Assembly (NCBI RefSeq): GCF_036046055.1
Contig: NZ_CP107939.1
Location: forward strand, 7,688,001-7,752,000
Reading direction: 5' to 3'
From: Nocardia sp. NBC_00403
GTDB taxonomy: Bacteria; Actinomycetota; Actinomycetes; Mycobacteriales; Mycobacteriaceae
Length of the DNA stretch: 64,000 nucleotides
Shown: one piece after another, positions 1 through 64,000 of the stretch
Position numbering within the stretch: position 1 is the first letter of the stretch
Layout of the letters: every line of letters begins with the position of its first letter
The notes under the pieces: generated by a model
Database searches by the model: none
Told to the model about the DNA's origin: nothing
The model's input: the letters and a program-made list of their open reading frames with translations, nothing else
Program-made: the position numbers and the translations under genes

Positions 1-24
1 CCGGTCCGCCTGTTCGCTTCCTGA
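1..24 (+). CDS. ureF: UreF C-terminal tail (partial)
   Basis: The first 24 bases read as seven codons ending Leu-Phe-Ala-Ser and a TGA stop, in the position where ureF precedes ureG in actinobacterial urease operons. UreF is the accessory protein that joins UreD and UreG on the urease apoenzyme during nickel insertion. Only the last residues lie in the window, so the call rests mainly on gene order and on the typical short basic-hydrophobic end. Confidence 0.6.
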
Positions 25-56
25 CCACACCCGTTCACACCGCTGAGGAGACCTCC

Positions 57-745
<689 letters not shown>

Positions 746-749
<4 letters not shown>

Positions 750-1561
750 CCAGCACCTCGCCACACACCCAGGCCGCACCGCGCGCAGGCAGAGGTGTCC
801 ACGCCACCGCCCGCATCCGGGCGGTCGGCATCGACGGCCCGACCGCCGTGCCCTACCTGCACAACGACGGCCCCTTTCACCTGTGCCAGCTCAGCCACCG
901 CGGCACCCAAGCACGTGTCCGCATCGTCGGCGCGATGAGCGCGCCGCTGGGCGGGGACAGACTGGCTATCCACGTCACCGCCGAAACCGGCGCCGAACTG
1001 GAGATCACCACCGCCGCCGCCACCCTCGCCCTGCGCGGCGCCACCACCGACCACGCCACCTACGACGTGACTCTCACCGTGGAAGAACAAGCGACCCTGT
1101 CCTGGCTGCCCCACCCGCTGATCAGCACCCACGGCAGCAACCTACGCCAGACCTACACCGTGGACCTCGCCCCCACCGCCCGGCTCGTCCTGCGCGAAGA
1201 ACTGATCCTCGGACGAGCCCACGAAACCCCCGGCAACCTCACCAGCCACCTCACCGTGCACCGCGACGGGCGTCCACTGCTCGCCCAGCACACCGCCTTC
1301 GGCCCCGCAGCCCCCGGCTGGGACGGCCCCGCCGTCCTGGCCGGACACCGCGCCACCGGCCACGTCCTCATCGTCGACCCAGCCTTCGCCAACGCCCCAC
1401 CCGCCACCCGCCTGCTCGGCAACGACCCCGCCGACGGCCAGGGCATCGTCACGCCCCTGCCCGGCCCCGCCCTACTGGCCACGGCCCTCGCTCCGACAGC
1501 CACACCCCTGCGTCGCCTGCTGGACGACGCCATCGATACGTACACACCGAGCCGCACGTAG
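746..1561 (+). CDS. ureD: Urease accessory protein UreD
   Basis: Scaffold subunit of the urease maturation complex that binds the urease apoenzyme with UreF and UreG. The 271-aa length is close to the family norm. The family signature is the antiparallel beta core, with segments such as [20 protein letters not shown] N-terminal strands, [15 protein letters not shown] near residue 115, and the later GEPGN-like turn [14 protein letters not shown]. The ATG overlaps the ureG stop. No further urease gene follows on this strand, so it is the distal gene of the operon. Confidence 0.9.
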
Positions 1562-1896
1562 CCGACCAGATCGCAGATCCTTACCGGGCCTGTCCAGCCT
1601 CAGGCTCCGTCCCACTTTTCGGCTCGGACCCACATGCGGTGGTGGCAAGTCCTCCGGACCGGCCCACAGTGCCCAAGGTCAGACAGCCATACCGAAATAT
1701 CAACTGCCACAGAGTCATTCAACAATCCGAAACGAGGCAATCCAGGTTTCCGAATATGAGACAAAGCCGACGACCGTGCAGGCCCTGACACACGCTCCGC
1801 CTACATAAAAGCCCCACCGCGCAGTCAGGGTTCGACGAGCGAGCCGCCGACGCGGCCGACCGTAACGAAGACGACGACGATTGACCTGTCGAGACG
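1562..1896 (+). other. Intergenic stretch after ureD
   Basis: No convincing reading frame or RNA gene is seen. The last 50 or so bases (from about 1850) are weakly alignable to the middle of the HTH gene at 31926, with stops, so the remnant that follows probably begins here. Confidence 0.5.
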
Positions 1897-2073
1897 ATGC
1901 GCCGCCGCGGGTTGTCTCCCGAGCAAGTGGACGATGCCGTCCATCTCTACGGGCTGGGTTGGTCTTTGGCTCGGGTCGGTCGGCATCTGGGTGTCGAGCA
2001 TTCCACGGTCCTGGCCAAGTTGCGTGAGCGTGGTGCCCCTATTCGAGACACCCACGGCCGCCCGCGCACGTGA
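1897..2073 (+). pseudogene. HTH repeat-family remnant, copy 1 (C-terminal half)
   Basis: A 58-codon frame beginning MRRRGLSPEQVDDAVHLYG and ending RDTHGRPRT. It is nearly identical to the C-terminal half of the 146-aa HTH protein at 31926-32366. The segment contains the second predicted helix-turn-helix (GWSLARVGRHLGVEHSTV). The upstream half is present only as a degenerate, stop-containing trace, so this is most likely a decayed copy. A short protein could still be made from ATG 1897. Function is unknown, and the family looks like small DNA-binding proteins with two resolvase-type HTH units. Confidence 0.65.
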
Positions 2074-2317
2074 GTCAATTGCGACGGCTGTCGCCGCCCG
2101 TGCACTCGGATAGGTCATGTTCGGCTAGCGGGAACCCCGCCGCCAACCCATTACCGCGGGCTCGATGGTCGCCACCAGAGAGATGTCCGATGGCCGGGCA
2201 TCGCGCGCCGGGCCTTCCTCGGCCGGACTGCAACACAGGATTCGAGCAAGATCCAGTAGCAGGTGACAGTGAACCGATCGGCATCTGCCTCCTGGGACCA
2301 CGACCGCGCGCCGACGA

Positions 2318-2755
2318 TCACACCCGCGGGGCCACCCGAAACAGTGGGCAGCGTGGTGCGGCTGCCGCGAAGCTGTCGGGCGACTCGGAGTCGACCAGGC
2401 CATTGCGGAGGAATGCCGCTGCGCCCCGGGGGTTCTGGCGCGGGAACTCGCGCAGGATCGGGCCGCGCTCAGCCTCGGAAATCTCGATCAGATCCACGTT
2501 CCGCACCTGGCGGCCGCGGGTGAGCGTGCCGCGTCCGGCGGCCCGGGCATTGCGGACCCAATCGGCATTCGGATACGCCCGCACGAGGTACTGGATGCCG
2601 TCGATGAGCACCGGCGCCACGGGCGTGATCTGCGCCCGGCCGGTCTTTCGGCCGGGCACCGTCAGCAGATGCATCGGACCGAATGGGAGTCCGATGCGGT
2701 GTGAGAAGACGACGACTCGGTTACGGAAGCGCTGTTTCGGTGAGAGTGTGGTCAT
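2318..2755 (-). CDS. DUF385/DDN-family F420-type reductase
   Basis: A 145-aa protein of the split-barrel nitroreductase/deazaflavin-dependent family (DDN, DUF385). Members bind coenzyme F420H2 and reduce quinones or nitroaromatics at the membrane. Supporting segments are HLLTVPGRKTGRAQITPV (cofactor-binding loop near residues 30-50), YLVRAYPNADWVRNARAAG, and the C-terminal PRCPLFRV strand. It lies 12 bp downstream of the TetR gene and is probably co-transcribed with it. That makes it a candidate target of the same regulator that faces the MMPL exporter. The physiological substrate cannot be read from sequence. Confidence 0.85.
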   Translation of the reverse strand: MTTLSPKQRFRNRVVVFSHRIGLPFGPMHLLTVPGRKTGRAQITPVAPVLIDGIQYLVRAYPNADWVRNARAAGRGTLTRGRQVRNVDLIEISEAERGPILREFPRQNPRGAAAFLRNGLVDSESPDSFAAAAPRCPLFRVAPRV

Positions 2756-2767
2756 GCGGGTCTCCGG

Positions 2768-3370
2768 TCAATTCGTGTCGGGGATAGCGGTTGTGAAGTT
2801 GTCGATGGTGGGGCCGAACGAACTCGCCACGTCATCGATGGAGTCGGTGGCGACCGGCCCGAGTTTCATGATGTAGCGGGCCCAGGCGATGCCTACGAGC
2901 TGAGCGCCGATCATGGCGGCTCGGCGCGCGGCGGCGTCACCGAGGGGTTCAGCCTTGCCGCCTCGCCAGATCCGTTGTGTGACGAACTCATTGAGCAGGG
3001 CCGCCGCCTCGGGTGAGCTGGATGCGGCCTGCGCGAGGGCGACGAAGGCACGGCCGGGCTCCTCCGGACCGCTCTCCCATTTGTGCAGGAAGTCCGAGAC
3101 GATCTCGACTCCGGCGCGCACCCGTCCCTCGGCCCTGGCCGCCGCCTGCCGCTCCTGCGTGTACAGGCCGGCCATGCTCTCGACGAACAGTTCGAGCTTG
3201 GTGCCGAAGTAGTGGTACAGCAGCGCGGTATCCACATCGGCACGCCGCGCGACTTCGGTCATCGCGGCCTTGTTGAAGCCCTGTTCGAGGAATGTGGCCC
3301 GGGCCGCGGCGAGGATCGCCTCGCGGGTGCCCTGGTCGCCGGGCCTGCGTCCGCGTCCGCGTCCCACCAT
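2768..3370 (-). CDS. TetR-family transcriptional repressor
   Basis: A 200-aa TetR/AcrR regulator. The N-terminal DNA-binding domain (about residues 12-60) has ILAAARATFLEQGF followed by the helix-turn-helix TEVARRADVDTALLYHYFGTK. The remaining all-helical part is the ligand-binding and dimer domain. It is transcribed away from an MMPL exporter and directly upstream of a DUF385 reductase. The intergenic region carries an inverted repeat and a direct repeat suited to its binding. Likely role: ligand-relieved repressor of itself, the reductase and the exporter. The ligand is unknown. Confidence 0.9.
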   Translation of the reverse strand: MVGRGRGRRPGDQGTREAILAAARATFLEQGFNKAAMTEVARRADVDTALLYHYFGTKLELFVESMAGLYTQERQAAARAEGRVRAGVEIVSDFLHKWESGPEEPGRAFVALAQAASSSPEAAALLNEFVTQRIWRGGKAEPLGDAAARRAAMIGAQLVGIAWARYIMKLGPVATDSIDDVASSFGPTIDNFTTAIPDTN

Positions 3371-3388
3371 CGGGATCTCCCTTCAAAT

Positions 3389-3434
3389 ATTCACACAGTA
3401 TGAATTCCATGCTTAAATCAGACACTATGAATTC
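3389..3434. promoter_or_regulatory. Putative TetR operator between divergent genes
   Basis: Positions 3389-3405 form the inverted repeat ATTCA-N7-TGAAT. The 9-mer TATGAATTC occurs at 3399-3407 and again at 3426-3434, 27 bp apart. The site sits between the divergent TetR gene and the MMPL exporter. It overlaps the two upstream ATGs of the exporter, which is why a start downstream of the first ATG is preferred. Confidence 0.55.
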
Positions 3435-5631
3435 TATCTTGGCAACCGAACCCCACCGGCCGGGCGGGCCGGGGCCGCTGCATATGAACCGGCCGGGCCG
3501 GATCGGGGCCTGGTGTTGCGACCACCGCCGAATGGTGCTGGCAGCCTGGATCATCGGTCTGCTCGCCGCGTTCGGGGCGGCGGGCAGCCTCGGGCCGCAC
3601 TTCAAAGACAATTTCGGGGGTGTCGGGCAGGCTCAGCAGGTACAGGACATCCTGCACGGGCAGTTCCCCTCGCGGTCCGGTGACAGTGCGCGGGTGGTGT
3701 TCCACTCCACCGGCCCGATCGATGCCGCCACCGACCGGATCACCGAGACACTCGATGGGATCCGACCACTGCCAACCGTGGTCTCAGTGTCGCCGCCGGT
3801 GCGGGCGGACGACGGGCGCACGGCCTTCGCGACAATCCAGTTCGACGCGGTCAGCGCCGACCTCACCCAAGCCGATGTGCAGCGGGTGATCGATACCGCG
3901 CATGCATATGCCCGGCCGGATCTGGCTGTCGCCCTGGGCGGTCAGCCGATCAGTGTCGCGGTGAAACCGAAGCCCGGACCGAGCGAAGCCATCGGCATCG
4001 GCGCGGCCATTGTCATCATGCTCATAGCGTTCGGGTCTGTGGTGGCCATGGGACTGCCGATCCTCGTCGCGCTCGTCGGGGTGGGCGCCGGGTATGCAGT
4101 GGTCGCCCTCTTCAGCCACCTGCTCGTCGAGCCCAGCTTCGGGCCGGCACTCATGGCCATGATCGGCCTGGGCGTCGGGGTCGACTACGCACTGTTCATC
4201 GTGACCAGATACCGGCAGGCGCTCACCGACGGGCTCGACTCGCGCGACGCGGTCGTCCACGCCATGTCGACCGCCGGGCGCGCTGTATTGTTCGCCGGCA
4301 CCACGGTACTCATCTCGCTGTGCGGCCTGTTCCTGGTCGGTCAGCAGTTTCTCGACGGTCTCGCCGTCGGAACCATCTCGGCCGTACTGGCCGTATTGGT
4401 GGCGACCGTGACCCTGCTCCCGGCTCTGCTCGGCTTCGCGGGCCGGGCCGTCGATCGGTGGCATGTACCGGGGCTGCTCCGATCCACCACAGCGGGGGCC
4501 GAGCGTGGCCTGTGGTGGCGATGGAGCGGGGTGGTGCAGCGTCGACCGGTGTTGTGTGGGGCGGCCGCATTGCTCGCACTCCTCGTGCTGGCCGTGCCGA
4601 CCTTCGGCATGCGGTTGGCCTTCAGCGATTCCGGGAACGATCCGGTCGAACTCACCACCCGCCAGGCGTACGATCTGATGTCGGATGCGTTCGGGCCGGG
4701 CTTCAACGGCCCGCTGGTGCTGGCCGCCGAATTGCCCGGCGCGGCAACCGATCGCGCGGTGCTCGCCGAGTTCGTACAGCGACTCGCGACCGTTCCTGGC
4801 GTGGCTCGGGCGGCGGATCCCACCTTCAACGCGGCCGGCGACACTGCGGTGCTTACGGTCTACCCGACCAGCGCCCCGCAGTCCGCGGACACCGCGGCGC
4901 TGGTCGAGCGGCTGCGCAGTACCGTTGTCCCGCAGTCCACGGCGGGCACCGGAGTGCGGATTCTGGTCGGCGGCCAGACGGCGGCGGGGATCGACGAGTC
5001 GGCACACCTCGGGACACGGCTGCCGTGGGTGATCGGAGTGGTGATCCTGCTGTCCTTCATCTTGCTCATGGCCGTATTCCGTTCCATCGCAATCCCATTC
5101 AAAGCGGCGGCGATGAATCTGCTGTCCATCGGCGCCGCCTACGGGGCCATTGTCGCGGTCTACCAGTGGGGCTGGCTGTCATCGGTCTTCGGTGTCACTC
5201 GGACCGGACCCATCGATCCCTGGATTCCGCTGATGATGTTCACCATCACGTTCGGATTGTCCATGGACTACGAGGTCTTCCTGCTCTCGCGCATCCAGGA
5301 GGAGTGGCGTCGACGGCAGGACAACAGCGAGGCGGTGGCACACGGAATTGCCGCGACCGGGCGGATCATTACGGCGGCCGCCGCCATCATGGTCTGTGTC
5401 TTCGGGTCTTTCGTCATCGGGGATCCGCTGCGCACCCTGAATGTCTTCGGACTGGGTCTCGCCGTCGCGATTCTGGTGGACGCGACGCTGGTGCGCATGA
5501 TCGCGGTCCCCGCGATCATGCAGCTGCTCGGCCGGGCCAACTGGTGGCTGCCCGGTTGGCTGGATCGGGTCACCCCGCAGTTCACCATCGAGCGGGAGGA
5601 GTTCGCGGCCGGCAGTGGCACAGTTGACTGA
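3427..5631 (+). CDS. MMPL/RND-family transporter
   Basis: Large inner-membrane exporter of the MMPL branch of RND pumps (lipid or drug export driven by proton motive force). About 734 aa from ATG 3427, with ATGs at 3400 and 3484 as alternatives; none has a clear Shine-Dalgarno. Topology is the standard duplicated one: TM1 (MVLAAWIIGLLAAF), a periplasmic loop, TM2-6 with GVGVDYALFIVTRYR, a second loop, then TM7-12 with GLSMDYEVFLLSRIQEE. The paired G-x-x-x-DY motifs carry the proton-relay Asp-Tyr residues. Its stop (TGA) overlaps the ATG of a SARP stub at 5631. Regulation by the divergent TetR is likely. Confidence 0.92.
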   Translation: MNSILATEPHRPGGPGPLHMNRPGRIGAWCCDHRRMVLAAWIIGLLAAFGAAGSLGPHFKDNFGGVGQAQQVQDILHGQFPSRSGDSARVVFHSTGPIDAATDRITETLDGIRPLPTVVSVSPPVRADDGRTAFATIQFDAVSADLTQADVQRVIDTAHAYARPDLAVALGGQPISVAVKPKPGPSEAIGIGAAIVIMLIAFGSVVAMGLPILVALVGVGAGYAVVALFSHLLVEPSFGPALMAMIGLGVGVDYALFIVTRYRQALTDGLDSRDAVVHAMSTAGRAVLFAGTTVLISLCGLFLVGQQFLDGLAVGTISAVLAVLVATVTLLPALLGFAGRAVDRWHVPGLLRSTTAGAERGLWWRWSGVVQRRPVLCGAAALLALLVLAVPTFGMRLAFSDSGNDPVELTTRQAYDLMSDAFGPGFNGPLVLAAELPGAATDRAVLAEFVQRLATVPGVARAADPTFNAAGDTAVLTVYPTSAPQSADTAALVERLRSTVVPQSTAGTGVRILVGGQTAAGIDESAHLGTRLPWVIGVVILLSFILLMAVFRSIAIPFKAAAMNLLSIGAAYGAIVAVYQWGWLSSVFGVTRTGPIDPWIPLMMFTITFGLSMDYEVFLLSRIQEEWRRRQDNSEAVAHGIAATGRIITAAAAIMVCVFGSFVIGDPLRTLNVFGLGLAVAILVDATLVRMIAVPAIMQLLGRANWWLPGWLDRVTPQFTIEREEFAAGSGTVD

Positions 5632-5705
5632 TGCGGATCCGAATCTTGGGGCCACTGCAGGTGGTCACCGACGACATCGTCAGCGAGATCGGGGGTGCGC
5701 GGCTG
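5631..5705 (+). pseudogene. SARP/BTAD regulator N-terminal stub
   Basis: The first 25 codons (MRIRILGPLQVVTD, then GGARL) match the start of SARP/AfsR-type activators, whose winged-helix domain always begins MxxxILGPLxV. The frame then runs straight into a degenerate HTH-repeat gene, with no trace of the remaining SARP domains. The stub overlaps the MMPL stop codon (TGATG), implying that the lost regulator was translationally coupled to the exporter. It is almost certainly non-functional. Confidence 0.7.
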
Positions 5706-5726
5706 CAGACCGGCACCGAGGCGGGC

Positions 5727-6037
5727 GTGGCAACTCGATCAAGACCAGATCCAGGCGTTGATACAGAACTACATCGCGGGCGCGTCGACCTACGAGCTGG
5801 CCGGCAAGTTCGGTGTCGACCGCCGGACAGTCAGCGCGATCCTGCATCAACACAACATCCCGATGGGCGGCGCGGCTTGTCCCCGACTCGAGTCGACGAG
5901 GCGATCGACCTTTATGGCTCGGCTGGTCCCTGGCCCGAGTCGCCCGCCACCTCGAAGTCGACCCGGCCACAGTGCTCAACCGACTGCGCGACCACGGCGT
6001 CAGCACACGGGACACCCATGGACGAACCCGTCCATGA
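5727..6037 (+). pseudogene. HTH repeat-family remnant, copy 2 (frameshifted)
   Basis: Homologous to the 146-aa HTH gene at 31926, but the conserved text is spread over three frames. LDQDQIQALIQNYIAG and VDRRTVSAILHQHNIPMGG lie in one frame, LSPTRVDEAIDLYG in a second, and LGWSLARVARHLEVDPATV to the terminal RDTHGRTRP in a third. Two frame breaks therefore lie near 5870-5920. The N-terminal YYNT segment is missing and is replaced by the SARP stub, so the copy is dead. Confidence 0.75.
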
Positions 6038-6245
6038 CACTCCACAAGATCGCCAGCAGAACACGCAGCCAACCAGCCGACCGAACACCAAAGGTCCCTG
6101 ATCAACGCCAGAACCATGCAGATCACCCTGCGGGAATAGAACACTAAAAGGCTGCTGAACAGCAAATATGCGAGAGAAGTGCAGATTGCTCTCGCCTGCA
6201 ACTGGGCACAAACGCCCTGTTCAAATGCCACTTTCGTCTCAAAAA

Positions 6246-6698
6246 GTGGACGTTGGGGGACGCTACTACAACACAAACGCGCAGGCAGACACGCTGCAAG
6301 CACTGCTGTCGAAGCTGCCAAACCCCGGAGACCCAAGACCACGCGCCGCCGACCAAGTCATTCCCCGGCGCGCACACCAACTACAGCGACGACTGACCGA
6401 TACAGACCGCGCCGCGATCATCGCCGCCTACGAAGCGGGCTCATCGACCAAACATCTCGCCGCCCAGTGGCAACTCGCCAAAGCCAGCGTCCTGACCATC
6501 CTCCGCACGGGCGGTGCCAACATTCGACAACAACGACGACTCACCGACGAGGAGATCAATCATGCCATCAGCAGGTATCGTGACGGCGAATCACTCCAAC
6601 GCATCGGTAAGCGTCTCGGCGTCGCCCACACCACCATCCGAGCCGCCCTCGAACGACGCGGTATCCCCCGACGCGACACCCACGGCCGACAACCCTAG
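6246..6698 (+). CDS. Small double-HTH protein, copy 3 (intact)
   Basis: A 150-aa protein of the repeated family. It begins DVGGRYYNTNAQADTLQALL, continues with a Pro/Arg linker, then has two helix-turn-helix units (LTDTDRAAIIAAYEAG to LAKASVLTIL, and LTDEEINHAISRYRDG to LGVAHTTIRAAL) and ends RRDTHGRQP. The GTG at 6246 aligns exactly with the GTG start of the copy at 31926; upstream in-frame starts exist, to 6168. An imperfect hairpin (GCGAGAG 6170-6176, CTCTCGC 6189-6195) precedes it. The HTH units resemble homeodomain-like folds of resolvases. A role as a small transcription factor or mobile-element accessory protein is inference only. Confidence 0.6.
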   Translation: MDVGGRYYNTNAQADTLQALLSKLPNPGDPRPRAADQVIPRRAHQLQRRLTDTDRAAIIAAYEAGSSTKHLAAQWQLAKASVLTILRTGGANIRQQRRLTDEEINHAISRYRDGESLQRIGKRLGVAHTTIRAALERRGIPRRDTHGRQP

Positions 6699-7172
6699 CC
6701 ACGCGCGTGTCAACACCGGGGGACCGCTGGGCGGGTCACTGTCGCCTGCCATGGTGTAGATCCATGCTGTTGCTCCCGCCGCCAGCTCGGTTTGTGACCC
6801 CGAACACGCTACGCCCGGCCCAGCTCTGCCTGATCCACTCCGCGACCTCGGAGTGTCGGAGCCGCATGAGATCGTCCACCCTCTCTCCGGCGCAGACGAC
6901 CAGCCGATCGATTCTGCGAAACTGGCCATTCACCCGGCGAATTCCGCGCCCGAGGATGAGCATGAGTCCAGCGCCCCTCCGGCCGACCCCCGCCAGGACA
7001 ACCACAGCGGCTCGCAACGGCTTCCAGTCGATCGGCGATACCGAAACCGCTTGGTCGAGCATGTGGCCAACCGGTCGACGAGCCGGCGTAGTCGCGGTTC
7101 TCGATCAATTCGGTGAGTGGGGATTCGAGCAGGTCCTGATAGAAGCGGTCGTTTGTTCAACGTCACTGCTGA
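6699..7172. other. Decayed region between HTH copy 3 and pirin
   Basis: No intact gene. The only coding signal seen is the minus-strand remnant described at 6736-7160. Confidence 0.5.
6736..7160 (-). pseudogene. Degraded hypothetical gene
   Basis: On the minus strand an acidic, ordinary-looking segment (NDRFYQDLLESPLTELIENRDYAG, here cited only by its ends ND...AG) lies in one frame. It is followed after a frame break by a 108-codon segment containing DWKPLRAAVVVLAGVG, FRRIDRLVVCAGERVDDL and RHSEVAEWIRQSWAG. Composition and third-position GC fit real coding sequence. The family was not recognised. No start codon or ribosome site can be assigned, so it is treated as a decayed gene. Confidence 0.3.
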
Positions 7173-8111
7173 TCAGCGCGGTGTGGTGCAGGCCGCGTGC
7201 GGTGGGTTCGGCGCGCTGGCCCGGCAAGGCGGAGGTTCGACCGACGCAGCCGCCATGGCAGCGGCTGCGTCGGTCGATGGATCTGTCGTCTCGGGCTCCG
7301 ATGATGTAATGCGCGGAACGGTTCCCCTGACGGTGGGTGGGCACTGAGGGTCAGAACTGGACGCTGGCGTGCATTTCCCAGACCAGGATCTCGGCGGGCT
7401 CGCGGTGACATGCTGGCCGCCGGTAGCGGTGAAGCGCACCGTGTCGCCGGTATGCAGCGGGCCAGCACCCTCGAGTGTCACCGCGCCGCGGGCGGCCAGG
7501 AACAGGTGCAGGAACGGCGCGTCGGGCAGGTGTACCGACTGCCCTGGGGCGAGCCGCGCGGCGTACAGGGCCGCGTGCGAGTTCCGGATCCGGATCGCGG
7601 CGTGGCCGTCATGTTTGCGCATACCCGAGGCGACCGGCAGCAGACTGCCGGACAGCAGTTCCGCCTCGATCTCCAGCTGCTCGTAACCGGGGGTGATACC
7701 GGCCTCGTCCACCCACATCTGCACGAAGTGCACCGGGGCCTGGTGGACGTCGCCGCTGAGCCGCCACGAGTCGTTCTTCTCCGAGTGCAGGATGCCGGTG
7801 CCGGCGCTCATGCGCTGGGCCAGGCCGGGGTAGATCACGCCGTTGTGGCCGGTGGAGTCCTGGTGGACCAGCGAGCCCTCCAGCACCCACGTGACGATCT
7901 CCATGTCGCGGTGTAGATGGGTGTCGAACCCCCTACCGGGATCGACGATGTCGTCGTTGTTGACCAGCAGCAGCCCATGATGAGTGTTGGCCCGGTCGAA
8001 ATGGTGGCCGAAGGAGAACGAGTGCTTGGAATCCAGCCAGCCGAAGTCGGACTTGAACCGGTCCTCGGCGCGGCGGATGTCGACGGTGGGAGTCAAGCCG
8101 ATGGTGCTCAT
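7173..8111 (-). CDS. Pirin-family protein with frameshifted C-terminus
   Basis: Cupin-fold pirin (quercetinase-like or redox-sensing iron protein). Iron-ligand motifs are present: FDTHLHRDMEIVTWVLEG (His-x-His) and, 42-46 residues later, SAGTGILHSEKN (His, Glu). ATG 8111 has a strong GGAGGAG site. Close to the end the frame is disturbed: around 7393-7404 it is four bases shorter than the homologous fragment at 46616-46727. The native ending (EILVWEMHASVQF, stop at 7351) is therefore replaced by an unrelated basic/Pro-rich extension to 7173. The catalytic cupin is intact, but the last beta strand is lost. It is the last gene of the leftward fasciclin-SDR-MerR block. Confidence 0.8.
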   Translation of the reverse strand: MSTIGLTPTVDIRRAEDRFKSDFGWLDSKHSFSFGHHFDRANTHHGLLLVNNDDIVDPGRGFDTHLHRDMEIVTWVLEGSLVHQDSTGHNGVIYPGLAQRMSAGTGILHSEKNDSWRLSGDVHQAPVHFVQMWVDEAGITPGYEQLEIEAELLSGSLLPVASGMRKHDGHAAIRIRNSHAALYAARLAPGQSVHLPDAPFLHLFLAARGAVTLEGAGPLHTGDTVRFTATGGQHVTASPPRSWSGKCTPASSSDPQCPPTVRGTVPRITSSEPETTDPSTDAAAAMAAASVEPPPCRASAPNPPHAACTTPR

Positions 8112-8197
8112 GAGGTGCCCTCCTCCAAGATCGGTGCCGGCCCGATCGCCGACCCACAATTTGGTTGCCATGGAAACCAATCCGCGTCGGGGCGGAA

Positions 8198-8359
8198 CTA
8201 TTTCCGCCAGCGATCGCTGAGCAACGCCACCGCATAACGCTCACCCAACCGTGCCAACAGCACTGCCGCACCCTCGACGATCCGCCCATGGTTGCGCTGC
8301 CACACCCGCATCGCCTCGTGGCCGCGTCCGTCGAATCGGTACGCCAGCGCCGCAGCCAC
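8198..8359 (-). CDS. Small hypothetical ORF downstream of MerR
   Basis: A 53-aa frame from GTG 8359 containing YRFDGRGHEAMRVWQRNHG and ARLGERYAVALLSDRWRK. It lies between merR and pirin in the same direction. The frame is open upstream to the merR stop, so it may be the tail of a lost gene. No Shine-Dalgarno is visible and no family is recognised. Composition is typical of genuine protein, hence its inclusion at low confidence. Confidence 0.3.
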   Translation of the reverse strand: MAAALAYRFDGRGHEAMRVWQRNHGRIVEGAAVLLARLGERYAVALLSDRWRK

Positions 8360-8419
8360 AGCCTGGCGCCATTGTTCAAGCAGACGGTTTGGTGACCCGA
8401 CGTGGGAAGTCGCTCGCGA

Positions 8420-9301
8420 TCACCGCAGATCAGCCGCGACCGCGGCCTGTAGCTCAGCGATGGCCGCCTCGAGCGTGTCTACACGAACCGCTGCTGACGG
8501 CGCCGCGCATTCCCTCCATCCGGGCCCCGCCAGCAGCACACGCGCCCAGCCCTCGCACGGGCCGAACGCCGGAACCGCGATCGCGGTGTGGCTCGATTGC
8601 GACCACAACACCACGACCGGCCTACGATTATGCTTGGCCAGCGCATCGGCAAGGGCGGCGGCGGGCACCGACGCGCCGAGCAGCAGCACAGGCAGACCGA
8701 GTTCGGCCAAGGCGGCGCGCAACACCTCCAACGGGAGCACATGATTCTCGCCGTCGGTACAGGCCAGCACGATCGGCGGCCCATCGAACACGTTGCGCAA
8801 CAACGGAATCGCCCGGTGCAGACTGGTAGTCACTGCCCAGGACAGCAGATGCTCGACATCGACTAACCCGGCTCCCCTACCCTGCTTTCCGACGATCTCG
8901 GCAAAAGCCGGGCGGCACAACCGATTCCACGTCGCCCCTACACCATGATGAGTGAGATGGGCAGTGATTATGGCAAGCAACTCGGCGGCGTCGAGCCGCT
9001 GCGCGGCGGAGATCACCGGCGCGAGGTCACCGAGCTGTGGCACCGGCACGGCCACCGCGTGGGCAGCCACCGCGGCACTGGCCGGCCTCGCGCCCGCCCG
9101 CACCAACTCGACCATCCGAACCGCAACCGCGAAGTCGGTCGGCGTATAGCGCCGATGCCGGCCCTGGCAGTGCTGCGATGGCCCGAGGCCGTATCGCTGA
9201 TTCCAACTCCGCAACGTCGCCACCGGCACTCCGAGCCTGCGAGCCACCGCTCCAACGGAGTACTCGACCAGCGGCTCCGCGGGCCACTCATCACTCCTCA
9301 C
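8420..9301 (-). CDS. MerR-family regulator with B12-binding domain (LitR/CarH type)
   Basis: About 293 aa. The N-terminal MerR winged helix is YSVGAVARRLGVPVATLRSW with NQRYGL. A helical middle domain follows (ELLAIITAHLTHHGVGATW, LVDVEHLLSWAV). The C-terminal Rossmann-like cobalamin domain has GENHVLPLEVLRAAL, where Glu-x-His matches the cobalamin-ligand motif of LitR/CarH photoreceptors. Such proteins repress light-induced genes in the dark using adenosylcobalamin. Start GTG 9301 is chosen because it begins just before the HTH; an upstream GTG is possible. Neighbouring SDR/DUF2867 and fasciclin genes are usual partners in light-response clusters, although no photolyase is present here. Confidence 0.8.
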   Translation of the reverse strand: MRSDEWPAEPLVEYSVGAVARRLGVPVATLRSWNQRYGLGPSQHCQGRHRRYTPTDFAVAVRMVELVRAGARPASAAVAAHAVAVPVPQLGDLAPVISAAQRLDAAELLAIITAHLTHHGVGATWNRLCRPAFAEIVGKQGRGAGLVDVEHLLSWAVTTSLHRAIPLLRNVFDGPPIVLACTDGENHVLPLEVLRAALAELGLPVLLLGASVPAAALADALAKHNRRPVVVLWSQSSHTAIAVPAFGPCEGWARVLLAGPGWRECAAPSAAVRVDTLEAAIAELQAAVAADLR

Positions 9302-9411
9302 AGACCCACCGCACTTACCTCGATCCCCCTGCACCCCATGACCTGACCGCAGCCACTCATCGCCAGGCCTCCTCCAGTTTGTAGCGAGTCGAGGAGCGGG
9401 TCGTCGAATCT

Positions 9412-10893
9412 TCAGCTCGATGAGGGCGCGCTCGCGGCGGGGGTGCGTTCGGCCGTCCCGGTGATGTTGCGGGCCATGCCGCCGAACACGGCGTTGTGAA
9501 ACGGCGTGATCGCCTTCCAGTAGAGGTGCCCGGCAAGTCCGTGCGGCTGGAAGATGGCGCGTTGCCGGTAGCGGGAACCCCCGCCGGGATCGGGCTCGAC
9601 GCCGAGTTCGAGCCACGCCAGTCCCGGGACCCGCATTTCGGCGCGAAGCCGCAACAGGTGAGGACGGTCGATATGTTCAACGCGCCACCAGTCCAGCGCT
9701 TCGCCGACGTGCAGACGGTGTGGGTCTTTGCGGCCGCGACGTAAACCGACCCCGCCGGTGACCCGGTCGATCCAGCCGCGCAGCGACCAGGCAAGCGGAA
9801 ACGAGTACCAGCCGTTCTCGCCGCCGATGGATTCGATGACCGCCCACAGGGTGTCGGGGTCGGCGTAGGTATGGCGCTCACGCATGTCCTCGTAGAGCGA
9901 GCCGCCCGACCAGGCCGGGTCAGTCGGCAGCGGATCCGAGGGCGCGCCGGATGTGCTGGCGTCCGACCAGCGGGTCGGCACCTCGGCGTTGCGGATGCGG
10001 GTCAGTGCCAGCTCCATGGCACGTTCGCAGCGGGTGAGGCCGTCGGCGGGGTCGGGGATGTACGCGGCGATGTCGTGATCGCCGCACACGACTTCGTGGA
10101 CGAGAGATTCGATGAGCGGGACGGCCAAGGCGCGCGGCACCGGGGTCACCAGATTGACCCATTGCGCCGACAGCCATGGCGTGAGCACCGGGACCGGCAG
10201 CACCACCCGACGAGTCAGCCCGGCGACCACCGCGTATTTGCGCATCATGGTCAGGTAGGTCAGGACGTCGGGGCCGCCGATATCGAACGGTCGGTTGACG
10301 TCGGCGGGCAGCTCGGCGGCCCGCAGCAGGTAATACACGACGTCGCGCACGGCGATGGGTTGGATGCGGTTGCGCACCCATCGGGGGGTGATCATCGCGG
10401 GCAGGCGTTCGGACAGATAGCGCAGCATCTCGAAGCTGGCCGAGCCGGATCCGAAGATAACTGCCGCGCGCAGTTCCGCGGTGGGAACCCCGGATGCCTG
10501 CAGGATTTCTCCGACCTCGGCGCGGGAGGCGAGGTGGCGCGAGAGCTCTGTGTGTTCCGGGATGATGCCGCCGAGATAGACGATGCGCTTGACCCCGGCC
10601 GCGGCCGCCGCGGCCGCGACGGTCCGCGCGGCATGCTGGTCGATGTCGTCGAAGTCGCGGCGGGTCAACGAGTGCACCAGGTAGTAGACGACCTCCTGGT
10701 CGGCGACCGCGGCGCGCACCTCGTCGTCATCGGTGACATCGCCGCGAACCACCTCGACCCGATCCCGCCACGGCACCTCCGCCAATTTCGCCGGTGTCCG
10801 GGCCACCGCCCGGACGCGATGACCGGCCCGCGCCAGTTCGGGCACCAGGCGTCCGCCGATGTACCCGGTCGCGCCGAAAACCACACACCGCAT
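9412..10893 (-). CDS. SDR-family oxidoreductase with C-terminal DUF2867
   Basis: A 493-aa two-domain protein. The N-terminal atypical short-chain dehydrogenase (NmrA-like) begins FGATGYIGGRLVPELA, with the Gly-rich dinucleotide loop, and runs to about residue 300. The C-terminal DUF2867 domain includes TLWAVIESIGGENGWYSF, HVGEALDWWRVEH and LRAEMRVPGLAWLEL. NAD(P) binding is expected; the substrate is unknown. It is transcribed with fasciclin (59 bp upstream) and the B12-MerR gene (110 bp downstream). Homologues occur beside photolyase and LitR genes in actinobacteria (general knowledge). Confidence 0.88.
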   Translation of the reverse strand: MRCVVFGATGYIGGRLVPELARAGHRVRAVARTPAKLAEVPWRDRVEVVRGDVTDDDEVRAAVADQEVVYYLVHSLTRRDFDDIDQHAARTVAAAAAAAGVKRIVYLGGIIPEHTELSRHLASRAEVGEILQASGVPTAELRAAVIFGSGSASFEMLRYLSERLPAMITPRWVRNRIQPIAVRDVVYYLLRAAELPADVNRPFDIGGPDVLTYLTMMRKYAVVAGLTRRVVLPVPVLTPWLSAQWVNLVTPVPRALAVPLIESLVHEVVCGDHDIAAYIPDPADGLTRCERAMELALTRIRNAEVPTRWSDASTSGAPSDPLPTDPAWSGGSLYEDMRERHTYADPDTLWAVIESIGGENGWYSFPLAWSLRGWIDRVTGGVGLRRGRKDPHRLHVGEALDWWRVEHIDRPHLLRLRAEMRVPGLAWLELGVEPDPGGGSRYRQRAIFQPHGLAGHLYWKAITPFHNAVFGGMARNITGTAERTPAASAPSSS

Positions 10894-10952
10894 GCTTGAT
10901 CATCCTTCTTCCCGGTCACGGTGCATGAACGATGCACATCCGGCCGCACCGT

Positions 10953-11666
10953 TCACGCGGGTGGCATCAAGACCGCGTCGATCAGGTACACGGTGGCGTT
11001 CGCCGTCTGCACTCCGCCACAGATCACCGAGGCGTCGGCGACCTTGATGTCGTCGCCCGACCGAGTAACGCTCACGGTGGCACCTTCGACGGTCTTGTGT
11101 TCGCCCGCGATCTGGCTCGGCGTCAGCCTTCCCGGCACCGCATGATAGGTGAGAATGGTTGTCAACTTCGCCGAATCGGTTTTGAGCGAATCGATCGTCG
11201 CCGCGTCGATTTTCGCGAATGCAGCATCCACAGGCGCGAAGACGGTGAACTGACCGCCGTTGAGCGTGTCGACCAGGTTGACCTGCGGATTGAGCTGACC
11301 GGATACCGCCGCGACCAGCGTCTTCAGCAGCGGATTGTTCGATGCCGCGACAGCAACCGGCTCTTGGGCCATGCTGTCGACCGATCCGGGCCCGGTCGGC
11401 ACCTGTTTCGCATAGTCAGCGCAACCGGGCCCGACCAAACCCGCCGCCGCACCGCCCGCCGCCGCCGAAGTAGGCGCGGCCGAAGTAGGCGCGGCCGAAG
11501 TGGGCGCGGCCGAAGTGGGCGCGGCCGAAGTGGGCGCGGCCGAAGTGGGCATCGCTTTCGATGTAGCGGACGACGAATCGGAGTTGTCGTCGGAGCAGGC
11601 CGAGGCGCCGAGCAAGGCTGCCGCCAAGGCCAGACCGGCCAATACCGAACGTTGGGTTTTCCTCAT
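10953..11666 (-). CDS. Fasciclin-domain lipoprotein (MPT70/MPT83-like)
   Basis: A 237-aa secreted lipoprotein. The signal peptide [20 protein letters not shown] ends in the lipobox LGASAC (Cys 24 lipidated). A low-complexity linker of six Ala-Pro-Thr-Ser-Ala units follows. One fasciclin (FAS1) domain comes next, with the H1 motif [14 protein letters not shown] and the H2 region [11 protein letters not shown], ending [15 protein letters not shown]1 domains mediate surface adhesion; mycobacterial relatives are sigma-K antigens. It is the first gene of the leftward SDR-MerR-pirin block and so probably carries that operon's promoter. Confidence 0.93.
11467..11550. repeat. 15-bp tandem repeat in fasciclin gene linker
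   Basis: Five full units of GAAGT(A/G)GGCGCGGCC followed by a partial sixth. Each encodes one Ala-Pro-Thr-Ser-Ala step on the minus strand. The first two units have A and the last three G at position 6. In-frame unit gain or loss would lengthen or shorten the linker without breaking the gene, so it is a possible phase-neutral VNTR. Confidence 0.9.
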
Positions 11667-12876
11667 TGTTCTATCGCTTTCGTCGATTCGACCTCACAGA
11701 GTCGTCTGTGGTTGCGGCGGCTGGCATCGCCTACAGCGCCGCCAGCCGTGGCGAGGGTCCGAAAGTCGGGCTGCACCTGACCCGCCCTCACTGTGCTATA
11801 TCAGCAATCCAGCGCGACAATCTCGAGCACCACTGAGTGTTGCACCATCTCGACTCGAATGCATCGCTTTTGCATCGAACTATCCCGGATAGTGATGCTT
11901 GCCGGGCTCGCGGGGACGACAGTCACTGCCAGGGTCATGTCGCAAACCGTCAAGTCGGTGGCAATACCGATATCCGTCGCGTCCCTGGTCAGCTCGGCGA
12001 ACGAGGGTCGATCACTTCGAAACAGCGGGAAACGGCGTCAAGTACCCCCACTCCTGTGTCAGAGGCGAGCATCGGTGAGTTCGTCCGCCAGTCCGCCGAC
12101 ATGGCGATGGCGAGCGTGCCAACAGGAAGTTGCGCCGTCCCCGGGCGGCCCGCACGGAGACCAGATGATGCTTCCGCAAACCCATGATCGGGGGCTCGCA
12201 CCTGGGATCGGGAGTCCTGTTGCTGCTCACAGCAAAACTCCGCCCTCGCCGCCCGCCGACCGACATTCCGGTCGGCCCAGACTGTCCGAGCCGACGCCAC
12301 GACATGTGTCGCTGACGGGGCCCGGTGCCGTGAACGCAGACTCAGCCGCGTTCGGTCTGCGAGGTATCAGGAGGGTCGTGGAAGCTCGCAGGGGTTTCCA
12401 CATGCGCCCAGCCGCCTGACCCGCCCAGCAATGCGCTCTCGACCGGGGCGTCACAAACGCGGGCGGAGCGAATCGGACCTCGCTCTGGCGCCCTGCGGCG
12501 CTCACCACTGCGAGTTGCTCAGGTCCGCACCATTCGGTAAGCCACAACCGTCCGAAAAACATGACTTCGGGGCGGGACCGATCGGCCAGGGTCACCGTGA
12601 CATCGGCACCGACATACTCGCCCCATACCACCCACCACATTTGATCCCGGTCGCCTCAACCCGGCGGCGACTGGGGCAACAACGTCCCGACAGCCTCACG
12701 CCTGCGACGCCATCGGCGTACACGTCCGCCATCCAGCCCTGACGGACATGCAGGGCCATACAAATCCGACACACCTTCAGACGCCGACCCGACCGTTGAA
12801 CACAACACGGCGGCCGCGACCGCATCGGTGCGCATATTCCCGAGCCCCGACAGCCGGAGAAGCCTCGGGATCAATA
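11667..12876. other. 1.2-kb region without a recognised gene
   Basis: Long frames exist on both strands but none shows family motifs, a good ribosome site or consistent codon bias. The best candidate is a minus-strand frame at 12227-12640 starting MWWVVWGEYVGADVTVTLAD. Its first 50 codons look plausible and the remainder is Ser/Arg/Pro-rich noise. No RNA gene or repeat was seen. The promoter for the fasciclin operon should lie at about 11670-11800. Confidence 0.4.
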
Positions 12877-13272
12877 TCAGGGGCTGCGCGACGGCTGCTC
12901 AGGATCAGCCCTCCGCTGCGTCTCACCCGACTTCGAGTCCGGATCGACCTTATCCGCGCGCTCCCACTCCTTGTCCAACTCGGTTCGCGAATCCGCCGCC
13001 TCGCTGCGATGCGCATGCGCCTGCTGGGCAAGCTGCTCCGCCTGCGCCGCCTTGACCTCACCTTCGGCCTTCGCCGCGCGGCTGCGGGCAGCGACCTCCT
13101 CCGCCCGCGCCTGCTGCTGACCGACCTCGAATTCCCGTTCCGCCGCGCGCTCACGGATACCCTCGGCCTCGACCCGCTGATGCTCGCGCCGTTGGCGCAT
13201 CAACAACCAGGCCACAAGCAAAACGACCACAACCGCGACGACGATGATCACGATCACAATGGTGGTGCTCAT
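12877..13272 (-). CDS. Small membrane-anchored coiled-coil protein
   Basis: A 131-aa protein. Residues 3-25 form one hydrophobic helix (TTIVIVIIVVAVVVVLLVAW). This is followed by RQRREHQ and about 80 residues of Ala/Glu/Arg/Gln-rich heptad-like helix (ERAAEREFEVGQQQ, AAKAEGEVKAAQAEQLAQQ), then a Pro/Ser-rich tail. It is expected to sit in the membrane with a long cytoplasmic coiled coil. It resembles actinobacterial stress-cluster hypothetical proteins; no function is known. Monocistronic, on the opposite strand to the DUF1206 gene. Confidence 0.75.
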   Translation of the reverse strand: MSTTIVIVIIVVAVVVVLLVAWLLMRQRREHQRVEAEGIRERAAEREFEVGQQQARAEEVAARSRAAKAEGEVKAAQAEQLAQQAHAHRSEAADSRTELDKEWERADKVDPDSKSGETQRRADPEQPSRSP

Positions 13273-13579
13273 CTTTCGACTCCTCGCACCCTCCCCTCTC
13301 TACCCTAACGCCACTCCACCACCCCCCGAACTGGGAAAATGAGCGATCAGACGACGGGGTGAATCCGGCCCGGATCTACCGCCAGCGGGGAAGGTGGGGC
13401 TACGCTGACAGCGCGGAAAGGCCACCCAGAGGACACCCCGTGATCACCGATATCGGGTGGGTTCCCGAGACTACGAAGCCAGCCGGACAATCAGCCTGGG
13501 GACCGCGCTCCCACCCCGCATTCCGTCCGTCGCACCCCAGCGGAGCTTTCACCACCGCTACCAATACGAGGCAGGCACC

Positions 13580-14440
13580 ATGCCTGACAACAACCTGTCC
13601 CCGATGTCCTCCGGCGCTTCGTCGTCGGCGTCCAATGACAACACGTCGTCCACGGCAGGCCAGCTGGCTCAGAACAGCATTTTCGAACGATTCGCCCGCA
13701 CGGGCTTCATCGTGAGCGGCATCGTGCACCTGATCATCGGCTACATCGCCATCAGGATCGCCCTCGGCGGCGCTGGTACCGCCGACCAATCCGGGGCCAT
13801 GTCGGAGCTGGCCGGCAAACCGGGTGGCGTCGTTGCCCTGTGGGTCGGCGGCGTCGCGTTTGTGGTGATGGCGCTGTGGCGGCTCGCCGAAGCGGCGCTC
13901 GGCAGTTCGTCCAAGCCTGACGCCGACAGCAAGAAGTCCGCAGCGTTCGATCGCGTCAAGGCATTTGCCCTAGCAGTCGTCTATTTCGCCTTCGCTGTCT
14001 CCGCGTTCGGATTCGCCCGCGGCCGCGGCGAGTCCAGCAGCGGCCAAAGTGCGGGGATCACGGCCCGCATGATGGACACCACCACCGGCACGCTTGCCCT
14101 CGTCGCAGGCGGGTTGTTCATCATCGCGATCGGCGGCTACCACGTCTACAAAGGAGCGAGCCAGAACTTCCTCGACGACCTCGAGGGCACCACCAGCGAC
14201 CTCGTGCGCAGGCTGGGCACGGTCGGCTACATCGCGAAAGGGCTGGCCATCGCCGCGGTCGGGTTGCTGGTGATCCTCGCCGTCAGTCGATCCGAGCCAA
14301 GCAAAGCCGCCGGACTCGACGGCGCCTTCAAAACCGTGGGGGCTCAACCCTACGGAGTAGTCCTCCTCGTATTGTCCGGCCTGGGCATCATCACCTACGG
14401 CCTCTACAGCTTCGCCATGGCCCGATACACCAAGATGTAG
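13580..14440 (+). CDS. DUF1206 membrane protein
   Basis: A 286-aa integral membrane protein with a Ser/Asn-rich N-terminal tail (residues 1-30). Three repeats of paired transmembrane helices follow: FARTGFIVSGIVHLIIGYIA, FALAVVYFAFAVSAFGFARG and RLGTVGYIAKGLAIAAVGLL, each followed by a second helix. This internal triplication is the hallmark of DUF1206. The ATG at 13580 is preceded by GAGGCAGG; the frame is open further upstream, but that part is Arg/Pro noise. Function is unknown. It precedes a decayed IS5. Confidence 0.88.
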   Translation: MPDNNLSPMSSGASSSASNDNTSSTAGQLAQNSIFERFARTGFIVSGIVHLIIGYIAIRIALGGAGTADQSGAMSELAGKPGGVVALWVGGVAFVVMALWRLAEAALGSSSKPDADSKKSAAFDRVKAFALAVVYFAFAVSAFGFARGRGESSSGQSAGITARMMDTTTGTLALVAGGLFIIAIGGYHVYKGASQNFLDDLEGTTSDLVRRLGTVGYIAKGLAIAAVGLLVILAVSRSEPSKAAGLDGAFKTVGAQPYGVVLLVLSGLGIITYGLYSFAMARYTKM

Positions 14441-14478
14441 CTGGGCGCAGCCCTGAGCAGCCGCGCGGCGAAGCTTCC

Positions 14479-15240
14479 CCACTAGGTTGCTGTATCGGTT
14501 GCGGACCAGCCTGCCATGGCGGGACCTGCCCGAACACTCGGACCGTGGCAGACGGTGTGGAAACGCCACCGCCGCTACGCCACCGACGGCACCTGGGATC
14601 GGGTACTGACCGCGCTGGTGGCGCTGGCCTACACCACCGCTGACCTGGACTGGATCGTCTCGATCGACTCGACGATCGTGCGGGCTCACCAGCACGCCGC
14701 CGGCGCGGCGGCCGATTCGGTGACCGCGCTATGAGCCCGCCGATCACGCGATCGGGCGTTCCCGTCAGGGTTGACCAAAGTCCACCTGGCCACCGACGGC
14801 GCCGGTCTAGGCCTGGCCGTGCCGCTCACGTCCGGCCGCACCAATGACTCACCGCTGCTGCCAGCAGTGCTGGATGAGCTCGTGGTGCCGCGCCTCGAAG
14901 GCGGGCCGCCGCGCCGCAACCCGGACGTGACCATCGCTGACCGCGCCTACTCCACGGCATCGAACCGAACCCCGTTGCGGCGCAGACGCATCCACACCCC
15001 CATTCCGGAACCCTCCGACAGGTCGCCAACCGCAAACGCAAAGGCCACCACGACGGCCGGGCACCACGCTTCGACGCCGAGCTCGACAAGCGTCGCAACG
15101 TCATCGAACGCGCTTTCAACAAGACCGAGCACTGGCGCGCGGTCGCCACCCTCTACGACAAGCTCGCGACCACCTACCGTGCCGGATTCGTCCTGGCCCT
15201 CATCGTCGAATGGCTCAAATCACGGGGAGACACGGCCTAG
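14479..15240 (+). pseudogene. IS5-family (IS427-like) transposase remnant
   Basis: Recognisable segments are spread over frames. LLYRLRTSLPWRDLPEHS is followed by WKRHRRYATDGTWDRVL, DWIVSIDSTIVRAHQHAAGA (first catalytic Asp), a stop at 14734, LTTKVHLATDGAGLGLAV, VTIADRAYS (second Asp) and ERAFNKTEHWRAVATLYDKL near the end. At least three frame breaks and a missing N-terminus show it is dead. Terminal inverted repeats could not be placed confidently. Confidence 0.85.
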
Positions 15241-15348
15241 TCGGGCGTCGCCTCTGCGCCGTTGTTTAGTGGCGCAAATACCGGCTATCCGCAAGAGGAC
15301 CGGCTGGAAAACGCAGGCCGGGCACCTTCGAAGAAAGGGGCTCGCACC

Positions 15349-15522
15349 ATGAGCGGTGTAGACAAGGCAAAGAACAAGGCCGAGAAACTCGCCGGTAAGG
15401 CCAAGGAAAAGTTCGGCGAGGCCACCGACGACAAGGACAAGAAGCACGAGGGCAAGGCCGATCAGGCCAAGTCCGACCTGAAGGATGCGGGCGAGAAGGT
15501 CAAGGACGCCTTCCGCGACTGA
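15349..15522 (+). CDS. CsbD-like stress-response protein
   Basis: A 57-aa, very charged, Lys/Asp/Glu/Ala-rich protein typical of the CsbD family. The Gly-Lys-Ala-Lys-Glu-Lys-Phe-Gly core (LAGKAKEKFGEATDDKD) is followed by a second amphipathic helix (DQAKSDLKDAGEKVKDAF). The family is induced by general stress and is intrinsically flexible; its molecular function is unknown. The ATG has AAGAAAGGGG upstream. A hairpin downstream (15547-15578) probably ends its transcript. Confidence 0.9.
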   Translation: MSGVDKAKNKAEKLAGKAKEKFGEATDDKDKKHEGKADQAKSDLKDAGEKVKDAFRD

Positions 15523-15546
15523 CTCGACGCTCGCCGGCGTCGATCG

Positions 15547-15578
15547 CGAGCGGGTGACCCGCCGAGGTCATCCGCTCG
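15547..15578. terminator. Hairpin between convergent csbD-like and AI-2E genes
   Basis: Arms CGAGCGGGTGACC (15547-15559) and GGTCATCCGCTCG (15566-15578) pair over 13 positions with one G-T, around a 6-base loop. It lies between two convergent genes, as expected of a bidirectional actinobacterial terminator lacking a U-tract. Confidence 0.6.
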
Positions 15579-15699
15579 ACGCGCGCCGATTCCCGGTCTC
15601 CGCCAGCGTATTTCACCCCAAGAGGTTCGATGCGAGGCCGCATCGACCGCGCGTTGGTCTGCCCCCCCGCCGCGCTGTCATTGAGCCGAACCCAAATGG

Positions 15700-16908
15700 C
15701 TAGCGCTCGTCCAGAGAAGGCAACACCGTTTCATCGACGATCAGCAGCACCGCGGCAGCGACCGGGATGGCGAGCAGCGCACCGACAATCCCGAGCAAAG
15801 CGCCACCGAGCAGAACCGACACCACCGTCACGATCGCCGGCACCCGCACCGTTCTGCCGATGATTCTGGGCACGAGTACGTAGTCCTCGAACAACCGCAG
15901 GACGATAAAGAAGATGATGGTTGCCACCGTGACAGGCACCGACACGGTGAGCGCGACCAGGGCCACGATGATCCCAGCCAGGGTGGAGCCCACTACCGGG
16001 ATCAAGTCGAGGACAGCGACCAGGACTGCCAGCAACAGCGGGTAGGGCACATCGAAGATCAACAGCCAGATAAAGGTCAAAACCGCGGTGATCACCGAAA
16101 TGACCAAATTCCCCAAGATGTAGCCGCCGACCTTCACGAAGATCTCATCGCCGATCAGGATCGCCCGTGGGCGGCGTGAGCGCGGAAATAGCCGGTAGAT
16201 CGACGCGCGAACCTGCGCGAAATTGGCCATGAAGTAGCCGGTCAGAACGGCGACGATCACTGTGCCGCTGACAATGCTGAAGACGAGCTGACCCGCACCG
16301 AGGACACCCCCGGCCAACTTCGAAGGATCGGACCCGAGCCCTTCCTGGACTCGGTCCTGGAGATGGAAGCGAGCGTCGAGCGCTTCGATGAGTGGATATC
16401 GTTGCGCAAGATGGTCGACGTAGTCCGGAGCGTTGTGAACCAGCGTGCTGCTTTGGTTGACCAGCGGAGGTATCGCGGCCGCGAGGAACCCTGCCAGCAG
16501 GCCGATCGCCACCACGAACACTGCGGCCACTGCGGCCCATCGCGGAAACCATGGTCGAACCAGCCACGACACGACAGGTTCCAGGCCTATCGCCAGGAAT
16601 AATGCGATGGTGATCAGTACCAGCACTTGACTCGCGGCGAGTACTGCCTGGATCGCTGCGTAGGTCACCGCCACTCCGGCCGCGCCTGCCAAGCCGATCA
16701 TGAACGGCGATCGCGCATCGAATCGTCGCCCCGGCTTACCCAGCGGATTCTGCGTCGTACTTGCCTGCGCGGCCGCAGCTTCCGCGGCGATGATCGGCCC
16801 GCCCTCGTCGGTGGTGTGGGGTTGCGCGACCAGGTCGCTGTGGACCTGCTCCGCCCCGTCGGCGGTGCGGGGGTCCTCGGTTCGGCCTGGGTCGGTGTCT
16901 TCGTTCAT
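15700..16908 (-). CDS. AI-2E family transporter
   Basis: A 402-aa polytopic membrane protein of the AI-2E (PerM/UPF0118) family. The Asp/Glu/Gln-rich cytoplasmic N-terminus covers residues 1-65. Helices follow (AAGVAVTYAAIQAVLAASQV, LVLITIALFLAIGLEPVVSW). A large soluble loop carries PPLVNQSSTLVHNAPDYVDHL. The C-terminal helices include the conserved LLAVLVAVLDLIPVVGSTLA (the DLIPxxG motif), then YVLVPRIIGRTVRV (PxxxG). The family exports small molecules or acts as a Na+/H+ antiporter; the substrate here is unknown. Confidence 0.92.
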   Translation of the reverse strand: MNEDTDPGRTEDPRTADGAEQVHSDLVAQPHTTDEGGPIIAAEAAAAQASTTQNPLGKPGRRFDARSPFMIGLAGAAGVAVTYAAIQAVLAASQVLVLITIALFLAIGLEPVVSWLVRPWFPRWAAVAAVFVVAIGLLAGFLAAAIPPLVNQSSTLVHNAPDYVDHLAQRYPLIEALDARFHLQDRVQEGLGSDPSKLAGGVLGAGQLVFSIVSGTVIVAVLTGYFMANFAQVRASIYRLFPRSRRPRAILIGDEIFVKVGGYILGNLVISVITAVLTFIWLLIFDVPYPLLLAVLVAVLDLIPVVGSTLAGIIVALVALTVSVPVTVATIIFFIVLRLFEDYVLVPRIIGRTVRVPAIVTVVSVLLGGALLGIVGALLAIPVAAAVLLIVDETVLPSLDER

Positions 16909-16950
16909 GGCGTGGGTCCGCGGGGATCTGCGACTGAGGCGGAGGAAATC

Positions 16951-17046
16951 ATGTTCGTCGGCGGAAAGGGTCGTACGGTCATTGGTTGGTCGAAAAGCAT
17001 CGACAAGCTCACCGACACTCGAGCGACGTCATCAGCGATCTACTGA
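16951..17046 (+). CDS. Short ORF with strong ribosome site
   Basis: A 31-codon frame, MFVGGKGRTVIGWSKSIDKL then TDTRATSSAIY, preceded by GGAGGAAATC directly upstream of ATG 16951. A second frame beginning near 17020 reads SSDVISDLLIRKLDGQAAK and stops at 17096. A frameshift between them may have broken a slightly larger protein. No family was recognised. The rest of 16909-17383 shows nothing else. Confidence 0.3.
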   Translation: MFVGGKGRTVIGWSKSIDKLTDTRATSSAIY

Positions 17047-17383
17047 TCCGCAAGCTCGATGGGCAGGCTGCGAAGCCGGCTATTGAGCCACACTGAGCAT
17101 ACCGTGCACGCATATCAGGCCGATCTGTGTGCAGTGCAGCCGAACCGAAGACACCGTCGCACAATGCTGCTGAGCTGCGACTTCGATAAACAGGGGGTGT
17201 ACATCCCTTGTCCTGAGGCGTCTACTGGAATATGTAGGCCATCGGGTTGATCATCGTGGCTCTGTTCCCGTGGTCGTGGTTGGGTGGGCGTAATGACTGG
17301 TGCTGACATTGCGCACACGATCGGATAGGAGCACCGGAGGGTTTCTCGGGCCCCTCGAATACAGAGAAACCAGGTAACTGGCC

Positions 17384-17539
17384 ATGATCGTTCTCGGAGT
17401 CATCCTTCTTGTCGTTGGGTTCATATTCGGTATCCCGATCCTCTGGACCATCGGAATCGTGGTGCTCGTCATCGGGCTCGTGCTACTGCTGATGGGATCC
17501 ATGGGACGCGCAGTCGGCGGCCGACGCCATTACTACTGA
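17384..17539 (+). CDS. 51-aa membrane protein (DUF6131-like)
   Basis: Starts MIVLGVILLVVGFIFGIPIL, continues as a second hydrophobic helix (IGIVVLVIGLVLLLMG) and ends GRAVGGRRHYY. The two-helix hairpin with a terminal Gly-Arg-Arg-His-Tyr-Tyr tail is the pattern of the very small DUF6131 proteins common in mycobacteria and nocardiae. They are often near stress or general envelope genes, and function is unknown. It is too short for most gene callers' minimum length, but codon use is good. Confidence 0.8.
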   Translation: MIVLGVILLVVGFIFGIPILWTIGIVVLVIGLVLLLMGSMGRAVGGRRHYY

Positions 17540-17707
17540 CCCCGGGATCGCGTTCGCTATGACCCACGCGAATTACGTCGATGACGGCAACACTTCAACG
17601 CAGATGAAAGTACGCGGCCACCACGGAGCGGATCATGGTCCCTCACTACGTTCTTTTGGTTGGACAATCCCGCCGAGAAGCCGCGGCAGTGCAGCGGGAG
17701 GCTGTAC

Positions 17708-19144
17708 CTATTCGCCTGCGGCAACTTCCGCGACACTCTGGCGCGTGCTTTCGCTGGCGTGCATCTCGTTCGCGTACAGCAGGCCGTAGGTGAAACCGTT
17801 CTCGTCGCCTGCCGTGCCCGCTGCTGTAGCGGTTCGCCACAGGAATTCGCTCGACACGATGCTGTCGTTGTAATCGCCGAGTAAGCGCTGAATCTTCTTG
17901 TAGTACTTGATATTCGACTTCGCGCGGGCGGGCTTTCGAACGGGTTTGTGTAATTCGGCGGCGTAGCGTGCACGCTTGGCGGCTTTACGCGCGCGGTGCA
18001 GCGATTCGTGTCGCTGGTTGCGCAACGCGGTCATCAACCGGCGGTCGGCCTTATCCGCGGCCCGGCGGGCCCGCTTCACGAGTTGGCATCGCCGGATCCG
18101 TCGCTCGAACGGCGGCTGTGATTTCCATGCCTGCAGGGTCGCGAGCAGTCGCAGGTAGCGGGGCGAGTTCATGGCCTCAGCGAGAGCATTGCGGCTCGGC
18201 AACTGCCGAGCCAGCAGCGTCGCATCGATCCGAGCAGCGACGGGACCCAAGATGAGTTCAGGCGGCAGGGCGTTGAGTTCATCGGCGAGGCGTCGGCGTT
18301 GGACGTGGCAATCGCGTATGTCGCCGAGCAGCGCTGCGTACCATTTCAGCTCATCGTCGATCTCGCCGACGGCACCGGAGGCCAGCAGCTTGCCGAACAC
18401 GCGTAGCGTGCTGCGCAGTCGCCGCGTCGCGACGCGGGTGTCGTGGATCGGTTCCTCGCCTCGGCGTAGCCCGACGTCGCCGACGAAGATCAGGTCGATC
18501 TGCGTGGCCATGTATTCGTGCACGGCGTGTTCCGCCCGCGACTTGGTGACGGCCGGTCCGGATCGCTCCGGCAGTACATGAGACAGCTTGGAGGGGTAGC
18601 GCGACTCGCGTGCGCCGGCTTCGGTGAGCCGGTGCCGCAATATCGCGGGGACTTTGTTGGTGTGCGGGCCGAGCTCGACCTCGATCTCGCGCCAGGCAAC
18701 CAGTTCGGCAGGCCGGTCAGCTGCGGTCGAGTCCACAGTGTCATCGTCGATCTCGACGATGAGTTCGCCGTCCGAACCGAAGATGCGGTGACGGCGGCGC
18801 AATGTATGAACCCTGGCGACCGCGTTCAACGGCCTACCCAGCGCGGCGCCGTTGACGACCTCGGCGAGTTCGTGCGGCAGCTCGTCCGACAGCTGGGCGG
18901 TCACTTCGACGCGACCGCTCGAGTGGGGGATCTTCAGCTGCCAGCCGGATTCGTCTTCTCCCTCACGGCGACGCAACGTCAGGTCGTGGGCGAGCAGGTC
19001 TCGCTGAGCGGTGTCGAAGTAGGTGCTGGTCAGCTCGACCGGGATCTCCTCGATGTGGCTATTCGCGACAAGGTCGTCGAGCCTCGGAAGAGTGAAGTTC
19101 CGGTCGACCGCCCATTTGCTTTCACGTTCGAGTACGTCCTTCAT
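17708..19144 (-). CDS. CYTH and CHAD domain protein
   Basis: A 478-aa protein. The CYTH (triphosphate tunnel) domain (about residues 5-205) starts with the metal-binding ERESKWAVD motif (Glu-x-Glu-x-Lys) and includes LTLRRREGEDESGWQLKIP and the acidic LIVEIDDDTV strand. The CHAD domain (about 220-470) is a basic helical bundle with HDTRVATRRLRSTLRVF and SLHRARKAAKRARYAAEL, whose conserved His/Arg residues bind polyphosphate. Known members act on triphosphates or associate with polyP granules. A link to the polyphosphate glucokinase at 45.7 kb is thematic only. Confidence 0.93.
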   Translation of the reverse strand: MKDVLERESKWAVDRNFTLPRLDDLVANSHIEEIPVELTSTYFDTAQRDLLAHDLTLRRREGEDESGWQLKIPHSSGRVEVTAQLSDELPHELAEVVNGAALGRPLNAVARVHTLRRRHRIFGSDGELIVEIDDDTVDSTAADRPAELVAWREIEVELGPHTNKVPAILRHRLTEAGARESRYPSKLSHVLPERSGPAVTKSRAEHAVHEYMATQIDLIFVGDVGLRRGEEPIHDTRVATRRLRSTLRVFGKLLASGAVGEIDDELKWYAALLGDIRDCHVQRRRLADELNALPPELILGPVAARIDATLLARQLPSRNALAEAMNSPRYLRLLATLQAWKSQPPFERRIRRCQLVKRARRAADKADRRLMTALRNQRHESLHRARKAAKRARYAAELHKPVRKPARAKSNIKYYKKIQRLLGDYNDSIVSSEFLWRTATAAGTAGDENGFTYGLLYANEMHASESTRQSVAEVAAGE

Positions 19145-19639
19145 GAGTTACCGCATTCCCTGCAAACCGCACGTCAAACAGGGAAAAGCGATCTCGGTTG
19201 CCGCTGATCGCGCCGCAAGCTTCCCGACTAGTACGCCAGAGTTGGAATCGCGATCCGATAAGGCGTCGTTCAGTACCGCCGGACTCGCGGCATTCTCCGG
19301 TGCGACAGCCGCTGCCCGCTCATCGCATACCTCGAAGCGGCTCACCGCACACCGGTACTCGTTCTCCTTCGCGCCCTACCACGACCGGTACACGCGGTAT
19401 CCAGGGCGGTCGGAGATCCTGGACTACCCGCGTCGCATCGCCACCGACCACAGGCTCGTCACGTCGCCACTCGAGCTTGCGGTTCGGGCATTCCCCGCAA
19501 CAAGACTCGTTGCCACCGTAGGAGATCGCGATCGGCTTCGGGTCATCGTGGATTACTTCGGTTGTGGGTGTCGCGCGCACCGGCTACCCACGTGTGACGC
19601 TGGCTGTTTGCTCGCCGAGTCGCGGGGTAGCCGGGAACC
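19145..19639. other. 495-bp gap before the four-gene cluster
   Basis: No convincing gene. Short minus-strand frames (19148-19345, 19320-19580) lack motifs and ribosome sites. The region should hold divergent promoters for the CYTH-CHAD gene and the GT2 cluster. Confidence 0.4.
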
Positions 19640-20401
19640 ATGAGCGACTCGGGATACGACCGGGCCCGTTCCACGGACACCGACCGACACGAGGATGCCT
19701 GCGTGATCGCTCGGGTCCTGGTCGTCGTTCCGGTTCGGGATGAAGAGCGGCTGTTGCCTGCCTGTCTGACGGCGCTGGCACGCGCGGCGGAGCGGGTGGA
19801 TGTTCCGGTTCGGATCCAGCTCGTCCTGGACGCGTGTACCGACGCCTCCGCGCGGGTACCGACCTCGAACGTCGAGGTGATGGAGATCGACGAACGCAAC
19901 GTCGGCGCGGCCCGTTCGCTGGGTTTCGCCGAGGCAGGCGCGACCTGTGGGGCCGAGACCTGGTTCGCCACCACCGACGCAGACTCCGAGGTCGACGGCT
20001 CGTGGTTGCGGGCGCAGCTGGGATACGCGTATAACGGCACCGATGTCGTCGCCGGGGTCGTCGGTGTGCGGAGCTGGGCGGATCACCCGGCAGCCGTCCG
20101 ACGAGCCTACGAGAAGCAGTACCGCACGACCAGAGCGCACGGCCACGTGCACGGTGCGAATCTCGGTTTCCGGGCCGACGCATATTGGCGGATCGGTGGC
20201 TTTCGGCACCTGCGCACCGGTGAGGACATCGAGATGGTGGCGCGCATGATCGCGGCGGGCGGGCGGGTCACGTGGGCCGATGACGTGGTCGTCACTACCT
20301 CCGCGCGGCGAATCGGGCGTGCACCGCACGGATTCGCCGACCACTTAGGACGCATCGAACGGGCCGTGAACCCCCATCGCAAGGAGAGCCGAAGTGCCTG
20401 A
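19640..20401 (+). CDS. Family 2 glycosyltransferase
   Basis: A 253-aa GT-A fold transferase without membrane helices. The nucleotide-sugar binding start is ARVLVVVPVRDEERLLPACL. LVLDACTDAS follows, then the metal-binding acidic cluster FATTDADSEVDGSWL (DxD-like), HGANLGFRADAYWRIGGF and the GEDIEMV acceptor/catalytic motif. It is the first gene of a four-gene run in which every junction overlaps (8, 19 and 4 bases), strongly implying one transcript. The donor and acceptor are unknown; by context it may build the glycoside that the PIG-L enzyme later deacetylates. Confidence 0.88.
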   Translation: MSDSGYDRARSTDTDRHEDACVIARVLVVVPVRDEERLLPACLTALARAAERVDVPVRIQLVLDACTDASARVPTSNVEVMEIDERNVGAARSLGFAEAGATCGAETWFATTDADSEVDGSWLRAQLGYAYNGTDVVAGVVGVRSWADHPAAVRRAYEKQYRTTRAHGHVHGANLGFRADAYWRIGGFRHLRTGEDIEMVARMIAAGGRVTWADDVVVTTSARRIGRAPHGFADHLGRIERAVNPHRKESRSA

Positions 20402-21395
20402 CATTGCCGAACAGGTCCTGCGCCGTTCCACTGGCATGGTGTCGAATGCTTTACGCGGACTGGCCGATTCGGGTCGGCTCGAGCTGCCGTATCCCGGATC
20501 GGGCCGAACTGTCGAACGCTGGCGCATGCTGGCCGCATTGGCGTTCGAGAACACGGTGGTCGGACGGCTGGCAGAAGCGCACGTTGATGCGGACGCGATA
20601 CTGGCCGAGCTCGGAGGCAATGGGGTGGCCCGCGGTCAGATCTGGGGAGTGTGGGCAGCAGAGCCACCGAAGCCGGTGCTGCAGGCGCGATTCGAGGCCG
20701 GCGGTTGGACCGTGACGGGCCGCAAGCTGTGGTGTTCGGGAGCGACCATCTGTACCCATGCCCTCGTCACCGCCCGGGTGGGGAACGAGCGCAGGCTGTT
20801 CGCCGTCGACCTCGGACAGTCCTCGGTCCGCACCGTGCCGGGTACCTGGCATGCCGTAGGTATGCGGGAGTCCGATTCCGGTGCAGTCGATTTCGATGAG
20901 GCCCCGGCTGAACCCATCGGCGAACCCGGTGCCTACCTGACGCGTCCCGGCTTCTGGCACGGCGCGATCGGAGTGGCCGCCTGCTGGTACGGCAGCGCCT
21001 GCGCCATCGCCGGGATGCTGCACGACTATGTCGCCGCGGGCAAGGCCGACGAGCATGCCTCGGCGCATCTCGGCGCGGTGCTGAGCGGACTGTATGCCGC
21101 CGGGCTGTGCGTGACCGACGCCGCGCACCGGATCGACGAAGACCCCCTCGATGCGTCGGCGACGGCGCGGCTGCGCGCCAGGACCGTGCGCGCGGTGGTC
21201 GAAGACGCGGCCACCACGACCATCGACCGTGTCGGGCGCGCACTCGGCGCTGGTCCACTGTGTACGGATGCCGAGCACGCGCAGCGTGTCGCCGACCTCA
21301 CCGTCTACCTCCGCCAGAGTCATGCGGAGCGAGACCTGGCCGATCTCGGCCGCGATTACGCGGAAAAGGAGTTCTCATGGTTGCCGAGCCGATGA
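20394..21395 (+). CDS. Acyl-CoA dehydrogenase-like protein
   Basis: A 333-aa flavoprotein-like sequence related to acyl-CoA dehydrogenases. The middle beta domain is visible (AGGWTVTGRKLWCSGATICT, then VDLGQSSVRTVPGTWHAVGM and ESDSGAVDFDEAP), followed by the C-terminal helical bundle (GVAACWYGSACAIAGMLHDY). The N-terminal helical domain is shorter than in canonical enzymes (about 380 aa), so the substrate is probably unusual. GTG 20394 overlaps the GT2 end by 8 bases. Its place between a glycosyltransferase and a deacetylase argues for a biosynthetic oxidation or desaturation rather than beta-oxidation. Confidence 0.82.
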   Translation: MPDIAEQVLRRSTGMVSNALRGLADSGRLELPYPGSGRTVERWRMLAALAFENTVVGRLAEAHVDADAILAELGGNGVARGQIWGVWAAEPPKPVLQARFEAGGWTVTGRKLWCSGATICTHALVTARVGNERRLFAVDLGQSSVRTVPGTWHAVGMRESDSGAVDFDEAPAEPIGEPGAYLTRPGFWHGAIGVAACWYGSACAIAGMLHDYVAAGKADEHASAHLGAVLSGLYAAGLCVTDAAHRIDEDPLDASATARLRARTVRAVVEDAATTTIDRVGRALGAGPLCTDAEHAQRVADLTVYLRQSHAERDLADLGRDYAEKEFSWLPSR

Positions 21396-22129
21396 TCGAT
21401 CTTGCTGTTCGCGGTACTCCGGACGATGTCTGGGCGCTGTGGCGGTGTGGTCGCCCCGAACTGTCCCTTGCCGGGTGGCGACATTTGGTTGTCGTTGCTC
21501 CGCATCCCGACGACGAGATACTCGGCGCCGGTGGTTTGATCACATTGGCGCGCTCGACCGATGTGCCGGTCACGGTGGTCACCGTGACCGACGGAGAAGC
21601 TTCACATCCCGGTTCGCCCACCTGTTCGCCGACCGAACTCGCCGATCTACGTGTCCAGGAATCTCGGCGTGCGGCAGCCGAACTGGGTTTCGGACCACCC
21701 ATTCGGCTGCGAATCGGAGACGGCGCCGTAGCGGCACAGCAAGCGGCGGTGACCGATGCCCTCGCGGAGATCCTCACCGCATGTGGGCATACCGGCGCCT
21801 GGTGTGCGACGACCTGGCGGCGTGATGGTCACCCCGACCACGAAGCCGTCGGCCGGGCCGCAGCCGCGGCGTGCGCCGGCACCGCGACCCGATTGCTCGA
21901 ATTTCCGGTGTGGATGTGGCACTGGGCGACACCCGAACACCCCCTGGTCCTCGTGACCCGCGTGCGGACGTTGACGCTGCCGGAGGTCGTCATCAACGCC
22001 AAGTCGCGCGCGATCGCGCACTTCCGCAGCCAGACCAGCGCCCTGTCGGACGATCCCGCCGACCAACCGATCCTGCCGCCGCACCTGCTCGACCGCTTCA
22101 CCGGCGCGACAGAAACGTTCTTCGTATGA
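21377..22129 (+). CDS. PIG-L family deacetylase
   Basis: A 250-aa zinc-dependent N-deacetylase of the LmbE/PIG-L family (relatives include MshB, BshB and GlcNAc-PI deacetylase). The catalytic signature VVVAPHPDDEILGAGG lies at about residue 40. The second metal/active-site region is TWRRDGHPDHEAVGRAA, and a C-terminal HFRSQTSAL segment follows. ATG 21377 lies inside the end of the preceding gene, and its stop overlaps the methyltransferase ATG. It is expected to remove an acetyl group from an N-acetyl sugar made by the neighbouring GT2. Confidence 0.93.
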   Translation: MVAEPMIDLAVRGTPDDVWALWRCGRPELSLAGWRHLVVVAPHPDDEILGAGGLITLARSTDVPVTVVTVTDGEASHPGSPTCSPTELADLRVQESRRAAAELGFGPPIRLRIGDGAVAAQQAAVTDALAEILTACGHTGAWCATTWRRDGHPDHEAVGRAAAAACAGTATRLLEFPVWMWHWATPEHPLVLVTRVRTLTLPEVVINAKSRAIAHFRSQTSALSDDPADQPILPPHLLDRFTGATETFFV

Positions 22130-22758
22130 GCGAGACACGCCTGACAGCAGGCTATTTCGACGACATGTACGCCCGCGAATCCGATCCGTGGGGGTTCACC
22201 ACGCGCTGGTATGAACAGCGCAAGCGGGCACTGACCATGGCGGCACTACCGAAGCCGCACTACCGCAATGCATTCGAACCCGGCTGCTCGATAGGCACCC
22301 TCTCCGCCGAACTCACCACCCGTTGCGATCGACTGGTGTGCACCGATGTTGTGGCGCAGGCGCTCGATTCGGCCAAGGCCCGGGTCGAGCGCCTGCCCTA
22401 CTCCACGCGAGGCACCGTCGAATTCCGCCGCTGGGCACTCGGCGAGGAATGGGTCGACGAGCGATTCGACCTGATCGTTTTCAGTGAGGTCTGCTATTAC
22501 CTCGACGCCGCGAGCCTCCGTGCAGTGTTCGACCGCGCCGTCGAACACCTCGAACCCGGCGGCACTGTGCTGTGCGTGCACTGGCGACGAAAAGTGCCGG
22601 AGTACCCGATGTCCGGTGATCAGGTCCACGCGATCGCGTGCACTACTCGCGGCTTGTCGACGCTGGCGCACTACCGGGACGAGGACATGTCCATCGATGT
22701 CTTCACGGCGGTCGATCACGAGCCGACATCCGTCGCGCAGGCCGAAGGGATCAGGTGA
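22126..22758 (+). CDS. NodS-like SAM-dependent methyltransferase
   Basis: A 210-aa class I methyltransferase of the NodS type. The start GYFDDMYARESDPWGF is characteristic. Motif I is AFEPGCSIGTLSAEL (SAM binding), the post-I acid CTDVV follows, and motif IV is DLIVFSEVCYYLD. NodS N-methylates a deacetylated amino sugar in Nod-factor synthesis, which fits the upstream PIG-L deacetylase: deacetylate, then N-methylate. The ATG overlaps the upstream stop (ATGA). It is the last gene of the unit. Confidence 0.9.
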   Translation: MSETRLTAGYFDDMYARESDPWGFTTRWYEQRKRALTMAALPKPHYRNAFEPGCSIGTLSAELTTRCDRLVCTDVVAQALDSAKARVERLPYSTRGTVEFRRWALGEEWVDERFDLIVFSEVCYYLDAASLRAVFDRAVEHLEPGGTVLCVHWRRKVPEYPMSGDQVHAIACTTRGLSTLAHYRDEDMSIDVFTAVDHEPTSVAQAEGIR

Positions 22759-23058
22759 CACACCGGCTCGGTAGCCAACCCCTGTGCTCGCTCCCCCTGC
22801 AGGTCGTGCACGAAATTTCGATACGCCACCGGCCGCTACCCAGGCGGCACTGACCGCGGCAATGGCGCGACGCCAGTAACCCCGGCCTTCCAGCCGCAGC
22901 CATTGCCTCTACACAATCATCCAATTCCCACGAATCGAACACACCGGTCGGTTGCTGGGTCGATACTGGTCGGGCACTGCTGTTACCTCAGCGCCGTCGG
23001 GCAGAGGTAATCCCGTCTGCGTAGCGATGGACTTTCCGAGCGAGGCGAGGGGTTCACG
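22759..23058. other. Intergenic region with an inverted repeat upstream of the GAF gene
   Basis: No gene seen. TTACCTC (22983-22989) and GAGGTAA (23004-23010) form 7-bp arms 14 bp apart, about 50 bp upstream of the GAF-gene start, a possible regulator site. GAGCGAGGCGAGGGG precedes the next ATG. Confidence 0.35.
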
Positions 23059-23556
23059 ATGCCGCAGTTTCTGACCACTCCGGCTACCGACAAGCGCCTC
23101 GGCCTGGACTCCAAATATGTGGTGGTGCGCCAACTGATCGCCTTGGCCACAGCGCAGGTGCCTGGACACCCCGCGGTGGGAATCACCACCTACCGGCGGG
23201 GCGAGCTCGCTACGATCGCCGCCTCGACGCCGCGCGCGCAACAGTGCGAACACGCCCAGCTGACCTACCCGGCGGGGCCCGTATTGGAGTGTCTCGTCGC
23301 CGCGTGTCCGGTCACCGTGGCCGACCTCATAGTCGAGCACCGATGGCCGGACTGTATTGCCCGGTTGGTCATGCTGGGTGTTCGGTCACTGCATTGCCAG
23401 CCTTTGATCGCAGCTCGCGACCGCACCGCGCTCGGTGTACTCACCTTCTACTCGCCTTACCGCACCAGCTTCGGTGGCCCCACCGAACGCATCATCCAAA
23501 AGGTGGCGCTTCGGGCCGCGACCATCCTGGCCCGCGACACAGCCATCACAGCGTGA
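23059..23556 (+). CDS. GAF domain protein
   Basis: A 165-aa protein made almost entirely of one GAF sensor domain. It has the N-terminal helix KYVVVRQLIALATAQVPGHPAVGITTYRRG, here noted by its ends, a strand-rich middle (CPVTVADLIVEHRWPD, VRSLHCQPLIAARDRTALGVLTFYS, noted by ends) and the last helix RIIQKVALRAATILARD. This is the standalone form seen in Nocardia and Mycobacterium ANTAR/GAF regulators, but no ANTAR RNA-binding domain is attached. Ligand unknown. A hairpin terminator follows at 23577. Confidence 0.8.
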   Translation: MPQFLTTPATDKRLGLDSKYVVVRQLIALATAQVPGHPAVGITTYRRGELATIAASTPRAQQCEHAQLTYPAGPVLECLVAACPVTVADLIVEHRWPDCIARLVMLGVRSLHCQPLIAARDRTALGVLTFYSPYRTSFGGPTERIIQKVALRAATILARDTAITA

Positions 23557-23576
23557 GAACCTGCGCCATGCCTTAG

Positions 23577-23608
23577 AGCGCATCTGAGAACTCGGCCTCA
23601 GGTGCGCT
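23577..23608 (+). terminator. Hairpin after the GAF gene
   Basis: AGCGCATCTGAG (23577-23588) pairs with CTCAGGTGCGCT (23597-23608) over 12 positions with one T-G pair and an 8-base loop. It is followed by a T-rich stretch (TTGAGGCTTATT) and lies 20 bp after the stop. Confidence 0.65.
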
Positions 23609-23702
23609 TTGAGGCTTATTCGGTCCTGATCCCTGTCTTCGGGGTCGTGTCCGGCTGTGGTGCGGCGCGTTCGACCGGTCGCGGTGAGCTGGGGCAGTGC
23701 GT

Positions 23703-23724
23703 TCACACGTTAGGGCGGGCTAGT
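23703..23724 (-). pseudogene. 3' end of the zinc-ribbon gene, displaced by IS481
   Basis: Read on the minus strand this short piece continues the gene at 24802-25155. Removing the IS and one target copy joins ...Asp-Ala-Leu-Ala to Arg-Pro-Asn-Val and a TGA at 23703-23705. It shows that the element inserted five codons before the original stop. Confidence 0.8.
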
Positions 23725-24814
23725 TGTACTGACCATGGACGTTGGTGACGGCGTGGCGAGCTGACATGGCGAAGACCTCCGAGTGAAGTGCGAGCTGTCT
23801 AGGAACGCATTCACCTGTCGGAGGTCTTCGTGTCTCACCGTAATGCCCCGCTCACGGAGTTGGGCCGGTTGCGTCTTGCTCGTTGTGTCGTCGATGAAGG
23901 TTGGCCGCTCCGCCGGGCGGCCGAACGGTTCCAGGTCTCGGCCACCACCGCGTCGAGGTGGGCGGGTCGCTATCGCCTGCAGGGCCCGGCGGGCATGGTC
24001 GATCGGTCCTCGCGACCACATCACAGCCCGCGCCGGACACCGACTCGCACCGAACGCCGCATCATCAAAGTTCGTGTGCTGCGCCGATGGGGACCGGCCC
24101 GCATCGCCTACCTACTGGGCTTGCATCCCTCGACGGTGCACCGGGTCCTGACCCGCTACCGGCTGGCACGGCTGCGCTGGCTCGACCGCGCCACCAGCCA
24201 ACCGGTACGCCGCTATGAACACGATGCCCCGGGCGATCTGATCCACATCGACGTCAAGAAACTCGGCAAGATCCCCGACGGCGGTGGCTGGCGCAAGCTC
24301 GGCCGTTCCGCTGGCAACCGAAATTCCCAGGCGCACAAGCTAACCAGGGTCAACAATGTTCACGGCAACCCGATGCACGGCTACCACTACCTGCACACTG
24401 CCCTCGATGATCATTCCCGGCTGGCCTATACCGAACTCCTCGGTGACGAGCGCAAGGAAACCGCCGCCGCGTTCTGGGCACGCGCCAACGCCTGGTTCAC
24501 CGCCAACGGCATCATCACCCGAAAGGTGTTGACCGACAACGGGTCCTGCTACCGATCCCGCACCTTCGCCGAGGCCCTAGGGCCGGTGGTCCACAAACGC
24601 ACCCGTCCCTACCGGCCCCAAACCAACGGCAAGGTCGAACGCTTCCACCGCACCCTGGCCGACGAGTGGGCCTATGCGCGGCTCTACCGCAGCGATGTTG
24701 AACGATGCGCAGCCTTCACCACCTGGCTCCACACCTACAATCACCACCGCGGCCACACCGCACTCGCAGGCCACCCGCCCGCTAGCCGCGTTACTAACCT
24801 CTCAGGTCAGTACA
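23725..24814 (+). mobile_element. IS481-family insertion sequence
   Basis: Terminal inverted repeats TGTACTGACC (23725-23734) and GGTCAGTACA (24805-24814) are perfect over 10 bp. The flanking 6-mers GCTAGT (23719-23724) and GCTAGC (24815-24820) match the NCTAGN target duplicated by IS481-type elements (established knowledge), with one mismatch. A single transposase gene fills the 1,090-bp element. The insertion splits a zinc-ribbon gene read on the opposite strand. It looks complete and recent. Confidence 0.9.
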
Positions 24815-24819
24815 GCTAG
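23830..24819 (+). CDS. IS481-family transposase
   Basis: A 329-aa DDE transposase. The N-terminal helix-turn-helix is LRRAAERFQVSATTASRWAGRY, and a second HTH is AYLLGLHPSTVHRVLTRY. The rve catalytic core starts PGDLIHIDVKKLGKI (first Asp), includes ALDDHSRLAYTELL, then KVLTDNGSCYRS (second Asp) and NGKVERFHRTLADEW (Glu). All catalytic residues are present. The last codons run through the right inverted repeat, stopping at 24819. A remnant of another IS481 transposase lies at 46.8 kb. Confidence 0.96.
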   Translation: MSHRNAPLTELGRLRLARCVVDEGWPLRRAAERFQVSATTASRWAGRYRLQGPAGMVDRSSRPHHSPRRTPTRTERRIIKVRVLRRWGPARIAYLLGLHPSTVHRVLTRYRLARLRWLDRATSQPVRRYEHDAPGDLIHIDVKKLGKIPDGGGWRKLGRSAGNRNSQAHKLTRVNNVHGNPMHGYHYLHTALDDHSRLAYTELLGDERKETAAAFWARANAWFTANGIITRKVLTDNGSCYRSRTFAEALGPVVHKRTRPYRPQTNGKVERFHRTLADEWAYARLYRSDVERCAAFTTWLHTYNHHRGHTALAGHPPASRVTNLSGQYS

Positions 24820-25155
24820 CGCATCATCGAGCGGAACAGCGTTGCGTGCGGCGAACTTGCGGCGGGCGCGAAGTTCGGCCCGGGTCCGCGGCCGGTACTT
24901 CGGTACCCGGCCACAGCCGCACGGTTCGAAACCCTCGTAACGCAATCCGGCGCCGACCACGGCAGCGACTACCGACCAAGCCCGGGTGTCACGGCGAGTG
25001 GGCACCGCGAAATCATGCCCCGCACACAACATCGATTTACCGCATCGCGGGCAACGGTGCGCTACACCGGCAGTCGGCGGGTGCCGCTTGAACGACACAC
25101 GGCACGCAACGCACACATAGTGCAGTTTGTAGTGCACGAAAGCGTAGGTACACAT
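24802..25155 (-). CDS. Zinc-ribbon protein, 3' end replaced by IS481
   Basis: A 117-aa protein common in actinobacteria and often mis-annotated as deoxyxylulose-5-phosphate synthase. It starts MCTYAFVHYKLHYVCVACR and has two Cys pairs (CVACRVSFKRH, then HRCPRCGKSMLCAGHDF) for one zinc ribbon. A third cluster, FEPCGCGRVPKYRPRTRAEL, leads into a basic tail. The final residues (Ala-Val-Leu-Thr, stop) are encoded by the IS481 inverted repeat; the native ending is stranded at 23703. The loss of four or five residues may be tolerated. Molecular function is unknown; nucleic-acid binding is plausible. Confidence 0.85.
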   Translation of the reverse strand: MCTYAFVHYKLHYVCVACRVSFKRHPPTAGVAHRCPRCGKSMLCAGHDFAVPTRRDTRAWSVVAAVVGAGLRYEGFEPCGCGRVPKYRPRTRAELRARRKFAARNAVPLDDALAVLT

Positions 25156-25483
25156 GAAGCGACGGTATCCCCGATTGGTCCGGCCAGGCCATCGCTTTCC
25201 ACCAGCGTTGGGGAGTTCCCGTTGGCCGACCTTCTGCTCGGTCGACGCTTTGGGCCGGGGGTTCGATCTTGGTCAGGCCGGAAGGGGCGGGTCGATCGTT
25301 CGTCAGGCGTGGCGTCGCTATGGGGCACTCACCGTGCACGATGCTCCCGTCAGCGGGCTCGGTGGGTTCGTGCGCACGGATGACCTGTGCGCGCAACCTG
25401 CCCGATTCCCGGTACGGCAAATGTAGAGGGGCTCCCGGTACGACTGACGTTTCCACACTATCTGTCGTAACCCGAGAGTCCCT
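25156..25483. other. Gap between the zinc-ribbon gene and the IS5 remnant
   Basis: No gene recognised. GAGAGTCCCTGTGCC just before 25484 may be the left end of the IS5 element, but the matching right end is missing. Confidence 0.35.
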
Positions 25484-26314
25484 GTGCCAGTGTCGCTTAC
25501 CTGCTCGTGTTCGTCGCGCCCGGCTCACAAGTCGCCGGTCGAGTCGCCGAAGTACTCGTTCTACCCTTCCTCGTCGCTGACCGACCCCGAGTGGACGCTG
25601 CTCGAGCCGCTGTTGCCGCTGCCAGGCAATCACGCTGGCCGCGGCGGGCGGCCGGAGAAGTGGCCGCGGCGGCTGGTGTTGGACGCGGTCTTCTACCTGG
25701 TGCGCGGCGGGATTGCCTGGGCACAGCTGCCGCACGACTTCCCGCCCGCGAAAACCGTGTATGACATCTATCGGCGGTGGACAAAAGCCGGTGTATGGCA
25801 ACGCATCCACGACGTGTTGCGGGACCGGGCACGAGTGCAGGCAGGGCGTGACCCGCGGCCCACTGCCGCGGTAATCGACTCGCAGACCGTTCGTGGCGCC
25901 GACACCGTCGCCGCCGGTACGACCGGTTACGACGCGGGCAAGAAGATCAAAGGCCGCAAACGCCACATCGCCACCGCCACCAGCGGACTGCTGCTGGCTA
26001 TCGTGGTGACCGCCGCCTCGATCCAGGACCGCGACGCCGCCCACCGGCTGCTGACCGCCCTGCGTGCCCGCTTCGCCACAGTGCAGGTCGTGTTCGCTGA
26101 CGGCGGCTACGCCGGACGGTTGGTCGAATGGGCGAAAGCAGTTCTGGCGCTGACGATTCAGATCGTGAAACGCAGCGACACCGCGACCGGTTTCGAGGTG
26201 CTGCCCCGCCGCTGGGTTGTGGAGCGGTCGTTCGGCTGGCGGAAGGGGATTCGAGTCAACAGCGTGGCTCCCGGCCCGATCTGGACAGCGGATGAATCGC
26301 GGAACATCGGCTAG
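25484..26314 (+). pseudogene. IS5-family transposase truncated and fused to an SDR fragment
   Basis: The first about 253 codons are an IS5-type transposase. DUF4096 region: LTDPEWTLLEPLLPLPG, then VYDIYRRWTKAGVWQRIHDV. Catalytic core: AVIDSQTVRGADT (Asp), KGRKRHIATATSGLLLAI, VFADGGYAGRLVEWA (Asp), and RRWVVERSFGW (Glu). Immediately after the catalytic Glu the frame changes to KGIRVNSVAPGPIWT, the C-terminal fingerprint of short-chain dehydrogenases, and ends nine codons later. The terminal domain and right end of the IS are missing, so this is a recombination scar with an in-frame chimera of about 276 codons. Confidence 0.85.
26243..26285 (+). pseudogene. Short-chain dehydrogenase fragment
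   Basis: GIRVNSVAPGPIWT matches the Asn-x-Val-x-Pro-Gly-Pro motif just after the SDR active site. No other part of an SDR gene is found on either side, so only about 14 codons survive. Confidence 0.7.
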
Positions 26315-26424
26315 GCACCGGCTGGCGCGCGGCAAGTTCCTCCGTCACAGGGGCTCCTCAGCGCCCGGCCTCGGTGAACTCGGATATGCCCTCACCCACC
26401 CTCGCACCGTACGCCGCGGCTCGC

Positions 26425-26770
26425 GCTGGGTAGCTACGTCGTGGTCAGCGCAGAACTGCAGCAGCCACTGTTGCCCTTCACGGTTGGCCGCGACATAGGC
26501 GCGTAACGTCGCTTCGGAGTGTTTCTGGGCGATCCTCGAAAGATGGGTCCCCTGCAACAGGCTGAGCTTCGCGGTGGTGTTTCCGGTCGCGGCGGCGCCC
26601 AAGCTGCGCGCCTCGACCAGCGCTACCTCGGCGCCGTCGCGAGCGAGCAACAGCGCGGTGGCTACACCGGTGAGGCCGCCACCGACGACTACGTGGTCGA
26701 ACCGCGATCCCGGCACCAACGTCGGGTATGTCGTCCTCGAGGGCGCTCGGTCCAGCCATAAGGAGGTCAC
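26425..26770 (-). pseudogene. FAD-dependent oxidoreductase N-terminal fragment
   Basis: From GTG 26770 the product starts TSLWLDRAPSRTTYPTL and shows the FAD-binding Rossmann motif HVVVGGGLTGVATALLLARDG with the acidic ribose-binding EARSLGAAATGNTTAKLS-type strand (glycine/D-amino-acid oxidase class). After RIAQKHSEATLRAYVAANRE and DHDVATQREP the similarity stops and an unrelated Arg/Ser tail runs to 26345. Only about 115 of the expected 370-500 residues remain, so it is broken, probably by the same rearrangement that truncated the IS5. Confidence 0.8.
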
Positions 26771-27591
26771 GCCTGCCGAGTGCCCCAGCGCGCCACCACG
26801 AAACTTCGATCTCCGACCAAACCTGGAGACCCTGACAGCGAGCGCAGACTTCAGGCCACCACCATGTGGGCGAGGAGTTCGAATACCTGGACCTCGACTC
26901 GTTTCATTGGCCGTATCGCGGGGGAATGGCAGCGCTGGTCGGGTGCCCATGCACACCAGCGCGGTTGCCTGCTGTAGCGAGGTCGAGGTAGCGGTGGCCG
27001 CGGGAGGTAGTGCTCAGGGATGCTGGCGAGGGGCGGGGACGCGATCCCCCAACCTCGTTCCGTTGAGGCGGGCGGCCCGACCTCGGCATCGAAATCTCTG
27101 CGCCCCGCGTGGGCACTGAGGAGTCCTCGAGGCGGCCAGGACGCCGGTTCAACCGCGCCGTCGGCGTCACCGTGGATGGTGGTCGGCACGGGTCGAGCCA
27201 CGCCGCGTTAGGTAAGACTTCCGACGCTGCCGAACCTCTGGCGCCGCCGTCGATCACGTGCCACCCGAGGACCGCTGGTCCCACGCCCGCGGGTCTAACG
27301 ACCCATCCGGGTATCGCTCTACCCGGCGACGACAAGGTCAGTCAACCGCGCCAGTGACTCCTGGTTGCGTGGTCTCAACACGGTGGCCTGCACGGCGCTG
27401 GGAAGTAGTCGGCCCGGGCCCTATTTACGACACCACTACACCGGCATGATCCCTACCGGCATCGTTGCTAGATCGGACGGTGGGCGGACGGTTGGATGTG
27501 TCTCATAGTTGCCTGAAGGCGACCGGAATGCCCGCCCACGTCTCGGAGCCCTCATGCCCGCCCGGAATTCCGTAGAGCACGTCATCGGGAG
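26771..27591. other. 820-bp region with no recognised gene
   Basis: Frames on both strands are Arg/Pro/Ser noise. One plus-strand segment near 26865 (HHVGEEFEYLDLDSFHWPYRGG, cited by its ends) has a protein-like look but is bounded by stops. It is probably a zone of accumulated rearrangement between the oxidoreductase fragment and the Hsp20 fragment. Confidence 0.4.
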
Positions 27592-27813
27592 GTGTTCGGC
27601 ACGGCGGCCCGTCCCACAGTGATGCCGATGGATGCCTGGCGCGAGGGCGATGAGTTCGTGGCCGAGTTCGATCTGCCCGGTATCGACCCGAAGTTTCTGG
27701 ACCCGGATATCGAGCGCAACGTGGTAACCGTGCGAGCCGCACACCCGGAGCTGGACTCCGGCCGGGAAATGATCGCCGCGGAACGTTCCCGTGGGGTGTT
27801 CAGCCGGCTGTTG
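27592..27813 (+). pseudogene. Hsp20 fragment (duplicate of 29117 gene)
   Basis: Codons 1-74 ([20 protein letters not shown] through [13 protein letters not shown]) align almost residue for residue with amino acids 19-92 of the intact Hsp20 at 29117-29536. Both the first 18 residues and the last beta strands of the alpha-crystallin domain, including the C-terminal anchoring tail, are missing. The frame continues into unrelated sequence to 28011. It is a partial duplicate and unlikely to chaperone. Confidence 0.85.
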
Positions 27814-27957
27814 ATAAGTGTGGCCACTCCGCGACGAGATCAAATCCCGCACACGGGGTCAGATCACCGAGTTGCTGCCCACCCACGCGTGACCTTCCAG
27901 TCGGCAGCGCGAATCGGTTCCGCCTGTTTCGACAGCGGATCGGCCGCCGTTGGTCCG

Positions 27958-28344
27958 TCACTCCGGCGGGTGCCGATCCTTGCCCCGGCCATCTCGGAGG
28001 GTTTGCTGTAGTTCGCTGTTGATGCGCTGGGCTTCGGCGAGCTGATCTTCGAGGATGACGATGCGGCACGCGGCCTCGAGTGGGTTGCCTTCGTCGACGA
28101 GTTGCCGGACCCGAGCCGCGATACGCAATTGGTAGCGAGAGTAGCGGCGGTGGCCACCCTCGGAGCGTTGCGGGGTCAGCAGTTCAGCGGCGTCGAGACC
28201 ACGCAGGAAGGCTTGAGTGACTCCGACGATTTCCGCGGCCCGGCCCATGCTGTAGGCGGGGTAGTCATCGTCATCGAGCCGGTCGGCGGGCGTGCTGTCA
28301 GGGTTCGCTTGCGGATCTTCCACTACACCTCTCGAGGATTTCAT
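27958..28344 (-). CDS. MerR-family regulator, HspR-like
   Basis: About 128 aa from ATG 28344 (a TTG at 28404 would extend it). The acidic N-terminus is followed by the Mer[44 protein letters not shown] and [21 protein letters not shown] coiled-coil helix then runs to the end ([20 protein letters not shown]). Small MerR proteins of this form flank hsp20 genes in Nocardia and Mycobacterium and act as heat-shock repressors like HspR. Its position between two hsp20 copies supports that role. Canonical HAIR repeats were not seen. Confidence 0.85.
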
Positions 28345-29116
28345 GCCTCCAGGCCCCGGCGCGTACAGCGCCAGGGCCTGGGGTCGATCTATCTGTTGTT
28401 TCAATTCCGACTATCGGCCGGCAAGGCCGGTGTCGCACACCGCGTCCGGACATGTGCACAGGGACGCGTAGTGCGTATGTGTTTGCTCGTAGACCACCTC
28501 CCGGTTCGTTGGATGCGCACCCCCGCGCCAACCAGCGACGCGGTCCCGCTCGGAAACTCGTCGAGACGCTTCCTGCGCTTACTTGCGGTGTTCTTCGTCC
28601 CCTCCGGCGGTACAACCAAACATCAACTACTTCACTTCACCCCAGCCGGAGGGGACGGCCGAACCTAACATCTTCCGGGCAGTTCATCTCTGCCACGGCC
28701 ACCGGACTTCCTACTCTCTGAACAAGAGCGACAGTACAACAGTACGCATCGGTTGTCTACATTCACCACTACAGTTTTTCCCTCGCTGATCCGTAGCCCG
28801 CTCCACCATTCACGGCCGCAACCGCTCGACCGTCACGAGCGGCGACCCTCGCGTGGCGAGACCACGCCCAACAGCACTCCTCGAACTCGGCCAACAGCAC
28901 GCGGGTGCATGAATAAACCCGGCGTACAGGCCTTTCCCGGCTGAGACGGCGCGCCCGAAGCAGCGCACCATCCCACAGGGTTACGCCAGGGACGAATCCT
29001 GTCGACGCTCGCTGGTTGCACACAGTCACCCCCGGTGCTATAAGAAATATGCACCCAGTGGCACAGATTATCTTGCCAGTAGATTCGAGATGAAAGGACA
29101 GTTGGAGGTGGCGACC
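28345..29116. other. 770-bp upstream region of hsp20
   Basis: No gene recognised. It should hold promoters for the divergent MerR and hsp20 genes. GTTGGAGGTGG immediately precedes ATG 29117. No CTTGAGT-type HspR box was found by eye. Confidence 0.4.
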
Positions 29117-29536
29117 ATGTTGATGCGTACCGATCCGTTCCGGGATCTGGACCGGTTCACACAGCAGGTATTCGGCACTGCGGCACGTCCGGCGGCGATG
29201 CCGATGGATGCGTGGCGCGAAGGCGAGGAATTCGTGGTCGAGCTGGATCTACCCGGCGTCGATCCGGATTCGCTGGATCTGGATGTCGAACGCAACGTAC
29301 TCACCGTGCGAGCACAGCGTCCGGAGTTGAACGCGGGCCGGGAATTGATCGCCGCGGAACGAGCACGGGGCGTGTTCAGTCGGCAGTTATTCCTCGGCGA
29401 GTCCCTCGACACCGAGGCCATCAGCGCCGACTACAACGATGGTGTGCTGCGACTTCGCATCCAGATCGCAGAGAAAGCCAAGCCACGCAAGATCAACATC
29501 GAACGCAGCAACCGACGGCAGGCGATCAACGCCTGA
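29117..29536 (+). CDS. Hsp20/alpha-crystallin small heat-shock protein
   Basis: A 139-aa chaperone that holds unfolded proteins in oligomers. The N-terminal arm is [20 protein letters not shown]. The alpha-crystallin domain (about residues 32-125) has [34 protein letters not shown], the loop [18 protein letters not shown] and [19 protein letters not shown] with the C-terminal IxI-like anchor (KINIE). ATG 29117 has GGAGG upstream; ATG 29090 is an alternative. A strong hairpin terminator follows at 29572. It is probably under control of the nearby MerR. Confidence 0.95.
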
Positions 29537-29571
29537 CACGAACGAGTACGCCGGAAAAGAACAGGTACTCC

Positions 29572-29600
29572 GCGAGCCCGGCCATCTCGGCCGGGCTCGC
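29572..29600 (+). terminator. Terminator after hsp20
   Basis: Perfect 12-bp stem GCGAGCCCGGCC (29572-29583) and GGCCGGGCTCGC (29589-29600) with loop ATCTC, followed by TTCGTG. It lies 36 bp after the hsp20 stop. Confidence 0.85.
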
Positions 29601-29851
29601 TTCGTGCACGTCCCTGCCCAGCACCTCGACCGGCCGAACAACCGCTCGCTGAGACCGACCCGATCGTGTGGGATACCGGAACAACGCGACGAGCGTTCGC
29701 TGTCCTCGTTACTCCGGCCGACCATGTCGACTGCTCGGTCCACGAGCCCCCGACGTGCGGATTCTGCGGTTCATGGCATAGTTACCTGTTGAGACCGGGC
29801 GTATCGAAGTGATCTGCACGGCTCACCTACAGAGAAGAAGTTGTTAATAAC

Positions 29852-30055
29852 ATGGCTCAAGGCAGTGTGAAGTGGTTCAACGGTGAAAAAGGCTTCGGCT
29901 TTATCGCTCAAGACGGAGGCGGCCCTGACGTCTTCGTGCATTACTCGGCTATCGGCGGGGCGGGTTTCAAGTCGCTCGAAGAGGGCCAGCGCGTGGAGTT
30001 CGAGGTAGGCCAGGGCCAGAAGGGTCCGCAGGCCCAGGATGTCCGCGCTATCTGA
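29852..30055 (+). CDS. Cold-shock protein (CspA family)
   Basis: A 67-aa single cold-shock domain that binds single-stranded RNA and DNA. It carries [20 protein letters not shown] with RNP1 (KGFGFIA), then RNP2 (DVFVHYSAI) and the C-terminal [19 protein letters not shown]. Length and motifs match CspA/CspB exactly. The leader contains AGAGAAGAAG about 14 bases before ATG, and a hairpin terminator follows, so it is monocistronic. Confidence 0.97.
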
Positions 30056-30070
30056 TCCAGCGTGACTTGT

Positions 30071-30103
30071 AAAGGCTCCGCACCATCGAGGTGCGGGGCC
30101 TTT
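30071..30103 (+). terminator. Terminator after the cold-shock gene
   Basis: AAAGGCTCCGCACC (30071-30084) pairs with GGTGCGGGGCCTTT (30090-30103) through 14 positions with one T-G pair and a 5-base loop. It is followed by CTCATT. Classic factor-independent terminator, 15 bp after the stop. Confidence 0.92.
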
Positions 30104-30240
30104 CTCATTCGTGTAGCACCGGCGACTCCGGGATTGGTTCAGAAGCGATAGTTGGGCTACTCCGCTAAAGCGGAAGCCCGCATGAGCGCAGCGCACAAAC
30201 ACCCGAGGTGCCGCTGCTGTCGCGAACTGAGGAGAGCATC

Positions 30241-30642
30241 GTGGAGTCTGCCGAGCAAGGTAAACCGTCTGTATATCCCAAGCGCGACGATGTACCGCCT
30301 ACACCGTCTCCCCCGACCCAGCCACCGCTGCCACCGCCGACCGGGGTCGCCCGCACCAGAGCGGGCAGCATCTGGGTGAGCCTGGCCGCTGGCGGCGCAT
30401 TCCTTATCGTGCTCTTGATTTTCGTAGTTCAAAACACGACCAGCGTTCGGCTCGGCTTCCTCGGATGGCATTTCGCCCTGCCGATCGGGGTCGCAATCCT
30501 GGTCGCCGCCGTCGTCGGACTACTGGTCATGGCCGTGGCAGGAGGAATCCGAATCATCCAGCTCCGCCAGGCATTCAACAAGCTGGCCCGATCCCGAAAG
30601 AACAGCGCGCGCCCGCAAAAGCGGAACGCGAACACGCCGTGA
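30241..30642 (+). CDS. LapA-domain (DUF1049) membrane protein
   Basis: A 133-aa protein. The Pro-rich cytoplasmic N-terminus (DDVPPTPSPPTQPPLPPPTG) precedes TM1 (VSLAAGGAFLIVLLIFVVQN), the LapA signature segment NTTSVRLGFLGWHFALPIGV, TM2 and a basic C-terminal helix (IIQLRQAFNKLARSRKNS). GTG 30241 is chosen because GAGGAG lies 6 bases upstream. In proteobacteria LapA domains help LPS assembly; the role in actinobacteria is unknown. It converges with the YihY gene, whose stop is 8 bp away. Confidence 0.82.
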   Translation: MESAEQGKPSVYPKRDDVPPTPSPPTQPPLPPPTGVARTRAGSIWVSLAAGGAFLIVLLIFVVQNTTSVRLGFLGWHFALPIGVAILVAAVVGLLVMAVAGGIRIIQLRQAFNKLARSRKNSARPQKRNANTP

Positions 30643-30650
30643 ACGACCGC

Positions 30651-31598
30651 TCATCGAGCGGCAGTGTCGCCTGAGTCGGGTTCGTCGCGCGCCGGTAGGA
30701 ACGGGGTCGCATCAGGTGACCGTCCTTGCTCGATGCCGCGCCCACGCGCTAGTTCGGCATCGAACGCCGCACCCATCAGCACCGCGAGATTCGTGATCCA
30801 CAACCACACCAGGAAGACCACCGCAGCGGCCAATGAGCCGTAAACCTTGTTGAACGAACCGAAATTCGCGACATAGACCGCGAATCCGGCTGAGGCAGTG
30901 GTCCAGACAACTACCGTAAGCACACTTCCCGGTGTCAGCCAACGGAACCCAGGGTGCCGAACATTCGGCGCGGCCCAGTAGAGCAGCGCGCACACCAAAC
31001 TCACCAGCACAGCCAACACAGGCCACTTGAGTACATCCCAGATCCGGACACCCGCCGAGCCGACACCGAACCACGCCCCGATCTCGCGAGCCACCGCTCC
31101 GGTGGCGACCACCCCGACCGTGCACGCCGCGACGACGACCAGCAGCGCGACGGTCAATCCAAGCCGCAGTGGCAACGTCTTCCACATCGAACGGCCTTCA
31201 TCGATCTCGTAGATCGAGTTCGCGGCGCGAATGAACGCGCCGACGTAGGCGGAGGCGGTCCACACCGCGACGGCAAGCCCGGCCATCGCCACGGGCCCCG
31301 ACAGCGAACGTGCATTCTGCAGATTCTCGATCGCGTCGACGAGAAGGGCGATACCGCTGCCCGGTCCGAGCTGCTCAACGGTGTCGATCAGCGTATCCGT
31401 CGAGCTGGGCTCCAGCATGCCGAGAACCGCAGTGAGCACCAACAGACCCGGGAAGAGCGACAGCACGCTGTAATAGGTCAGCGCCGCAGCCCAATCCGTG
31501 AGCTTGTCCGACCAGACCGCGCCAATCGTGCGCCACAGCGCATCACGCCAGGACCTCCACCGCAGGTCCGTCGGGCCCGACACCCGCTCAACAGTCAT
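30651..31598 (-). CDS. YihY/BrkB-family inner-membrane protein
   Basis: About 315 aa from ATG 31598 (GGGAGG upstream). The YihY/virulence-factor BrkB family has six to seven helices. It includes the family start WSDKLTDWAAALTYYSVLSL and FPGLLVLTAVLGML, then GPVAMAGLAVAVWTASAYVG, AFIRAANSIYEIDEGRSMWK, the conserved FRWLTPGSVLTVVVWTTASA and VYGSLAAAVVFLVWLWITNL. Long called ribonuclease BN by mistake, its true function is unknown (envelope or efflux). The C-terminal tail is Arg/Asp-rich. Confidence 0.92.
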   Translation of the reverse strand: MTVERVSGPTDLRWRSWRDALWRTIGAVWSDKLTDWAAALTYYSVLSLFPGLLVLTAVLGMLEPSSTDTLIDTVEQLGPGSGIALLVDAIENLQNARSLSGPVAMAGLAVAVWTASAYVGAFIRAANSIYEIDEGRSMWKTLPLRLGLTVALLVVVAACTVGVVATGAVAREIGAWFGVGSAGVRIWDVLKWPVLAVLVSLVCALLYWAAPNVRHPGFRWLTPGSVLTVVVWTTASAGFAVYVANFGSFNKVYGSLAAAVVFLVWLWITNLAVLMGAAFDAELARGRGIEQGRSPDATPFLPARDEPDSGDTAAR

Positions 31599-31881
31599 CC
31601 ACGCACCTCCCGGCCAGCACGCGGATACCCAGGCGCCGTCACCCAAAACACATGGCCGGCTACAGGTCGTGAGCCTCCGGGCCTCGATTGATCGCACTTC
31701 CTCGACAAGCCACGCCCGAGACTGGTCGCGGGCAGCGCTGGTGCACCTCGAGCGCAACCCTGAGTCCGGGCGCAAGCCACGGCGTCCAGGTCAGGAACAG
31801 CCACCCTCCCACACGTCCCCCAGCATGATGAAAACATTGGGGCGAAACCGTGGGGTAAACGTGGGGTCGGCGCAAATGAAG

Positions 31882-31916
31882 CAGGTCAGGACCGGCGCGA
31901 TACCGGTCCTGACCTG
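31882..31916. repeat. Perfect inverted repeat upstream of HTH copy 4
   Basis: CAGGTCAGGACCGG (31882-31895) and CCGGTCCTGACCTG (31903-31916) are a perfect 14-bp inverted repeat with a 7-base loop. It ends ten bases before the GTG of the HTH gene. It could be an operator, an attenuator, or the end of a mobile unit; the copy at 6246 also has a weaker hairpin in the equivalent upstream zone. Confidence 0.9.
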
Positions 31917-31925
31917 TATTAATAC

Positions 31926-32366
31926 GTGGATCTTGGGGGAGGTTACTACAACACGAAACGCCAGGTAGAAGCGCTGGAGGCCCTGCGTCGGAAGCTGCCG
32001 GACCCGGCCACACCCGCTCGACCGGCCGCCGCTCGGCCCAGACCTGGCCGGGCACGCCAACTCGGCGCCGATCAGATTGAAGAACTCATTGTCGGCTATA
32101 TGGGTGGAGAGACGGTGTATCAGTTGGGTGTCCGGTCCGGTATCGAGCGGCGGACGGTCAGCGAGATTCTCCATCGTCACGATGTGCCGATGCGTCGTCG
32201 TGGTTTGTCTGCTGAGCAGGTTGATGAGGCTGTCCACCTTTATGGTTTGGGTTGGTCTCTTGCCAAAGTCGGTCGACACCTCGGTGTTGACGCGATGACC
32301 GTTTTGAACAAGTTCCGCGAGCGCGGGATACCCACGAGGGATGCGCAAGGACGACCGCGGGCGTAG
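31926..32366 (+). CDS. Small double-HTH protein, copy 4 (best intact copy)
   Basis: A 146-aa basic protein and the reference member of the window's repeated family. Its start [20 protein letters not shown] is followed by a Pro/Ala/Arg linker, then HTH 1 ([37 protein letters not shown]) and HTH 2 ([40 protein letters not shown]), ending RDAQGRPRA. Both halves look like resolvase/homeodomain-type DNA-binding units. GTG 31926 lacks a normal Shine-Dalgarno and follows a 14-bp perfect hairpin. No biochemical role is established; possibly a regulator or passenger of a mobile element. Confidence 0.65.
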
Positions 32367-32853
32367 ACGGCTGCTGTCGCAGGTCGTGCGTCGGGTGGTC
32401 GGACAGCATGGGCACGAAAACGGGCCCACGGTGATCTGGCGATTTCGGCTGGTATCGCAGGTTGCCTGGGCACGTCGACGCCGCCGGATTACAGCACCTG
32501 ATAAAGATTCGATGGGATCCGCACGGCCGGTGTGGTCGGCGCGAGCGGGCAGTTCAAAGCGGTCACGACACCCGGTGGCGAACGCACTGTATTGCCGATG
32601 TCCGAGCAGCCAGAGCCGTCGATAGACGGAGCCCGTGCGGCTCGCGGGTTCGCCCGTGACGACAGATTGGTCAACCTCCGGGAGCTGATTGTGCGGATCG
32701 GCGAGCACGCTGGGCCGCCACCGCAGCAGGGCCGAGGCCGAGGATGGGACCGGTCGGCGAGTGTGGATTCGGGAGGTGACGCCGGTCTGCTGCTCGAGTG
32801 TGGCGAATCCATTTGCGATCACCTGCTGCCGAATGCCGTGCCAACATCGAGGT
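32367..32853. other. 487-bp gap before the methyltransferase
   Basis: No convincing gene. Overlapping Arg/Ser-rich frames on both strands lack motifs. Confidence 0.4.
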
Positions 32854-33696
32854 ATGACGCAAATCCCTGGAGGCAGAACACCTTTCGACGACATCTATGA
32901 CCAGCCGGACCCGCGGGGGTTCTTCGGCGGTCTCGGCCGGTTCGACTACCAGACCCCGCAGCATGCCCAACGGGTATACCGCCGTCTGGCCGCGGCACGC
33001 GCACGATCGGGACCGGTGACGGTGCTGGACCTGTGCTGCTCGTACGGCATCAATGCGGCGTTGCTCAACCACCACCTGACCCTCGCCGACCTGTACGCCC
33101 GCTATACCTGCCCGGGGGTGGCCGCGCTGGACACGGCCGAACTGATCGAGTCCGACAAAGACTTCTACGCCGCTCGTCGCCGTGATGATGCCGTGCCGGT
33201 GGTCGGGCTGGATATCGCCGCTCCGGCGATCGACTACGCGCTGGCCGTGGGTCTGCTCGACGCCGGCTTCTCCGAGAATCTGGAGACCGACACCGCTTCC
33301 GCGGCCCTGCTGCGCGCGGCCGGAGCCGCCGGTTTGATCACCGTGACCGGTGGCGCGAGCTTCCTGACCGCCCGCACCATCCACCAGTTGCTGTACGCCG
33401 CAAAGGAGCCGGTGTGGGTCGCCGCGTTCGTGCTGCGCACCGGCTCCTACCAGCCCATCGCCGACGCTCTGGCCGAGCATGGGTTGGTCACCGAGGTCGA
33501 TTCGGAACGCACGGTCGTTCAACGTCGATTCACCGATCCCGACGAACAGCGCTACGCCGTCGCGGCCGTCGCCGCGACCGGCGCCGACCCCACGGGAAAG
33601 GAGACCGAGGGCTACTACCATGCCGCATTGCATCTGTCCCGGCCTCGGGACCGGACCGTGCCCTACGCCGGCCTCGCCGGGCCCGAAACCAGCTGA
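32854..33696 (+). CDS. Class I SAM-dependent methyltransferase
   Basis: A 280-aa protein. It starts PFDDIYDQPDPRGFFGGLGR and has SAM-binding motif I as VTVLDLCCSYGINAALLNH (Asp-x-Cys-Cys-Ser-Tyr-Gly). An acidic post-I segment follows, then VVGLDIAAPAIDYALAVGLL and AGAAGLITVTGGASFLTART (motif V/VI area), with a beta-rich C-terminus. The DLCCSYG variant is typical of a Nocardia/Streptomyces methyltransferase group often near natural-product genes. Substrate unknown and no biosynthetic neighbours here. ATG 32854 is preceded by a weak site (TCGAGG). Confidence 0.8.
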   Translation: MTQIPGGRTPFDDIYDQPDPRGFFGGLGRFDYQTPQHAQRVYRRLAAARARSGPVTVLDLCCSYGINAALLNHHLTLADLYARYTCPGVAALDTAELIESDKDFYAARRRDDAVPVVGLDIAAPAIDYALAVGLLDAGFSENLETDTASAALLRAAGAAGLITVTGGASFLTARTIHQLLYAAKEPVWVAAFVLRTGSYQPIADALAEHGLVTEVDSERTVVQRRFTDPDEQRYAVAAVAATGADPTGKETEGYYHAALHLSRPRDRTVPYAGLAGPETS

Positions 33697-33832
33697 GCGA
33701 TGCCTGGATACCACGCGAGACTCACACACCCGCGGCATCCGCTCACGCCGCTGGCGCGCACCGAAGCCCGGCTGCGGCCTGCGCTCAGGGTCGACTCACC
33801 AGCGAACGCGCGCACATGGCTCCCCTCTCGTG

Positions 33833-34996
33833 TCAAGGCGCGGATTGGAGCTCGGGGCTATTCTGGTTGGTGGTGAGTCCGGGTTGTGGCTTGTCCGAAG
33901 GGCCGGTGTGCGGGGTCAAGCCGGTCGCGCTGGAGTCAGTAGTCGCCCCCGATTGCCCTCCCGGGCTTGCCGTTTCCCGACGTTGCTGGTCGGCGAGCAT
34001 GCGTGCGTAGACGACATTCGACAGGCGTCGTTTCAATGCCCGCATCGATTCCATCGACGTCTTGCCCCCGGCCCTGCGGCGATCGAAGTAGGTGCGCCCC
34101 GCGCTGGGACGGCGTAGTTGAACGACGGCCATGATGTGCAAGACCCGGTTGATCTTCCGGTTCCCGGCGCGGGAGAGCCGATGTCGTTGCTGCTGACCAG
34201 AGGAAGCGTCCAACGGTGCAGTGCCGTTCCAGGACGCGAACCGATTCCGGTCCCGGAATCGGTGGATGTCACCGACATCGGCGAGCAGCCGAGCCGCGCC
34301 GGCCGGACCGATCCCGTTCAGATCGACCAGAGTGGATCCATGCTCGGCGACGAGCTGGCGCAGTTCTTTGTCTGCGGCCTTGATCTTGCGATCGATCGTT
34401 TCCAACTCGCCGATCAACTCCACGACCAGGCGGCGCCGGACCTTGCCCGCCGGATCGCGGGGCTTCACGGTCGCAACCAGTTTGCGGGCTTGGGTCGCGG
34501 TCAGGAACTTCTTTGCCCCACCAGGCAGCAGTTCCAGCAGCAACCGGTGCAGCCGGTTGACGGTGTCGGTGCGAGCACGGCCGAGCTCGTCGCGGCGATC
34601 GGCGAGCATGCCCAACGCGATCAGCTCCGAATCCGCTTGCACGCGGCGCAGATCCGGTGACCGCAACGCCGCCAACGCCACCGAGTGCGCATCGACGGGG
34701 TCGGTTTTGCGGCCGTTGCCGGTCGCGAACACTCGAATCTGTGCCGAGAGTTTTGCCGGCACGTCGATCACGGTTTCCCCGTCGTGGACCAGGCGGTGGG
34801 CGAGGTGTCGGCCGATGCCGTTGCAGCCCTCGATCGCCCACACCCGATCCACATATTTCATTGCTGTGGTGAGCATTTCGGCGTAGCCGGCGTTGTCGGT
34901 GCCGTATCGGCCTGTGGCCAGTATCGTGCTGGTGGGGTCGATGATCTCGATCGTGGCTGAGCGTTTGTGCGGGTCCATTCCGATGATGACTGTCAC
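33833..34996 (-). CDS. IS110-family transposase
   Basis: About 387 aa. The N-terminal RuvC-like DEDD domain carries VIIGMDPHKRSATIEI (Asp), VWAIEGCNGIGRHLA (Glu) and GRKTDPVDAHSVALAAL (Asp-x-x-Asp). A coiled-coil region follows, then the Tnp_20 domain LVDLNGIGPAGAARLLADVG with the DASSGQQQRHRLSRAGNRK segment that holds the catalytic Ser. GTG 34996 starts the conserved core; a longer frame to 35113 exists. These recombinases are guided by a bridge RNA from the element's non-coding end. All catalytic residues are present, so it may be active. Confidence 0.95.
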   Translation of the reverse strand: MTVIIGMDPHKRSATIEIIDPTSTILATGRYGTDNAGYAEMLTTAMKYVDRVWAIEGCNGIGRHLAHRLVHDGETVIDVPAKLSAQIRVFATGNGRKTDPVDAHSVALAALRSPDLRRVQADSELIALGMLADRRDELGRARTDTVNRLHRLLLELLPGGAKKFLTATQARKLVATVKPRDPAGKVRRRLVVELIGELETIDRKIKAADKELRQLVAEHGSTLVDLNGIGPAGAARLLADVGDIHRFRDRNRFASWNGTAPLDASSGQQQRHRLSRAGNRKINRVLHIMAVVQLRRPSAGRTYFDRRRAGGKTSMESMRALKRRLSNVVYARMLADQQRRETASPGGQSGATTDSSATGLTPHTGPSDKPQPGLTTNQNSPELQSAP

Positions 34997-35216
34997 CAGT
35001 GGGTCCTTCCGGTGTCGGCGTGTGAGGTCCGTGCGGGAAGGCACCGCTACTTCGAGCTGGGCAAACCCCTCTTCAGCCATTCCCGGCACGGCACCCGGTG
35101 AGACGCAAGCCATGTGAGAGCCACACCAATGAGGCAGGTGGGCAGCCGATTAGGGAGCTTCTCACCGGGTACCTGGACCCGATCCTGGCCGGGATCAGGC
35201 CCTGGCACCAGTGTTA
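34997..35216 (-). ncRNA. Candidate bridge-RNA region of the IS110 element
   Basis: In IS110-group elements the non-coding end just upstream of the transposase encodes a structured guide RNA that specifies target and donor (established for IS621). The 220 bp upstream of GTG 34996 carries no independent gene and is placed correctly for this. Element ends and RNA folding were not determined, so the call is positional. Confidence 0.35.
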
Positions 35217-35883
35217 AGTAGCCGACTACCGTGTATCACCACCAGAGGCAACCGTTGGGTCGGTCTCGCGACATCCCCGAACTCGGCAACGCGTAGCTAT
35301 CGAAGGTCGACCACCGATAGCGGCAAAGACGCGGGCCCTATCGCCGGTCAAAGCCGGAATTCGCCGAGCAGGAAGCGAATGGCACTACGTTCAGACGCCC
35401 CTCTACGGCATCTTCGGGTGTGCTTCCTTCTGGGTCCGGCGGCCGGGTGACCGTGATCGTTTTCGGGACCGGGGCCGAGGTGTCCGGCACGCCGGTAGTG
35501 GGCGGACTTCCCCGAACCCGTGACGGATCAATCAGCGTACTCGACCAGAAAGCCCACCTTCGTCTGCACGGACGGTGTCGTGTCAGCCGCGTCGCCAACT
35601 ACCGAATCGCCGAGGTCGACGACGCCGCCTCGGGTTGGGGCAGCCGTCTCCTCGCCCGGAACCGTGCGCGTCTACACCCAGGACAGCGACAGGTCTCACC
35701 GCCGACGCCACCGCGATCGGCTGGGCGTCGTGTTTGACCGAAACGGCCGCTGGGGTGTGAACCGGGGGCTCATACTTGTTCGGCCGGGTCTTCACAACCA
35801 AAGCTGGCGCGGCTCAACGTTATCCGGCCAGCGTTCGCGCCGCTGATTCCTTGTTCGAGGGCACACAACCGTGGGAGGCGCAA
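35217..35883. other. Gap between IS110 and the hypothetical gene
   Basis: No gene recognised. A plus-strand frame from 35420 (SGSGGRVTVIVFGTGAEVSG) and a minus-strand frame 35338-35598 (KTITVTRPPDPEGSTPED) overlap one another. Neither has a ribosome site or known motif. Confidence 0.35.
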
Positions 35884-36297
35884 GTGACTGAGATCGACTT
35901 GGAAGACAAGGAACTGTTCGTGCCGTTGTCGGAGATGGGCGGGGAGGAGCCCGACGAGCCGGACGCATCTCGTGGGGTGGCGTGCAGGCTGTACAACGAT
36001 TTCCCCACCGGCATCACGATCGTCCGGATACGCGGCGGACAGCATAGCTACCTGTTCACTCTGAATTCCGGCTCCACCAGCGATGATTTCGAGACCACCG
36101 ACGAGCTGGCCCTATCGACCGTCACCGGATTCAAGCGCCGGGCCGAGTTCCGCGGCAACGGCTGGCACTACTGGTACCAGATCAAAGTGTCTCTGTCGGC
36201 CGGTACGAACAACGTCAGCCGTTTCTTTTTTCCTAACTCATCGGCGACTGACGGGGGCGAGGTCGCGCAGGCTGGTGATGGCGCGCGAGGCCGGTAG
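35884..36297 (+). CDS. Hypothetical protein, probably 3'-truncated
   Basis: A 137-aa protein from GTG 35884 (GTGGGAGG upstream). The N-terminus is acidic (VTEIDLEDKELFVPLSEMGG), then comes a beta-rich core (CRLYNDFPTGITIVRIRGGQ, HSYLFTLNSGSTSDDFETTD, GFKRRAEFRGNGWHYWYQIK). Similarity to ordinary protein composition ends near RFFFPNSS, where the DNA becomes the antisense of an integrase remnant. The C-terminus is therefore probably replaced. No family recognised; the strand pattern suggests a small beta-barrel or lipocalin-like fold. Confidence 0.5.
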   Translation: MTEIDLEDKELFVPLSEMGGEEPDEPDASRGVACRLYNDFPTGITIVRIRGGQHSYLFTLNSGSTSDDFETTDELALSTVTGFKRRAEFRGNGWHYWYQIKVSLSAGTNNVSRFFFPNSSATDGGEVAQAGDGARGR

Positions 36298-36384
36298 GGG
36301 TTTGAAGTAGCGGCGTAGGTTGTCGGGCTTGCTGTGTCGGGAATCGGCCATCAGCTCCAGCGAGCAGGCTGGCTCGATCTTCGC
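36238..36384 (-). pseudogene. C-terminal remnant of a tyrosine-type integrase
   Basis: The last 48 codons read EPACSLELMADSRHSKPDNL, RRYFKPLPASRAITSL, then RDLAPVSRR and stop. The pattern L-M-x-x-S-x-H-x-x-x-x-x-x-x-R-R-Y-F-K-P matches the end of phage-type integrases that carry the catalytic Tyr in that helix. The rest of the gene is absent or unreadable upstream. The call is by pattern only. Confidence 0.4.
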
Positions 36385-36833
36385 TGAAGTGGGGTAGGCC
36401 CGAGTGCCGGATTTCCGGCTTGCGCGCCCGACAACCACCACCGAACCGTTCGTTCGGTAACGCCCAACCACGGAATCGGCGCGCGCTCGAGTGCGTCCAA
36501 CCACGCATGACCAACGAATCCGAGTTCCCGCTGAATCCCGGCCCCCACACCGACGAGAGCCTGGCCGCGGAGTTTGTGCGATGGCGGGCTTGGGTTGAGC
36601 ACCGAGCAGCCCTGAGCGATCAACCACCGCCACCCGGAACCGGTGCCTAGCACGACCTATCTCAGCTTCGAACGTCCGGAAATGCCGAATTTCGTGCACT
36701 CGACGTACCGTGTTCCGAGGCGGCCTTGCGGTGCCTCCAGTGACGTGCCGGATACCGCTATTGTTCGTGGGTATCGACCGGTTCAGCCTGTTCTAGCCGA
36801 GCTCTGACTGGGCCCCGATGGCAGGTCCACCGG

Positions 36834-37700
36834 CTATGCGAGTTGTAGTTGCTGCTCGAACTCGGTCGGTACCCATTGCTCACGGAATGCTTGCGGGGTA
36901 AGGAAACCCAGCGATCCGTGTGGCCGGTAACTGTTGTACTCGATGCGCCAGTCCTCGGCAAGGACCCGCACCTCGGTCAGGGAATGAAACACCTCGCAGG
37001 ACAGGAATTCGTCGCGGAAACGCCCATTGAACGACTCGCAGACACCGTTCTGCCACGGCGATCCCGGATCGATGAACGAGGCATCGACTCCGGTGAACCG
37101 GCACCAATCCCGCATCGCGTGTGCGGTCATCTCGGTGCCGTTGTCCATGCGAATGTGCGTCGGCTTCACCCCCGGTGGCCACGATGATCTCGTGGAGCAC
37201 ACCGACCAGCTGATCGGCGGTACACGACCGGAATGCCCTGGTGGCCAAGGCTTCCCGTGTGAACTCGTCGATAATGTTGAGGAACCGGACTTGTCGGCCG
37301 TCGACGGTGACATCGACCTGGAAATCCAGGGCCCACATCTGATCCGGGAACGACGCCTTCAACCGCTGATTCCGCCCCGGCCCGATGCGGCGTTTCTTAC
37401 GCACTCGACTCGGTCGCTTCAATCCCTCCTCACGCCAGAGTCGTTGGGTGCGTTTATGGTTGGTGACCAGACCTTCGCCGCGGCACAACGCGTGTGCCTT
37501 CCGCCAGCCCCACCGCGGATGACGCCGGGAGATCGCGCGCAGCCGCCACCTCAACGTCCGTTCGGCCTCGGCGACCGTCGGCGGCCGACGTTGCACCGAC
37601 CGCGACTGCCCCACCACTCGGCAGGCGCGGCGTTGCGAAACCCGAAACCGCTGCTGCAGAACCACCACGGCCCTGCGACGGCGGTCCGGGCTCAGTAGTT
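36834..37700 (-). pseudogene. IS3 orfB transposase with internal frameshift
   Basis: From the N-terminus: LSPDRRRRAVVVLQQRFRVS, RWGWRKAHALCRGEGLVTN, PDQMWALDFQVDVTVDGRQ (first catalytic Asp) and FLNIIDEFTREALATRAFRS. At about 37170-37185 the frame breaks after VLHEIIVATGG. It resumes in another frame with PTHIRMDNGTEMTAHAMRD (second Asp), PGSPWQNGVCESFNGRFRDE (Glu) and the end LQLA. One base lost or gained in the run of G near 37180 explains it. As written no full-length integrase can be made, apart from programmed shifting. Confidence 0.85.
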
Positions 37701-37970
37701 TCCCCGGTTCACTTCCTTGAGCATGTCGATATCGAGGGCCTGCTCGGCGACCATCTTCTTCAACCGCGCGTTCTCGCGCTCCAGCTCCTTGAGCCGTTTC
37801 GCGTCGTCGGATTTCATGCCGCCGTACTGGGCTTGCCAGCGATGCCAGGAAGCCTCGGAAATCTCGAGGTGCTTGCACACTTCCTCGATCGAGAATTTCT
37901 CGCCGATCAGCTTCTCGCCCTCGCGCAGCTTGCGGATGATCTGCTCGGGGGTGTGTCGTCGTCGCGCCAT
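37692..37970 (-). CDS. IS3 orfA
   Basis: A 92-aa DNA-binding subunit. The HTH is RRRHTPEQIIRKLREGEKLI with FSIEEVCKHLEISEASWHRW. It is followed by a leucine-zipper-like helix (DDAKRLKELERENARLKKMV, AEQALDIDMLKEVNRGNY), typical of IS407-group orfA. It overlaps the orfB start by a few bases, the normal -1 frameshift window. Confidence 0.93.
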   Translation of the reverse strand: MARRRHTPEQIIRKLREGEKLIGEKFSIEEVCKHLEISEASWHRWQAQYGGMKSDDAKRLKELERENARLKKMVAEQALDIDMLKEVNRGNY

Positions 37971-38051
37971 GTCGTGATCTCGTCCTCCTGCACCCATTCT
38001 GGTGCATCAGAACTCTCACAACCGCTGGACCTGCTCAAAGGGCTCCAGTCA

Positions 38052-38352
38052 GTTGGGCGAGACGGCGCCGAAGCCGCCACCGGCGTACTCCAGCGATTCG
38101 CCGGTGTCGGGATAGTGCACCTGGTACAGGTCGATGTGGTCGACACCCAGCCGCCGCAGCGAGTCCTCGACCTCGCGGCGGACGCTGGCAGGCTTCATGA
38201 TCCGGCGCGGTGCGGCCTGCGGGTCGTCCGGGTTCCAGACCAGCCCGGCCTTGGTGAAGATGTAGGGCCGGTCGGCCTCGGGCAGGTCGGCGATGGCCTT
38301 GCCGACCACTTCCTCCCCATGGCCCAGGCCGTAGACGAACGGAACTGTCAGT
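38052..38352 (-). pseudogene. Aldo/keto reductase fragment
   Basis: Reads VPFVYGLGHGEEVVGKAIAD, DRPYIFTKAGLVWNPDDPQA (Lys of the catalytic tetrad region), RREVEDSLRRLGVDHIDLYQ and VHYPDTGESLEYAGGGFG. These correspond to residues of about 50-130 of a 320-aa reductase. The 3' side stops at the IS3 end; the 5' side stops near 38352 in unrelated DNA. Both missing parts are absent from the other side of the IS, so an additional deletion occurred. Confidence 0.85.
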
Positions 38353-38883
38353 AGAACCTACGTGACTCGCTGTCCGCAGTGTCCGCTGAGAGGCGGAACT
38401 CGAGATCCTTCGTCGGGCCGGCCCAGCGTCCGCGGGCTGTCTGTCGCCGGTGGCTTACGCCTCTGCGCCGAGATCGTCGACGACGTTCACCGCTGCCCCC
38501 GACGGTAATTCTCACTTCGGTCGATAGCGAGATGCGCCATCCGGCCTGAAATACGCTGGCGGACTGACTCGTTCGTGATGAGAGCCTGTCGTTCGGTTGG
38601 GCAGCTCGGTGCGGTTCACCGGGATCAACCCGCATCCGCACTCGACGCGTACGGTTTCCCCCAGCCGAGGCCAGCAGCGTCATCGCGCGCTCGTATCACG
38701 CCCACGCCGATTCGCCGCTACCGCCGGATTCCGCGCAACTGCTCCTCATGGCGATGGCGATATCACCGATTGTTCTGTTCGCCGGGGCTTTTGGGCTGGT
38801 TGTGATACGGGCGCGACGCCGACATCTCGGCGGTTCGGTTCTCGCTCCCTTCCGGGAGATGTGGGATCCGGCGTGCGTCGAAC
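38353..38883. other. 530-bp gap
   Basis: No gene recognised. A short hydrophobic frame near 38748 (MAMAISPIVLFAGAFGLVVI) has an ATG but lacks a ribosome site and runs into Arg-rich noise antisense to the TetR gene. Confidence 0.4.
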
Positions 38884-39513
38884 TTACGCCTCTGGGCGGG
38901 GGGTCAGGCCTCGCGCTGTGTGTAGCCGAAGCACGTCGTCGACGATGGTGTTCACGTAGTCGGCGTCGATAGCGAGCCCGGCGAAGAGCCGGCGGAAGAT
39001 GAGCGGGCCTGCCAGCTGATCGATGACCAGTGGGAGCTCGGTGTCGGGTGACAGTTCGCCGTTCGCATCGGCGGTCTCCAGGATCGTCCGGAAACCCGCC
39101 GAACCGGCTTGGTAAAGCGCCTCTTTCAGGCTCTCGAACGCTGGGTCGAACGGGGCGCGGTCCAGAACGGCACGCATACCGTGTTCACCTACCGGATCAT
39201 GCAGCAGCTGCCGCAAACCGTTCAGTTCGCCCACGAGGTCGGTGCGCAGATCGCCGGACGGTGCACGCCGGACCTGGCCGATTCGCTGCACGATCGCGTC
39301 GTGGATCAGCGCCGCCACATCGGGCCAGTGCCGATACAGCGTGGTCCGGCCGATGCCACTGCGGGCCGCCACGGCCACATGGGTAACGCCACTCCAGCCC
39401 TCCTCGGCCAGCAACTCCTGGGCGGCGGTCAGCGCGGCCTGCCTGCTGCGCAGCACCCGGGGGTCCGGATCGCGCTGCGGTGCGCCTGCGGTCGCTTGCC
39501 GGACATCGTTCAC
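38884..39513 (-). CDS. TetR-family repressor of an MFS pump
   Basis: A 209-aa regulator. The N-terminal HTH (about residues 25-72) is RQAALTAAQELLAEEGWSGV followed by HVAVAARSGIGRTTLYRHWP. The C-terminal ligand domain includes GLRQLLHDPVGEHGMRAVLD and VIDQLAGPLIFRRLFAGLA, typical of TetR_C_11/16-type regulators. It is divergent from an EmrB/QacA-type exporter, and the 145-bp intergenic region carries a 13-bp inverted repeat. Drug-responsive control is the natural reading. Confidence 0.92.
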   Translation of the reverse strand: MNDVRQATAGAPQRDPDPRVLRSRQAALTAAQELLAEEGWSGVTHVAVAARSGIGRTTLYRHWPDVAALIHDAIVQRIGQVRRAPSGDLRTDLVGELNGLRQLLHDPVGEHGMRAVLDRAPFDPAFESLKEALYQAGSAGFRTILETADANGELSPDTELPLVIDQLAGPLIFRRLFAGLAIDADYVNTIVDDVLRLHTARGLTPRPEA

Positions 39514-39573
39514 CTGTCACTCCGTTCGCCGAGCGGACCGTTCCGGAACATCTTGCACCAAACCAAACTGTAG

Positions 39574-39607
39574 TACATTATGTTCCATATCTTTGGAACA
39601 TCATGTA
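39574..39607. promoter_or_regulatory. Operator between tetR and MFS exporter
   Basis: TACATTATGTTCC (39574-39586) and GGAACATCATGTA (39595-39607) form an inverted repeat with 12 of 13 positions matching and an 8-bp spacer. It lies 60 bp upstream of each gene's start, the classic TetR-operator size and position. Confidence 0.8.
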
Positions 39608-39658
39608 CCGAACTGTGTGAAAGGCGAACGATCATGTACGAATTCGAAAGGGGTGGCG

Positions 39659-41170
39659 ATGAGCACTGAAATAGGGGTTCCCATCACCGCGGCGGTCGGG
39701 ACGAACCGAAAGGGCCTGGCGCTGGCGGTCATCGCGATCGCACAGCTGACGGTCGTGCTGGACGTGTCGATAGTGAACGTCGCGCTGCCATCGATCCAGC
39801 AGGACCTGGGGTTCTCCGCGACCGGCCTGGAATGGATCGTCAACGCCTACGCCCTGGCGTTTGGTGGTCTGCTCCTACTGGGAGGACGCATCGCCGACGT
39901 CTACGGCAAGCGCCGGACATTGATCGCGGGCCTGGGTCTGCTGGTGGTCGCCTCGACCGCCGGCGGTCTGGCACCGGACGCGGGATGGCTGATAGGCGCG
40001 CGAGTCGCCCAAGGCGTGGCGGGTGCGCTGATCGCGCCCGCCGCGCTGGCACTGATCGCCACGACCTTCGCCGAAGGTCACGAGCGCAACCGGGCGATGG
40101 GTGTCTATGCCGCGATGTCAGGTGCCGGTGGGGCACTCGGCAATGTGCTCGGCGGCGTGCTGACTACCGGATTGAGCTGGCGTTGGGTGCTTTTCGTCAA
40201 TATACCGATCGGGATCTTCGCGGCTGTCCTGGCGCCGAGGGCCTTCCAGCGAACGGCGACGGCGGGTGGGCGCATGGACCTGGCGGGCGCGCTGACCGTC
40301 ACCGCTGGTGTGTCCTCGATCGTCTACGGCCTGATGCACGCCTCCTCCGATTCCTGGGGCAGCGCAGGCACTTACGGGCCGCTGACCGGTGGCGCGGTGG
40401 CGCTGCTGACGTTCGTGCTCATCGAAGCGCGCCAGCCATCGCCACTGATGCCATTGCGCATCTGGGCCGATCGCAACCGCGCCGGCGCCTACGTGGTCAT
40501 GTTGGTCGTCGGCGCCGCGACGATCGCAGTGTTCTACTTCCTCACCCTGTTCATGCAGATCGTGCTCGGATACAGCGCGCTCCGAACGGGCTTCGCATTC
40601 CTGGCGTTCGCGGTAGGCGCCGGGGCCACGGCCGGCATCAGCGGCCGGCTGGTCGGCCGGATCGGCCCGCGCCCGTTGCTAGGGGTCGGACTGCTCACCC
40701 TGGCGTCCGGATTGTTCTGGTTGTCGTTCCTCGACGCCGATGCCCGATACCTCGGCGATCTCGCGGGACCGCTCGTACTGGCGGGATGCGGGGTGGGGCT
40801 GTGCTTCGTCCCACTGACCCTGGCCGCCGTGGTGCGTGTCGACCATGACGCGGCAGGCATCTCCTCGGCACTGCTCAATACGTGCCAGCAGGTGGGCGGC
40901 GGACTCGGCTTGGCGGTGTTCGGGACCATCGCGGCAACGGCCGCCCGGCACCGGCTCGACACCGCGGTCCCGGGCCTCGGAGCGCAGGCGCACGCGGGCG
41001 GTGGTGGACCGATGCCGCCCGAGCTACGCCGGTTGATCAGCGATGCGCTCGCAGATGGTTACGGCCTCGCGTACCTGGTCGCCGCGGTGACGCTGGCCGT
41101 CGCGTGCGTGATCGGTGTCATCGCCATCCGCGAAGTCGCCGACGAGGGCGCAGCAGTTCCGATCGCCTGA
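39659..41170 (+). CDS. DHA2-type MFS drug exporter (EmrB/QacA)
   Basis: A 503-aa, 14-helix proton antiporter. It has the DHA2 start AIAQLTVVLDVSIVNVALPS (motif D1) and IQQDLGFSATGLEWIVNAYA. Motif A is GGRIADVYGKRRTLIAGLG, and motif C is AMSGAGGALGNVLGGVLTTG. The later part has ISSALLNTCQQVGGGLGLAV, typical of the family. ATG 39659 is preceded by GAAAGGGGTGGCG. Likely effluxes hydrophobic or cationic antimicrobials, controlled by the divergent TetR. The hemerythrin gene 26 bp downstream is probably co-transcribed. Confidence 0.95.
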   Translation: MSTEIGVPITAAVGTNRKGLALAVIAIAQLTVVLDVSIVNVALPSIQQDLGFSATGLEWIVNAYALAFGGLLLLGGRIADVYGKRRTLIAGLGLLVVASTAGGLAPDAGWLIGARVAQGVAGALIAPAALALIATTFAEGHERNRAMGVYAAMSGAGGALGNVLGGVLTTGLSWRWVLFVNIPIGIFAAVLAPRAFQRTATAGGRMDLAGALTVTAGVSSIVYGLMHASSDSWGSAGTYGPLTGGAVALLTFVLIEARQPSPLMPLRIWADRNRAGAYVVMLVVGAATIAVFYFLTLFMQIVLGYSALRTGFAFLAFAVGAGATAGISGRLVGRIGPRPLLGVGLLTLASGLFWLSFLDADARYLGDLAGPLVLAGCGVGLCFVPLTLAAVVRVDHDAAGISSALLNTCQQVGGGLGLAVFGTIAATAARHRLDTAVPGLGAQAHAGGGGPMPPELRRLISDALADGYGLAYLVAAVTLAVACVIGVIAIREVADEGAAVPIA

Positions 41171-41196
41171 AACCTCTCGAGAAAGAAGACTTTCGA

Positions 41197-41862
41197 ATGA
41201 ACCAACCCGACGTCACCATGATGATCCTGGTGCACAACGCTTTTCGTCGAGATCTGCTTCGGATGCAAGCTGCTGCCACCGAGGTGGGCGATGATCCGGC
41301 CGCGCTCACCGCGCTGCGGGCCGGGTGGCGGACATTCAGCGAGTATCTGACCATCCACCACACCTCCGAGGACGAGGTGCTGTGGCCGACGCTGCAGGCG
41401 AAGCCGGATGCGCACACCGCCCTGCTGACCCAGATGGCCCAGGAGCACGCACAACTCGATCCGCTGCTCGAACAGATAGAGCAAGACCTGGATCAGGCAT
41501 CAACCACCCATCTGGTCGCCCGGCTCGAGCGGCTCGCCGAGGTGCTCATCGGCCATCTTGACCACGAGGAGGGTGCGGCCCTGCCATTGGTGCGGGAGAC
41601 CCTCACTCCTCAGGAGTGGACCGCGTTCGGCAACGATCAGCGCCACCGGATCGGAATCAAAGGCGGCGCATGGTTCTTTCCGTGGCTGCTCGACGGGGCA
41701 TCGCCACAAACCCGAGCATTCGCCCTCGGGCTACTCCCGCCGCCACTCCGCCTCGTCTACCGATGGGTTTGGCAGCCGCGCTACCAGCGGCATTCGCCGT
41801 GGCGACCACGACCGGTGGAACTTGCGCAGGCGGATCGGAAGACACCTGTTGCGAGTCGCTGA
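41197..41862 (+). CDS. Hemerythrin-domain protein
   Basis: A 221-aa protein with an N-terminal HHE four-helix bundle. Putative di-iron ligands lie in MMILVHNAFRRDLLRM, YLTIHHTSEDEVLWPTL, MAQEHAQLDPLLEQI and VLIGHLDHEEGAALPLV. The C-terminal 70 residues (FPWLLDGASPQTRAFALGLL and on) carry a hydrophobic stretch and a basic tail, as in actinobacterial hemerythrin-like proteins. Expected to bind oxygen, NO or peroxide, or store iron. It sits close behind the MFS gene, suggesting a shared stress response. Confidence 0.9.
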   Translation: MNQPDVTMMILVHNAFRRDLLRMQAAATEVGDDPAALTALRAGWRTFSEYLTIHHTSEDEVLWPTLQAKPDAHTALLTQMAQEHAQLDPLLEQIEQDLDQASTTHLVARLERLAEVLIGHLDHEEGAALPLVRETLTPQEWTAFGNDQRHRIGIKGGAWFFPWLLDGASPQTRAFALGLLPPPLRLVYRWVWQPRYQRHSPWRPRPVELAQADRKTPVASR

Positions 41863-41980
41863 ACGCCCAACTGGGTCGGGTTGCCTTCACGAGAGATCAT
41901 CCGGGTGATGTCGTGGGCGGACACTTCACCAGAGTGGATCGACACCGCGACCCGGCACATGTCTTCCCCGGTGCGCATCT

Positions 41981-42180
41981 TCACGGCAGGCGGTCGGCTC
42001 GCCAGGAATTGAAGGTCCTGACGAGTGCGACGCTCGCGGCAGTCGATACCGCCACTCCAGCATTGCCCACCACGACCAAAGTGACCGTCGTGAGCGCGAT
42101 GATGACCAGGGCCGCCAGCTCCAGCCAGGCATTGCTGCGAGGCTGGAGCGGCGGGCATGGTTGTCGGGTACTCGGCGGCC
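41981..42180 (-). CDS. Membrane-helix ORF without clear start
   Basis: The minus frame reads WLELAALVIIALTTVTLVVV, then GNAGVAVSTAASVALVRTF and NSWRADRLP before a TGA at 41981. It has protein-like composition and one strong transmembrane segment, but no ATG or GTG in a good context. It is either a decayed gene or one with a rare start. The remainder of 41863-42203 shows nothing. Confidence 0.3.
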
Positions 42181-42203
42181 CTCACTGTGCCGGATCTTCC
42201 GCG

Positions 42204-42464
42204 CTATTTGAAGACGACGCCGCGACCGTCGAAGACTCCGCCGTGGCAGACGCCGGTGGAGGAGGCATACGGGTAGGTGTCGACGCGTCCGCCTCCCCTT
42301 TGGCAGTCGTTGATCGTGATGAGGCTCCCGGGTGTCTTGCCGATCGGGGTCGCGGTGGGAGTGGAGTCGGCCGCCGCTACTCCGGAAGCTGCGGCGACAG
42401 CGATGCCACCGGCGACGACGGCAGACCCGATGAGCGCGGTGAGTGCGTTGGACAGAGTTTTCAT
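42204..42464 (-). CDS. Small secreted protein
   Basis: An 86-aa product from ATG 42464 with CTGGAGAG upstream. The signal peptide MKTLSNALTALIGSAVVAGG continues to the Ala-x-Ala-like site ASGVAAADS. The mature part (about 55 aa) contains two cysteines (INDCQRGGG and STGVCHGGVF) that could form a disulfide. Small two-cysteine secreted proteins of unknown role are common in Nocardia and Mycobacterium. Confidence 0.7.
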   Translation of the reverse strand: MKTLSNALTALIGSAVVAGGIAVAAASGVAAADSTPTATPIGKTPGSLITINDCQRGGGRVDTYPYASSTGVCHGGVFDGRGVVFK

Positions 42465-43092
42465 ACGAATCTCTCCAGAGAAATCTGATTCTTTACCCGG
42501 GTGTCGGCCCGGACGAGAACTCACGGTAGGAGTCCTGACGCAGCCCGAGCCAGCCGCCTTACTCTGCGGCGTGAAAACCCTGCAGGTCAACGCCGTGATC
42601 CAGCTTCCCGGTCCGGAACCGGAGGATCGACCACTCGGTGCAATTCCGACTACTCGAATACCGGCCCCTGCCAGTCGGCGACCCCATTTGGTCGGGGCGT
42701 GAACGCTGGTCGATGAGGACAGGCGGTTGGTGGGCAACAAGGTCGCCCGGCGCCGGCGGGCATCTACAACACGTGGACCAACGACGACACCGGCGAAACG
42801 GTCGCGACTCCCGTTCCAGCCTTCCTACTGCAGGAGCTCCGCGAGGTGTCCCACTACGAAGGACCGAATCGCGTTGTGAACAGCATCGACAACGGCCGAA
42901 AGCCGGTCTACAAGGTGGTTGAGGGACAGTCGCCCGAGATCCGGCGCTAAGGAGTTCCGGCGGCGCCCCGTTGAACCGACAGAACCAGGGCGGACTGGTG
43001 AGATCGCGTATTCAACTGTCGACTTATCTATACGCAGCGGTTCGTGGTCGGGGTTAGCTACCCCGTAACGTCCCGCAGGTGACCAGGCGGGG
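42465..43092. other. Region between secreted protein and IS3
   Basis: Apart from the remnant at 42722-42950 no gene is recognised. A plus frame near 42530 (LTQPEPAALLCGVKTLQVNA) looks weakly coding. Confidence 0.3.
42722..42950 (+). pseudogene. C-terminal part of an unrecognised gene
   Basis: An open frame without start codon reads PAGIYNTWTNDDTGETVATP, VPAFLLQELREVSHYEGPNR and VVNSIDNGRKPVYKVVEG, ending SPEIRR and TAA at 42948. Codon use is clearly coding. The 5' portion is cut by a stop near 42715. No family recognised; too short for most gene tables. Confidence 0.4.
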
Positions 43093-43128
43093 TGACCTGC
43101 CCCACCAGTTAGGTTCCAGTTGTGGTGG

Positions 43129-43995
43129 CTAACTGACAGCGCGGATGTTGTTGTTGTCGAAGGATAATTCGTACTCGATCGGAGTGGAGTAGCCCAGGGC
43201 GGAGTGGCGCCGCTGGCGGTTGTGGAAGATCTCGATGTAGTCGAAGATCGCGTTGGCGAGCTCGATTCGGGTCTTCCATTTCTTGCGGTTGAGTAGCTCG
43301 ATCTGCATCGAGGACCAGAAGCTTTCCATCATCGCGTTATCGAGTCCGTCGCCGACGGTGCCGAACGAGGGCAGCAGACCCGCGGAGCGGATCTTCTCGC
43401 CGAAGACCCAGGACGTGAATTGGGTGCCGTGGTCAGCATGCACGACCCCACCGGGAGCGGGATGGCGATTACGGATAGCCATGTCCAAGGCGTTGACCAC
43501 CAAGGTCGCGTCCTGCTTGGAATCGATCGACCAGCCCACGATCCGACGGCTGAACGCGTCGAGAACCGCAGCGCAGTAGACCCAGCCTTCTCGCGTCCTG
43601 TGTTGCGTTATGTCAGTGACCCACAACTCATTTGGCGCCAGCCGGTGGAACTTGCGGTTAACCAGATCATCGGCAGTCGCGACGCCGCGCAGGCGTTTGA
43701 CCCGCGTCGGCCCGGGCAGCCCGTAGATGCCGGCTTGGGTCATCAGAACCGACACCGTTCGCGAGCAGACCTGCACGCTCATACCGAGGGTGAGTTCGGC
43801 ATGGATTCTGCGGTACCCGTAAGTGCCCCGGGAGGCGACGTGGACCTCACGGATCAGCCCGGTCAGCCACTGGCGCCGCAGCTGGGTGGGTGTGGTCGGG
43901 GTGCGTTTGTGCTTGTAGTAGTTCTGGCGAGTAATTCCGAGGATTCGGCAGCATCGGTCCACTGGGGCCCCGGCGTCGACGAGAGCGTCGATCAC
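43129..43995 (-). CDS. IS3 orfB transposase
   Basis: A 288-aa DDE integrase (GTG 43995, overlapping the orfA stop as GTGA; it is normally made as an OrfAB frameshift fusion). HTH_21 region: VHVASRGTYGYRRIHAEL, VSVLMTQAGIYGLPGPTR. Catalytic core: PNELWVTDITQHRTREGWVY (Asp), GGVVHADHGTQFTSWVFGE (Asp) and MMESFWSSMQIELLNRKKW (Glu), ending HSALGYSTPIEYEL. All residues are intact, so the element may be active. Confidence 0.96.
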   Translation of the reverse strand: MIDALVDAGAPVDRCCRILGITRQNYYKHKRTPTTPTQLRRQWLTGLIREVHVASRGTYGYRRIHAELTLGMSVQVCSRTVSVLMTQAGIYGLPGPTRVKRLRGVATADDLVNRKFHRLAPNELWVTDITQHRTREGWVYCAAVLDAFSRRIVGWSIDSKQDATLVVNALDMAIRNRHPAPGGVVHADHGTQFTSWVFGEKIRSAGLLPSFGTVGDGLDNAMMESFWSSMQIELLNRKKWKTRIELANAIFDYIEIFHNRQRRHSALGYSTPIEYELSFDNNNIRAVS

Positions 43996-44288
43996 CGGGT
44001 AGACCCTTTTGGGCGGGGCTTGTCCTCGCCGAGGAATTTCGTTGCTTGGCGGATGATCGCCAACTCGCTTTCCAGTTCGGAGATCCGTCGCCGCGCCGCC
44101 CGTAACTGCACCGACTCGGTAGAGGAGGTACCGGGTCGCAGTCCGCGGTCGATCTCGTCTTGACGGACCCATTTTGACAGCGTCACTGGATGAATGCCTA
44201 GCTCGACGGCTGTCTGCTTGGCTTGTCTGCCTGCGCGTACCAGCGCGACTGCTCGCGCACGGAACTCGGGAGGGTAGGGGCGGGGCAC
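43992..44288 (-). CDS. IS3 orfA
   Basis: A 98-aa HTH_Tnp_1 protein: MPRPYPPEFRARAVALVRAG, QTAVELGIHPVTLSKWVRQD, then a leucine-zipper helix (LRAARRRISELESELAIIRQ) ending FLGEDKPRPKGSTR. It provides DNA binding for the intact IS3. Confidence 0.95.
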   Translation of the reverse strand: MPRPYPPEFRARAVALVRAGRQAKQTAVELGIHPVTLSKWVRQDEIDRGLRPGTSSTESVQLRAARRRISELESELAIIRQATKFLGEDKPRPKGSTR

Positions 44289-44559
44289 GGCGTTCAGCCT
44301 TTCGTAAAGGCTGTCAGTTAGCCACTGGAACTGGAACCCAAGGGGTGGGGCAGGTCAGGTTTGACACCTATCTGTGCAGCAGTCCCGCTACCTGTTTCCA
44401 GGCGGATGCGCAGGCCGGCCAGCTGCGGCCAGACGGCTTTGGCGTGCACGTTCAGTTACAGCTCGGGTTTGGAGCCGGGTGTGTGCCGAGGGCGTGCGCA
44501 CAGCGGACATCCTGCCGGACAGGCAGGTGTCGGGGTGCGGCAGGATGCGGCCTGTCGTG

Positions 44560-45173
44560 ATCCGCTTCTCGCGATCGGCCTTCCTGCCTTGCCCGTTGCC
44601 TCCGCCTGCCTCGGAACGCGAGCGGCTGAAGAAGATGGCCTACGGCCACAAGTCCGAACACCGGCTCCGTTAGCGCGCCCAGGTTGTCCTGCACACGGCC
44701 CGGGGCCGCTCGAACGCTCGCATCGCCCGGGAGCGCGCGACGGTCTTCGGCCGCTGCGAGAAAACCACCGGCATCGACCCGTTGATGAACCTGGTCACCC
44801 AGGTCATGAGCCAGGAGCCCTACACCAGCGCGAAGCGGTGTTCTGAGTCGTCGACAACGGCTCCTCGCACCGCGGCAAGGCCGCGGCAGACCGGTTGACC
44901 GCTGCGTTCGGTGCACACCCCGTGCACGCCTCCTGGTTGAACCAGGTGGAGATCTACTCCTCCGTCGTGCAGCGCAAGGTCGTCTCACCCCACGACTTCA
45001 CCGACCTTGCCCAGGTCGGGGATCGGCTCCGAGCCTTCGAAGACCGCTACAACGCCACGGCACAGCCGTTCCAGTGGAGGGTCACCACCTCCGACCTGGA
45101 CGATCTGCTGGCCAGGCTCGACCGGCACGCCGCCGATCACCCAGAAGAATCCTCGTTCCGCCTCGCCGCGTGA
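44560..45173 (+). pseudogene. IS630-family transposase remnant
   Basis: Begins PPASERERLKKMAYGHKSEH with a stop at LR, continues RAQVVLHTARGRSNARIARE, then after an internal deletion reads ATVFGRCEKTTGIDPLMNLV. A second stop at RCS is followed by VVDNGSSHRGKAAADRLTAA (catalytic Asp), HASWLNQVEIYSSVVQRKVV (Glu) and the C-terminal domain to LAA at 45173. Two stops and a deletion of the first catalytic segment mean it is inactive. Confidence 0.88.
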
Positions 45174-45688
45174 TCAACCCCGAAGGACTTCCGAACACGA
45201 CCACTAAGGTTCATCGCAACCTTGGCCAACCACACCGATGACACCGTGCACGGCTACCAGCACAGCAGCATACAAACGGGTGCACGCACCTATGCCGGGG
45301 TCGCCCGTAACCGTGAACGCTTCACCCGAAGTTCCGCGGGTATCGCAGTGTTGACATACGCTGCCGAACTGCAATGGGACCGGTCGCTTTTGCAGGTAGC
45401 AGGAATACCGGTCCGGGGAGAGAATAGATGCTCGATGTTATGTGCACCGTCAGTATTGGGGTATGTCACTGACATGCGCCGTGTCCGTTCAGCGGGGTGT
45501 CCGAAGCGGGCAGTGCCGTTGTGAACGAACCCTTTGCGCCCTTTTTGTAGGAATACGGGCAGCCTCCTGAAATCTCTGCCTCGATTTCCGATTCGTGACC
45601 AGGAAACTCGATGAAACCCATGGTAACGACCAGCCCGGCATCTGTGGAGCGAGTCGACCTTGGGCCGCCGCCAGGTAGTGGAGTGTCC
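45174..45688. other. Upstream region of polyphosphate glucokinase
   Basis: No gene recognised. TTGACA at 45353 resembles a -35 box but no well-spaced -10 follows. The in-frame ATG at 45611 could add 26 residues to the kinase. Confidence 0.35.
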
Positions 45689-46531
45689 ATGGCCGATTCC
45701 ACCGCTTCGGTCACCGAAAAGCCGAGCCAGGCTGGGCCGCATCGCGGGAGCTTCGGCATCGACGTGGGCGGTAGCGGTGTGAAGGGCGGCGTCGTCGATC
45801 TCGGCACCGGGCAGTTGATCGGCGACCGCTTCAAACTCCCGACCCCGCGGCCGGCCACTCCGGAGGCTCTCGCCGACACGATCGGTGTGGTGGTGAAGCA
45901 CTTCCAGTGGGACGCGCCGCTTGGCGTCACCTATCCGGGTGTGGTCAGCGGCGGCGTAGCCCGTACCGCCGCGCACCTCGACAAGTCTTGGATCGGAGTG
46001 AACGCCCAGGCGGTGATCAGTGCCGAACTCGGCGGACTGCCGGTGACCCTGCTCAATGACGCCGACGCGGCGGAATTGGCCGAAGTCGAGTTCGGTGCGG
46101 GCAAGGACAACGACGGCGTCATTGTGTTGCTGACGTTTGGCACCGGCATCGGTTCGGCGGTGATCCATAACGGGGTGTTGTTGCCCAACACTGAATTCGG
46201 TCACATCGAGGTCGGCGGTATGGAGGCCGAGCGTCGGGGCGCCGTGTCGGTCAAGGAGAGGCACGCCTGGAGCTACAAGCGGTGGGCCTCCGAGGTGACG
46301 AAGGTGCTGGTCGCCATCGAAAACGCGATCTCGCCCGACCTGTTCATCGCCGGTGGCGGGGTCAGCCGCAAGGGCGACAAATGGATTCCGTTGCTGAAGA
46401 ACCGCACGCCGGTGGTGGCCGCCGCGTTGCAGAACACTGCGGGGATCGTTGGGGCAGCAGTGGCTGCGCGTGCCGATCCAACGCGCGCATCGAGCCCGCT
46501 CGGCGGTCGCGTTCATCTTCGCTCGGGTTGA
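45689..46531 (+). CDS. ppgK: Polyphosphate glucokinase
   Basis: A 280-aa ROK-family kinase that phosphorylates glucose with polyphosphate (or ATP), feeding glycolysis in actinobacteria. N-terminal phosphate loop FGIDVGGSGVKGGVVDLGTG; substrate region LGVTYPGVVSGGVARTAAHL and SWIGVNAQAVISAELGG; catalytic Asp in LLNDADAAELAEVEFGAG; second nucleotide loop VLLTFGTGIGSAVIHNG; FGHIEVGG (His-x-Glu-x-Gly); and LFIAGGGVSRKGDKWIPLL. ATG 45689 gives the usual N-terminal length. It has mobile remnants on both sides. Confidence 0.95.
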   Translation: MADSTASVTEKPSQAGPHRGSFGIDVGGSGVKGGVVDLGTGQLIGDRFKLPTPRPATPEALADTIGVVVKHFQWDAPLGVTYPGVVSGGVARTAAHLDKSWIGVNAQAVISAELGGLPVTLLNDADAAELAEVEFGAGKDNDGVIVLLTFGTGIGSAVIHNGVLLPNTEFGHIEVGGMEAERRGAVSVKERHAWSYKRWASEVTKVLVAIENAISPDLFIAGGGVSRKGDKWIPLLKNRTPVVAAALQNTAGIVGAAVAARADPTRASSPLGGRVHLRSG

Positions 46532-46615
46532 TCAGTGGACCCGGCCATGGTGGCGGCGGGTGTTGAACCCGAGAAAGTCACATCCCTGCCCCTGACGGTG
46601 GGTCGGCACTGAAGG

Positions 46616-46727
46616 TCAGAACTGGACGCTGGCGTGCATTTCCCAGACCAGGATCTCGGCGCGCTCGTTCGCGGTGACCTGCTGGCCGCCGGTAGCGGTG
46701 AAGCGGACCGCGTCGCCGGTATGCGGC
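46616..46727 (-). pseudogene. Pirin C-terminal fragment (duplicate)
   Basis: Encodes the last 35 or so residues of a pirin, ending ERAEILVWEMHASVQF and TGA at 46616-46618. The DNA from about 46587 to 46727 is almost identical to 7322-7451 of the pirin locus. It keeps the four bases that the locus at 7393-7404 has lost, so it preserves the ancestral reading frame. Nothing of the rest of pirin is present here. Confidence 0.88.
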
Positions 46728-46774
46728 GAGGCGATTTTCGGTGCCGTATGACTCCGAACAGGCCCAGTTTTGGC

Positions 46775-47277
46775 AATGAACCCCAGGTGAGATATCGCCC
46801 AAGAAACGCGGCGCCAGAGCCGGATACATATATCTGCACACGGCGATCGACGGCTACTCTCGACTCACCTACACCGAGGCACTACACGACAAAAAATCAG
46901 TAACAGCAAGAGGATTCATGGACTGGGCATGAGCATTCTTCCACGCTCACGGCATCGTTTTCCTCGAGCGGATCGTCACCGACAACGGTGCCTGCTACCG
47001 TGTGGCCGACTTCGCCCGCGCCCTGATCGGCGCCCATCACCAGCGAATCAAGCCCTACACCCCACGTCACAACGGGAAAGTGGAGCGCTACAACAGGATT
47101 CTGGCCGAGGAATTCCTCTACGCCCGCAAATGGACCTCTGAACACCAACGGTCGAACTCCCTCGGCGTCTGGAACATCCATTACAACTACCATCGACCGC
47201 ATTCGGCCGTAGGAAACCAACCGCCAGCCACCCGACTCCACACCGGCGTCACCAACGTCATGACCTCATACACCTAG
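46775..47277 (+). pseudogene. IS481-family transposase fragment
   Basis: The C-terminal catalytic half is KKRGARAGYIYLHTAIDGYS (Asp), RLTYTEALHDKKSVTARGFM, then a TGA at about 46930, RIVTDNGACYRVADFARALI (Asp), PRHNGKVERYNRILAEEFLY (Glu) and PPATRLHTGVTNVMTSYT at the end. The N-terminal HTH half is missing. It is not a copy of the IS481 at 23.7 kb (diverged sequence). Confidence 0.88.
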
Positions 47278-47367
47278 TCGACTGGGACGGTCGCCGAGCC
47301 GAATCACAACCAGCGCCGAGCCGAACTCGAAACCAAGCAAGTCCGGCTCCGAGACCAACGCCCCCGC

Positions 47368-47471
47368 GCCCGAGTCGCCCGACACCTCATCGTCGATCTA
47401 TCACCGTACTGAACCGGCTGCGCGAACGTGGCGTCCGCACCCGCGACCCCCACGGACCATCCCGACCCTGA
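47368..47471 (+). pseudogene. HTH repeat-family remnant, copy 5
   Basis: Only the last HTH survives, with a frame break: ARVARHLIVD in one frame, then TVLNRLRERGVRTRDPHGPS and RP-stop in another. It aligns to the end of the 31926 gene ([19 protein letters not shown]). It lies between the dead IS481 and the GNAT-PIN gene. Confidence 0.7.
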
Positions 47472-47543
47472 TCATCCGAACTTGGTTGGGACAGAGTCGA
47501 ATACCCCCACCGGTGGCGGGATAGCCGGTAGATTCGAAGTTTT

Positions 47544-49613
47544 ATGGGGACGCTTGAGATCAGCGAGGTGGGGCCCGGAGATCCGGCAGTCGATGAGCTC
47601 ATAAAGTTGAGCAAGCGGTACAGCCGCACGCTGGGGATGATGCCAGCGGGCGCGTTCCGGGAAGCCACACAGTGGGGCGGCCTGATTGACGCAAGGATCG
47701 ACGGCGTGCTCATGGGATATGCCCTCTTTCGGCTGCCCCGCAACAATCAGGTCATGTTGTCGCACCTGTGCGTAGACTCGCTTGCACGCAAGTCGGGCGT
47801 AGCTCGCGCACTGGTGGCCGAGATTCGGGAAAAGCACTCGTCACGGTTGGGCATACTCGCCAAATGCCGAGACGACTACGAACTCAACCCCATGTGGGAG
47901 GCGTTGGGTTTCCACGCCCGTAGTCGAGCCGTCGGCCGCGGCAGAGACCGCAGCCCGATGACGGTGTGGTGGCTGGACCACGGCCACGCAGACCTTTTCA
48001 GCTTCCTCACCGAACCCGAGCTGCTGGCCGACGAGCCTGACCTGCTGGAGGCGGCGCTCGATCTGAATATCCTCATGGACCTGCACACGCGGGCAGACTC
48101 CGCCAGTTCGAAACGGTCCCGCGTGCTGATCGCCGACCACTTGGTAGGACGGCTCCGCTTGGTCGTCACGAACGCTGTCGACCGCGAATTGGCGCGCCGC
48201 CCTCAGGTCCAACGAGCCCCGATCAAGGTGGCCGCAAATCAGTACCCACGACGAACCGCAGTAGCCAGCCGAGCCGAGGACCTTTTCACGCAGCTCGTTC
48301 ATGCGTCGACTACGGGCGACCAACAGCTGTCTCCCCAAGACGAAGGGGATCTGTGGCAAATTGCGGAGGCGGCGGCCGCAGGTGTCGGCGTTCTGCTGAC
48401 ATGGGATGACAAGCTGCGCAGGCGGTTCGGAGAACTGCGGAAGGTTATGCCAGCCTTGGCCTCCTTCCACGTCCTGGACCCAGACCACCTTGTCACCCAC
48501 TTGGACAAACTCGCACAAGCGTGGGCCTACCAGCCCGCCCGGCTTCAAAACAGCGCATACGACCAGGTCCGAGCGAGCGCAGACGACGAGCACCGTCTGC
48601 TTGAATTCCTCGGCAAAACGTCCGGCGAAACACGCGGCGAACTGCGCGATCTACTGCGAGCGCTCGCGCGGGAACAGGTACCGCGGTGGCTGATTCGCAC
48701 GGTCGATGAACCCGCAATCGCCTGCTATGCCGCCTATCTCGACGGACAGATCCTGCGTGTGCCGCTGATGCGGACGATCGGGCACCAGCTGTCCGACACC
48801 ATCGCCCGCCAACTCCTCTGGCTGTTACGCCGAGTTGCGCAGGAGCAAGGTGCACGTGTCATCGACGTCTCCGACCGACACGTAGGTGGTGTCCTCACTC
48901 GCGCGTTGGCAACAGACCCCTTCCATCACCAAGGTGATCACTGGTACGCCTGGGTCATTCCCATGTGCGGGACAAGTCACGACATAGGCCAGGCTGCCAA
49001 TGAAATCCGTCGACTGGTCAACGCGGGGCCGGGGCCGCTACTGCGGCCCGGACTTCCGTCCCGCGCGGCTGCCGAGATCGAGCGATCGCTCTGGCCAGCC
49101 AAACTCATCGACACCGCGCTGCCGCACTACGTCATTCCGATCCAGTCCCGGTGGAGCGGTGACCTGCTCGGCTACCCGATCCAGCTCACGACTCGCCCCG
49201 TCGAACTGTCGCTGGGGCGTGAACAGGTTTACTACCGAACCCACGATGCCAAGCTGACTGCCCCTGCGAGGGTGCTGTGGCGAGTCAGTCAAACGCGCCG
49301 AGCCTCTGCGGCGATTGTCGGCACGTCTCTGCTGGACGCCATCGACGTCGACAGGCCGGCACGGCTTCACGCCGCTCTCAGGCATTACGGCGTGCTCGAC
49401 TTGCCAGATCTGGAGGAATTCGCAGACGGTAGACCGACCGTGCAAGCCCTCCGGTTCTCCGATACCGAGTTATTCGACAGGCCGATTTCCAACAGCACAT
49501 ATGACCGGCTCCGACAACAGCATGGAGGGCCGAAGGCGTTCTATGGCCCTCAGCGCGTCAATCCAGAACTCTTCGCCGCCCTTTATAGGGCCGGAAGCGC
49601 GCACCTCCAGTAA
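47544..49613 (+). CDS. GNAT-PIN multidomain protein, module partner of ASCH
   Basis: A 689-aa cytoplasmic protein. Residues about 1-150 form a GNAT acetyltransferase with acetyl-CoA loop SHLCVDSLARKSGVARALVA (R-x-x-G-x-A type) and NPMWEALGF. Residues about 165-315 form a VapC-like PIN nuclease with the acidic residues in LDLNILMDLH, VDRELARR, SPQDEGDLWQIA and LLTWDDKL. A long helical region follows, then a second GNAT-like segment (GARVIDVSDRHVGGVLTRAL). A C-terminal PUA/ASCH-like part (about 535-640) includes REQVYYRTHDAKLTAPARVL and SAAIVGTSLLDAIDVDRPAR. It is followed by a stand-alone ASCH gene. Fusion of acylation, RNA cleavage and RNA-sensing folds suggests an RNA- or tRNA-targeting toxin or defence effector; this is inference. 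Confidence 0.75.
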   Translation: MGTLEISEVGPGDPAVDELIKLSKRYSRTLGMMPAGAFREATQWGGLIDARIDGVLMGYALFRLPRNNQVMLSHLCVDSLARKSGVARALVAEIREKHSSRLGILAKCRDDYELNPMWEALGFHARSRAVGRGRDRSPMTVWWLDHGHADLFSFLTEPELLADEPDLLEAALDLNILMDLHTRADSASSKRSRVLIADHLVGRLRLVVTNAVDRELARRPQVQRAPIKVAANQYPRRTAVASRAEDLFTQLVHASTTGDQQLSPQDEGDLWQIAEAAAAGVGVLLTWDDKLRRRFGELRKVMPALASFHVLDPDHLVTHLDKLAQAWAYQPARLQNSAYDQVRASADDEHRLLEFLGKTSGETRGELRDLLRALAREQVPRWLIRTVDEPAIACYAAYLDGQILRVPLMRTIGHQLSDTIARQLLWLLRRVAQEQGARVIDVSDRHVGGVLTRALATDPFHHQGDHWYAWVIPMCGTSHDIGQAANEIRRLVNAGPGPLLRPGLPSRAAAEIERSLWPAKLIDTALPHYVIPIQSRWSGDLLGYPIQLTTRPVELSLGREQVYYRTHDAKLTAPARVLWRVSQTRRASAAIVGTSLLDAIDVDRPARLHAALRHYGVLDLPDLEEFADGRPTVQALRFSDTELFDRPISNSTYDRLRQQHGGPKAFYGPQRVNPELFAALYRAGSAHLQ

Positions 49614-49628
49614 CATCCAAAGATCAGG

Positions 49629-49648
49629 TATCGAACTCACGTTCGATA
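49629..49648. promoter_or_regulatory. Perfect inverted repeat before the ASCH gene
   Basis: TATCGAAC (49629-49636) and GTTCGATA (49641-49648), spaced by TCAC, lie 16 bp after the GNAT-PIN stop and 27 bp before the ASCH ATG. The form is of a small operator or an internal processing site, suggesting that the ASCH gene can be controlled separately from the large gene. Confidence 0.55.
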
Positions 49649-49674
49649 CATAGTCCGTGGATAAGGTTCGAGCC

Positions 49675-50148
49675 ATGACTGCGACACCAGCACCCGAAGG
49701 CGAACTTCTGACAGTGCAACGCCCCCTCCTGCTGTCGCTTCGCCCCAGGTTTGCGCAGGCGATCCTCGACGGCACGAAGACCGTCGAGTTGCGGCGCACC
49801 CGCGTATCGGCACTACCCGGCACGCTGCTCGTGCTCTACGCCAGCTCCCCAGTGATGGCCGTACTAGGCGTCGCGACACTGAGAGACCGGGACACCGCCA
49901 GCCCGGCGACCATATGGCGCCGATACCGCGACAGCGTGGGCCTGTCCCGAGCCGAGTTCTCCGACTATTTCGCTGGCGCTGAACACGCCACCGCACTTTC
50001 GATCGATGCTCCTCGAACGTTGCCAGAACCGCTGACCCTCAACTTGTTACGGACTTACGCCACCTTTCAACCACCCCAGAGCTACCGATATATCGCCCCC
50101 ACCGATCCCTCCCCGCTCGCAGACCTTGCCGCGGCATGGGCAAACTGA
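49675..50148 (+). CDS. ASCH domain protein
   Basis: A 157-aa protein with a PUA-like ASCH fold (RNA-binding or nuclease-linked). The family start is LLLSLRPRFAQAILDGTKTV with ELRRTRVSALPGTLLVLYAS (Lys-Thr-x-Glu-x-Arg motif). It continues with VLGVATLRDRDTASPATIW and FAGAEHATALSIDAPRTLPE, ending PPQSYRYIAP. Length is standard. It lies 61 bp behind the GNAT-PIN gene on the same strand; such pairs recur in bacteria (general recollection). It may be the specificity or antitoxin-like partner. Confidence 0.85.
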   Translation: MTATPAPEGELLTVQRPLLLSLRPRFAQAILDGTKTVELRRTRVSALPGTLLVLYASSPVMAVLGVATLRDRDTASPATIWRRYRDSVGLSRAEFSDYFAGAEHATALSIDAPRTLPEPLTLNLLRTYATFQPPQSYRYIAPTDPSPLADLAAAWAN

Positions 50149-50347
50149 GCGAACACACAGCGCATGGCCAAGCGGCGCCATCGTCCAACCGATGGTGGCG
50201 CAGTGGAGATCCGCCAGAAGGATCGACCTGGGCGGGATGACGTTGAGTGGAGACCACAGGCGAAGTGATCAATCTCGACGATAACTTCGAGGTCCTGTTC
50301 CGGCAGGTCGTGGAGAGCCCGCAGTGACGGCCACCGGGAGTTACTAG

Positions 50348-50740
50348 TTACCAAGGCGTGGCGGATAGCGGAAGCGAACCGTCACGCTGAACTACACCTT
50401 CTCCTGCCAGCATGCCGATCACGTAGCCCGCAGTGACTCGCGGCCACTGCACCAGCTCACCCGGCAGATAACCGACTCGGCGTTTGATCTCCACGCTGTC
50501 GGTGTGGGTGTCCAGCCCGAAGATGCTCGCTCTCCCACGATCCGGACGGGCCAGATCCATCAGCAGCCGGATCGTGGTCGTCTTCCCGGCGCCATTGGGA
50601 CCGATAAAACCGAACGTTTCCCCGCGCCCGACGTTAAGCTCCAAGTCGAATAACCCGCGACCCGAGCCGAAATCTTTCGTCAGCCCGGCGCAGGCCACCA
50701 CTGGTTCCGTAGCCGGGCGAGCGCCGATGGAGGAGGCCAT
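50348..50740 (-). pseudogene. ABC transporter ATPase, truncated after the Q-loop region
   Basis: From ATG 50740: VVACAGLTKDFGSGRGLFDL, Walker A in GFIGPNGAGKTTTIRLLMDL, RPDRGRASIFGLDTHTDSVE and IKRRVGYLPGELVQWPRVTA. After GYVIGMLAG the sequence becomes unrelated and stops 17 codons later. Signature, Walker B and the His-loop are missing (about 130 of 300 aa present), so the product cannot hydrolyse ATP. No permease follows. Confidence 0.85.
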
Positions 50741-50940
50741 ACCCCATCGTCACAGTCAGCACTCCCGACCGACCAGAGCACTTCGGCCCGGCCTGATGAG
50801 CACCATGTCCCGACCTCGATCGCCACGCAGCACCAACGGTGGTCGCGGCCATTGTGCGCGACTATAGCGATGCTAGCGGCGGGCTGGGAACATCACGGCG
50901 ACCGCGATCGGACAAGTGCTCCTAGATCATGATCGTGCCC

Positions 50941-51668
50941 TCACCGTTGACGCGGCAGGTTCAGGTCCAATGGAAGTGTCTGCCAAAGCCGCACGGCGAC
51001 GATGAGGACCCCCACCCACAGCGTTCCCAGCGCCCATCCGGCGATGATGTCGCTGAGATAGTGGACGCCGAGGTAGACGCGGGAAAGCCCACGCCCGCAA
51101 TGACTATGAGGACGGCGATCCATAGTGTCACCCGTGTGAGCCAGCAATCGGCACAGCGGCGGGTGAGCAGCCAGGCGCTGATGATGCCGATCACGCTGAC
51201 GCCGATGGCATGCCCGGAAGGGAAGGAGTAGCCCTCGACAGCGACGGCTCGGTAATGCAATGGCGGACGTGGGCGGACCACGACGAGTTTGACGATCAGC
51301 ACCGTGAGGCCGAATCCACCCAAAGCCAGTCCGCCGATGCCCAGCGGCACGGCACTGCGGCTCCGCCAAGCCGCAACCGCGGAAACCAGTCCCATAACGA
51401 CGACAAGCACGAGCGGGCTGCCAAGCTGAGTGAGAATGCGCATGACACCGGTGAATCCAGGGTCACGATGCGTGGCAAGCCACGTCGCAACGGGTCCGTC
51501 CACGAAGGCGATACCGTCCCCGTCGAGCACATTGTCGAGAATCTCGGCGAACACCGCCGCCAGCGAGCACATCGCGGCGGCGCCGATTGCCATGGTGACC
51601 GGTGCGGCGCGGCGAGCAGGCGGCAGCCGAGCAGCCAATCGGCGCAGGTGCGTGCCCAGCCGATACAT
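50941..51668 (-). pseudogene. PAP2-family phosphatase with a single frameshift
   Basis: A membrane phosphatase. N-terminal helices are MAIGAAAMCSLAAVFAEILD and MRILTQLGSPLVLVVVMGLV. Motif 1 is VKLVVVRPRPPLHY (K-x6-RP), motif 2 is EGYSFPSGHAIGVSVIGII (PSGH). At about 51085 the frame breaks (GVGF reads on as PASTSAST). The other frame continues SRVYLGVHYLSDIIAGWALG (motif 3, SRxxxxxHxxxD) to PLDLNLPRQR at 50941. One missing base in the TTTCCC run explains it. Otherwise all three motifs are intact, so a sequencing error is possible. Confidence 0.85.
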
Positions 51669-51842
51669 CAGTGACGCCCATGATCGCGCGCCACCGCCCA
51701 CCGGGGACGGGGGTTTCGAACTGTCCAGATCGCCACGATGACAACGACTCCCATTGTTGCGGGGGGTGGCTGTACCCACCGTGCCTGTCGGTGTCCTGAG
51801 TCGGCCGCGGTGTAGCCGGAGGCGGTCTACCCGGCGAGTCGG

Positions 51843-54224
51843 TCATGGTCGCGAGGATGGCTTGATGCCGGATCGTGTGGATGTCGAGGCGTATTCGGGT
51901 TCGTCGGTGAGCGTGAAATAGTTTTCCTCTTCCTGTCGAAAGTGCAGCTTCAGCAGGACGTAGAGCCCATACAGGCAGGCCAGCAGATCATCGATCTGGT
52001 CGGAGCCGATGCGGCCGGTGGTACGCGCCAAGCGGAGGTGGTTACCGATTCGCATGGTGAGCCGCTGGATCTCGGCATGCGTTCGACTCATGGTGGCGGT
52101 GGCCTCGGCACTGCCGAGTGGCGTCGCCAGAGCCGGATACAGTTCGGTTTCCTCGGCCTCTTCGTGAGGCAGCAGTTCGTCGAGGAGGAACCTATAGGCG
52201 GCCTCGACCGCGGACAACGCGGTCTCCTCGCCGCTACGCTCGGCGAGGCGATCGGCGGCGGTGCGGAGCAATCCGAGTGCGTCGCGCAATGCCTCGTGTT
52301 CACCGGCGAAGCGGCGCAGCATAGCCTCGGTGTCGGGGGCGAGTTCGGTGCGCAGTGCCGGATTGCCACGCAGGGCGCGTAGCGCATTGAGGATCACTGC
52401 CACGTCGATGCCTTCCTGCAGCAGCGCACCGGCGGCGGGTGGCAGCCAGCCGGCGGCGGCGACGATCATGGCCAGCAGTGACAGACTCATGCCGACGACG
52501 GCGCTCTGCACGGCGATGCGGCGCGACCAGCGGGCGGTGTCCATGGCATCGGCGAGCCGGTCGAGACGATCGGTGGTGAGCACGATGTCGGCGGCTTCCG
52601 ACGAGGCGGTCGATCCGCGCGCCCCCATCGCGACGCCGACGCTGGCCGCGGCCAGCGCCGGGGCGTCGTTGACGCCGTCACCGACCATCACCGTCACCGC
52701 GTGTTCACGTTCGCGGCGCACGGCATCGACCTTGTCGGCGGGGCTTTGCTCGGCATACACCTCGTCCAAGCCGAGTACGGTCGCGACTTCGCGTGCGGGT
52801 TCGGGCCGGTCGCCGGTGAGCATGACCAGTCGGTTCAGACCGGCCGCACGCAGTCGCCGAATGGTGCGGGGTGCGTGTCTGCGCAACGGGTCTCGCAGCA
52901 GGATCGCTGCTACGAGGTCACCGTCGACGACGATCCAGGCGATCGCGGCCGAATCCAGGCTTGCCCGGTTGACGACAGCGCGGGCCCAGCCGGCACCGAT
53001 GCGCGAGTCGGGCAGCTTGCCGACGTCGACCCGGTGGCCGTCCACGGTGCCCGACACCCCGCGCCCGGCTTGCTCGGCCAGGTCGGTGGGTGCCGACAAG
53101 TCGATACCGCGCGCGAGCGCTTCGGTGACGATCGCTTCGGCCAGAACGTGGGGCGACACCTGGTCCACCGACGCGGCCAGTCGCATCATCTCCGTCGCCT
53201 CGCGGCCCGGTGCGGCTACCACTTCGACGACTTGCGGACGGCCCGTGGTGAGAGTGCCGGTCTTGTCCATCACCAAAGTGGTTGCATGGCCGAGGCTTTC
53301 CAATGCGCTACCGCCACGCACGACGACTCCCAGGCGCGAGGCCCGCGATAGTCCCGAGACGATCGCCACGGGCGCGGCCAACAGCAGCGGGCACGGTGTC
53401 GCGACCACCAGGACGGCGACCGCCCGCACCGCCGACCCGCTGATGGCGTAAGCGGCACCGGCGACCAGCAGCGCGAGCGGCAGGAACCACGCCGCGTATC
53501 GGTCGGCAAGCCGCACCACCGGTGCGTTCTCGGCGCCGGCCTGCTCGGCCAGCCGCACAATCCCGGCGTAGGTACTCTCGGCCGCCGTCGCGCTCGCACG
53601 CATCTCGAACGCATCACCGGCATTGACGACACCGCTGCGCACCGGCTCACCGACCCCACGCTCCACCTGCAGCGGTTCCCCGGTCAATACCGACTCATCC
53701 AGCACCGCAACGGTATTCAGAATCCGCCCATCGACCGGCACTATCTCACCCGCAGCGACCACAAGCACGTCATCGACCACGACCTGGCCGAGCGGAATCA
53801 CCGTCACCTCATCACCGACTCGACGACGAGCCGACCGGGGTGCATGCTCCAGCAGGGCGCGCAGATCCCGTGAGGCACGCCGTTCGGCAGCGGCGTCGAG
53901 GGCTCGTCCACCGGCCAGCATGACGGCAATCAGCGCCCCAGCCAGATACTCGCCGACCCACAGCGTTCCCGCCAACGACAACACCGCGATCAGGTCGACA
54001 CCGGCCCGGCCCTTCACAAGCGTGGCGATCATCCAGAACAGCGCGGGAACGAACGCCGCCACTGTCGCCGCGATCCAGAACCCGTCGGCAGCACCACGCG
54101 AACCGAACACCCACAGGACCGCGCCGATCGTCAGCGCCGCCACCGTGACCACCACCAGCACCGGTTCCAGCCAACCGCCCAGCCGTGCCACCCACGGCCG
54201 AGCCTGCCTGGTCATTCGACTCAT
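51843..54224 (-). CDS. P1B-type metal ATPase fused to a C-terminal hemerythrin domain
   Basis: A 793-aa membrane pump. No N-terminal CxxC metal domain is present. Actuator: LDESVLTGEPLQVER. The metal-site helix carries VLVVATPCPLLLAAP (Thr-Pro-Cys-Pro, about residue 280) instead of Cys-Pro-Cys. Phosphorylation motif: VMDKTGTLTTGRP. P1B SP/HP-type loop: VDQVSPHVLAEAI. Hinge: MVGDGVNDAPALAAASVGVA. From about residue 640 a hemerythrin-like helical bundle follows (MLRRFAGEHEALRDALGLL, LLDELLPHEEAEETELYPAL, LLKLHFRQEEENYFTL). The fusion suggests metal export linked to iron or oxygen sensing; metal specificity is unclear (SPC/TPC group). Confidence 0.93.
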   Translation of the reverse strand: MSRMTRQARPWVARLGGWLEPVLVVVTVAALTIGAVLWVFGSRGAADGFWIAATVAAFVPALFWMIATLVKGRAGVDLIAVLSLAGTLWVGEYLAGALIAVMLAGGRALDAAAERRASRDLRALLEHAPRSARRRVGDEVTVIPLGQVVVDDVLVVAAGEIVPVDGRILNTVAVLDESVLTGEPLQVERGVGEPVRSGVVNAGDAFEMRASATAAESTYAGIVRLAEQAGAENAPVVRLADRYAAWFLPLALLVAGAAYAISGSAVRAVAVLVVATPCPLLLAAPVAIVSGLSRASRLGVVVRGGSALESLGHATTLVMDKTGTLTTGRPQVVEVVAAPGREATEMMRLAASVDQVSPHVLAEAIVTEALARGIDLSAPTDLAEQAGRGVSGTVDGHRVDVGKLPDSRIGAGWARAVVNRASLDSAAIAWIVVDGDLVAAILLRDPLRRHAPRTIRRLRAAGLNRLVMLTGDRPEPAREVATVLGLDEVYAEQSPADKVDAVRREREHAVTVMVGDGVNDAPALAAASVGVAMGARGSTASSEAADIVLTTDRLDRLADAMDTARWSRRIAVQSAVVGMSLSLLAMIVAAAGWLPPAAGALLQEGIDVAVILNALRALRGNPALRTELAPDTEAMLRRFAGEHEALRDALGLLRTAADRLAERSGEETALSAVEAAYRFLLDELLPHEEAEETELYPALATPLGSAEATATMSRTHAEIQRLTMRIGNHLRLARTTGRIGSDQIDDLLACLYGLYVLLKLHFRQEEENYFTLTDEPEYASTSTRSGIKPSSRP

Positions 54225-54358
54225 CGCACACTCCTCCCGACCGGGTTAAACGCCGGACCGATCCCACTGCACCGCAGCAGGCATGATCGACAGCAGAGGC
54301 CGGGGTCCCTTGTGCCGATGTCTTAGGCCACCGCTGAGTCGATGGCGGCGGTCAGGGC

Positions 54359-54601
54359 TTGTGGCGCGTTCATCCCGGTGGCATCGCATTGTTCCGCTAC
54401 GCGGGCCGACCCCAACCATTCGACAAGCACCCCACAGTGCGTCCGACTCCCGAGCAACTGCTCGCCGAGCGGTTCGCGCGCGGGGAAATCGACCAACAGC
54501 AGTACTGCGACCGCATGCACACGCTGCGCAACCCCACCGGCCCCAGCCACCCAGTTCTCGACAAGAACGGGCCCGCGATCACACCGGTCCAGACGCCGTG
54601 A
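54359..54601 (+). CDS. SHOCT-domain protein, possibly N-truncated
   Basis: An 80-codon frame from TTG 54359. The conserved C-terminal SHOCT helix pair is TPEQLLAERFARGEIDQQQY with CDRMHTLRN, followed by a Pro-rich tail (GPAITPVQTP). Full-size relatives carry an N-terminal membrane segment that is absent here. The TTG start lacks a good ribosome site. Usually found with metal-resistance genes, fitting the location between the P-type ATPase and the multicopper oxidase. Confidence 0.6.
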   Translation: MWRVHPGGIALFRYAGRPQPFDKHPTVRPTPEQLLAERFARGEIDQQQYCDRMHTLRNPTGPSHPVLDKNGPAITPVQTP

Positions 54602-54711
54602 CCCCTCGGCAAAGGGGTACGGCCTGTTGCGGTCATCGAGGCGATGACCGGTTGCGCTTGCCGCCCTGCGACGGCAGAGCCGAGGCCCGATCCCCGCGTA
54701 CGATTTCCGGT

Positions 54712-55110
54712 ATGACCACGGCGAACCGGCAGCTCATACTGACGTGTGCGCTGCTGTTGTCGCTGGCGGTAGCGATCATGCATGCACTCACCACGCACCC
54801 ACCCGGCCCAACACACAGCATGCACGGCGCACGGTCGTCCGGGCCTGCCGCATCGGTGATGTCCCCTATCGTGGACGGCACGATCCCGGCAGCGACCTGC
54901 GGACCCGACATGCGCGGCGTCCACGATCATGCGTGCGTGGCGGTCCCAGTGCCGCAGACCACGCTCACCCCGCCGGAGGTGCCCGTGTGGACGATCGAGC
55001 AATCCGGCGTTCCCGAAACTCGCACCATGATGCTGGTTCGCGCTTTCGGCGGGCGCGGACCGCCGTGGACGACTCCGTCGTTGCCGCAACTTTCGATTCT
55101 GCGGGTGTGA
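54712..55110 (+). CDS. DUF6153-like small membrane protein
   Basis: A 132-aa protein from ATG 54712. The N-terminal helix is MTTANRQLILTCALLLSLAV with AIMHALTTHPPGPTHSMHG. A Cys/His-rich middle follows (AATCGPDMRGVHDHACVAVP), then a Pro-rich segment and the characteristic end RGPPWTTPSLPQLSILRV. His/Met/Cys content and the neighbouring copper genes suggest a periplasmic metal-related role. A second, broken copy with the same C-terminal signature is at 58108-58535. Confidence 0.75.
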   Translation: MTTANRQLILTCALLLSLAVAIMHALTTHPPGPTHSMHGARSSGPAASVMSPIVDGTIPAATCGPDMRGVHDHACVAVPVPQTTLTPPEVPVWTIEQSGVPETRTMMLVRAFGGRGPPWTTPSLPQLSILRV

Positions 55111-55211
55111 CGGACACACCCGTCCGGTACATCAGCCGAATGGCCGGAGCGGGTCTGCTGTCCGTCCCATTTGTTGTGCGCGCCCGCGCACTCTTTCGAG
55201 GGAATCCTGTG

Positions 55212-56732
55212 ATGACCGAACCATTTCACCGCAACCCACTCACCCGCCGAACCTTTCTCGCCGCCGCTATCAGCGGCCTGACAGTGGCGGCGTGCGGCCG
55301 ATCCGACCACGGCGCCGCCGCCAACAGTTCTCCAACTCCCGTGGACCCCACTACGATCGAGGCCGCCGAAGCCCTCCGGCCACACACCGGCCGTATCGTC
55401 ACCGCGGCGCTGCGACCCCAGACCACCGAGGTCGACCTCGGCGGAATCACCGCACGTACACTCGTCTATGGCAACACTGTGCCCGGGCCGCTGATCCGGG
55501 CGAACGTCGGTGACGAACTCGCTGTCACCGTCACCAACAGACTCGACCACCCGACATCGATTCACTGGCACGGCATCGCGCTGCGCAACGACATGGACGG
55601 CGCGGCACCCGCCAGCCCTGACATCAAGCCGGGCACCGATTTCATCTACCGGTTCTCCGTAGCGCATCCGGGCACCTACTGGGCCCATCCACACGCCGGG
55701 CTCGACACCGACTACGGCCTGTATCTGCCGGTGATCGTGGACGATCCCGCGGATGCGGGACGCTACGACGCCGAATGGATCGTCGTCCTCGACGACTGGA
55801 CCGACGGCGTCGGCCAAAGCCCACAACAGATCCTCGACGGGCTGCGGGCATCTGGCATGTCCTCCTCGGGCATGGGCCACGGTATGCCGGGCATGAGTGG
55901 GATGGGCGGAGTCGGCACCAGCGAGCTGCTCGGCGGCGACGCCGGCGATATCGCCTACCCGCACTACCTGATCAACGGCCGCGTCCCCGCCGCACCATCG
56001 GTTTTCAAAGCCTCACCGGGGCAACGTATTCGGATCCGGATCATCAACGCCGCCGCCGACACCGCGTTCCGGGTGGCGCTGGCTGGACATCCGATGACGG
56101 TCACCCACACCGACGGCTTCCCCATCCAGCCCACCGTCGTGGACGCCCTGCTCCTCGGTATGGGCGAACGCTACGACGTCACCATCACCGCCGCCGACGG
56201 CGTGTTCCCCCTCGTCGCCCTCGCCGAAGGAAAGAACCAGCAGGCCCGAGCCCTGCTTTCCACCGCCACAGGCACCACCCCCGAACCGGGATCGCGGCCC
56301 ACCGAACTGAACGGCCGCATCGGCACCATCGACTCGTTCACCCCCGCTCCCGAAGCTGCACTACCCCAAGCGAAACCGGATGTGACACTCGCCGCGAACC
56401 TCACTGGCGGCATGATGAAATACGACTGGTCCATCGACAATCGGCCCTACCCCGACAACGCCCCACTCACCATCCGCCAAGGTCAACGCGCACGCCTCAC
56501 GTTCGACAACCAGACGATGATGTGGCACCCGATGCACCTGCACGGCCACACCTTCCAGGTCGTCAAGCCCGACGGAACGGCTGGACCACGCAAGGACACC
56601 GTGATCGTCCTCCCGATGACCAGGGTCCGGGTCGACCTCATCGCCGACAACCCTGGCGACTGGATGCTGCACTGCCACAATGGATACCACATGGACGTCG
56701 GCATGATGACCAGACTCGACTACACAAGCTGA
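55212..56732 (+). CDS. Multicopper oxidase (CueO/CopA type)
   Basis: A 506-aa Tat-exported oxidase. The signal is TRRTFLAAAISGLTVAACG (twin-Arg, possible lipobox). The three cupredoxin domains hold the four copper motifs: SIHWHGIALRND (HxH), GTYWAHPHAGLD (HxH), MWHPMHLHGHTFQV (HPMHLHGH) and MLHCHNGYHMDVGMM (HCHxxxHxxxxM). A Met-rich insert near residue 220 (SSGMGHGMPGMSGMGG) resembles the copper-loading loop of CueO. It probably oxidises Cu(I) to the less toxic Cu(II). The C-terminal fragment of a second oxidase lies at 57005. Confidence 0.95.
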   Translation: MTEPFHRNPLTRRTFLAAAISGLTVAACGRSDHGAAANSSPTPVDPTTIEAAEALRPHTGRIVTAALRPQTTEVDLGGITARTLVYGNTVPGPLIRANVGDELAVTVTNRLDHPTSIHWHGIALRNDMDGAAPASPDIKPGTDFIYRFSVAHPGTYWAHPHAGLDTDYGLYLPVIVDDPADAGRYDAEWIVVLDDWTDGVGQSPQQILDGLRASGMSSSGMGHGMPGMSGMGGVGTSELLGGDAGDIAYPHYLINGRVPAAPSVFKASPGQRIRIRIINAAADTAFRVALAGHPMTVTHTDGFPIQPTVVDALLLGMGERYDVTITAADGVFPLVALAEGKNQQARALLSTATGTTPEPGSRPTELNGRIGTIDSFTPAPEAALPQAKPDVTLAANLTGGMMKYDWSIDNRPYPDNAPLTIRQGQRARLTFDNQTMMWHPMHLHGHTFQVVKPDGTAGPRKDTVIVLPMTRVRVDLIADNPGDWMLHCHNGYHMDVGMMTRLDYTS

Positions 56733-56776
56733 CCCGAAGGCCACGGCCGTCGGCAAAGCCTGCGCAGAGTCGTTCC

Positions 56777-56968
56777 TCAGGCTGCTGTGAGAATCGGGGG
56801 CAGTGCACCGGTGGAAAGCTTCTCGATCAACAGGGGCGTGCATCTGCACGGCGCCAGGGCGATGACCAGCCCGACGACGACATCCACCATAAGACCGGCG
56901 GCCACGTCGCGCGGATAGTGGGCACCGCCCTGCCCGATCTGCAACGCGCCGACCGGGCGATCCACCAT
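56777..56968 (-). pseudogene. PAP2 phosphatase C-terminal fragment
   Basis: The last 63 codons read RPVGALQIGQGGAHYPRDVA, AGLMVDVVVGLVIALAPCRC and TPLLIEKLSTGALPPILTAA. GGAHYPRDVAAG matches PAP2 motif 3 (His-x-x-x-Asp) and the final helix. Everything before motif 3 is missing. A different PAP2 gene lies at 50941. Confidence 0.7.
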
Positions 56969-57004
56969 CCGGCCACCAGCAGCACCGCCAATTCGGATCT
57001 CGTG

Positions 57005-57088
57005 CATCCCGGCCAGTGGATGCTGCACTGCCACAACGCCTATCACGGCGAAGCGGGCATGATGACGGTACTGTCCTACGTCCGCTGA
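57005..57088 (+). pseudogene. C-terminal end of a second multicopper oxidase
   Basis: HPGQWMLHCHNAYHGEAGMM then TVLSYVR and stop. The type 1 copper motif HCHxxxHxxxxM matches that of the intact oxidase (MLHCHNGYHMDVGMM) but is not identical, so it is a diverged paralogue reduced to 27 codons. It abuts the PAP2 fragment with no gap. Confidence 0.88.
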
Positions 57089-57152
57089 CCACAGGGGTGA
57101 CGCCGACAGAGTCCGACAGCCCTGGCCGCAGGCCCTACGTCCCCGGCTCACC

Positions 57153-57275
57153 TCAGATATGCGAGTGTTGGCAGATAAGCAGGTGAAAGGCATCATCGCC
57201 ATCGCCCAGGCGACGGCCCTCGGTCAGCGTGAGCCCGGCCCTGGTCAGCTCCCCCAGAGCCTGAACTGTTTTCAC
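57153..57275 (-). CDS. Short ORF (40 aa)
   Basis: GTG 57275: VKTVQALGELTRAGLTLTEG, RRLGDGDDAFHLLICQHSHI. Composition is protein-like, with Cys/His near the end. No ribosome site or family. Possibly the tail of a lost regulator of the copper block. Confidence 0.3.
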   Translation of the reverse strand: MKTVQALGELTRAGLTLTEGRRLGDGDDAFHLLICQHSHI

Positions 57276-57351
57276 GCGCTACTACCGGCGGGGCGAGTCT
57301 GGTCGAGTCCACACTCGCCCGGCCGACTCAGCGATCGGCGATCGAGGCCGC

Positions 57352-58002
57352 TCAGTTTTGTTCGAGCATCGCCTTCATCTGATCGATTTCGCCCTGCTGG
57401 GCAGAGACGATAGTGTCGGCGAGGTTCTTGGCGTCGGTATTGGTTCCGCTCGTCTGTTCGGTCTTGCCCATATCGATCGCCCCTGTGTGGTGGTCGATCA
57501 TCATGTTCAGCCACATCGTGTCGAATTCTTTGCCGGACAACGCTTTCAGTGAGGAGAGTTGTTCCGGGTTCATCATTCCGGGTGTGCCGTGGCTCATCGT
57601 GCCGCTATCAGCGGTCGGTGCCGGTTTCCCGAAACTTTGCAGTAGCGAACTGATTTGGGCCATCTCGGGGGCCTGGGCGTTCTTGATGCGGACGGCGAGG
57701 TCGAGCACTTGCTGGTTCTGCGAGCGTGACGGCACCAGATCGGCCATCTCCACCGCCTGTGCGTGATGTGGGTACATCATCTGCAGGAACATCACGTCGG
57801 CGTCGTTGTACGCCGCGGGGGACGTCGGCGTGGTCGCGGTTCCCGGCATTCCCGGCATCCCGGACATGCTCGGCATGCTCGTGCTGGGCGACGTCGGGGG
57901 CGTGCTCCCGGAATCGTTGTTGTTGCTACAGCCGGCCACGATGAGCGCGACCGCGGTGAGGCCAGAAATAGCGATCTCGAGGGTCTTCGATCGTACAGAC
58001 AT
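57352..58002 (-). CDS. DUF305 copper-associated lipoprotein
   Basis: A 216-aa exported protein from ATG 58002 (AAGGAG upstream). The signal peptide ends in LIVAGCS (lipobox Cys about 27). A Ser/Pro/Met-rich spacer (MPSMSGMPGMPG) follows. The DUF305 ferritin-like bundle has two His-His motifs, FLQMMYPHHAQAVEMA and WLNMMIDHHTGAIDMG, and a Met/His insert (GTMSHGTPGMMNPE). Such proteins are co-located with copper oxidases and pumps and probably hold copper or other metals outside the membrane. Confidence 0.9.
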   Translation of the reverse strand: MSVRSKTLEIAISGLTAVALIVAGCSNNNDSGSTPPTSPSTSMPSMSGMPGMPGTATTPTSPAAYNDADVMFLQMMYPHHAQAVEMADLVPSRSQNQQVLDLAVRIKNAQAPEMAQISSLLQSFGKPAPTADSGTMSHGTPGMMNPEQLSSLKALSGKEFDTMWLNMMIDHHTGAIDMGKTEQTSGTNTDAKNLADTIVSAQQGEIDQMKAMLEQN

Positions 58003-58107
58003 GATGAAACTCCTTGGGGGGTCGAGAAATACGGCGTCATATCCAGAGACGAGATACCGTCGCGCGCGATGAACCGATCGCAACCGTTCATCGCCGCGGG
58101 CCGTCCG

Positions 58108-58535
58108 TCACAACCGCAATATCGACAACTGCGCCAGCGTGAGCATCGTCCACGGTGGCGCACGGCCCAACGGCTCCGCAATCGCGGCAACCGGCGCCGA
58201 AGACTCATCATCCATGTGGGAGAACCAAGCAACGAACGCATCCCAGAGGCCCGCACACCGCCGCGGCGGCGGGCATAACGAACACACGCATGCAGGGAGC
58301 TGTGCCTCGCATCGCCGCCATCGGGACAGTGCCCCGCGGCTGGTGTCGGCGGGTTGCAAGATCGCATCAACATCGCCATCTCCGCGACACCTATTCGGTG
58401 ATGCGGCGGGCTGGTGAGCGCGACATGGTGCATGGCCACGATCCCGGCGAGTAGCGCGCCGACAAGCACGCCCACCAGATCGGTCATCCGCACCGACCGA
58501 TCCGTTATCTTCGCGCCTTCCGACGGTACCGTCAT
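58108..58535 (-). pseudogene. DUF6153-like gene, frameshifted
   Basis: From ATG 58535: RMTDLVGVLVGALLAGIVAM, HHVALTSPPHHRIGVAEMAM and DARHSSLHACV. The frame then breaks near 58270 and the other frame reads CSLCPPPRRCAGLWDAFVAW, FSHMDDESSAPVAAIAEPLG and the signature end PPWTMLTLAQLSILRL. It is clearly a paralogue of 54712-55110 (PPWTTPSLPQLSILRV). One indel separates it from a working gene. Confidence 0.75.
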
Positions 58536-58741
58536 GCTGAAGACATCTCCCTGAGGACCGGTCCCTTCGGCTGGGGACCTCCGAGCGAAGATCCGCCCGA
58601 TCGGATGAGAGTCGACCATGATCGTAACTGCAGGCACGGTTATCGGCGTCGCGAAATCGCCGCACACGGCCAGCACCTCGGCGGTGCTTCACCCGGCAGC
58701 CAAGCATCGGGACTGCGGCGTCCGCGGGGGCCGTCCTGGTC

Positions 58742-58894
58742 TCAGCTACGTGCTACGGCGGCCACGAACAGCGGTATCGCCAGGAAAAAACGCCCGGCAG
58801 CGCCACGTTCGGCCTGCTCGGCGATCCAGATATCAGCCTGCTCGCGGGTTGTTGCGCCAGTAGAGCATGCGGCCTCGGCGAGGCCGGTGAGCAT
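58742..58894 (-). CDS. 50-aa hypothetical protein
   Basis: ATG 58894: MLTGLAEAACSTGATTREQA, DIWIAEQAERGAAGRFFLAI and PLFVAAVARS. The terminal hydrophobic segment (FFLAIPLFVAAVA) suggests a tail anchor. It overlaps the end of the 49-aa ORF on the same strand. Both have coding-like composition but neither shows a clear ribosome site; they may be parts of one frameshifted gene. Confidence 0.4.
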   Translation of the reverse strand: MLTGLAEAACSTGATTREQADIWIAEQAERGAAGRFFLAIPLFVAAVARS

Positions 58895-58982
58895 ACATCA
58901 TCGCGTCGGTGAACACCGCCGTGCGGGCCTCGACCGCGACGTCGCGGAATCCCGCGTACGCGTCGTCGGCCGAGCGTGACAC
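58833..58982 (-). CDS. 49-aa hypothetical protein
   Basis: GTG 58982: SRSADDAYAGFRDVAVEART, AVFTDAMMYAHRPRRGRMLY and WRNNPRAG. Its last 62 bases overlap the 50-aa ORF in another frame, consistent with a single ancestral gene of about 80 aa broken by an indel. Family not recognised. Confidence 0.4.
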   Translation of the reverse strand: MSRSADDAYAGFRDVAVEARTAVFTDAMMYAHRPRRGRMLYWRNNPRAG

Positions 58983-59004
58983 CAGGCAATCGGCCGACGA
59001 ATCC

Positions 59005-59183
59005 GTGGAACGGCTGCCCCGCGCCGAGCACGCCTATCGTGAAGCCATCGACGACCTCGAACACGAGACCGTCTGCACCGCGAGCTACGCCGGCGCGAGT
59101 TGTATCGCCGCAGCGAACTCCTCGCCGAGGCGATCCTGCGGGTGGCACGTCGGACCTGGTACGCGGTGTACAAATCCCAATAG
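59005..59183 (+). pseudogene. Short helical hypothetical gene with a frame break
   Basis: The plus frame ERLPRAEHAYREAIDDLEHE (from GTG 59005) is continued after one break near 59068 by LHRELRRRELYRRSELLAEA, ILRVARRTWYAVYKSQ and TAG at 59181. Together they make a 58-aa amphipathic helix-rich product. No family recognised. The area upstream to 59409 shows nothing else. Confidence 0.35.
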
Positions 59184-59409
59184 GACTCGACGAACCTCGT
59201 CACCCGGCCGAAGTACCCGGCGGCCGATGCCGTTCGGCTCTGTCGAACACGTGTACTGGGCCGCATTCTGAGGACGGCGAGCCGAATTCGTCGTGGGCAC
59301 CCCGCATCGAGCCGGTTCGCCGGTGGTCGCCGCGCCGGCATTCGTCGGCGACAACGCCGACCATCTCGTTTCGGATGCCGACGCGAATTCGCGTCGGTGA
59401 GGAGTAGTG

Positions 59410-60291
59410 ATGAACGGAATCATCGTTACCATAATCGTCGTGCTCGTCGTGGCACTGATCGCGCTATCGATGTCGATTCGTGTGGTGACCCAATACGAGA
59501 AGGGCGTGTTGTTCCGCCTCGGGCGCGTGATCGCGGTCAGAGAACCCGGCCTGAGATTCATCATCCCGGTCGTCGACCAACTACGGAAAGTGTCGATGCG
59601 CATCATCACCATGCCGATCCAGTCGCAGGGCATCATCACCCGCGACAACGTCAGCGTCGACATCTCCGCCGTCGCCTACTTCCGGGTCGTCGACGCCGAG
59701 AAATCTGTCGTCGCGATCGAAAATGTCTACGCCGCAATCGATCAGATTGCCCAGACCACGCTGCGCAAGGTGGTCGGGCAGCACACCCTCGACCAGGCAC
59801 TGGCCGAGACCGACACCATCAACGCCGATATCCGCCAGATCCTCGACACCACCACCCTCGAATGGGGTGTCGAAGTCACCCTGGTCGAATTGAAGGACAT
59901 CCAACTGCCCGACAGCATGCAGCGCGCGATGGCTCGACAAGCCGAGGCCGAACGCGAGAAGCGGGCAAAAATTATTGCCGCCGAAGGTGAATCGTTGGCC
60001 GCCGCAGCACTCGGCGACGCCTCCGACACCATGATGGCCCACCCTCTCGCCTTGCAGTTGCGCAACCTGCAGACCCTGATCGAACTCGGCGTCGACAAGA
60101 ACACCACCGTCGTGTTCCCAGCACAACTGATGAGCGCCATCGGCGACATCGGCGCGTTCTTCGCCCGCGAAACCACAAGTTCCACAGCATTGGGTTCCAC
60201 CACTCGAACACCGCCGAAAGCCCAACCGGTGCCGACACCGACACCCAACGGAGCCGCCGACCTCGTGGCAAGCACGCCCGCATCGGATTGA
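59410..60291 (+). CDS. Slipin / SPFH-domain protein
   Basis: A 293-aa stomatin-like membrane scaffold. The N-terminal hairpin helix is [20 protein letters not shown]. The SPFH domain covers about residues 25-200: [60 protein letters not shown] and [21 protein letters not shown] coiled-coil ([20 protein letters not shown]) and a Pro/Thr tail follow. It forms oligomeric rings in membrane microdomains. It has no adjacent NfeD gene. ATG 59410 has GAGGAG 8 bases upstream. Confidence 0.95.
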
Positions 60292-60502
60292 CGTACCGCA
60301 CGGATCCACCCAGCTTCGGGGCAAGAGCCGGACATTGGGAGGGATCGGCGTCGTAAGACGACCTACGGCGACGTCGAGTCGACGGTCGGCGTTGGCCTCT
60401 CGACGCAGACCGGAGCACCGGGCACAGTCGGTACATGGATGTGGCGCACAGCATCCGATCAACGAACGAGACCGGGGCGGGCTACTCGACCGAGGAGTTT
60501 CG

Positions 60503-61597
60503 ATGAGGGTTGCGATCTTCGAGGCCGAACAGTGGGAGCATCGGGCGTGTCTGCGATTGGAGCCCGACCACCAGGTTCACTGTTCGGCTCAGACGCTCAA
60601 CGTGCGCAACGCGGCCGACTACGCCGACGCCGAGGTGCTCAGCCCCTTCGTCTATTCGACCTTGAGCGCCGAAGTTTTGGCCCAGTTCCCGATGTTGCAG
60701 CTGATAGCCACGCGCTCGACGGGGTTCGACCACATTGATCTCGAATATTGCGCATTGCACGGCATCACCGTCTGCAACGTGCCGGACTATGGCGATGCCA
60801 CCGTGGCCGAGCATGTCTTCGCCCTGCTGCTCGGCCTGGCCAGACACATCGTGGACGCAACCGAGAGAACGCGACAAGGGGTCTTCTCGCACTCCGACCT
60901 GCGAGGATTCGAACTGAGCGGAAAAGTCCTCGCCGTGATCGGAACCGGACGGATCGGGCTGCGCGTCATCCAGATCGCCCGTGGCTTCGGGATGCGGATC
61001 ATCGCATCGGACCGCCAACCGGACGCGGCGGCGGCGCAACGGCTCGGATTCCGCTATGCCTCCCTCGACGAGACGCTCGCGGCCGCCGACATTGTCACCC
61101 TGCACGTTCCCGCCACCCCCGAAACCGCTCATCTCATGTCCGACCGCGAGTTCGCGTTGATGAAGCCCGGCGCCGTCCTCATCAACACCGCGCGTGGCAC
61201 CGTCGTCAGCGTGCCCGCGCTCCTCCGCGCACTCGACAGCGGAAGGTTGAGGGCCGCCGGTTTGGATGTGCTTCCCGACGAGCATGCCATTCGCGAAGAG
61301 GCGGAGATCTTCCGGGAACTCGGACCCGAGGGCTACGACATGGCGGCGCTGATTGCCGACCACATCCTGCTGCGCTTTCCCAATGTGCTTGTCACGCCAC
61401 ACATTGCCTACAACACCGACGAGGCGGTACATCGGATCGTCGAGCACACTGTGCAGAACATCGAGGCGTACGCCCGCCATGACGCACGCAATGTCGTGCG
61501 GGCACCGACCCAGTCGAGGAGCGCGAGTGAATCCCCGCCTGCACCCGAAAATCGCTGCGGCACAACTATTGACGGCCTTCGAGCGGATCGCCAGTGA
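60503..61597 (+). CDS. D-isomer-specific 2-hydroxyacid dehydrogenase (D-LDH-like)
   Basis: A 364-aa NAD-dependent dehydrogenase. The N-terminal catalytic part is STLSAEVLAQFPMLQLIATR with STGFDHIDLE. The Rossmann loop is VLAVIGTGRIGLRVIQIARG with acceptor Asp in IIASDRQPD. Active-site Arg is in INTARGTVVSVPALLRAL, Glu in AAGLDVLPDEHAIREE, His in LVTPHIAYNTDEAVHRIVEH. The D-lactate type is likely from the NTxRG and PHIAYNTxEA forms. A 30-residue unrelated tail follows. ATG 60503 has GAGGAG upstream. It could make or use D-lactate or another 2-oxoacid. Confidence 0.92.
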   Translation: MRVAIFEAEQWEHRACLRLEPDHQVHCSAQTLNVRNAADYADAEVLSPFVYSTLSAEVLAQFPMLQLIATRSTGFDHIDLEYCALHGITVCNVPDYGDATVAEHVFALLLGLARHIVDATERTRQGVFSHSDLRGFELSGKVLAVIGTGRIGLRVIQIARGFGMRIIASDRQPDAAAAQRLGFRYASLDETLAAADIVTLHVPATPETAHLMSDREFALMKPGAVLINTARGTVVSVPALLRALDSGRLRAAGLDVLPDEHAIREEAEIFRELGPEGYDMAALIADHILLRFPNVLVTPHIAYNTDEAVHRIVEHTVQNIEAYARHDARNVVRAPTQSRSASESPPAPENRCGTTIDGLRADRQ

Positions 61598-61871
61598 CGA
61601 ACTCCCGTTCGAGTCTATGCGCATCGGCTCGCCCGGCCCCAGGGTCGGGATCTGCGATGGCCGGGTGGTGTGAAACGGCATGACGTGTGGGGATCGGTCC
61701 AGCACGGTCGCCTCCGCGACGACGGATGCCGGAAGCGAATTCGATCCGGGGGCTGTGCCATGCGTAGCGCAGCTGTACCCGCCGCACGAGCGGCTAACGG
61801 CCCCGCGTGCGGCGATCCAGCGGGAAACGATCCGTTGGTGACGTTGACCCATTTGTTGCACCTAGCATCCT
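61598..61871. other. Gap before the small gene pair
   Basis: No gene recognised. Overlapping frames of low coding quality only. Confidence 0.3.
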
Positions 61872-62129
61872 GTGCTGTGGGAGCAGGCGACCGACCCCAA
61901 CATCCGGACAACGGTTGCCACTGTGCTCTCGCCGCTGCGCACCTCAGCCGAATCCCACCCGGCGACGCTGAACGCGTCGGTTCGCCAGGTCCTGGCCGAC
62001 GCGCTGCGTCCGGTCGATGGGGCCGCGCCGGTGGTGATCGCGCACGCGCTCGCACAGTTCCTCGACGAGAACTACGGGCGGTTCTTCATCGACTCGTTCC
62101 GCAAACGCAGCCGCTACCAACCGGGGTGA
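61872..62129 (+). CDS. Small hypothetical gene A of a coupled pair
   Basis: An 85-aa helical protein from GTG 61872: LWEQATDPNIRTTVATVLSP, LRTSAESHPATLNASVRQVL, ADALRPVDGAAPVVIAHALA and QFLDENYGRFFIDSFRKRSR. Good codon use. Its stop overlaps the next start (GTGA), a mark of translational coupling with gene B. Family not recognised; the helical pattern resembles small adaptor or antitoxin-size proteins but no HTH is evident. Confidence 0.5.
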   Translation: MLWEQATDPNIRTTVATVLSPLRTSAESHPATLNASVRQVLADALRPVDGAAPVVIAHALAQFLDENYGRFFIDSFRKRSRYQPG

Positions 62130-63498
62130 GTGACCCAATTCCGTTGGGCGGCCCCGACATTCGAAGCCTGCTGGACATGCGGCCCACCGCACTGCCGTGG
62201 CGACTGGCGAACCGGCTGGACGAGACTCGCCAGGTCTGCCTCGAAGTCGCCGAAGCGCTTCGACAAACCTTTGGCTCGGATCGCGTGGCGGCCAGGAGCA
62301 GGTTGGCGGCGGCATAGCCGGGCCACTGCGCGGCGTCGAACACCGTAGCTGTGATGGCCAGAGCCGCAGCGGTCACCACGGTGGCGGCGACGGCGATGAC
62401 ACCGAGCAGGGCGGCGAGCAGCGCGCTGGGGCGGTATCCGGCCAGCCGCAGTCTGCGGTCGCCGCGCGCGGAGTCGACGACGATGAACAGTCCGGCCAAG
62501 GTGGACAGGGCAGTGATCGCCATCGGTGTCATGGTCCCGGCATGCACGTCCGGAAACCAGAACGACGGGGTGACCGGTTCTGCGTTCTCACACAAGGTCA
62601 ACATCATCGACCGGGCCGGGGTGGTGACCTTGGCCAGGAGCACGAACACGATCGGGACCGCGACCAGCAGCACCGCGAGCACGGGGTTACGGCGCAGGTC
62701 GACCAACCCCAGACGCAGACCGGTACGCAACTGACCCGCAGCGCGCGCCGTCGTGGCCGACACCCGCGAACTCGATACCAATACCGCGCCCGCGATGACC
62801 GTGGCGGCCAGCACCCACACCAGGGCCGCGCCGAGATCACCGATCCGGCCGCCGTGGTGGGTGGGCAGATCGACCATCCATCGGGCAACGAAATGTGTAG
62901 GGAACCAACGAGTTATCCGTTCCGCGGTCTCGCCGACCTGGCCGATGAACACGTCGATGATCCAGACGAACAGGATCACCACGGCACCGTTGACCGGGTT
63001 CGGGACCAGCACGCCGATCACCGCCCCGATCGCCAGATAGATCACCGCGAACATCAATATCGCGGCGATCACCCGCGCGGGTGCGTCGATTCCGGTGCGT
63101 GCGGTCAGCGCGAGCAGCGACACCGTCGACACCAGCACGGCCAGCGCGAATCCGGTTGCCGCCCGCGCGGCTACGAGCCTGGTCGGGGACAGCCCAGCCA
63201 ATACCAGTCGTCGATCGGTCGCACGGGCCGAACGGATCTGGAAGTACATGGCGATACTGGACAGGAACCCGGCCGCCCAACCGGCGGTCGCGGTCTCCAC
63301 CTTGGCGGCGGGCCCGAGGACCCGGCCGAGCAATTCCATTGCCTGCGTAATGGTTCCGGCCGCGACCAGCACGAACACCGCGGGCACGATCACCAGCACG
63401 ATCAGGTTGGCCGGATTACAGAAATAGTCGGCCATAAAACACCGGACGAACAGTGCGAGTGCGCGCCGGCGCTCAGGGACAGCCACGGTAGCTGTCAT
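62086..63498 (-). CDS. ABC-2 type permease, C-terminally truncated
   Basis: From ATG 63498 (overlapping the ATPase stop as ATGA). The first half has LALFVRCFMADYFCNPANLI, VLVIVPAVFVLVAAGTITQA, a coupling region and the GAVIGVLVPNPVNGAVVILF/VWIIDVFIG pair. The second half repeats the ABC-2 pattern (GLVDLRRNPVLAVLLVAVPI, MAITALSTLAGLFIVVDSAR, LLAALLGVIAVAATVVTAAA). After FDAAQWPGYAAANLLLAA the sequence becomes antisense of gene B and reads nonsense to 62086. The final helices are missing, so transport is doubtful. Exports an unknown lipid or drug with the adjacent ATPase. Confidence 0.8.
   Translation of the reverse strand: MTATVAVPERRRALALFVRCFMADYFCNPANLIVLVIVPAVFVLVAAGTITQAMELLGRVLGPAAKVETATAGWAAGFLSSIAMYFQIRSARATDRRLVLAGLSPTRLVAARAATGFALAVLVSTVSLLALTARTGIDAPARVIAAILMFAVIYLAIGAVIGVLVPNPVNGAVVILFVWIIDVFIGQVGETAERITRWFPTHFVARWMVDLPTHHGGRIGDLGAALVWVLAATVIAGAVLVSSSRVSATTARAAGQLRTGLRLGLVDLRRNPVLAVLLVAVPIVFVLLAKVTTPARSMMLTLCENAEPVTPSFWFPDVHAGTMTPMAITALSTLAGLFIVVDSARGDRRLRLAGYRPSALLAALLGVIAVAATVVTAAALAITATVFDAAQWPGYAAANLLLAATRSEPKVCRSASATSRQTWRVSSSRFASRHGSAVGRMSSRLRMSGPPNGIGSLTPVGSGCVCGTSR
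62126..62317 (+). CDS. Small hypothetical gene B of a coupled pair, 3' end replaced
   Basis: A 63-aa protein from GTG 62126: SDPIPLGGPDIRSLLDMRPT, ALPWRLANRLDETRQVCLEV and AEALRQTFGSD. The last ten residues (VAARSRLAAA) are antisense to the ABC permease coding sequence. The natural 3' end was therefore lost at a junction near 62280. GTGA overlap with gene A. Confidence 0.45.
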   Translation: MSDPIPLGGPDIRSLLDMRPTALPWRLANRLDETRQVCLEVAEALRQTFGSDRVAARSRLAAA

Positions 63499-64000
63499 CG
63501 CGGCACCGCCCGCCCCTCGCGCAACTCGACGATACGGTCGAAGCGATGGTTGTCGGTGACGAAATGGCTGATGATCAGGACCGTCCGGCCCGCCGCGCGC
63601 CGGGCGGGCCACCAGTTCCCAGAATTTGAGGTAGGTGTCCCAGTCGAACCCGGCTGAGGGCTCATCGAGCAGCAGCACTTCAGGGTCGGCCAGCAGCGCG
63701 AGCGTAAGGTTCAGTTTCGCCAGGGTACTGCCGGACAGGCGATCCGCGCGGGTCCCGGCGTAGCGTTCGAATCCCAATGCGGCGTACAACTCTCGCCGTG
63801 ACCGTCGTTCGGCCGCTCGGGTCATCCGGTAGGCGCGGGCGAACAGTTCGATGTGCTCATCACAGGTCAAACGCTCGTAGAGGATCGGCTGCTGCGGGCA
63901 GTAGCCCAGTCGGCTGGACCGGGTCACGCTACCGGCGTCGGCGGCCAGTTCGCCGACGAGGATTTTCATCACCGTCGACTTGCCCGAGCCGTTCTCACCG
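63495..64000 (-). CDS. ABC transporter ATP-binding protein (partial, one frame break)
   Basis: Enters from the right edge inside Walker A (GENGSGKSTVMKILVG). It continues LGYCPQQPILYERLTCDEHI (Q-loop) and LSGSTLAKLNLTLALLADPE (signature) with VLLLDEPSAGFDWDTYLKFW (Walker B). At about 63600 the frame breaks after ELVARPARGG; the other frame gives RTVLIISHFVTDNHRFDRIV (His-loop), ending EGRAVPR at 63495. Without correction the ATPase would read through into the permease frame. One base in the GGGCCGG run explains the break. Confidence 0.88.

Follow-up and report, generated by a model that had tools for sequence, protein, structure and literature searches.

A Nocardia gene pair from the predicted (PIN)-GNAT-EVE/ASCH conflict family with an additional N-terminal GNAT domain and an SOS box before the ASCH gene

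The closest described relatives of the gene pair analyzed here are the (PIN)-GNAT-EVE proteins. An ASCH protein is encoded in nearly all of their operons, and a toxin-antitoxin or defence role has been predicted for them (Bell et al. 2020, PMC7641849, available in part). The same paper credits an earlier account of PIN-GNAT-EVE/ASCH operons to Iyer et al. and, in the sections available, counts no PIN-GNAT-EVE module as characterised. Our own literature search, which was of limited reach, found no experimental account of (PIN)-GNAT-EVE/ASCH systems. Two ASCH proteins serve as biochemical references, each through part of its source paper. ZmASCH, from Zymomonas mobilis, is an RNase that acts on single strands (PMC5615036). 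YqfB, an ASCH amidohydrolase, hydrolyses N4-acetylcytidine and needs each of Lys21, Thr24 and Arg26 for its activity (PMC6972931).

The window, a stretch of 64,000 nucleotides of Nocardia sp. NBC_00403 DNA, contains a gene pair that belongs to a predicted bacterial conflict family of toxin-antitoxin or anti-virus modules, a family that is apparently uncharacterised experimentally (Table 1). The PIN-GNAT-EVE plus ASCH architecture is already known, and it is also modelled as the PADLOC candidate PDC-M11, in which PDC stands for phage defence candidate. The Nocardia pair is a variant of this architecture: its large protein has an extra N-terminal GNAT, and a predicted SOS control site precedes the small gene. 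What is new is this extra GNAT with its conserved motif, the incomplete set of PIN acids in most Streptomycetaceae, and the LexA SOS box at the ASCH promoter; the searched portion of Bell et al. 2020 (PMC7641849) mentions neither the extra GNAT nor the LexA box. The sequence-only reading of this DNA had presented an undescribed module with an unusual domain combination. Neither description holds, because the family has been published, as the available text of that paper indicates, and the large protein is colinear with the published (PIN)-GNAT-EVE proteins from residue 165 on.

Table 1. Positions of the gene pair and its elements in the window
Feature	Position	Strand	Remark
Segment common with N. 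australiensis (97%), fetched flanks otherwise different; putative mobile unit	47373..50260		
Large gene, 689 aa, GNAT-PIN-GNAT-fold-ASCH/EVE, PADLOC PDC-M11A-related	47544..49613	+	dN/dS 0.13-0.16 against two species
GNAT1, residues 1-150, acetyl-CoA-type motif R82-x-x-G85-x-A87	47544..47993	+	
PIN, residues 165-325, acids D173, E215, D269, D288	48036..48518	+	
GNAT2, GNAT-fold, residues 334-475, divergent, missed by Pfam	48543..48968	+	
C-terminal ASCH/PUA (EVE-position) domain, residues 523-685	49110..49598	+	
Perfect inverted repeat TCGAAC-N4-GTTCGA, predicted LexA SOS box, overlaps expected ASCH -35 region	49631..49646		
-10-like element TAAGGT, 7 nt before ASCH start, predicted leaderless-type promoter	49662..49667	+	
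ASCH partner gene, 157 aa from conserved ATG, PADLOC PDC-M11B, ZmASCH homologue	49675..50148	+	ORF tool start 49657

We consider the pair most likely to be a small mobile (PIN)-GNAT-EVE plus ASCH conflict module for RNA-targeting growth-arrest defence (toxin-antitoxin-like, abortive) against phages or invaders, a reading that has about an even chance of being right. Its toxicity, defence role and substrates are what we infer here. The C-terminal ASCH/EVE domain would hold an RNA, perhaps a modified tRNA, and GNAT1 would acetylate the held RNA or an attached amino acid. The PIN domain would cleave this RNA where its acids survive, Nocardia included. The ASCH protein may bind the same class of RNA and control or neutralise the large protein. 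In Nocardia and some Pseudonocardiales, the internal ASCH promoter would be repressed by LexA until DNA damage occurs, so that SOS, induced by damage or infection, would shift the partner/effector ratio.

The domain content described from the sequence, namely an acetyltransferase part, a full VapC-like set of PIN acids and a C-terminal PUA/ASCH-like part, is present in the large protein, and domain analysis bears out that RNA-targeting-type domains are combined in one polypeptide. The whole-model structure search was dominated by GNAT1 and ASCH rows, and PIN and GNAT2 were therefore modelled separately. A PIN fold, which had been named beforehand as a test for residues 165-315, was obtained by structure prediction over a slightly longer span, and a fold search added the second GNAT fold that the first reading had overlooked. 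Matches of the large protein to NCBIfam and PHROGs were weak or generic only. The large gene is under purifying selection (dN/dS 0.13-0.16 against two species).

Compared with PIN-GNAT-EVE, the window protein is colinear over 441 columns (probability 99.0, E 3.2e-18) and has the PIN, the central GNAT-fold and the C-terminal PUA-like domain in identical order. Its PIN lies N-terminal to the GNAT-like domain, and PIN and GNAT2 align with the canonical domains at hhalign 94.7% and 60%, respectively. The C-terminal domain is homologous to the canonical C-terminus (hhalign 97%), and its best fold matches are to ZmASCH; Pfam EVE has no match in the window protein and a weak, sub-threshold match in one canonical relative. 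Further similarities are the ASCH gene alongside, the mobility and the location of some members near defence genes. Unlike (PIN)-GNAT-EVE, the window protein has an extra N-terminal GNAT bearing its own conserved motif, its central GNAT is divergent and invisible to Pfam, its C-terminal domain is nearest to ZmASCH, and a LexA box precedes the ASCH gene. The GNAT2 motif differs from that of the canonical central GNAT, to which GNAT1 aligns at only hhalign 7.9% (E 0.0044). A recognisable tandem duplication giving GNAT1 and GNAT2 is not supported (hhalign 0.2%).

GNAT toxins of the TacT/AtaT type are known. The large protein is similar to these in having a GNAT with an acetyl-CoA-type motif, and to VapC toxins in having a PIN fold with four acids. 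In contrast to both, it carries the two domains in one chain, and its partner is an ASCH protein rather than a VapB or ribbon-helix-helix antitoxin. ASCH is the sole Pfam match of the partner, which rules out membership of VapBC and of GNAT-RHH (TacAT/AtaRT) systems.

Residue conservation was followed in a 78-row alignment of the window protein and 77 of 80 related loci, which excludes L016 and L067, where the large frame is split, and L076, a fused short form. Record titles served to sort the loci into lineage groups, with Actinopolyspora placed in the Pseudonocardiales. PIN acids are intact in some lineages, Nocardia included, and incomplete in 38/42 Streptomycetaceae, 4/5 cyanobacterial and 2/14 Pseudonocardiales rows. 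As a result, RNA cleavage by the PIN domain cannot explain how the family works in general. Of the 78 rows, 69 keep the GNAT1 motif; it is incomplete in six of the 42 Streptomycetaceae and three of the five cyanobacterial rows. That both the GNAT1 motif and the PIN acids are incomplete in part of the relatives counts against the growth-arrest defence reading. The variant offers handles for tests in its lineages with and without PIN acids and in its single conserved acetyltransferase motif.

The free-standing ASCH gene reported after the large gene is confirmed, and conservation of the two as neighbours, also named beforehand as a test, was found: ASCH is present at 80/80 related loci kept, directly downstream on the same strand in 77, and on the opposite strand in Cellulosimicrobium (L072). 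Among 296 genomes of the class (own included), all eight full-length large genes (four with GNAT1, four without) adjoin ASCH, and 8/9 ASCH loci adjoin the large gene; the class-wide tallies of 43/296 and 86/296 contain short GNAT-only matches, and only the full-length genes (4 + 4) were counted. Throughout, loci rather than independent events were counted. Three copies come from one Lentzea genome (L009, L011, L018), two from one Actinoplanes (L027, L043) and two from one MAG (L074, L081), and near-duplicates such as L042, L045 and L046 are present. Set A1 includes 53 of 61 protein matches, set A2 the window protein and 42 of the 120 listed among 444 matches, set A3 66 of 78, and set A4 48 of the 120 listed among 171 matches.

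PADLOC models place PDC-M11A and PDC-M11B side by side in the window. The partner is a clear PDC-M11B (2.7e-30), whereas the large protein differs from PDC-M11 in being only a weak PDC-M11A (6e-4, residues 172-336). The main PDC-M11A model is matched by 41/53 large relatives at E 0.05 or better, and the full-length canonical PDC-M11A matches examined (L131-L134, L078) are without GNAT1.

Comparison of sequences indicates that the module is mobile and moves horizontally. The block common to Nocardia species is only 2.6-2.9 kb with different surroundings, and the full-length module is patchy, occurring in 2/36 genomes of the genus (own included). In the window it is surrounded by transposase pieces, a ROK gene and an ABC fragment, which do not establish the defence island suggested by the first reading. 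At nine Streptomyces loci an integrase ends within 160 bp upstream, and tRNA-Gly(CCC) lies downstream in all nine. The defence or toxin flavour proposed earlier is upheld by the PDC-M11B match and by Gabija or DISARM-type genes, which adjoin at least 3 of 23 sampled relative loci. The neighbour sample was small and hand-picked, which counts against the defence reading, and 10 of its 120 flank genes were inspected singly. Among these ten large genes, those of L019, L027, L009 and L016 had no defence match, and that of L070 had a RecD-like match only. No type I RM appeared in the sampled flanks among the 25 of 154 families listed, and no GajA in 18 control regions among the 25 of 31 families listed. 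The control set (A6) comprised 120 of 136 called genes after two own-genome regions were dropped and used arbitrary round coordinates; gene calling in A5 and A6 followed a custom GC3 rule. The plasmid collection gave three distant matches, in Calothrix, Nostoc and Prevotella. The phage collection matched no relative, and none was confirmed among 39 IMG/VR pattern matches, which rules out a phage-borne system at the sensitivity used; this counts against the preferred reading as well.

The perfect inverted repeat noticed upstream of the ASCH gene is real and, compared with the motif in the available part of PMC9380542, is an exact 16-mer copy of the actinobacterial SOS box, which places the ASCH promoter in the predicted LexA regulon. 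All six copies of the exact 16-mer in 1.54 Mb of relatives fall at the junction of large gene and ASCH, and in the own genome recA and the stronger of two LexA matches, taken as lexA, have one-mismatch boxes each. Lentzea aerocolonigenes and Actinopolyspora alba (L015, L019) are among the actinomycetes with an exact junction box. A box whose 10 core bases show no more than one mismatch was found at 13/19 Nocardia/Pseudonocardiales loci versus 0/60 others, so the box is not general, another point against the preferred reading; L016, L067 and L076 were outside this alignment survey, and L016 was added to the count separately. In L131-L135, of which four are canonical PIN-GNAT-EVE loci and the fifth is another ASCH locus, no exact LexA core was found, and four of the five had scattered one-mismatch cores. 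The ASCH promoter is apparently leaderless. An in-frame equivalent of its -10-like element, a pattern picked after inspection, was present at 18/18 related loci tested versus 1.3% of random windows, and at L019 the sole match overlaps the SOS box. The SOS box suggests when the ASCH partner is switched on.

A somewhat doubtful alternative is plain addiction, in which the large protein would be the toxin, ASCH would be the antitoxin, and the module would keep mobile elements stable without acting specifically against phages. The two-gene layout, domain types found in toxins, the integrase and tRNA-Gly neighbours in Streptomyces and the earlier toxin-antitoxin prediction (Bell et al. 2020, PMC7641849, in the part available) suit this, but it would be uncommon for LexA to repress a separate promoter of the antitoxin gene, the Cellulosimicrobium ASCH gene lies on the other strand, and defence systems adjoin some members. 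Such repression would also be odd for the growth-arrest defence reading if ASCH were a classical antitoxin. We doubt, and offer only tentatively, a scheme with a distinct PIN-GNAT-EVE lineage in which acetyl transfer resides in the acquired N-terminal GNAT, the motif of the central GNAT is lost and, in most Streptomyces, catalytic acids of the PIN are lost. The large protein would then be a defence effector that acetylates RNA under SOS gating, and the ASCH protein, produced under LexA control chiefly when damage or infection occurs, would be its trigger or co-effector, not an antitoxin.

It is unlikely that the pair serves DNA-damage-responsive RNA modification, repair or quality control instead of conflict, with GNAT1 acetylating and the ASCH domains reading. 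The exact LexA box with a leaderless-type promoter, the purifying selection, and a GNAT1 motif that is kept while Streptomyces PIN acids decay all favour such a role, although the patchy, mobile location is unlike housekeeping and the box is confined to part of the lineages.

The partner is homologous to ZmASCH along 136 residues (4.4e-19) and keeps the equivalents of Tyr47 and Ser128, invariant in 43/43 relatives. It differs at Lys53, where Met is found in 42/43, which counts against the growth-arrest defence reading. It is very improbable that GNAT1 writes an N4-acetylcytidine-like mark and the partner erases it as YqfB, an ASCH protein, hydrolyses N4-acetylcytidine (PMC6972931, in part), forming an acetylation/deacetylation toxin-antidote pair: Lys41 and Arg46 are invariant at the YqfB spacing, but Glu44 replaces the nucleophile Thr24 of the YqfB-type Thr-Lys-Glu triad in 43/43 (matched by spacing, without a YqfB alignment), and the partner's list of matches contains ZmASCH (1.6e-31) and not YqfB. 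Should the large protein acetylate RNA and ASCH read or reverse this, RNA cleavage and N4-acetylcytidine hydrolysis, both known ASCH activities, would be tied to a defence pathway.

The gene pair in the window is a mobile, conserved variant of a known and apparently uncharacterised family. Residues 165 to 656 of the large protein are colinear with 48 aligned proteins, each about 500 aa long (hhalign probability 99.0, E 3.2e-18, 441 columns). These 48 are relatives of the protein at locus L134, itself a full-length match (9e-169) to PDC-M11A, the PADLOC model for the large protein of phage defence candidate PDC-M11. All four ASCH-adjoining proteins at L131-L134 are full-length PDC-M11A, and Pfam finds GNAT in three, PIN in two and EVE in one (sub-threshold). 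For such modules, Bell et al. 2020 (PMC7641849) reports EVE as a C-terminal fusion to a GNAT-like domain, often preceded by a PIN at the N-terminus, and an ASCH protein encoded in nearly all such operons. It predicts a toxin-antitoxin and defence role for GNAT-EVE/ASCH modules, credits Iyer et al. with an earlier account, and states that none had been characterised. The observation behind the sequence-only reading is confirmed. That reading had also called the module undescribed, which is not supported; its kind is already in that paper. Among the papers listed by a literature search, which apart from Bell et al. were judged by titles and abstract openings, none announces an experiment on this system. 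Three features of the variant are new and open to test: GNAT1, the decay of the PIN and the SOS box.

In a class-wide sample of 296 genomes that counts the window's own, large genes with GNAT1 occur in four and canonical ones in four, and one genome has both forms. All eight large genes adjoin an ASCH gene, and eight of nine ASCH loci adjoin a large gene of either form; the ninth is listed in the Table. A survey of one genome per species (GTDB 220) gave 113 places with a large-protein relative. ASCH was present at every one of the best 80, which were retained, and lay directly downstream on the same strand at 77. The exceptions are L072 (convergent), L078 (after an intervening gene) and L076 (fused). 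For both genes dN/dS is 0.13-0.17 against N. amikacinitolerans and N. sienata, and 0.19-0.31, on few changes, against N. australiensis. Purifying selection is acting on both.

The pair is also mobile. When the window was compared with the corresponding loci of three other Nocardia species, taken with at most 10 kb on each side, the common segments were those in the Table; the remaining N. australiensis matches are 110-460 bp pieces, taken for insertion-sequence fragments. Of 36 Nocardia genomes, 2 hold a full-length relative, the window's own being one of them. At nine Streptomyces loci (L022, L023, L024, L025, L031, L032, L042, L046, L079), an integrase-family gene, one member of which matches a PDB integrase (2.8e-8), ends at most 160 bp before the large frame, and tRNA-Gly(CCC) lies downstream at all nine (13 of 42 scanned loci overall). 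This arrangement suggests that the pair at these nine loci is cargo of what resembles an integrative element. Some genomes hold several pairs: three in Lentzea albidocapillata NRRL B-24057 (L009, L011, L018) and two in Actinoplanes flavus (L027, L043).

Features in the window, elsewhere in its genome (G000:C1) and at relatives' loci
Feature	Position	Strand	Remark
Segment common with N. australiensis	47373-50260		97%
Segments common with the two other Nocardia species	47539-50152; 47575-50154		79%; 76%
Inverted repeat TCGAAC-TCAC-GTTCGA	49631-49646		matches actinobacterial LexA (SOS) box
P-type ATPase, 793 aa	51843-54224	-	C-terminus resembles hemerythrin-type domain (by eye)
Apparent multicopper oxidase and DUF305-like genes	54744-58083		beside the ATPase (by eye)
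Second LexA-like box	61597-61612		ACGAACTCCCGTTCGA; one mismatch; outer bases as in the genome's recA box
Four other exact SOS boxes	G000:C1:353413, 4651752, 5893846, 7757414		last precedes gene resembling 13E12-type (by eye)
Cellulomonas hominis row	L078:9893-14091		GNAT-PIN-GNAT-ASCH form, canonical PIN-GNAT-EVE form, single ASCH gene
Amycolatopsis alkalitolerans frame, 485 aa	L076:9830-11284		GNAT1-PIN joined to partner ASCH, middle absent; natural deletion/fusion or remnant
Ninth ASCH locus (G166)	L135:3471-7405		T5orf172/DUF4041 (PD-Lambda-1-like) gene nearby, without PIN-GNAT-EVE gene

The large protein departs from canonical PIN-GNAT-EVE proteins (PDC-M11A) in carrying an extra GNAT1, which lies outside the stretch homologous to them and is thus an N-terminal addition. 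The GNAT1 motif (R/Q/K)xxGx(G/A) is retained in 69 of 78 aligned rows, and C108, R109 and W118 in all 78. By contrast, the central GNAT domain of the window protein received no Pfam score, and its motif is unlike the canonical one. The four PIN acids are complete in Nocardia (4/4), Pseudonocardiales (12/14), Micromonosporaceae (7/7) and others (6/6), but only in a minority of Streptomycetaceae (4/42) and cyanobacteria (1/5); PIN nuclease therefore cannot be the universal activity. Also new is the arrangement at Cellulomonas hominis (L078), where a large gene of each form precedes a single ASCH gene.

The partner is an ASCH domain homologous to the one at the C-terminus of the large protein (hhalign 95%, E 3e-8). 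The partner is also homologous to ZmASCH (profile 1.6e-31; single sequence 4.4e-19), a Zymomonas protein with reported nucleic-acid binding and single-stranded RNA cleavage (PMC5615036). Of three tested ZmASCH residues, Tyr47 and Ser128 have equivalents (Y61, S142) invariant in 43/43 relatives, whereas Lys53 is replaced by Met in 42 of 43.

The perfect inverted repeat noted before the ASCH gene is indeed there, and it reads as a putative LexA site, exactly matching the actinobacterial box TCGAAC-N4-GTTCGA. The Streptomyces venezuelae motif is tCGAAC-N4-GNNCGa (PMC9380542). The exact pattern has five sites in the 8.7-Mb genome, compared with one for a control pattern, and one-mismatch boxes occur at recA and at lexA (of two LexA matches, the stronger was taken as lexA). 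Across 1.54 Mb from relatives, the exact 16-mer occurs six times, always at the junction between the two genes (L004, L005, L006, L015, L016, L019). When up to one mismatch is allowed in the 10 core bases, and sites at the junction or 5' of the large gene are counted, a box is found in 13 of 19 Nocardia/Pseudonocardiales loci (random windows 0.6% at 100 bp, 1.5% at 270 bp) and in 0 of 60 loci outside this group. A -10-like element ends 7 nt 5' of the window's ASCH ATG, and the in-frame arrangement, a pattern picked after inspection, recurs in 18/18 Nocardia/Pseudonocardiales relatives versus 1.3% of random windows. One of two -10-like matches overlaps the SOS box in L012, L013 and L016, as does the sole match in L019. 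Box and element together point to a probable separate, leaderless promoter for the ASCH gene, under LexA control in part of this group. At Streptomyces loci the two genes overlap or almost touch, and these junctions have no LexA box.

The large protein is most likely an RNA-directed effector. Its ASCH domain would bind RNA, GNAT1 would acetylate the bound RNA or an aminoacyl-tRNA, and PIN would cut in lineages with intact acids. The partner may bind similar RNA and tune or neutralise this effector; to judge by the LexA box, supply of the partner would rise in the SOS response. For a simple antitoxin, a repressed promoter would carry a risk unless enough read-through came from the gene upstream, which leaves the bolder reading that ASCH may be a trigger or co-effector.

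Defence neighbours at 23 author-chosen relatives' loci support, and do not prove, a defence role for the pair. Within 4.5 kb of it, adjoining GajA and GajB of Gabija occur in at least two loci (L015, L040) and a DISARM DrmD-type gene in at least one (L056); these are minimum counts, because 25 of the 154 families matched were listed and individual inspection covered 10 of 120 genes. In 18 control regions placed arbitrarily, 31 families were matched; the 25 listed are models for GajB-type (UvrD) helicase, RTasHel, mad and CARF, each with a single member, and GajA is not among them. In the window itself, the P-type ATPase, multicopper oxidase and DUF305-like stretch is, by eye, possibly a metal-resistance island.
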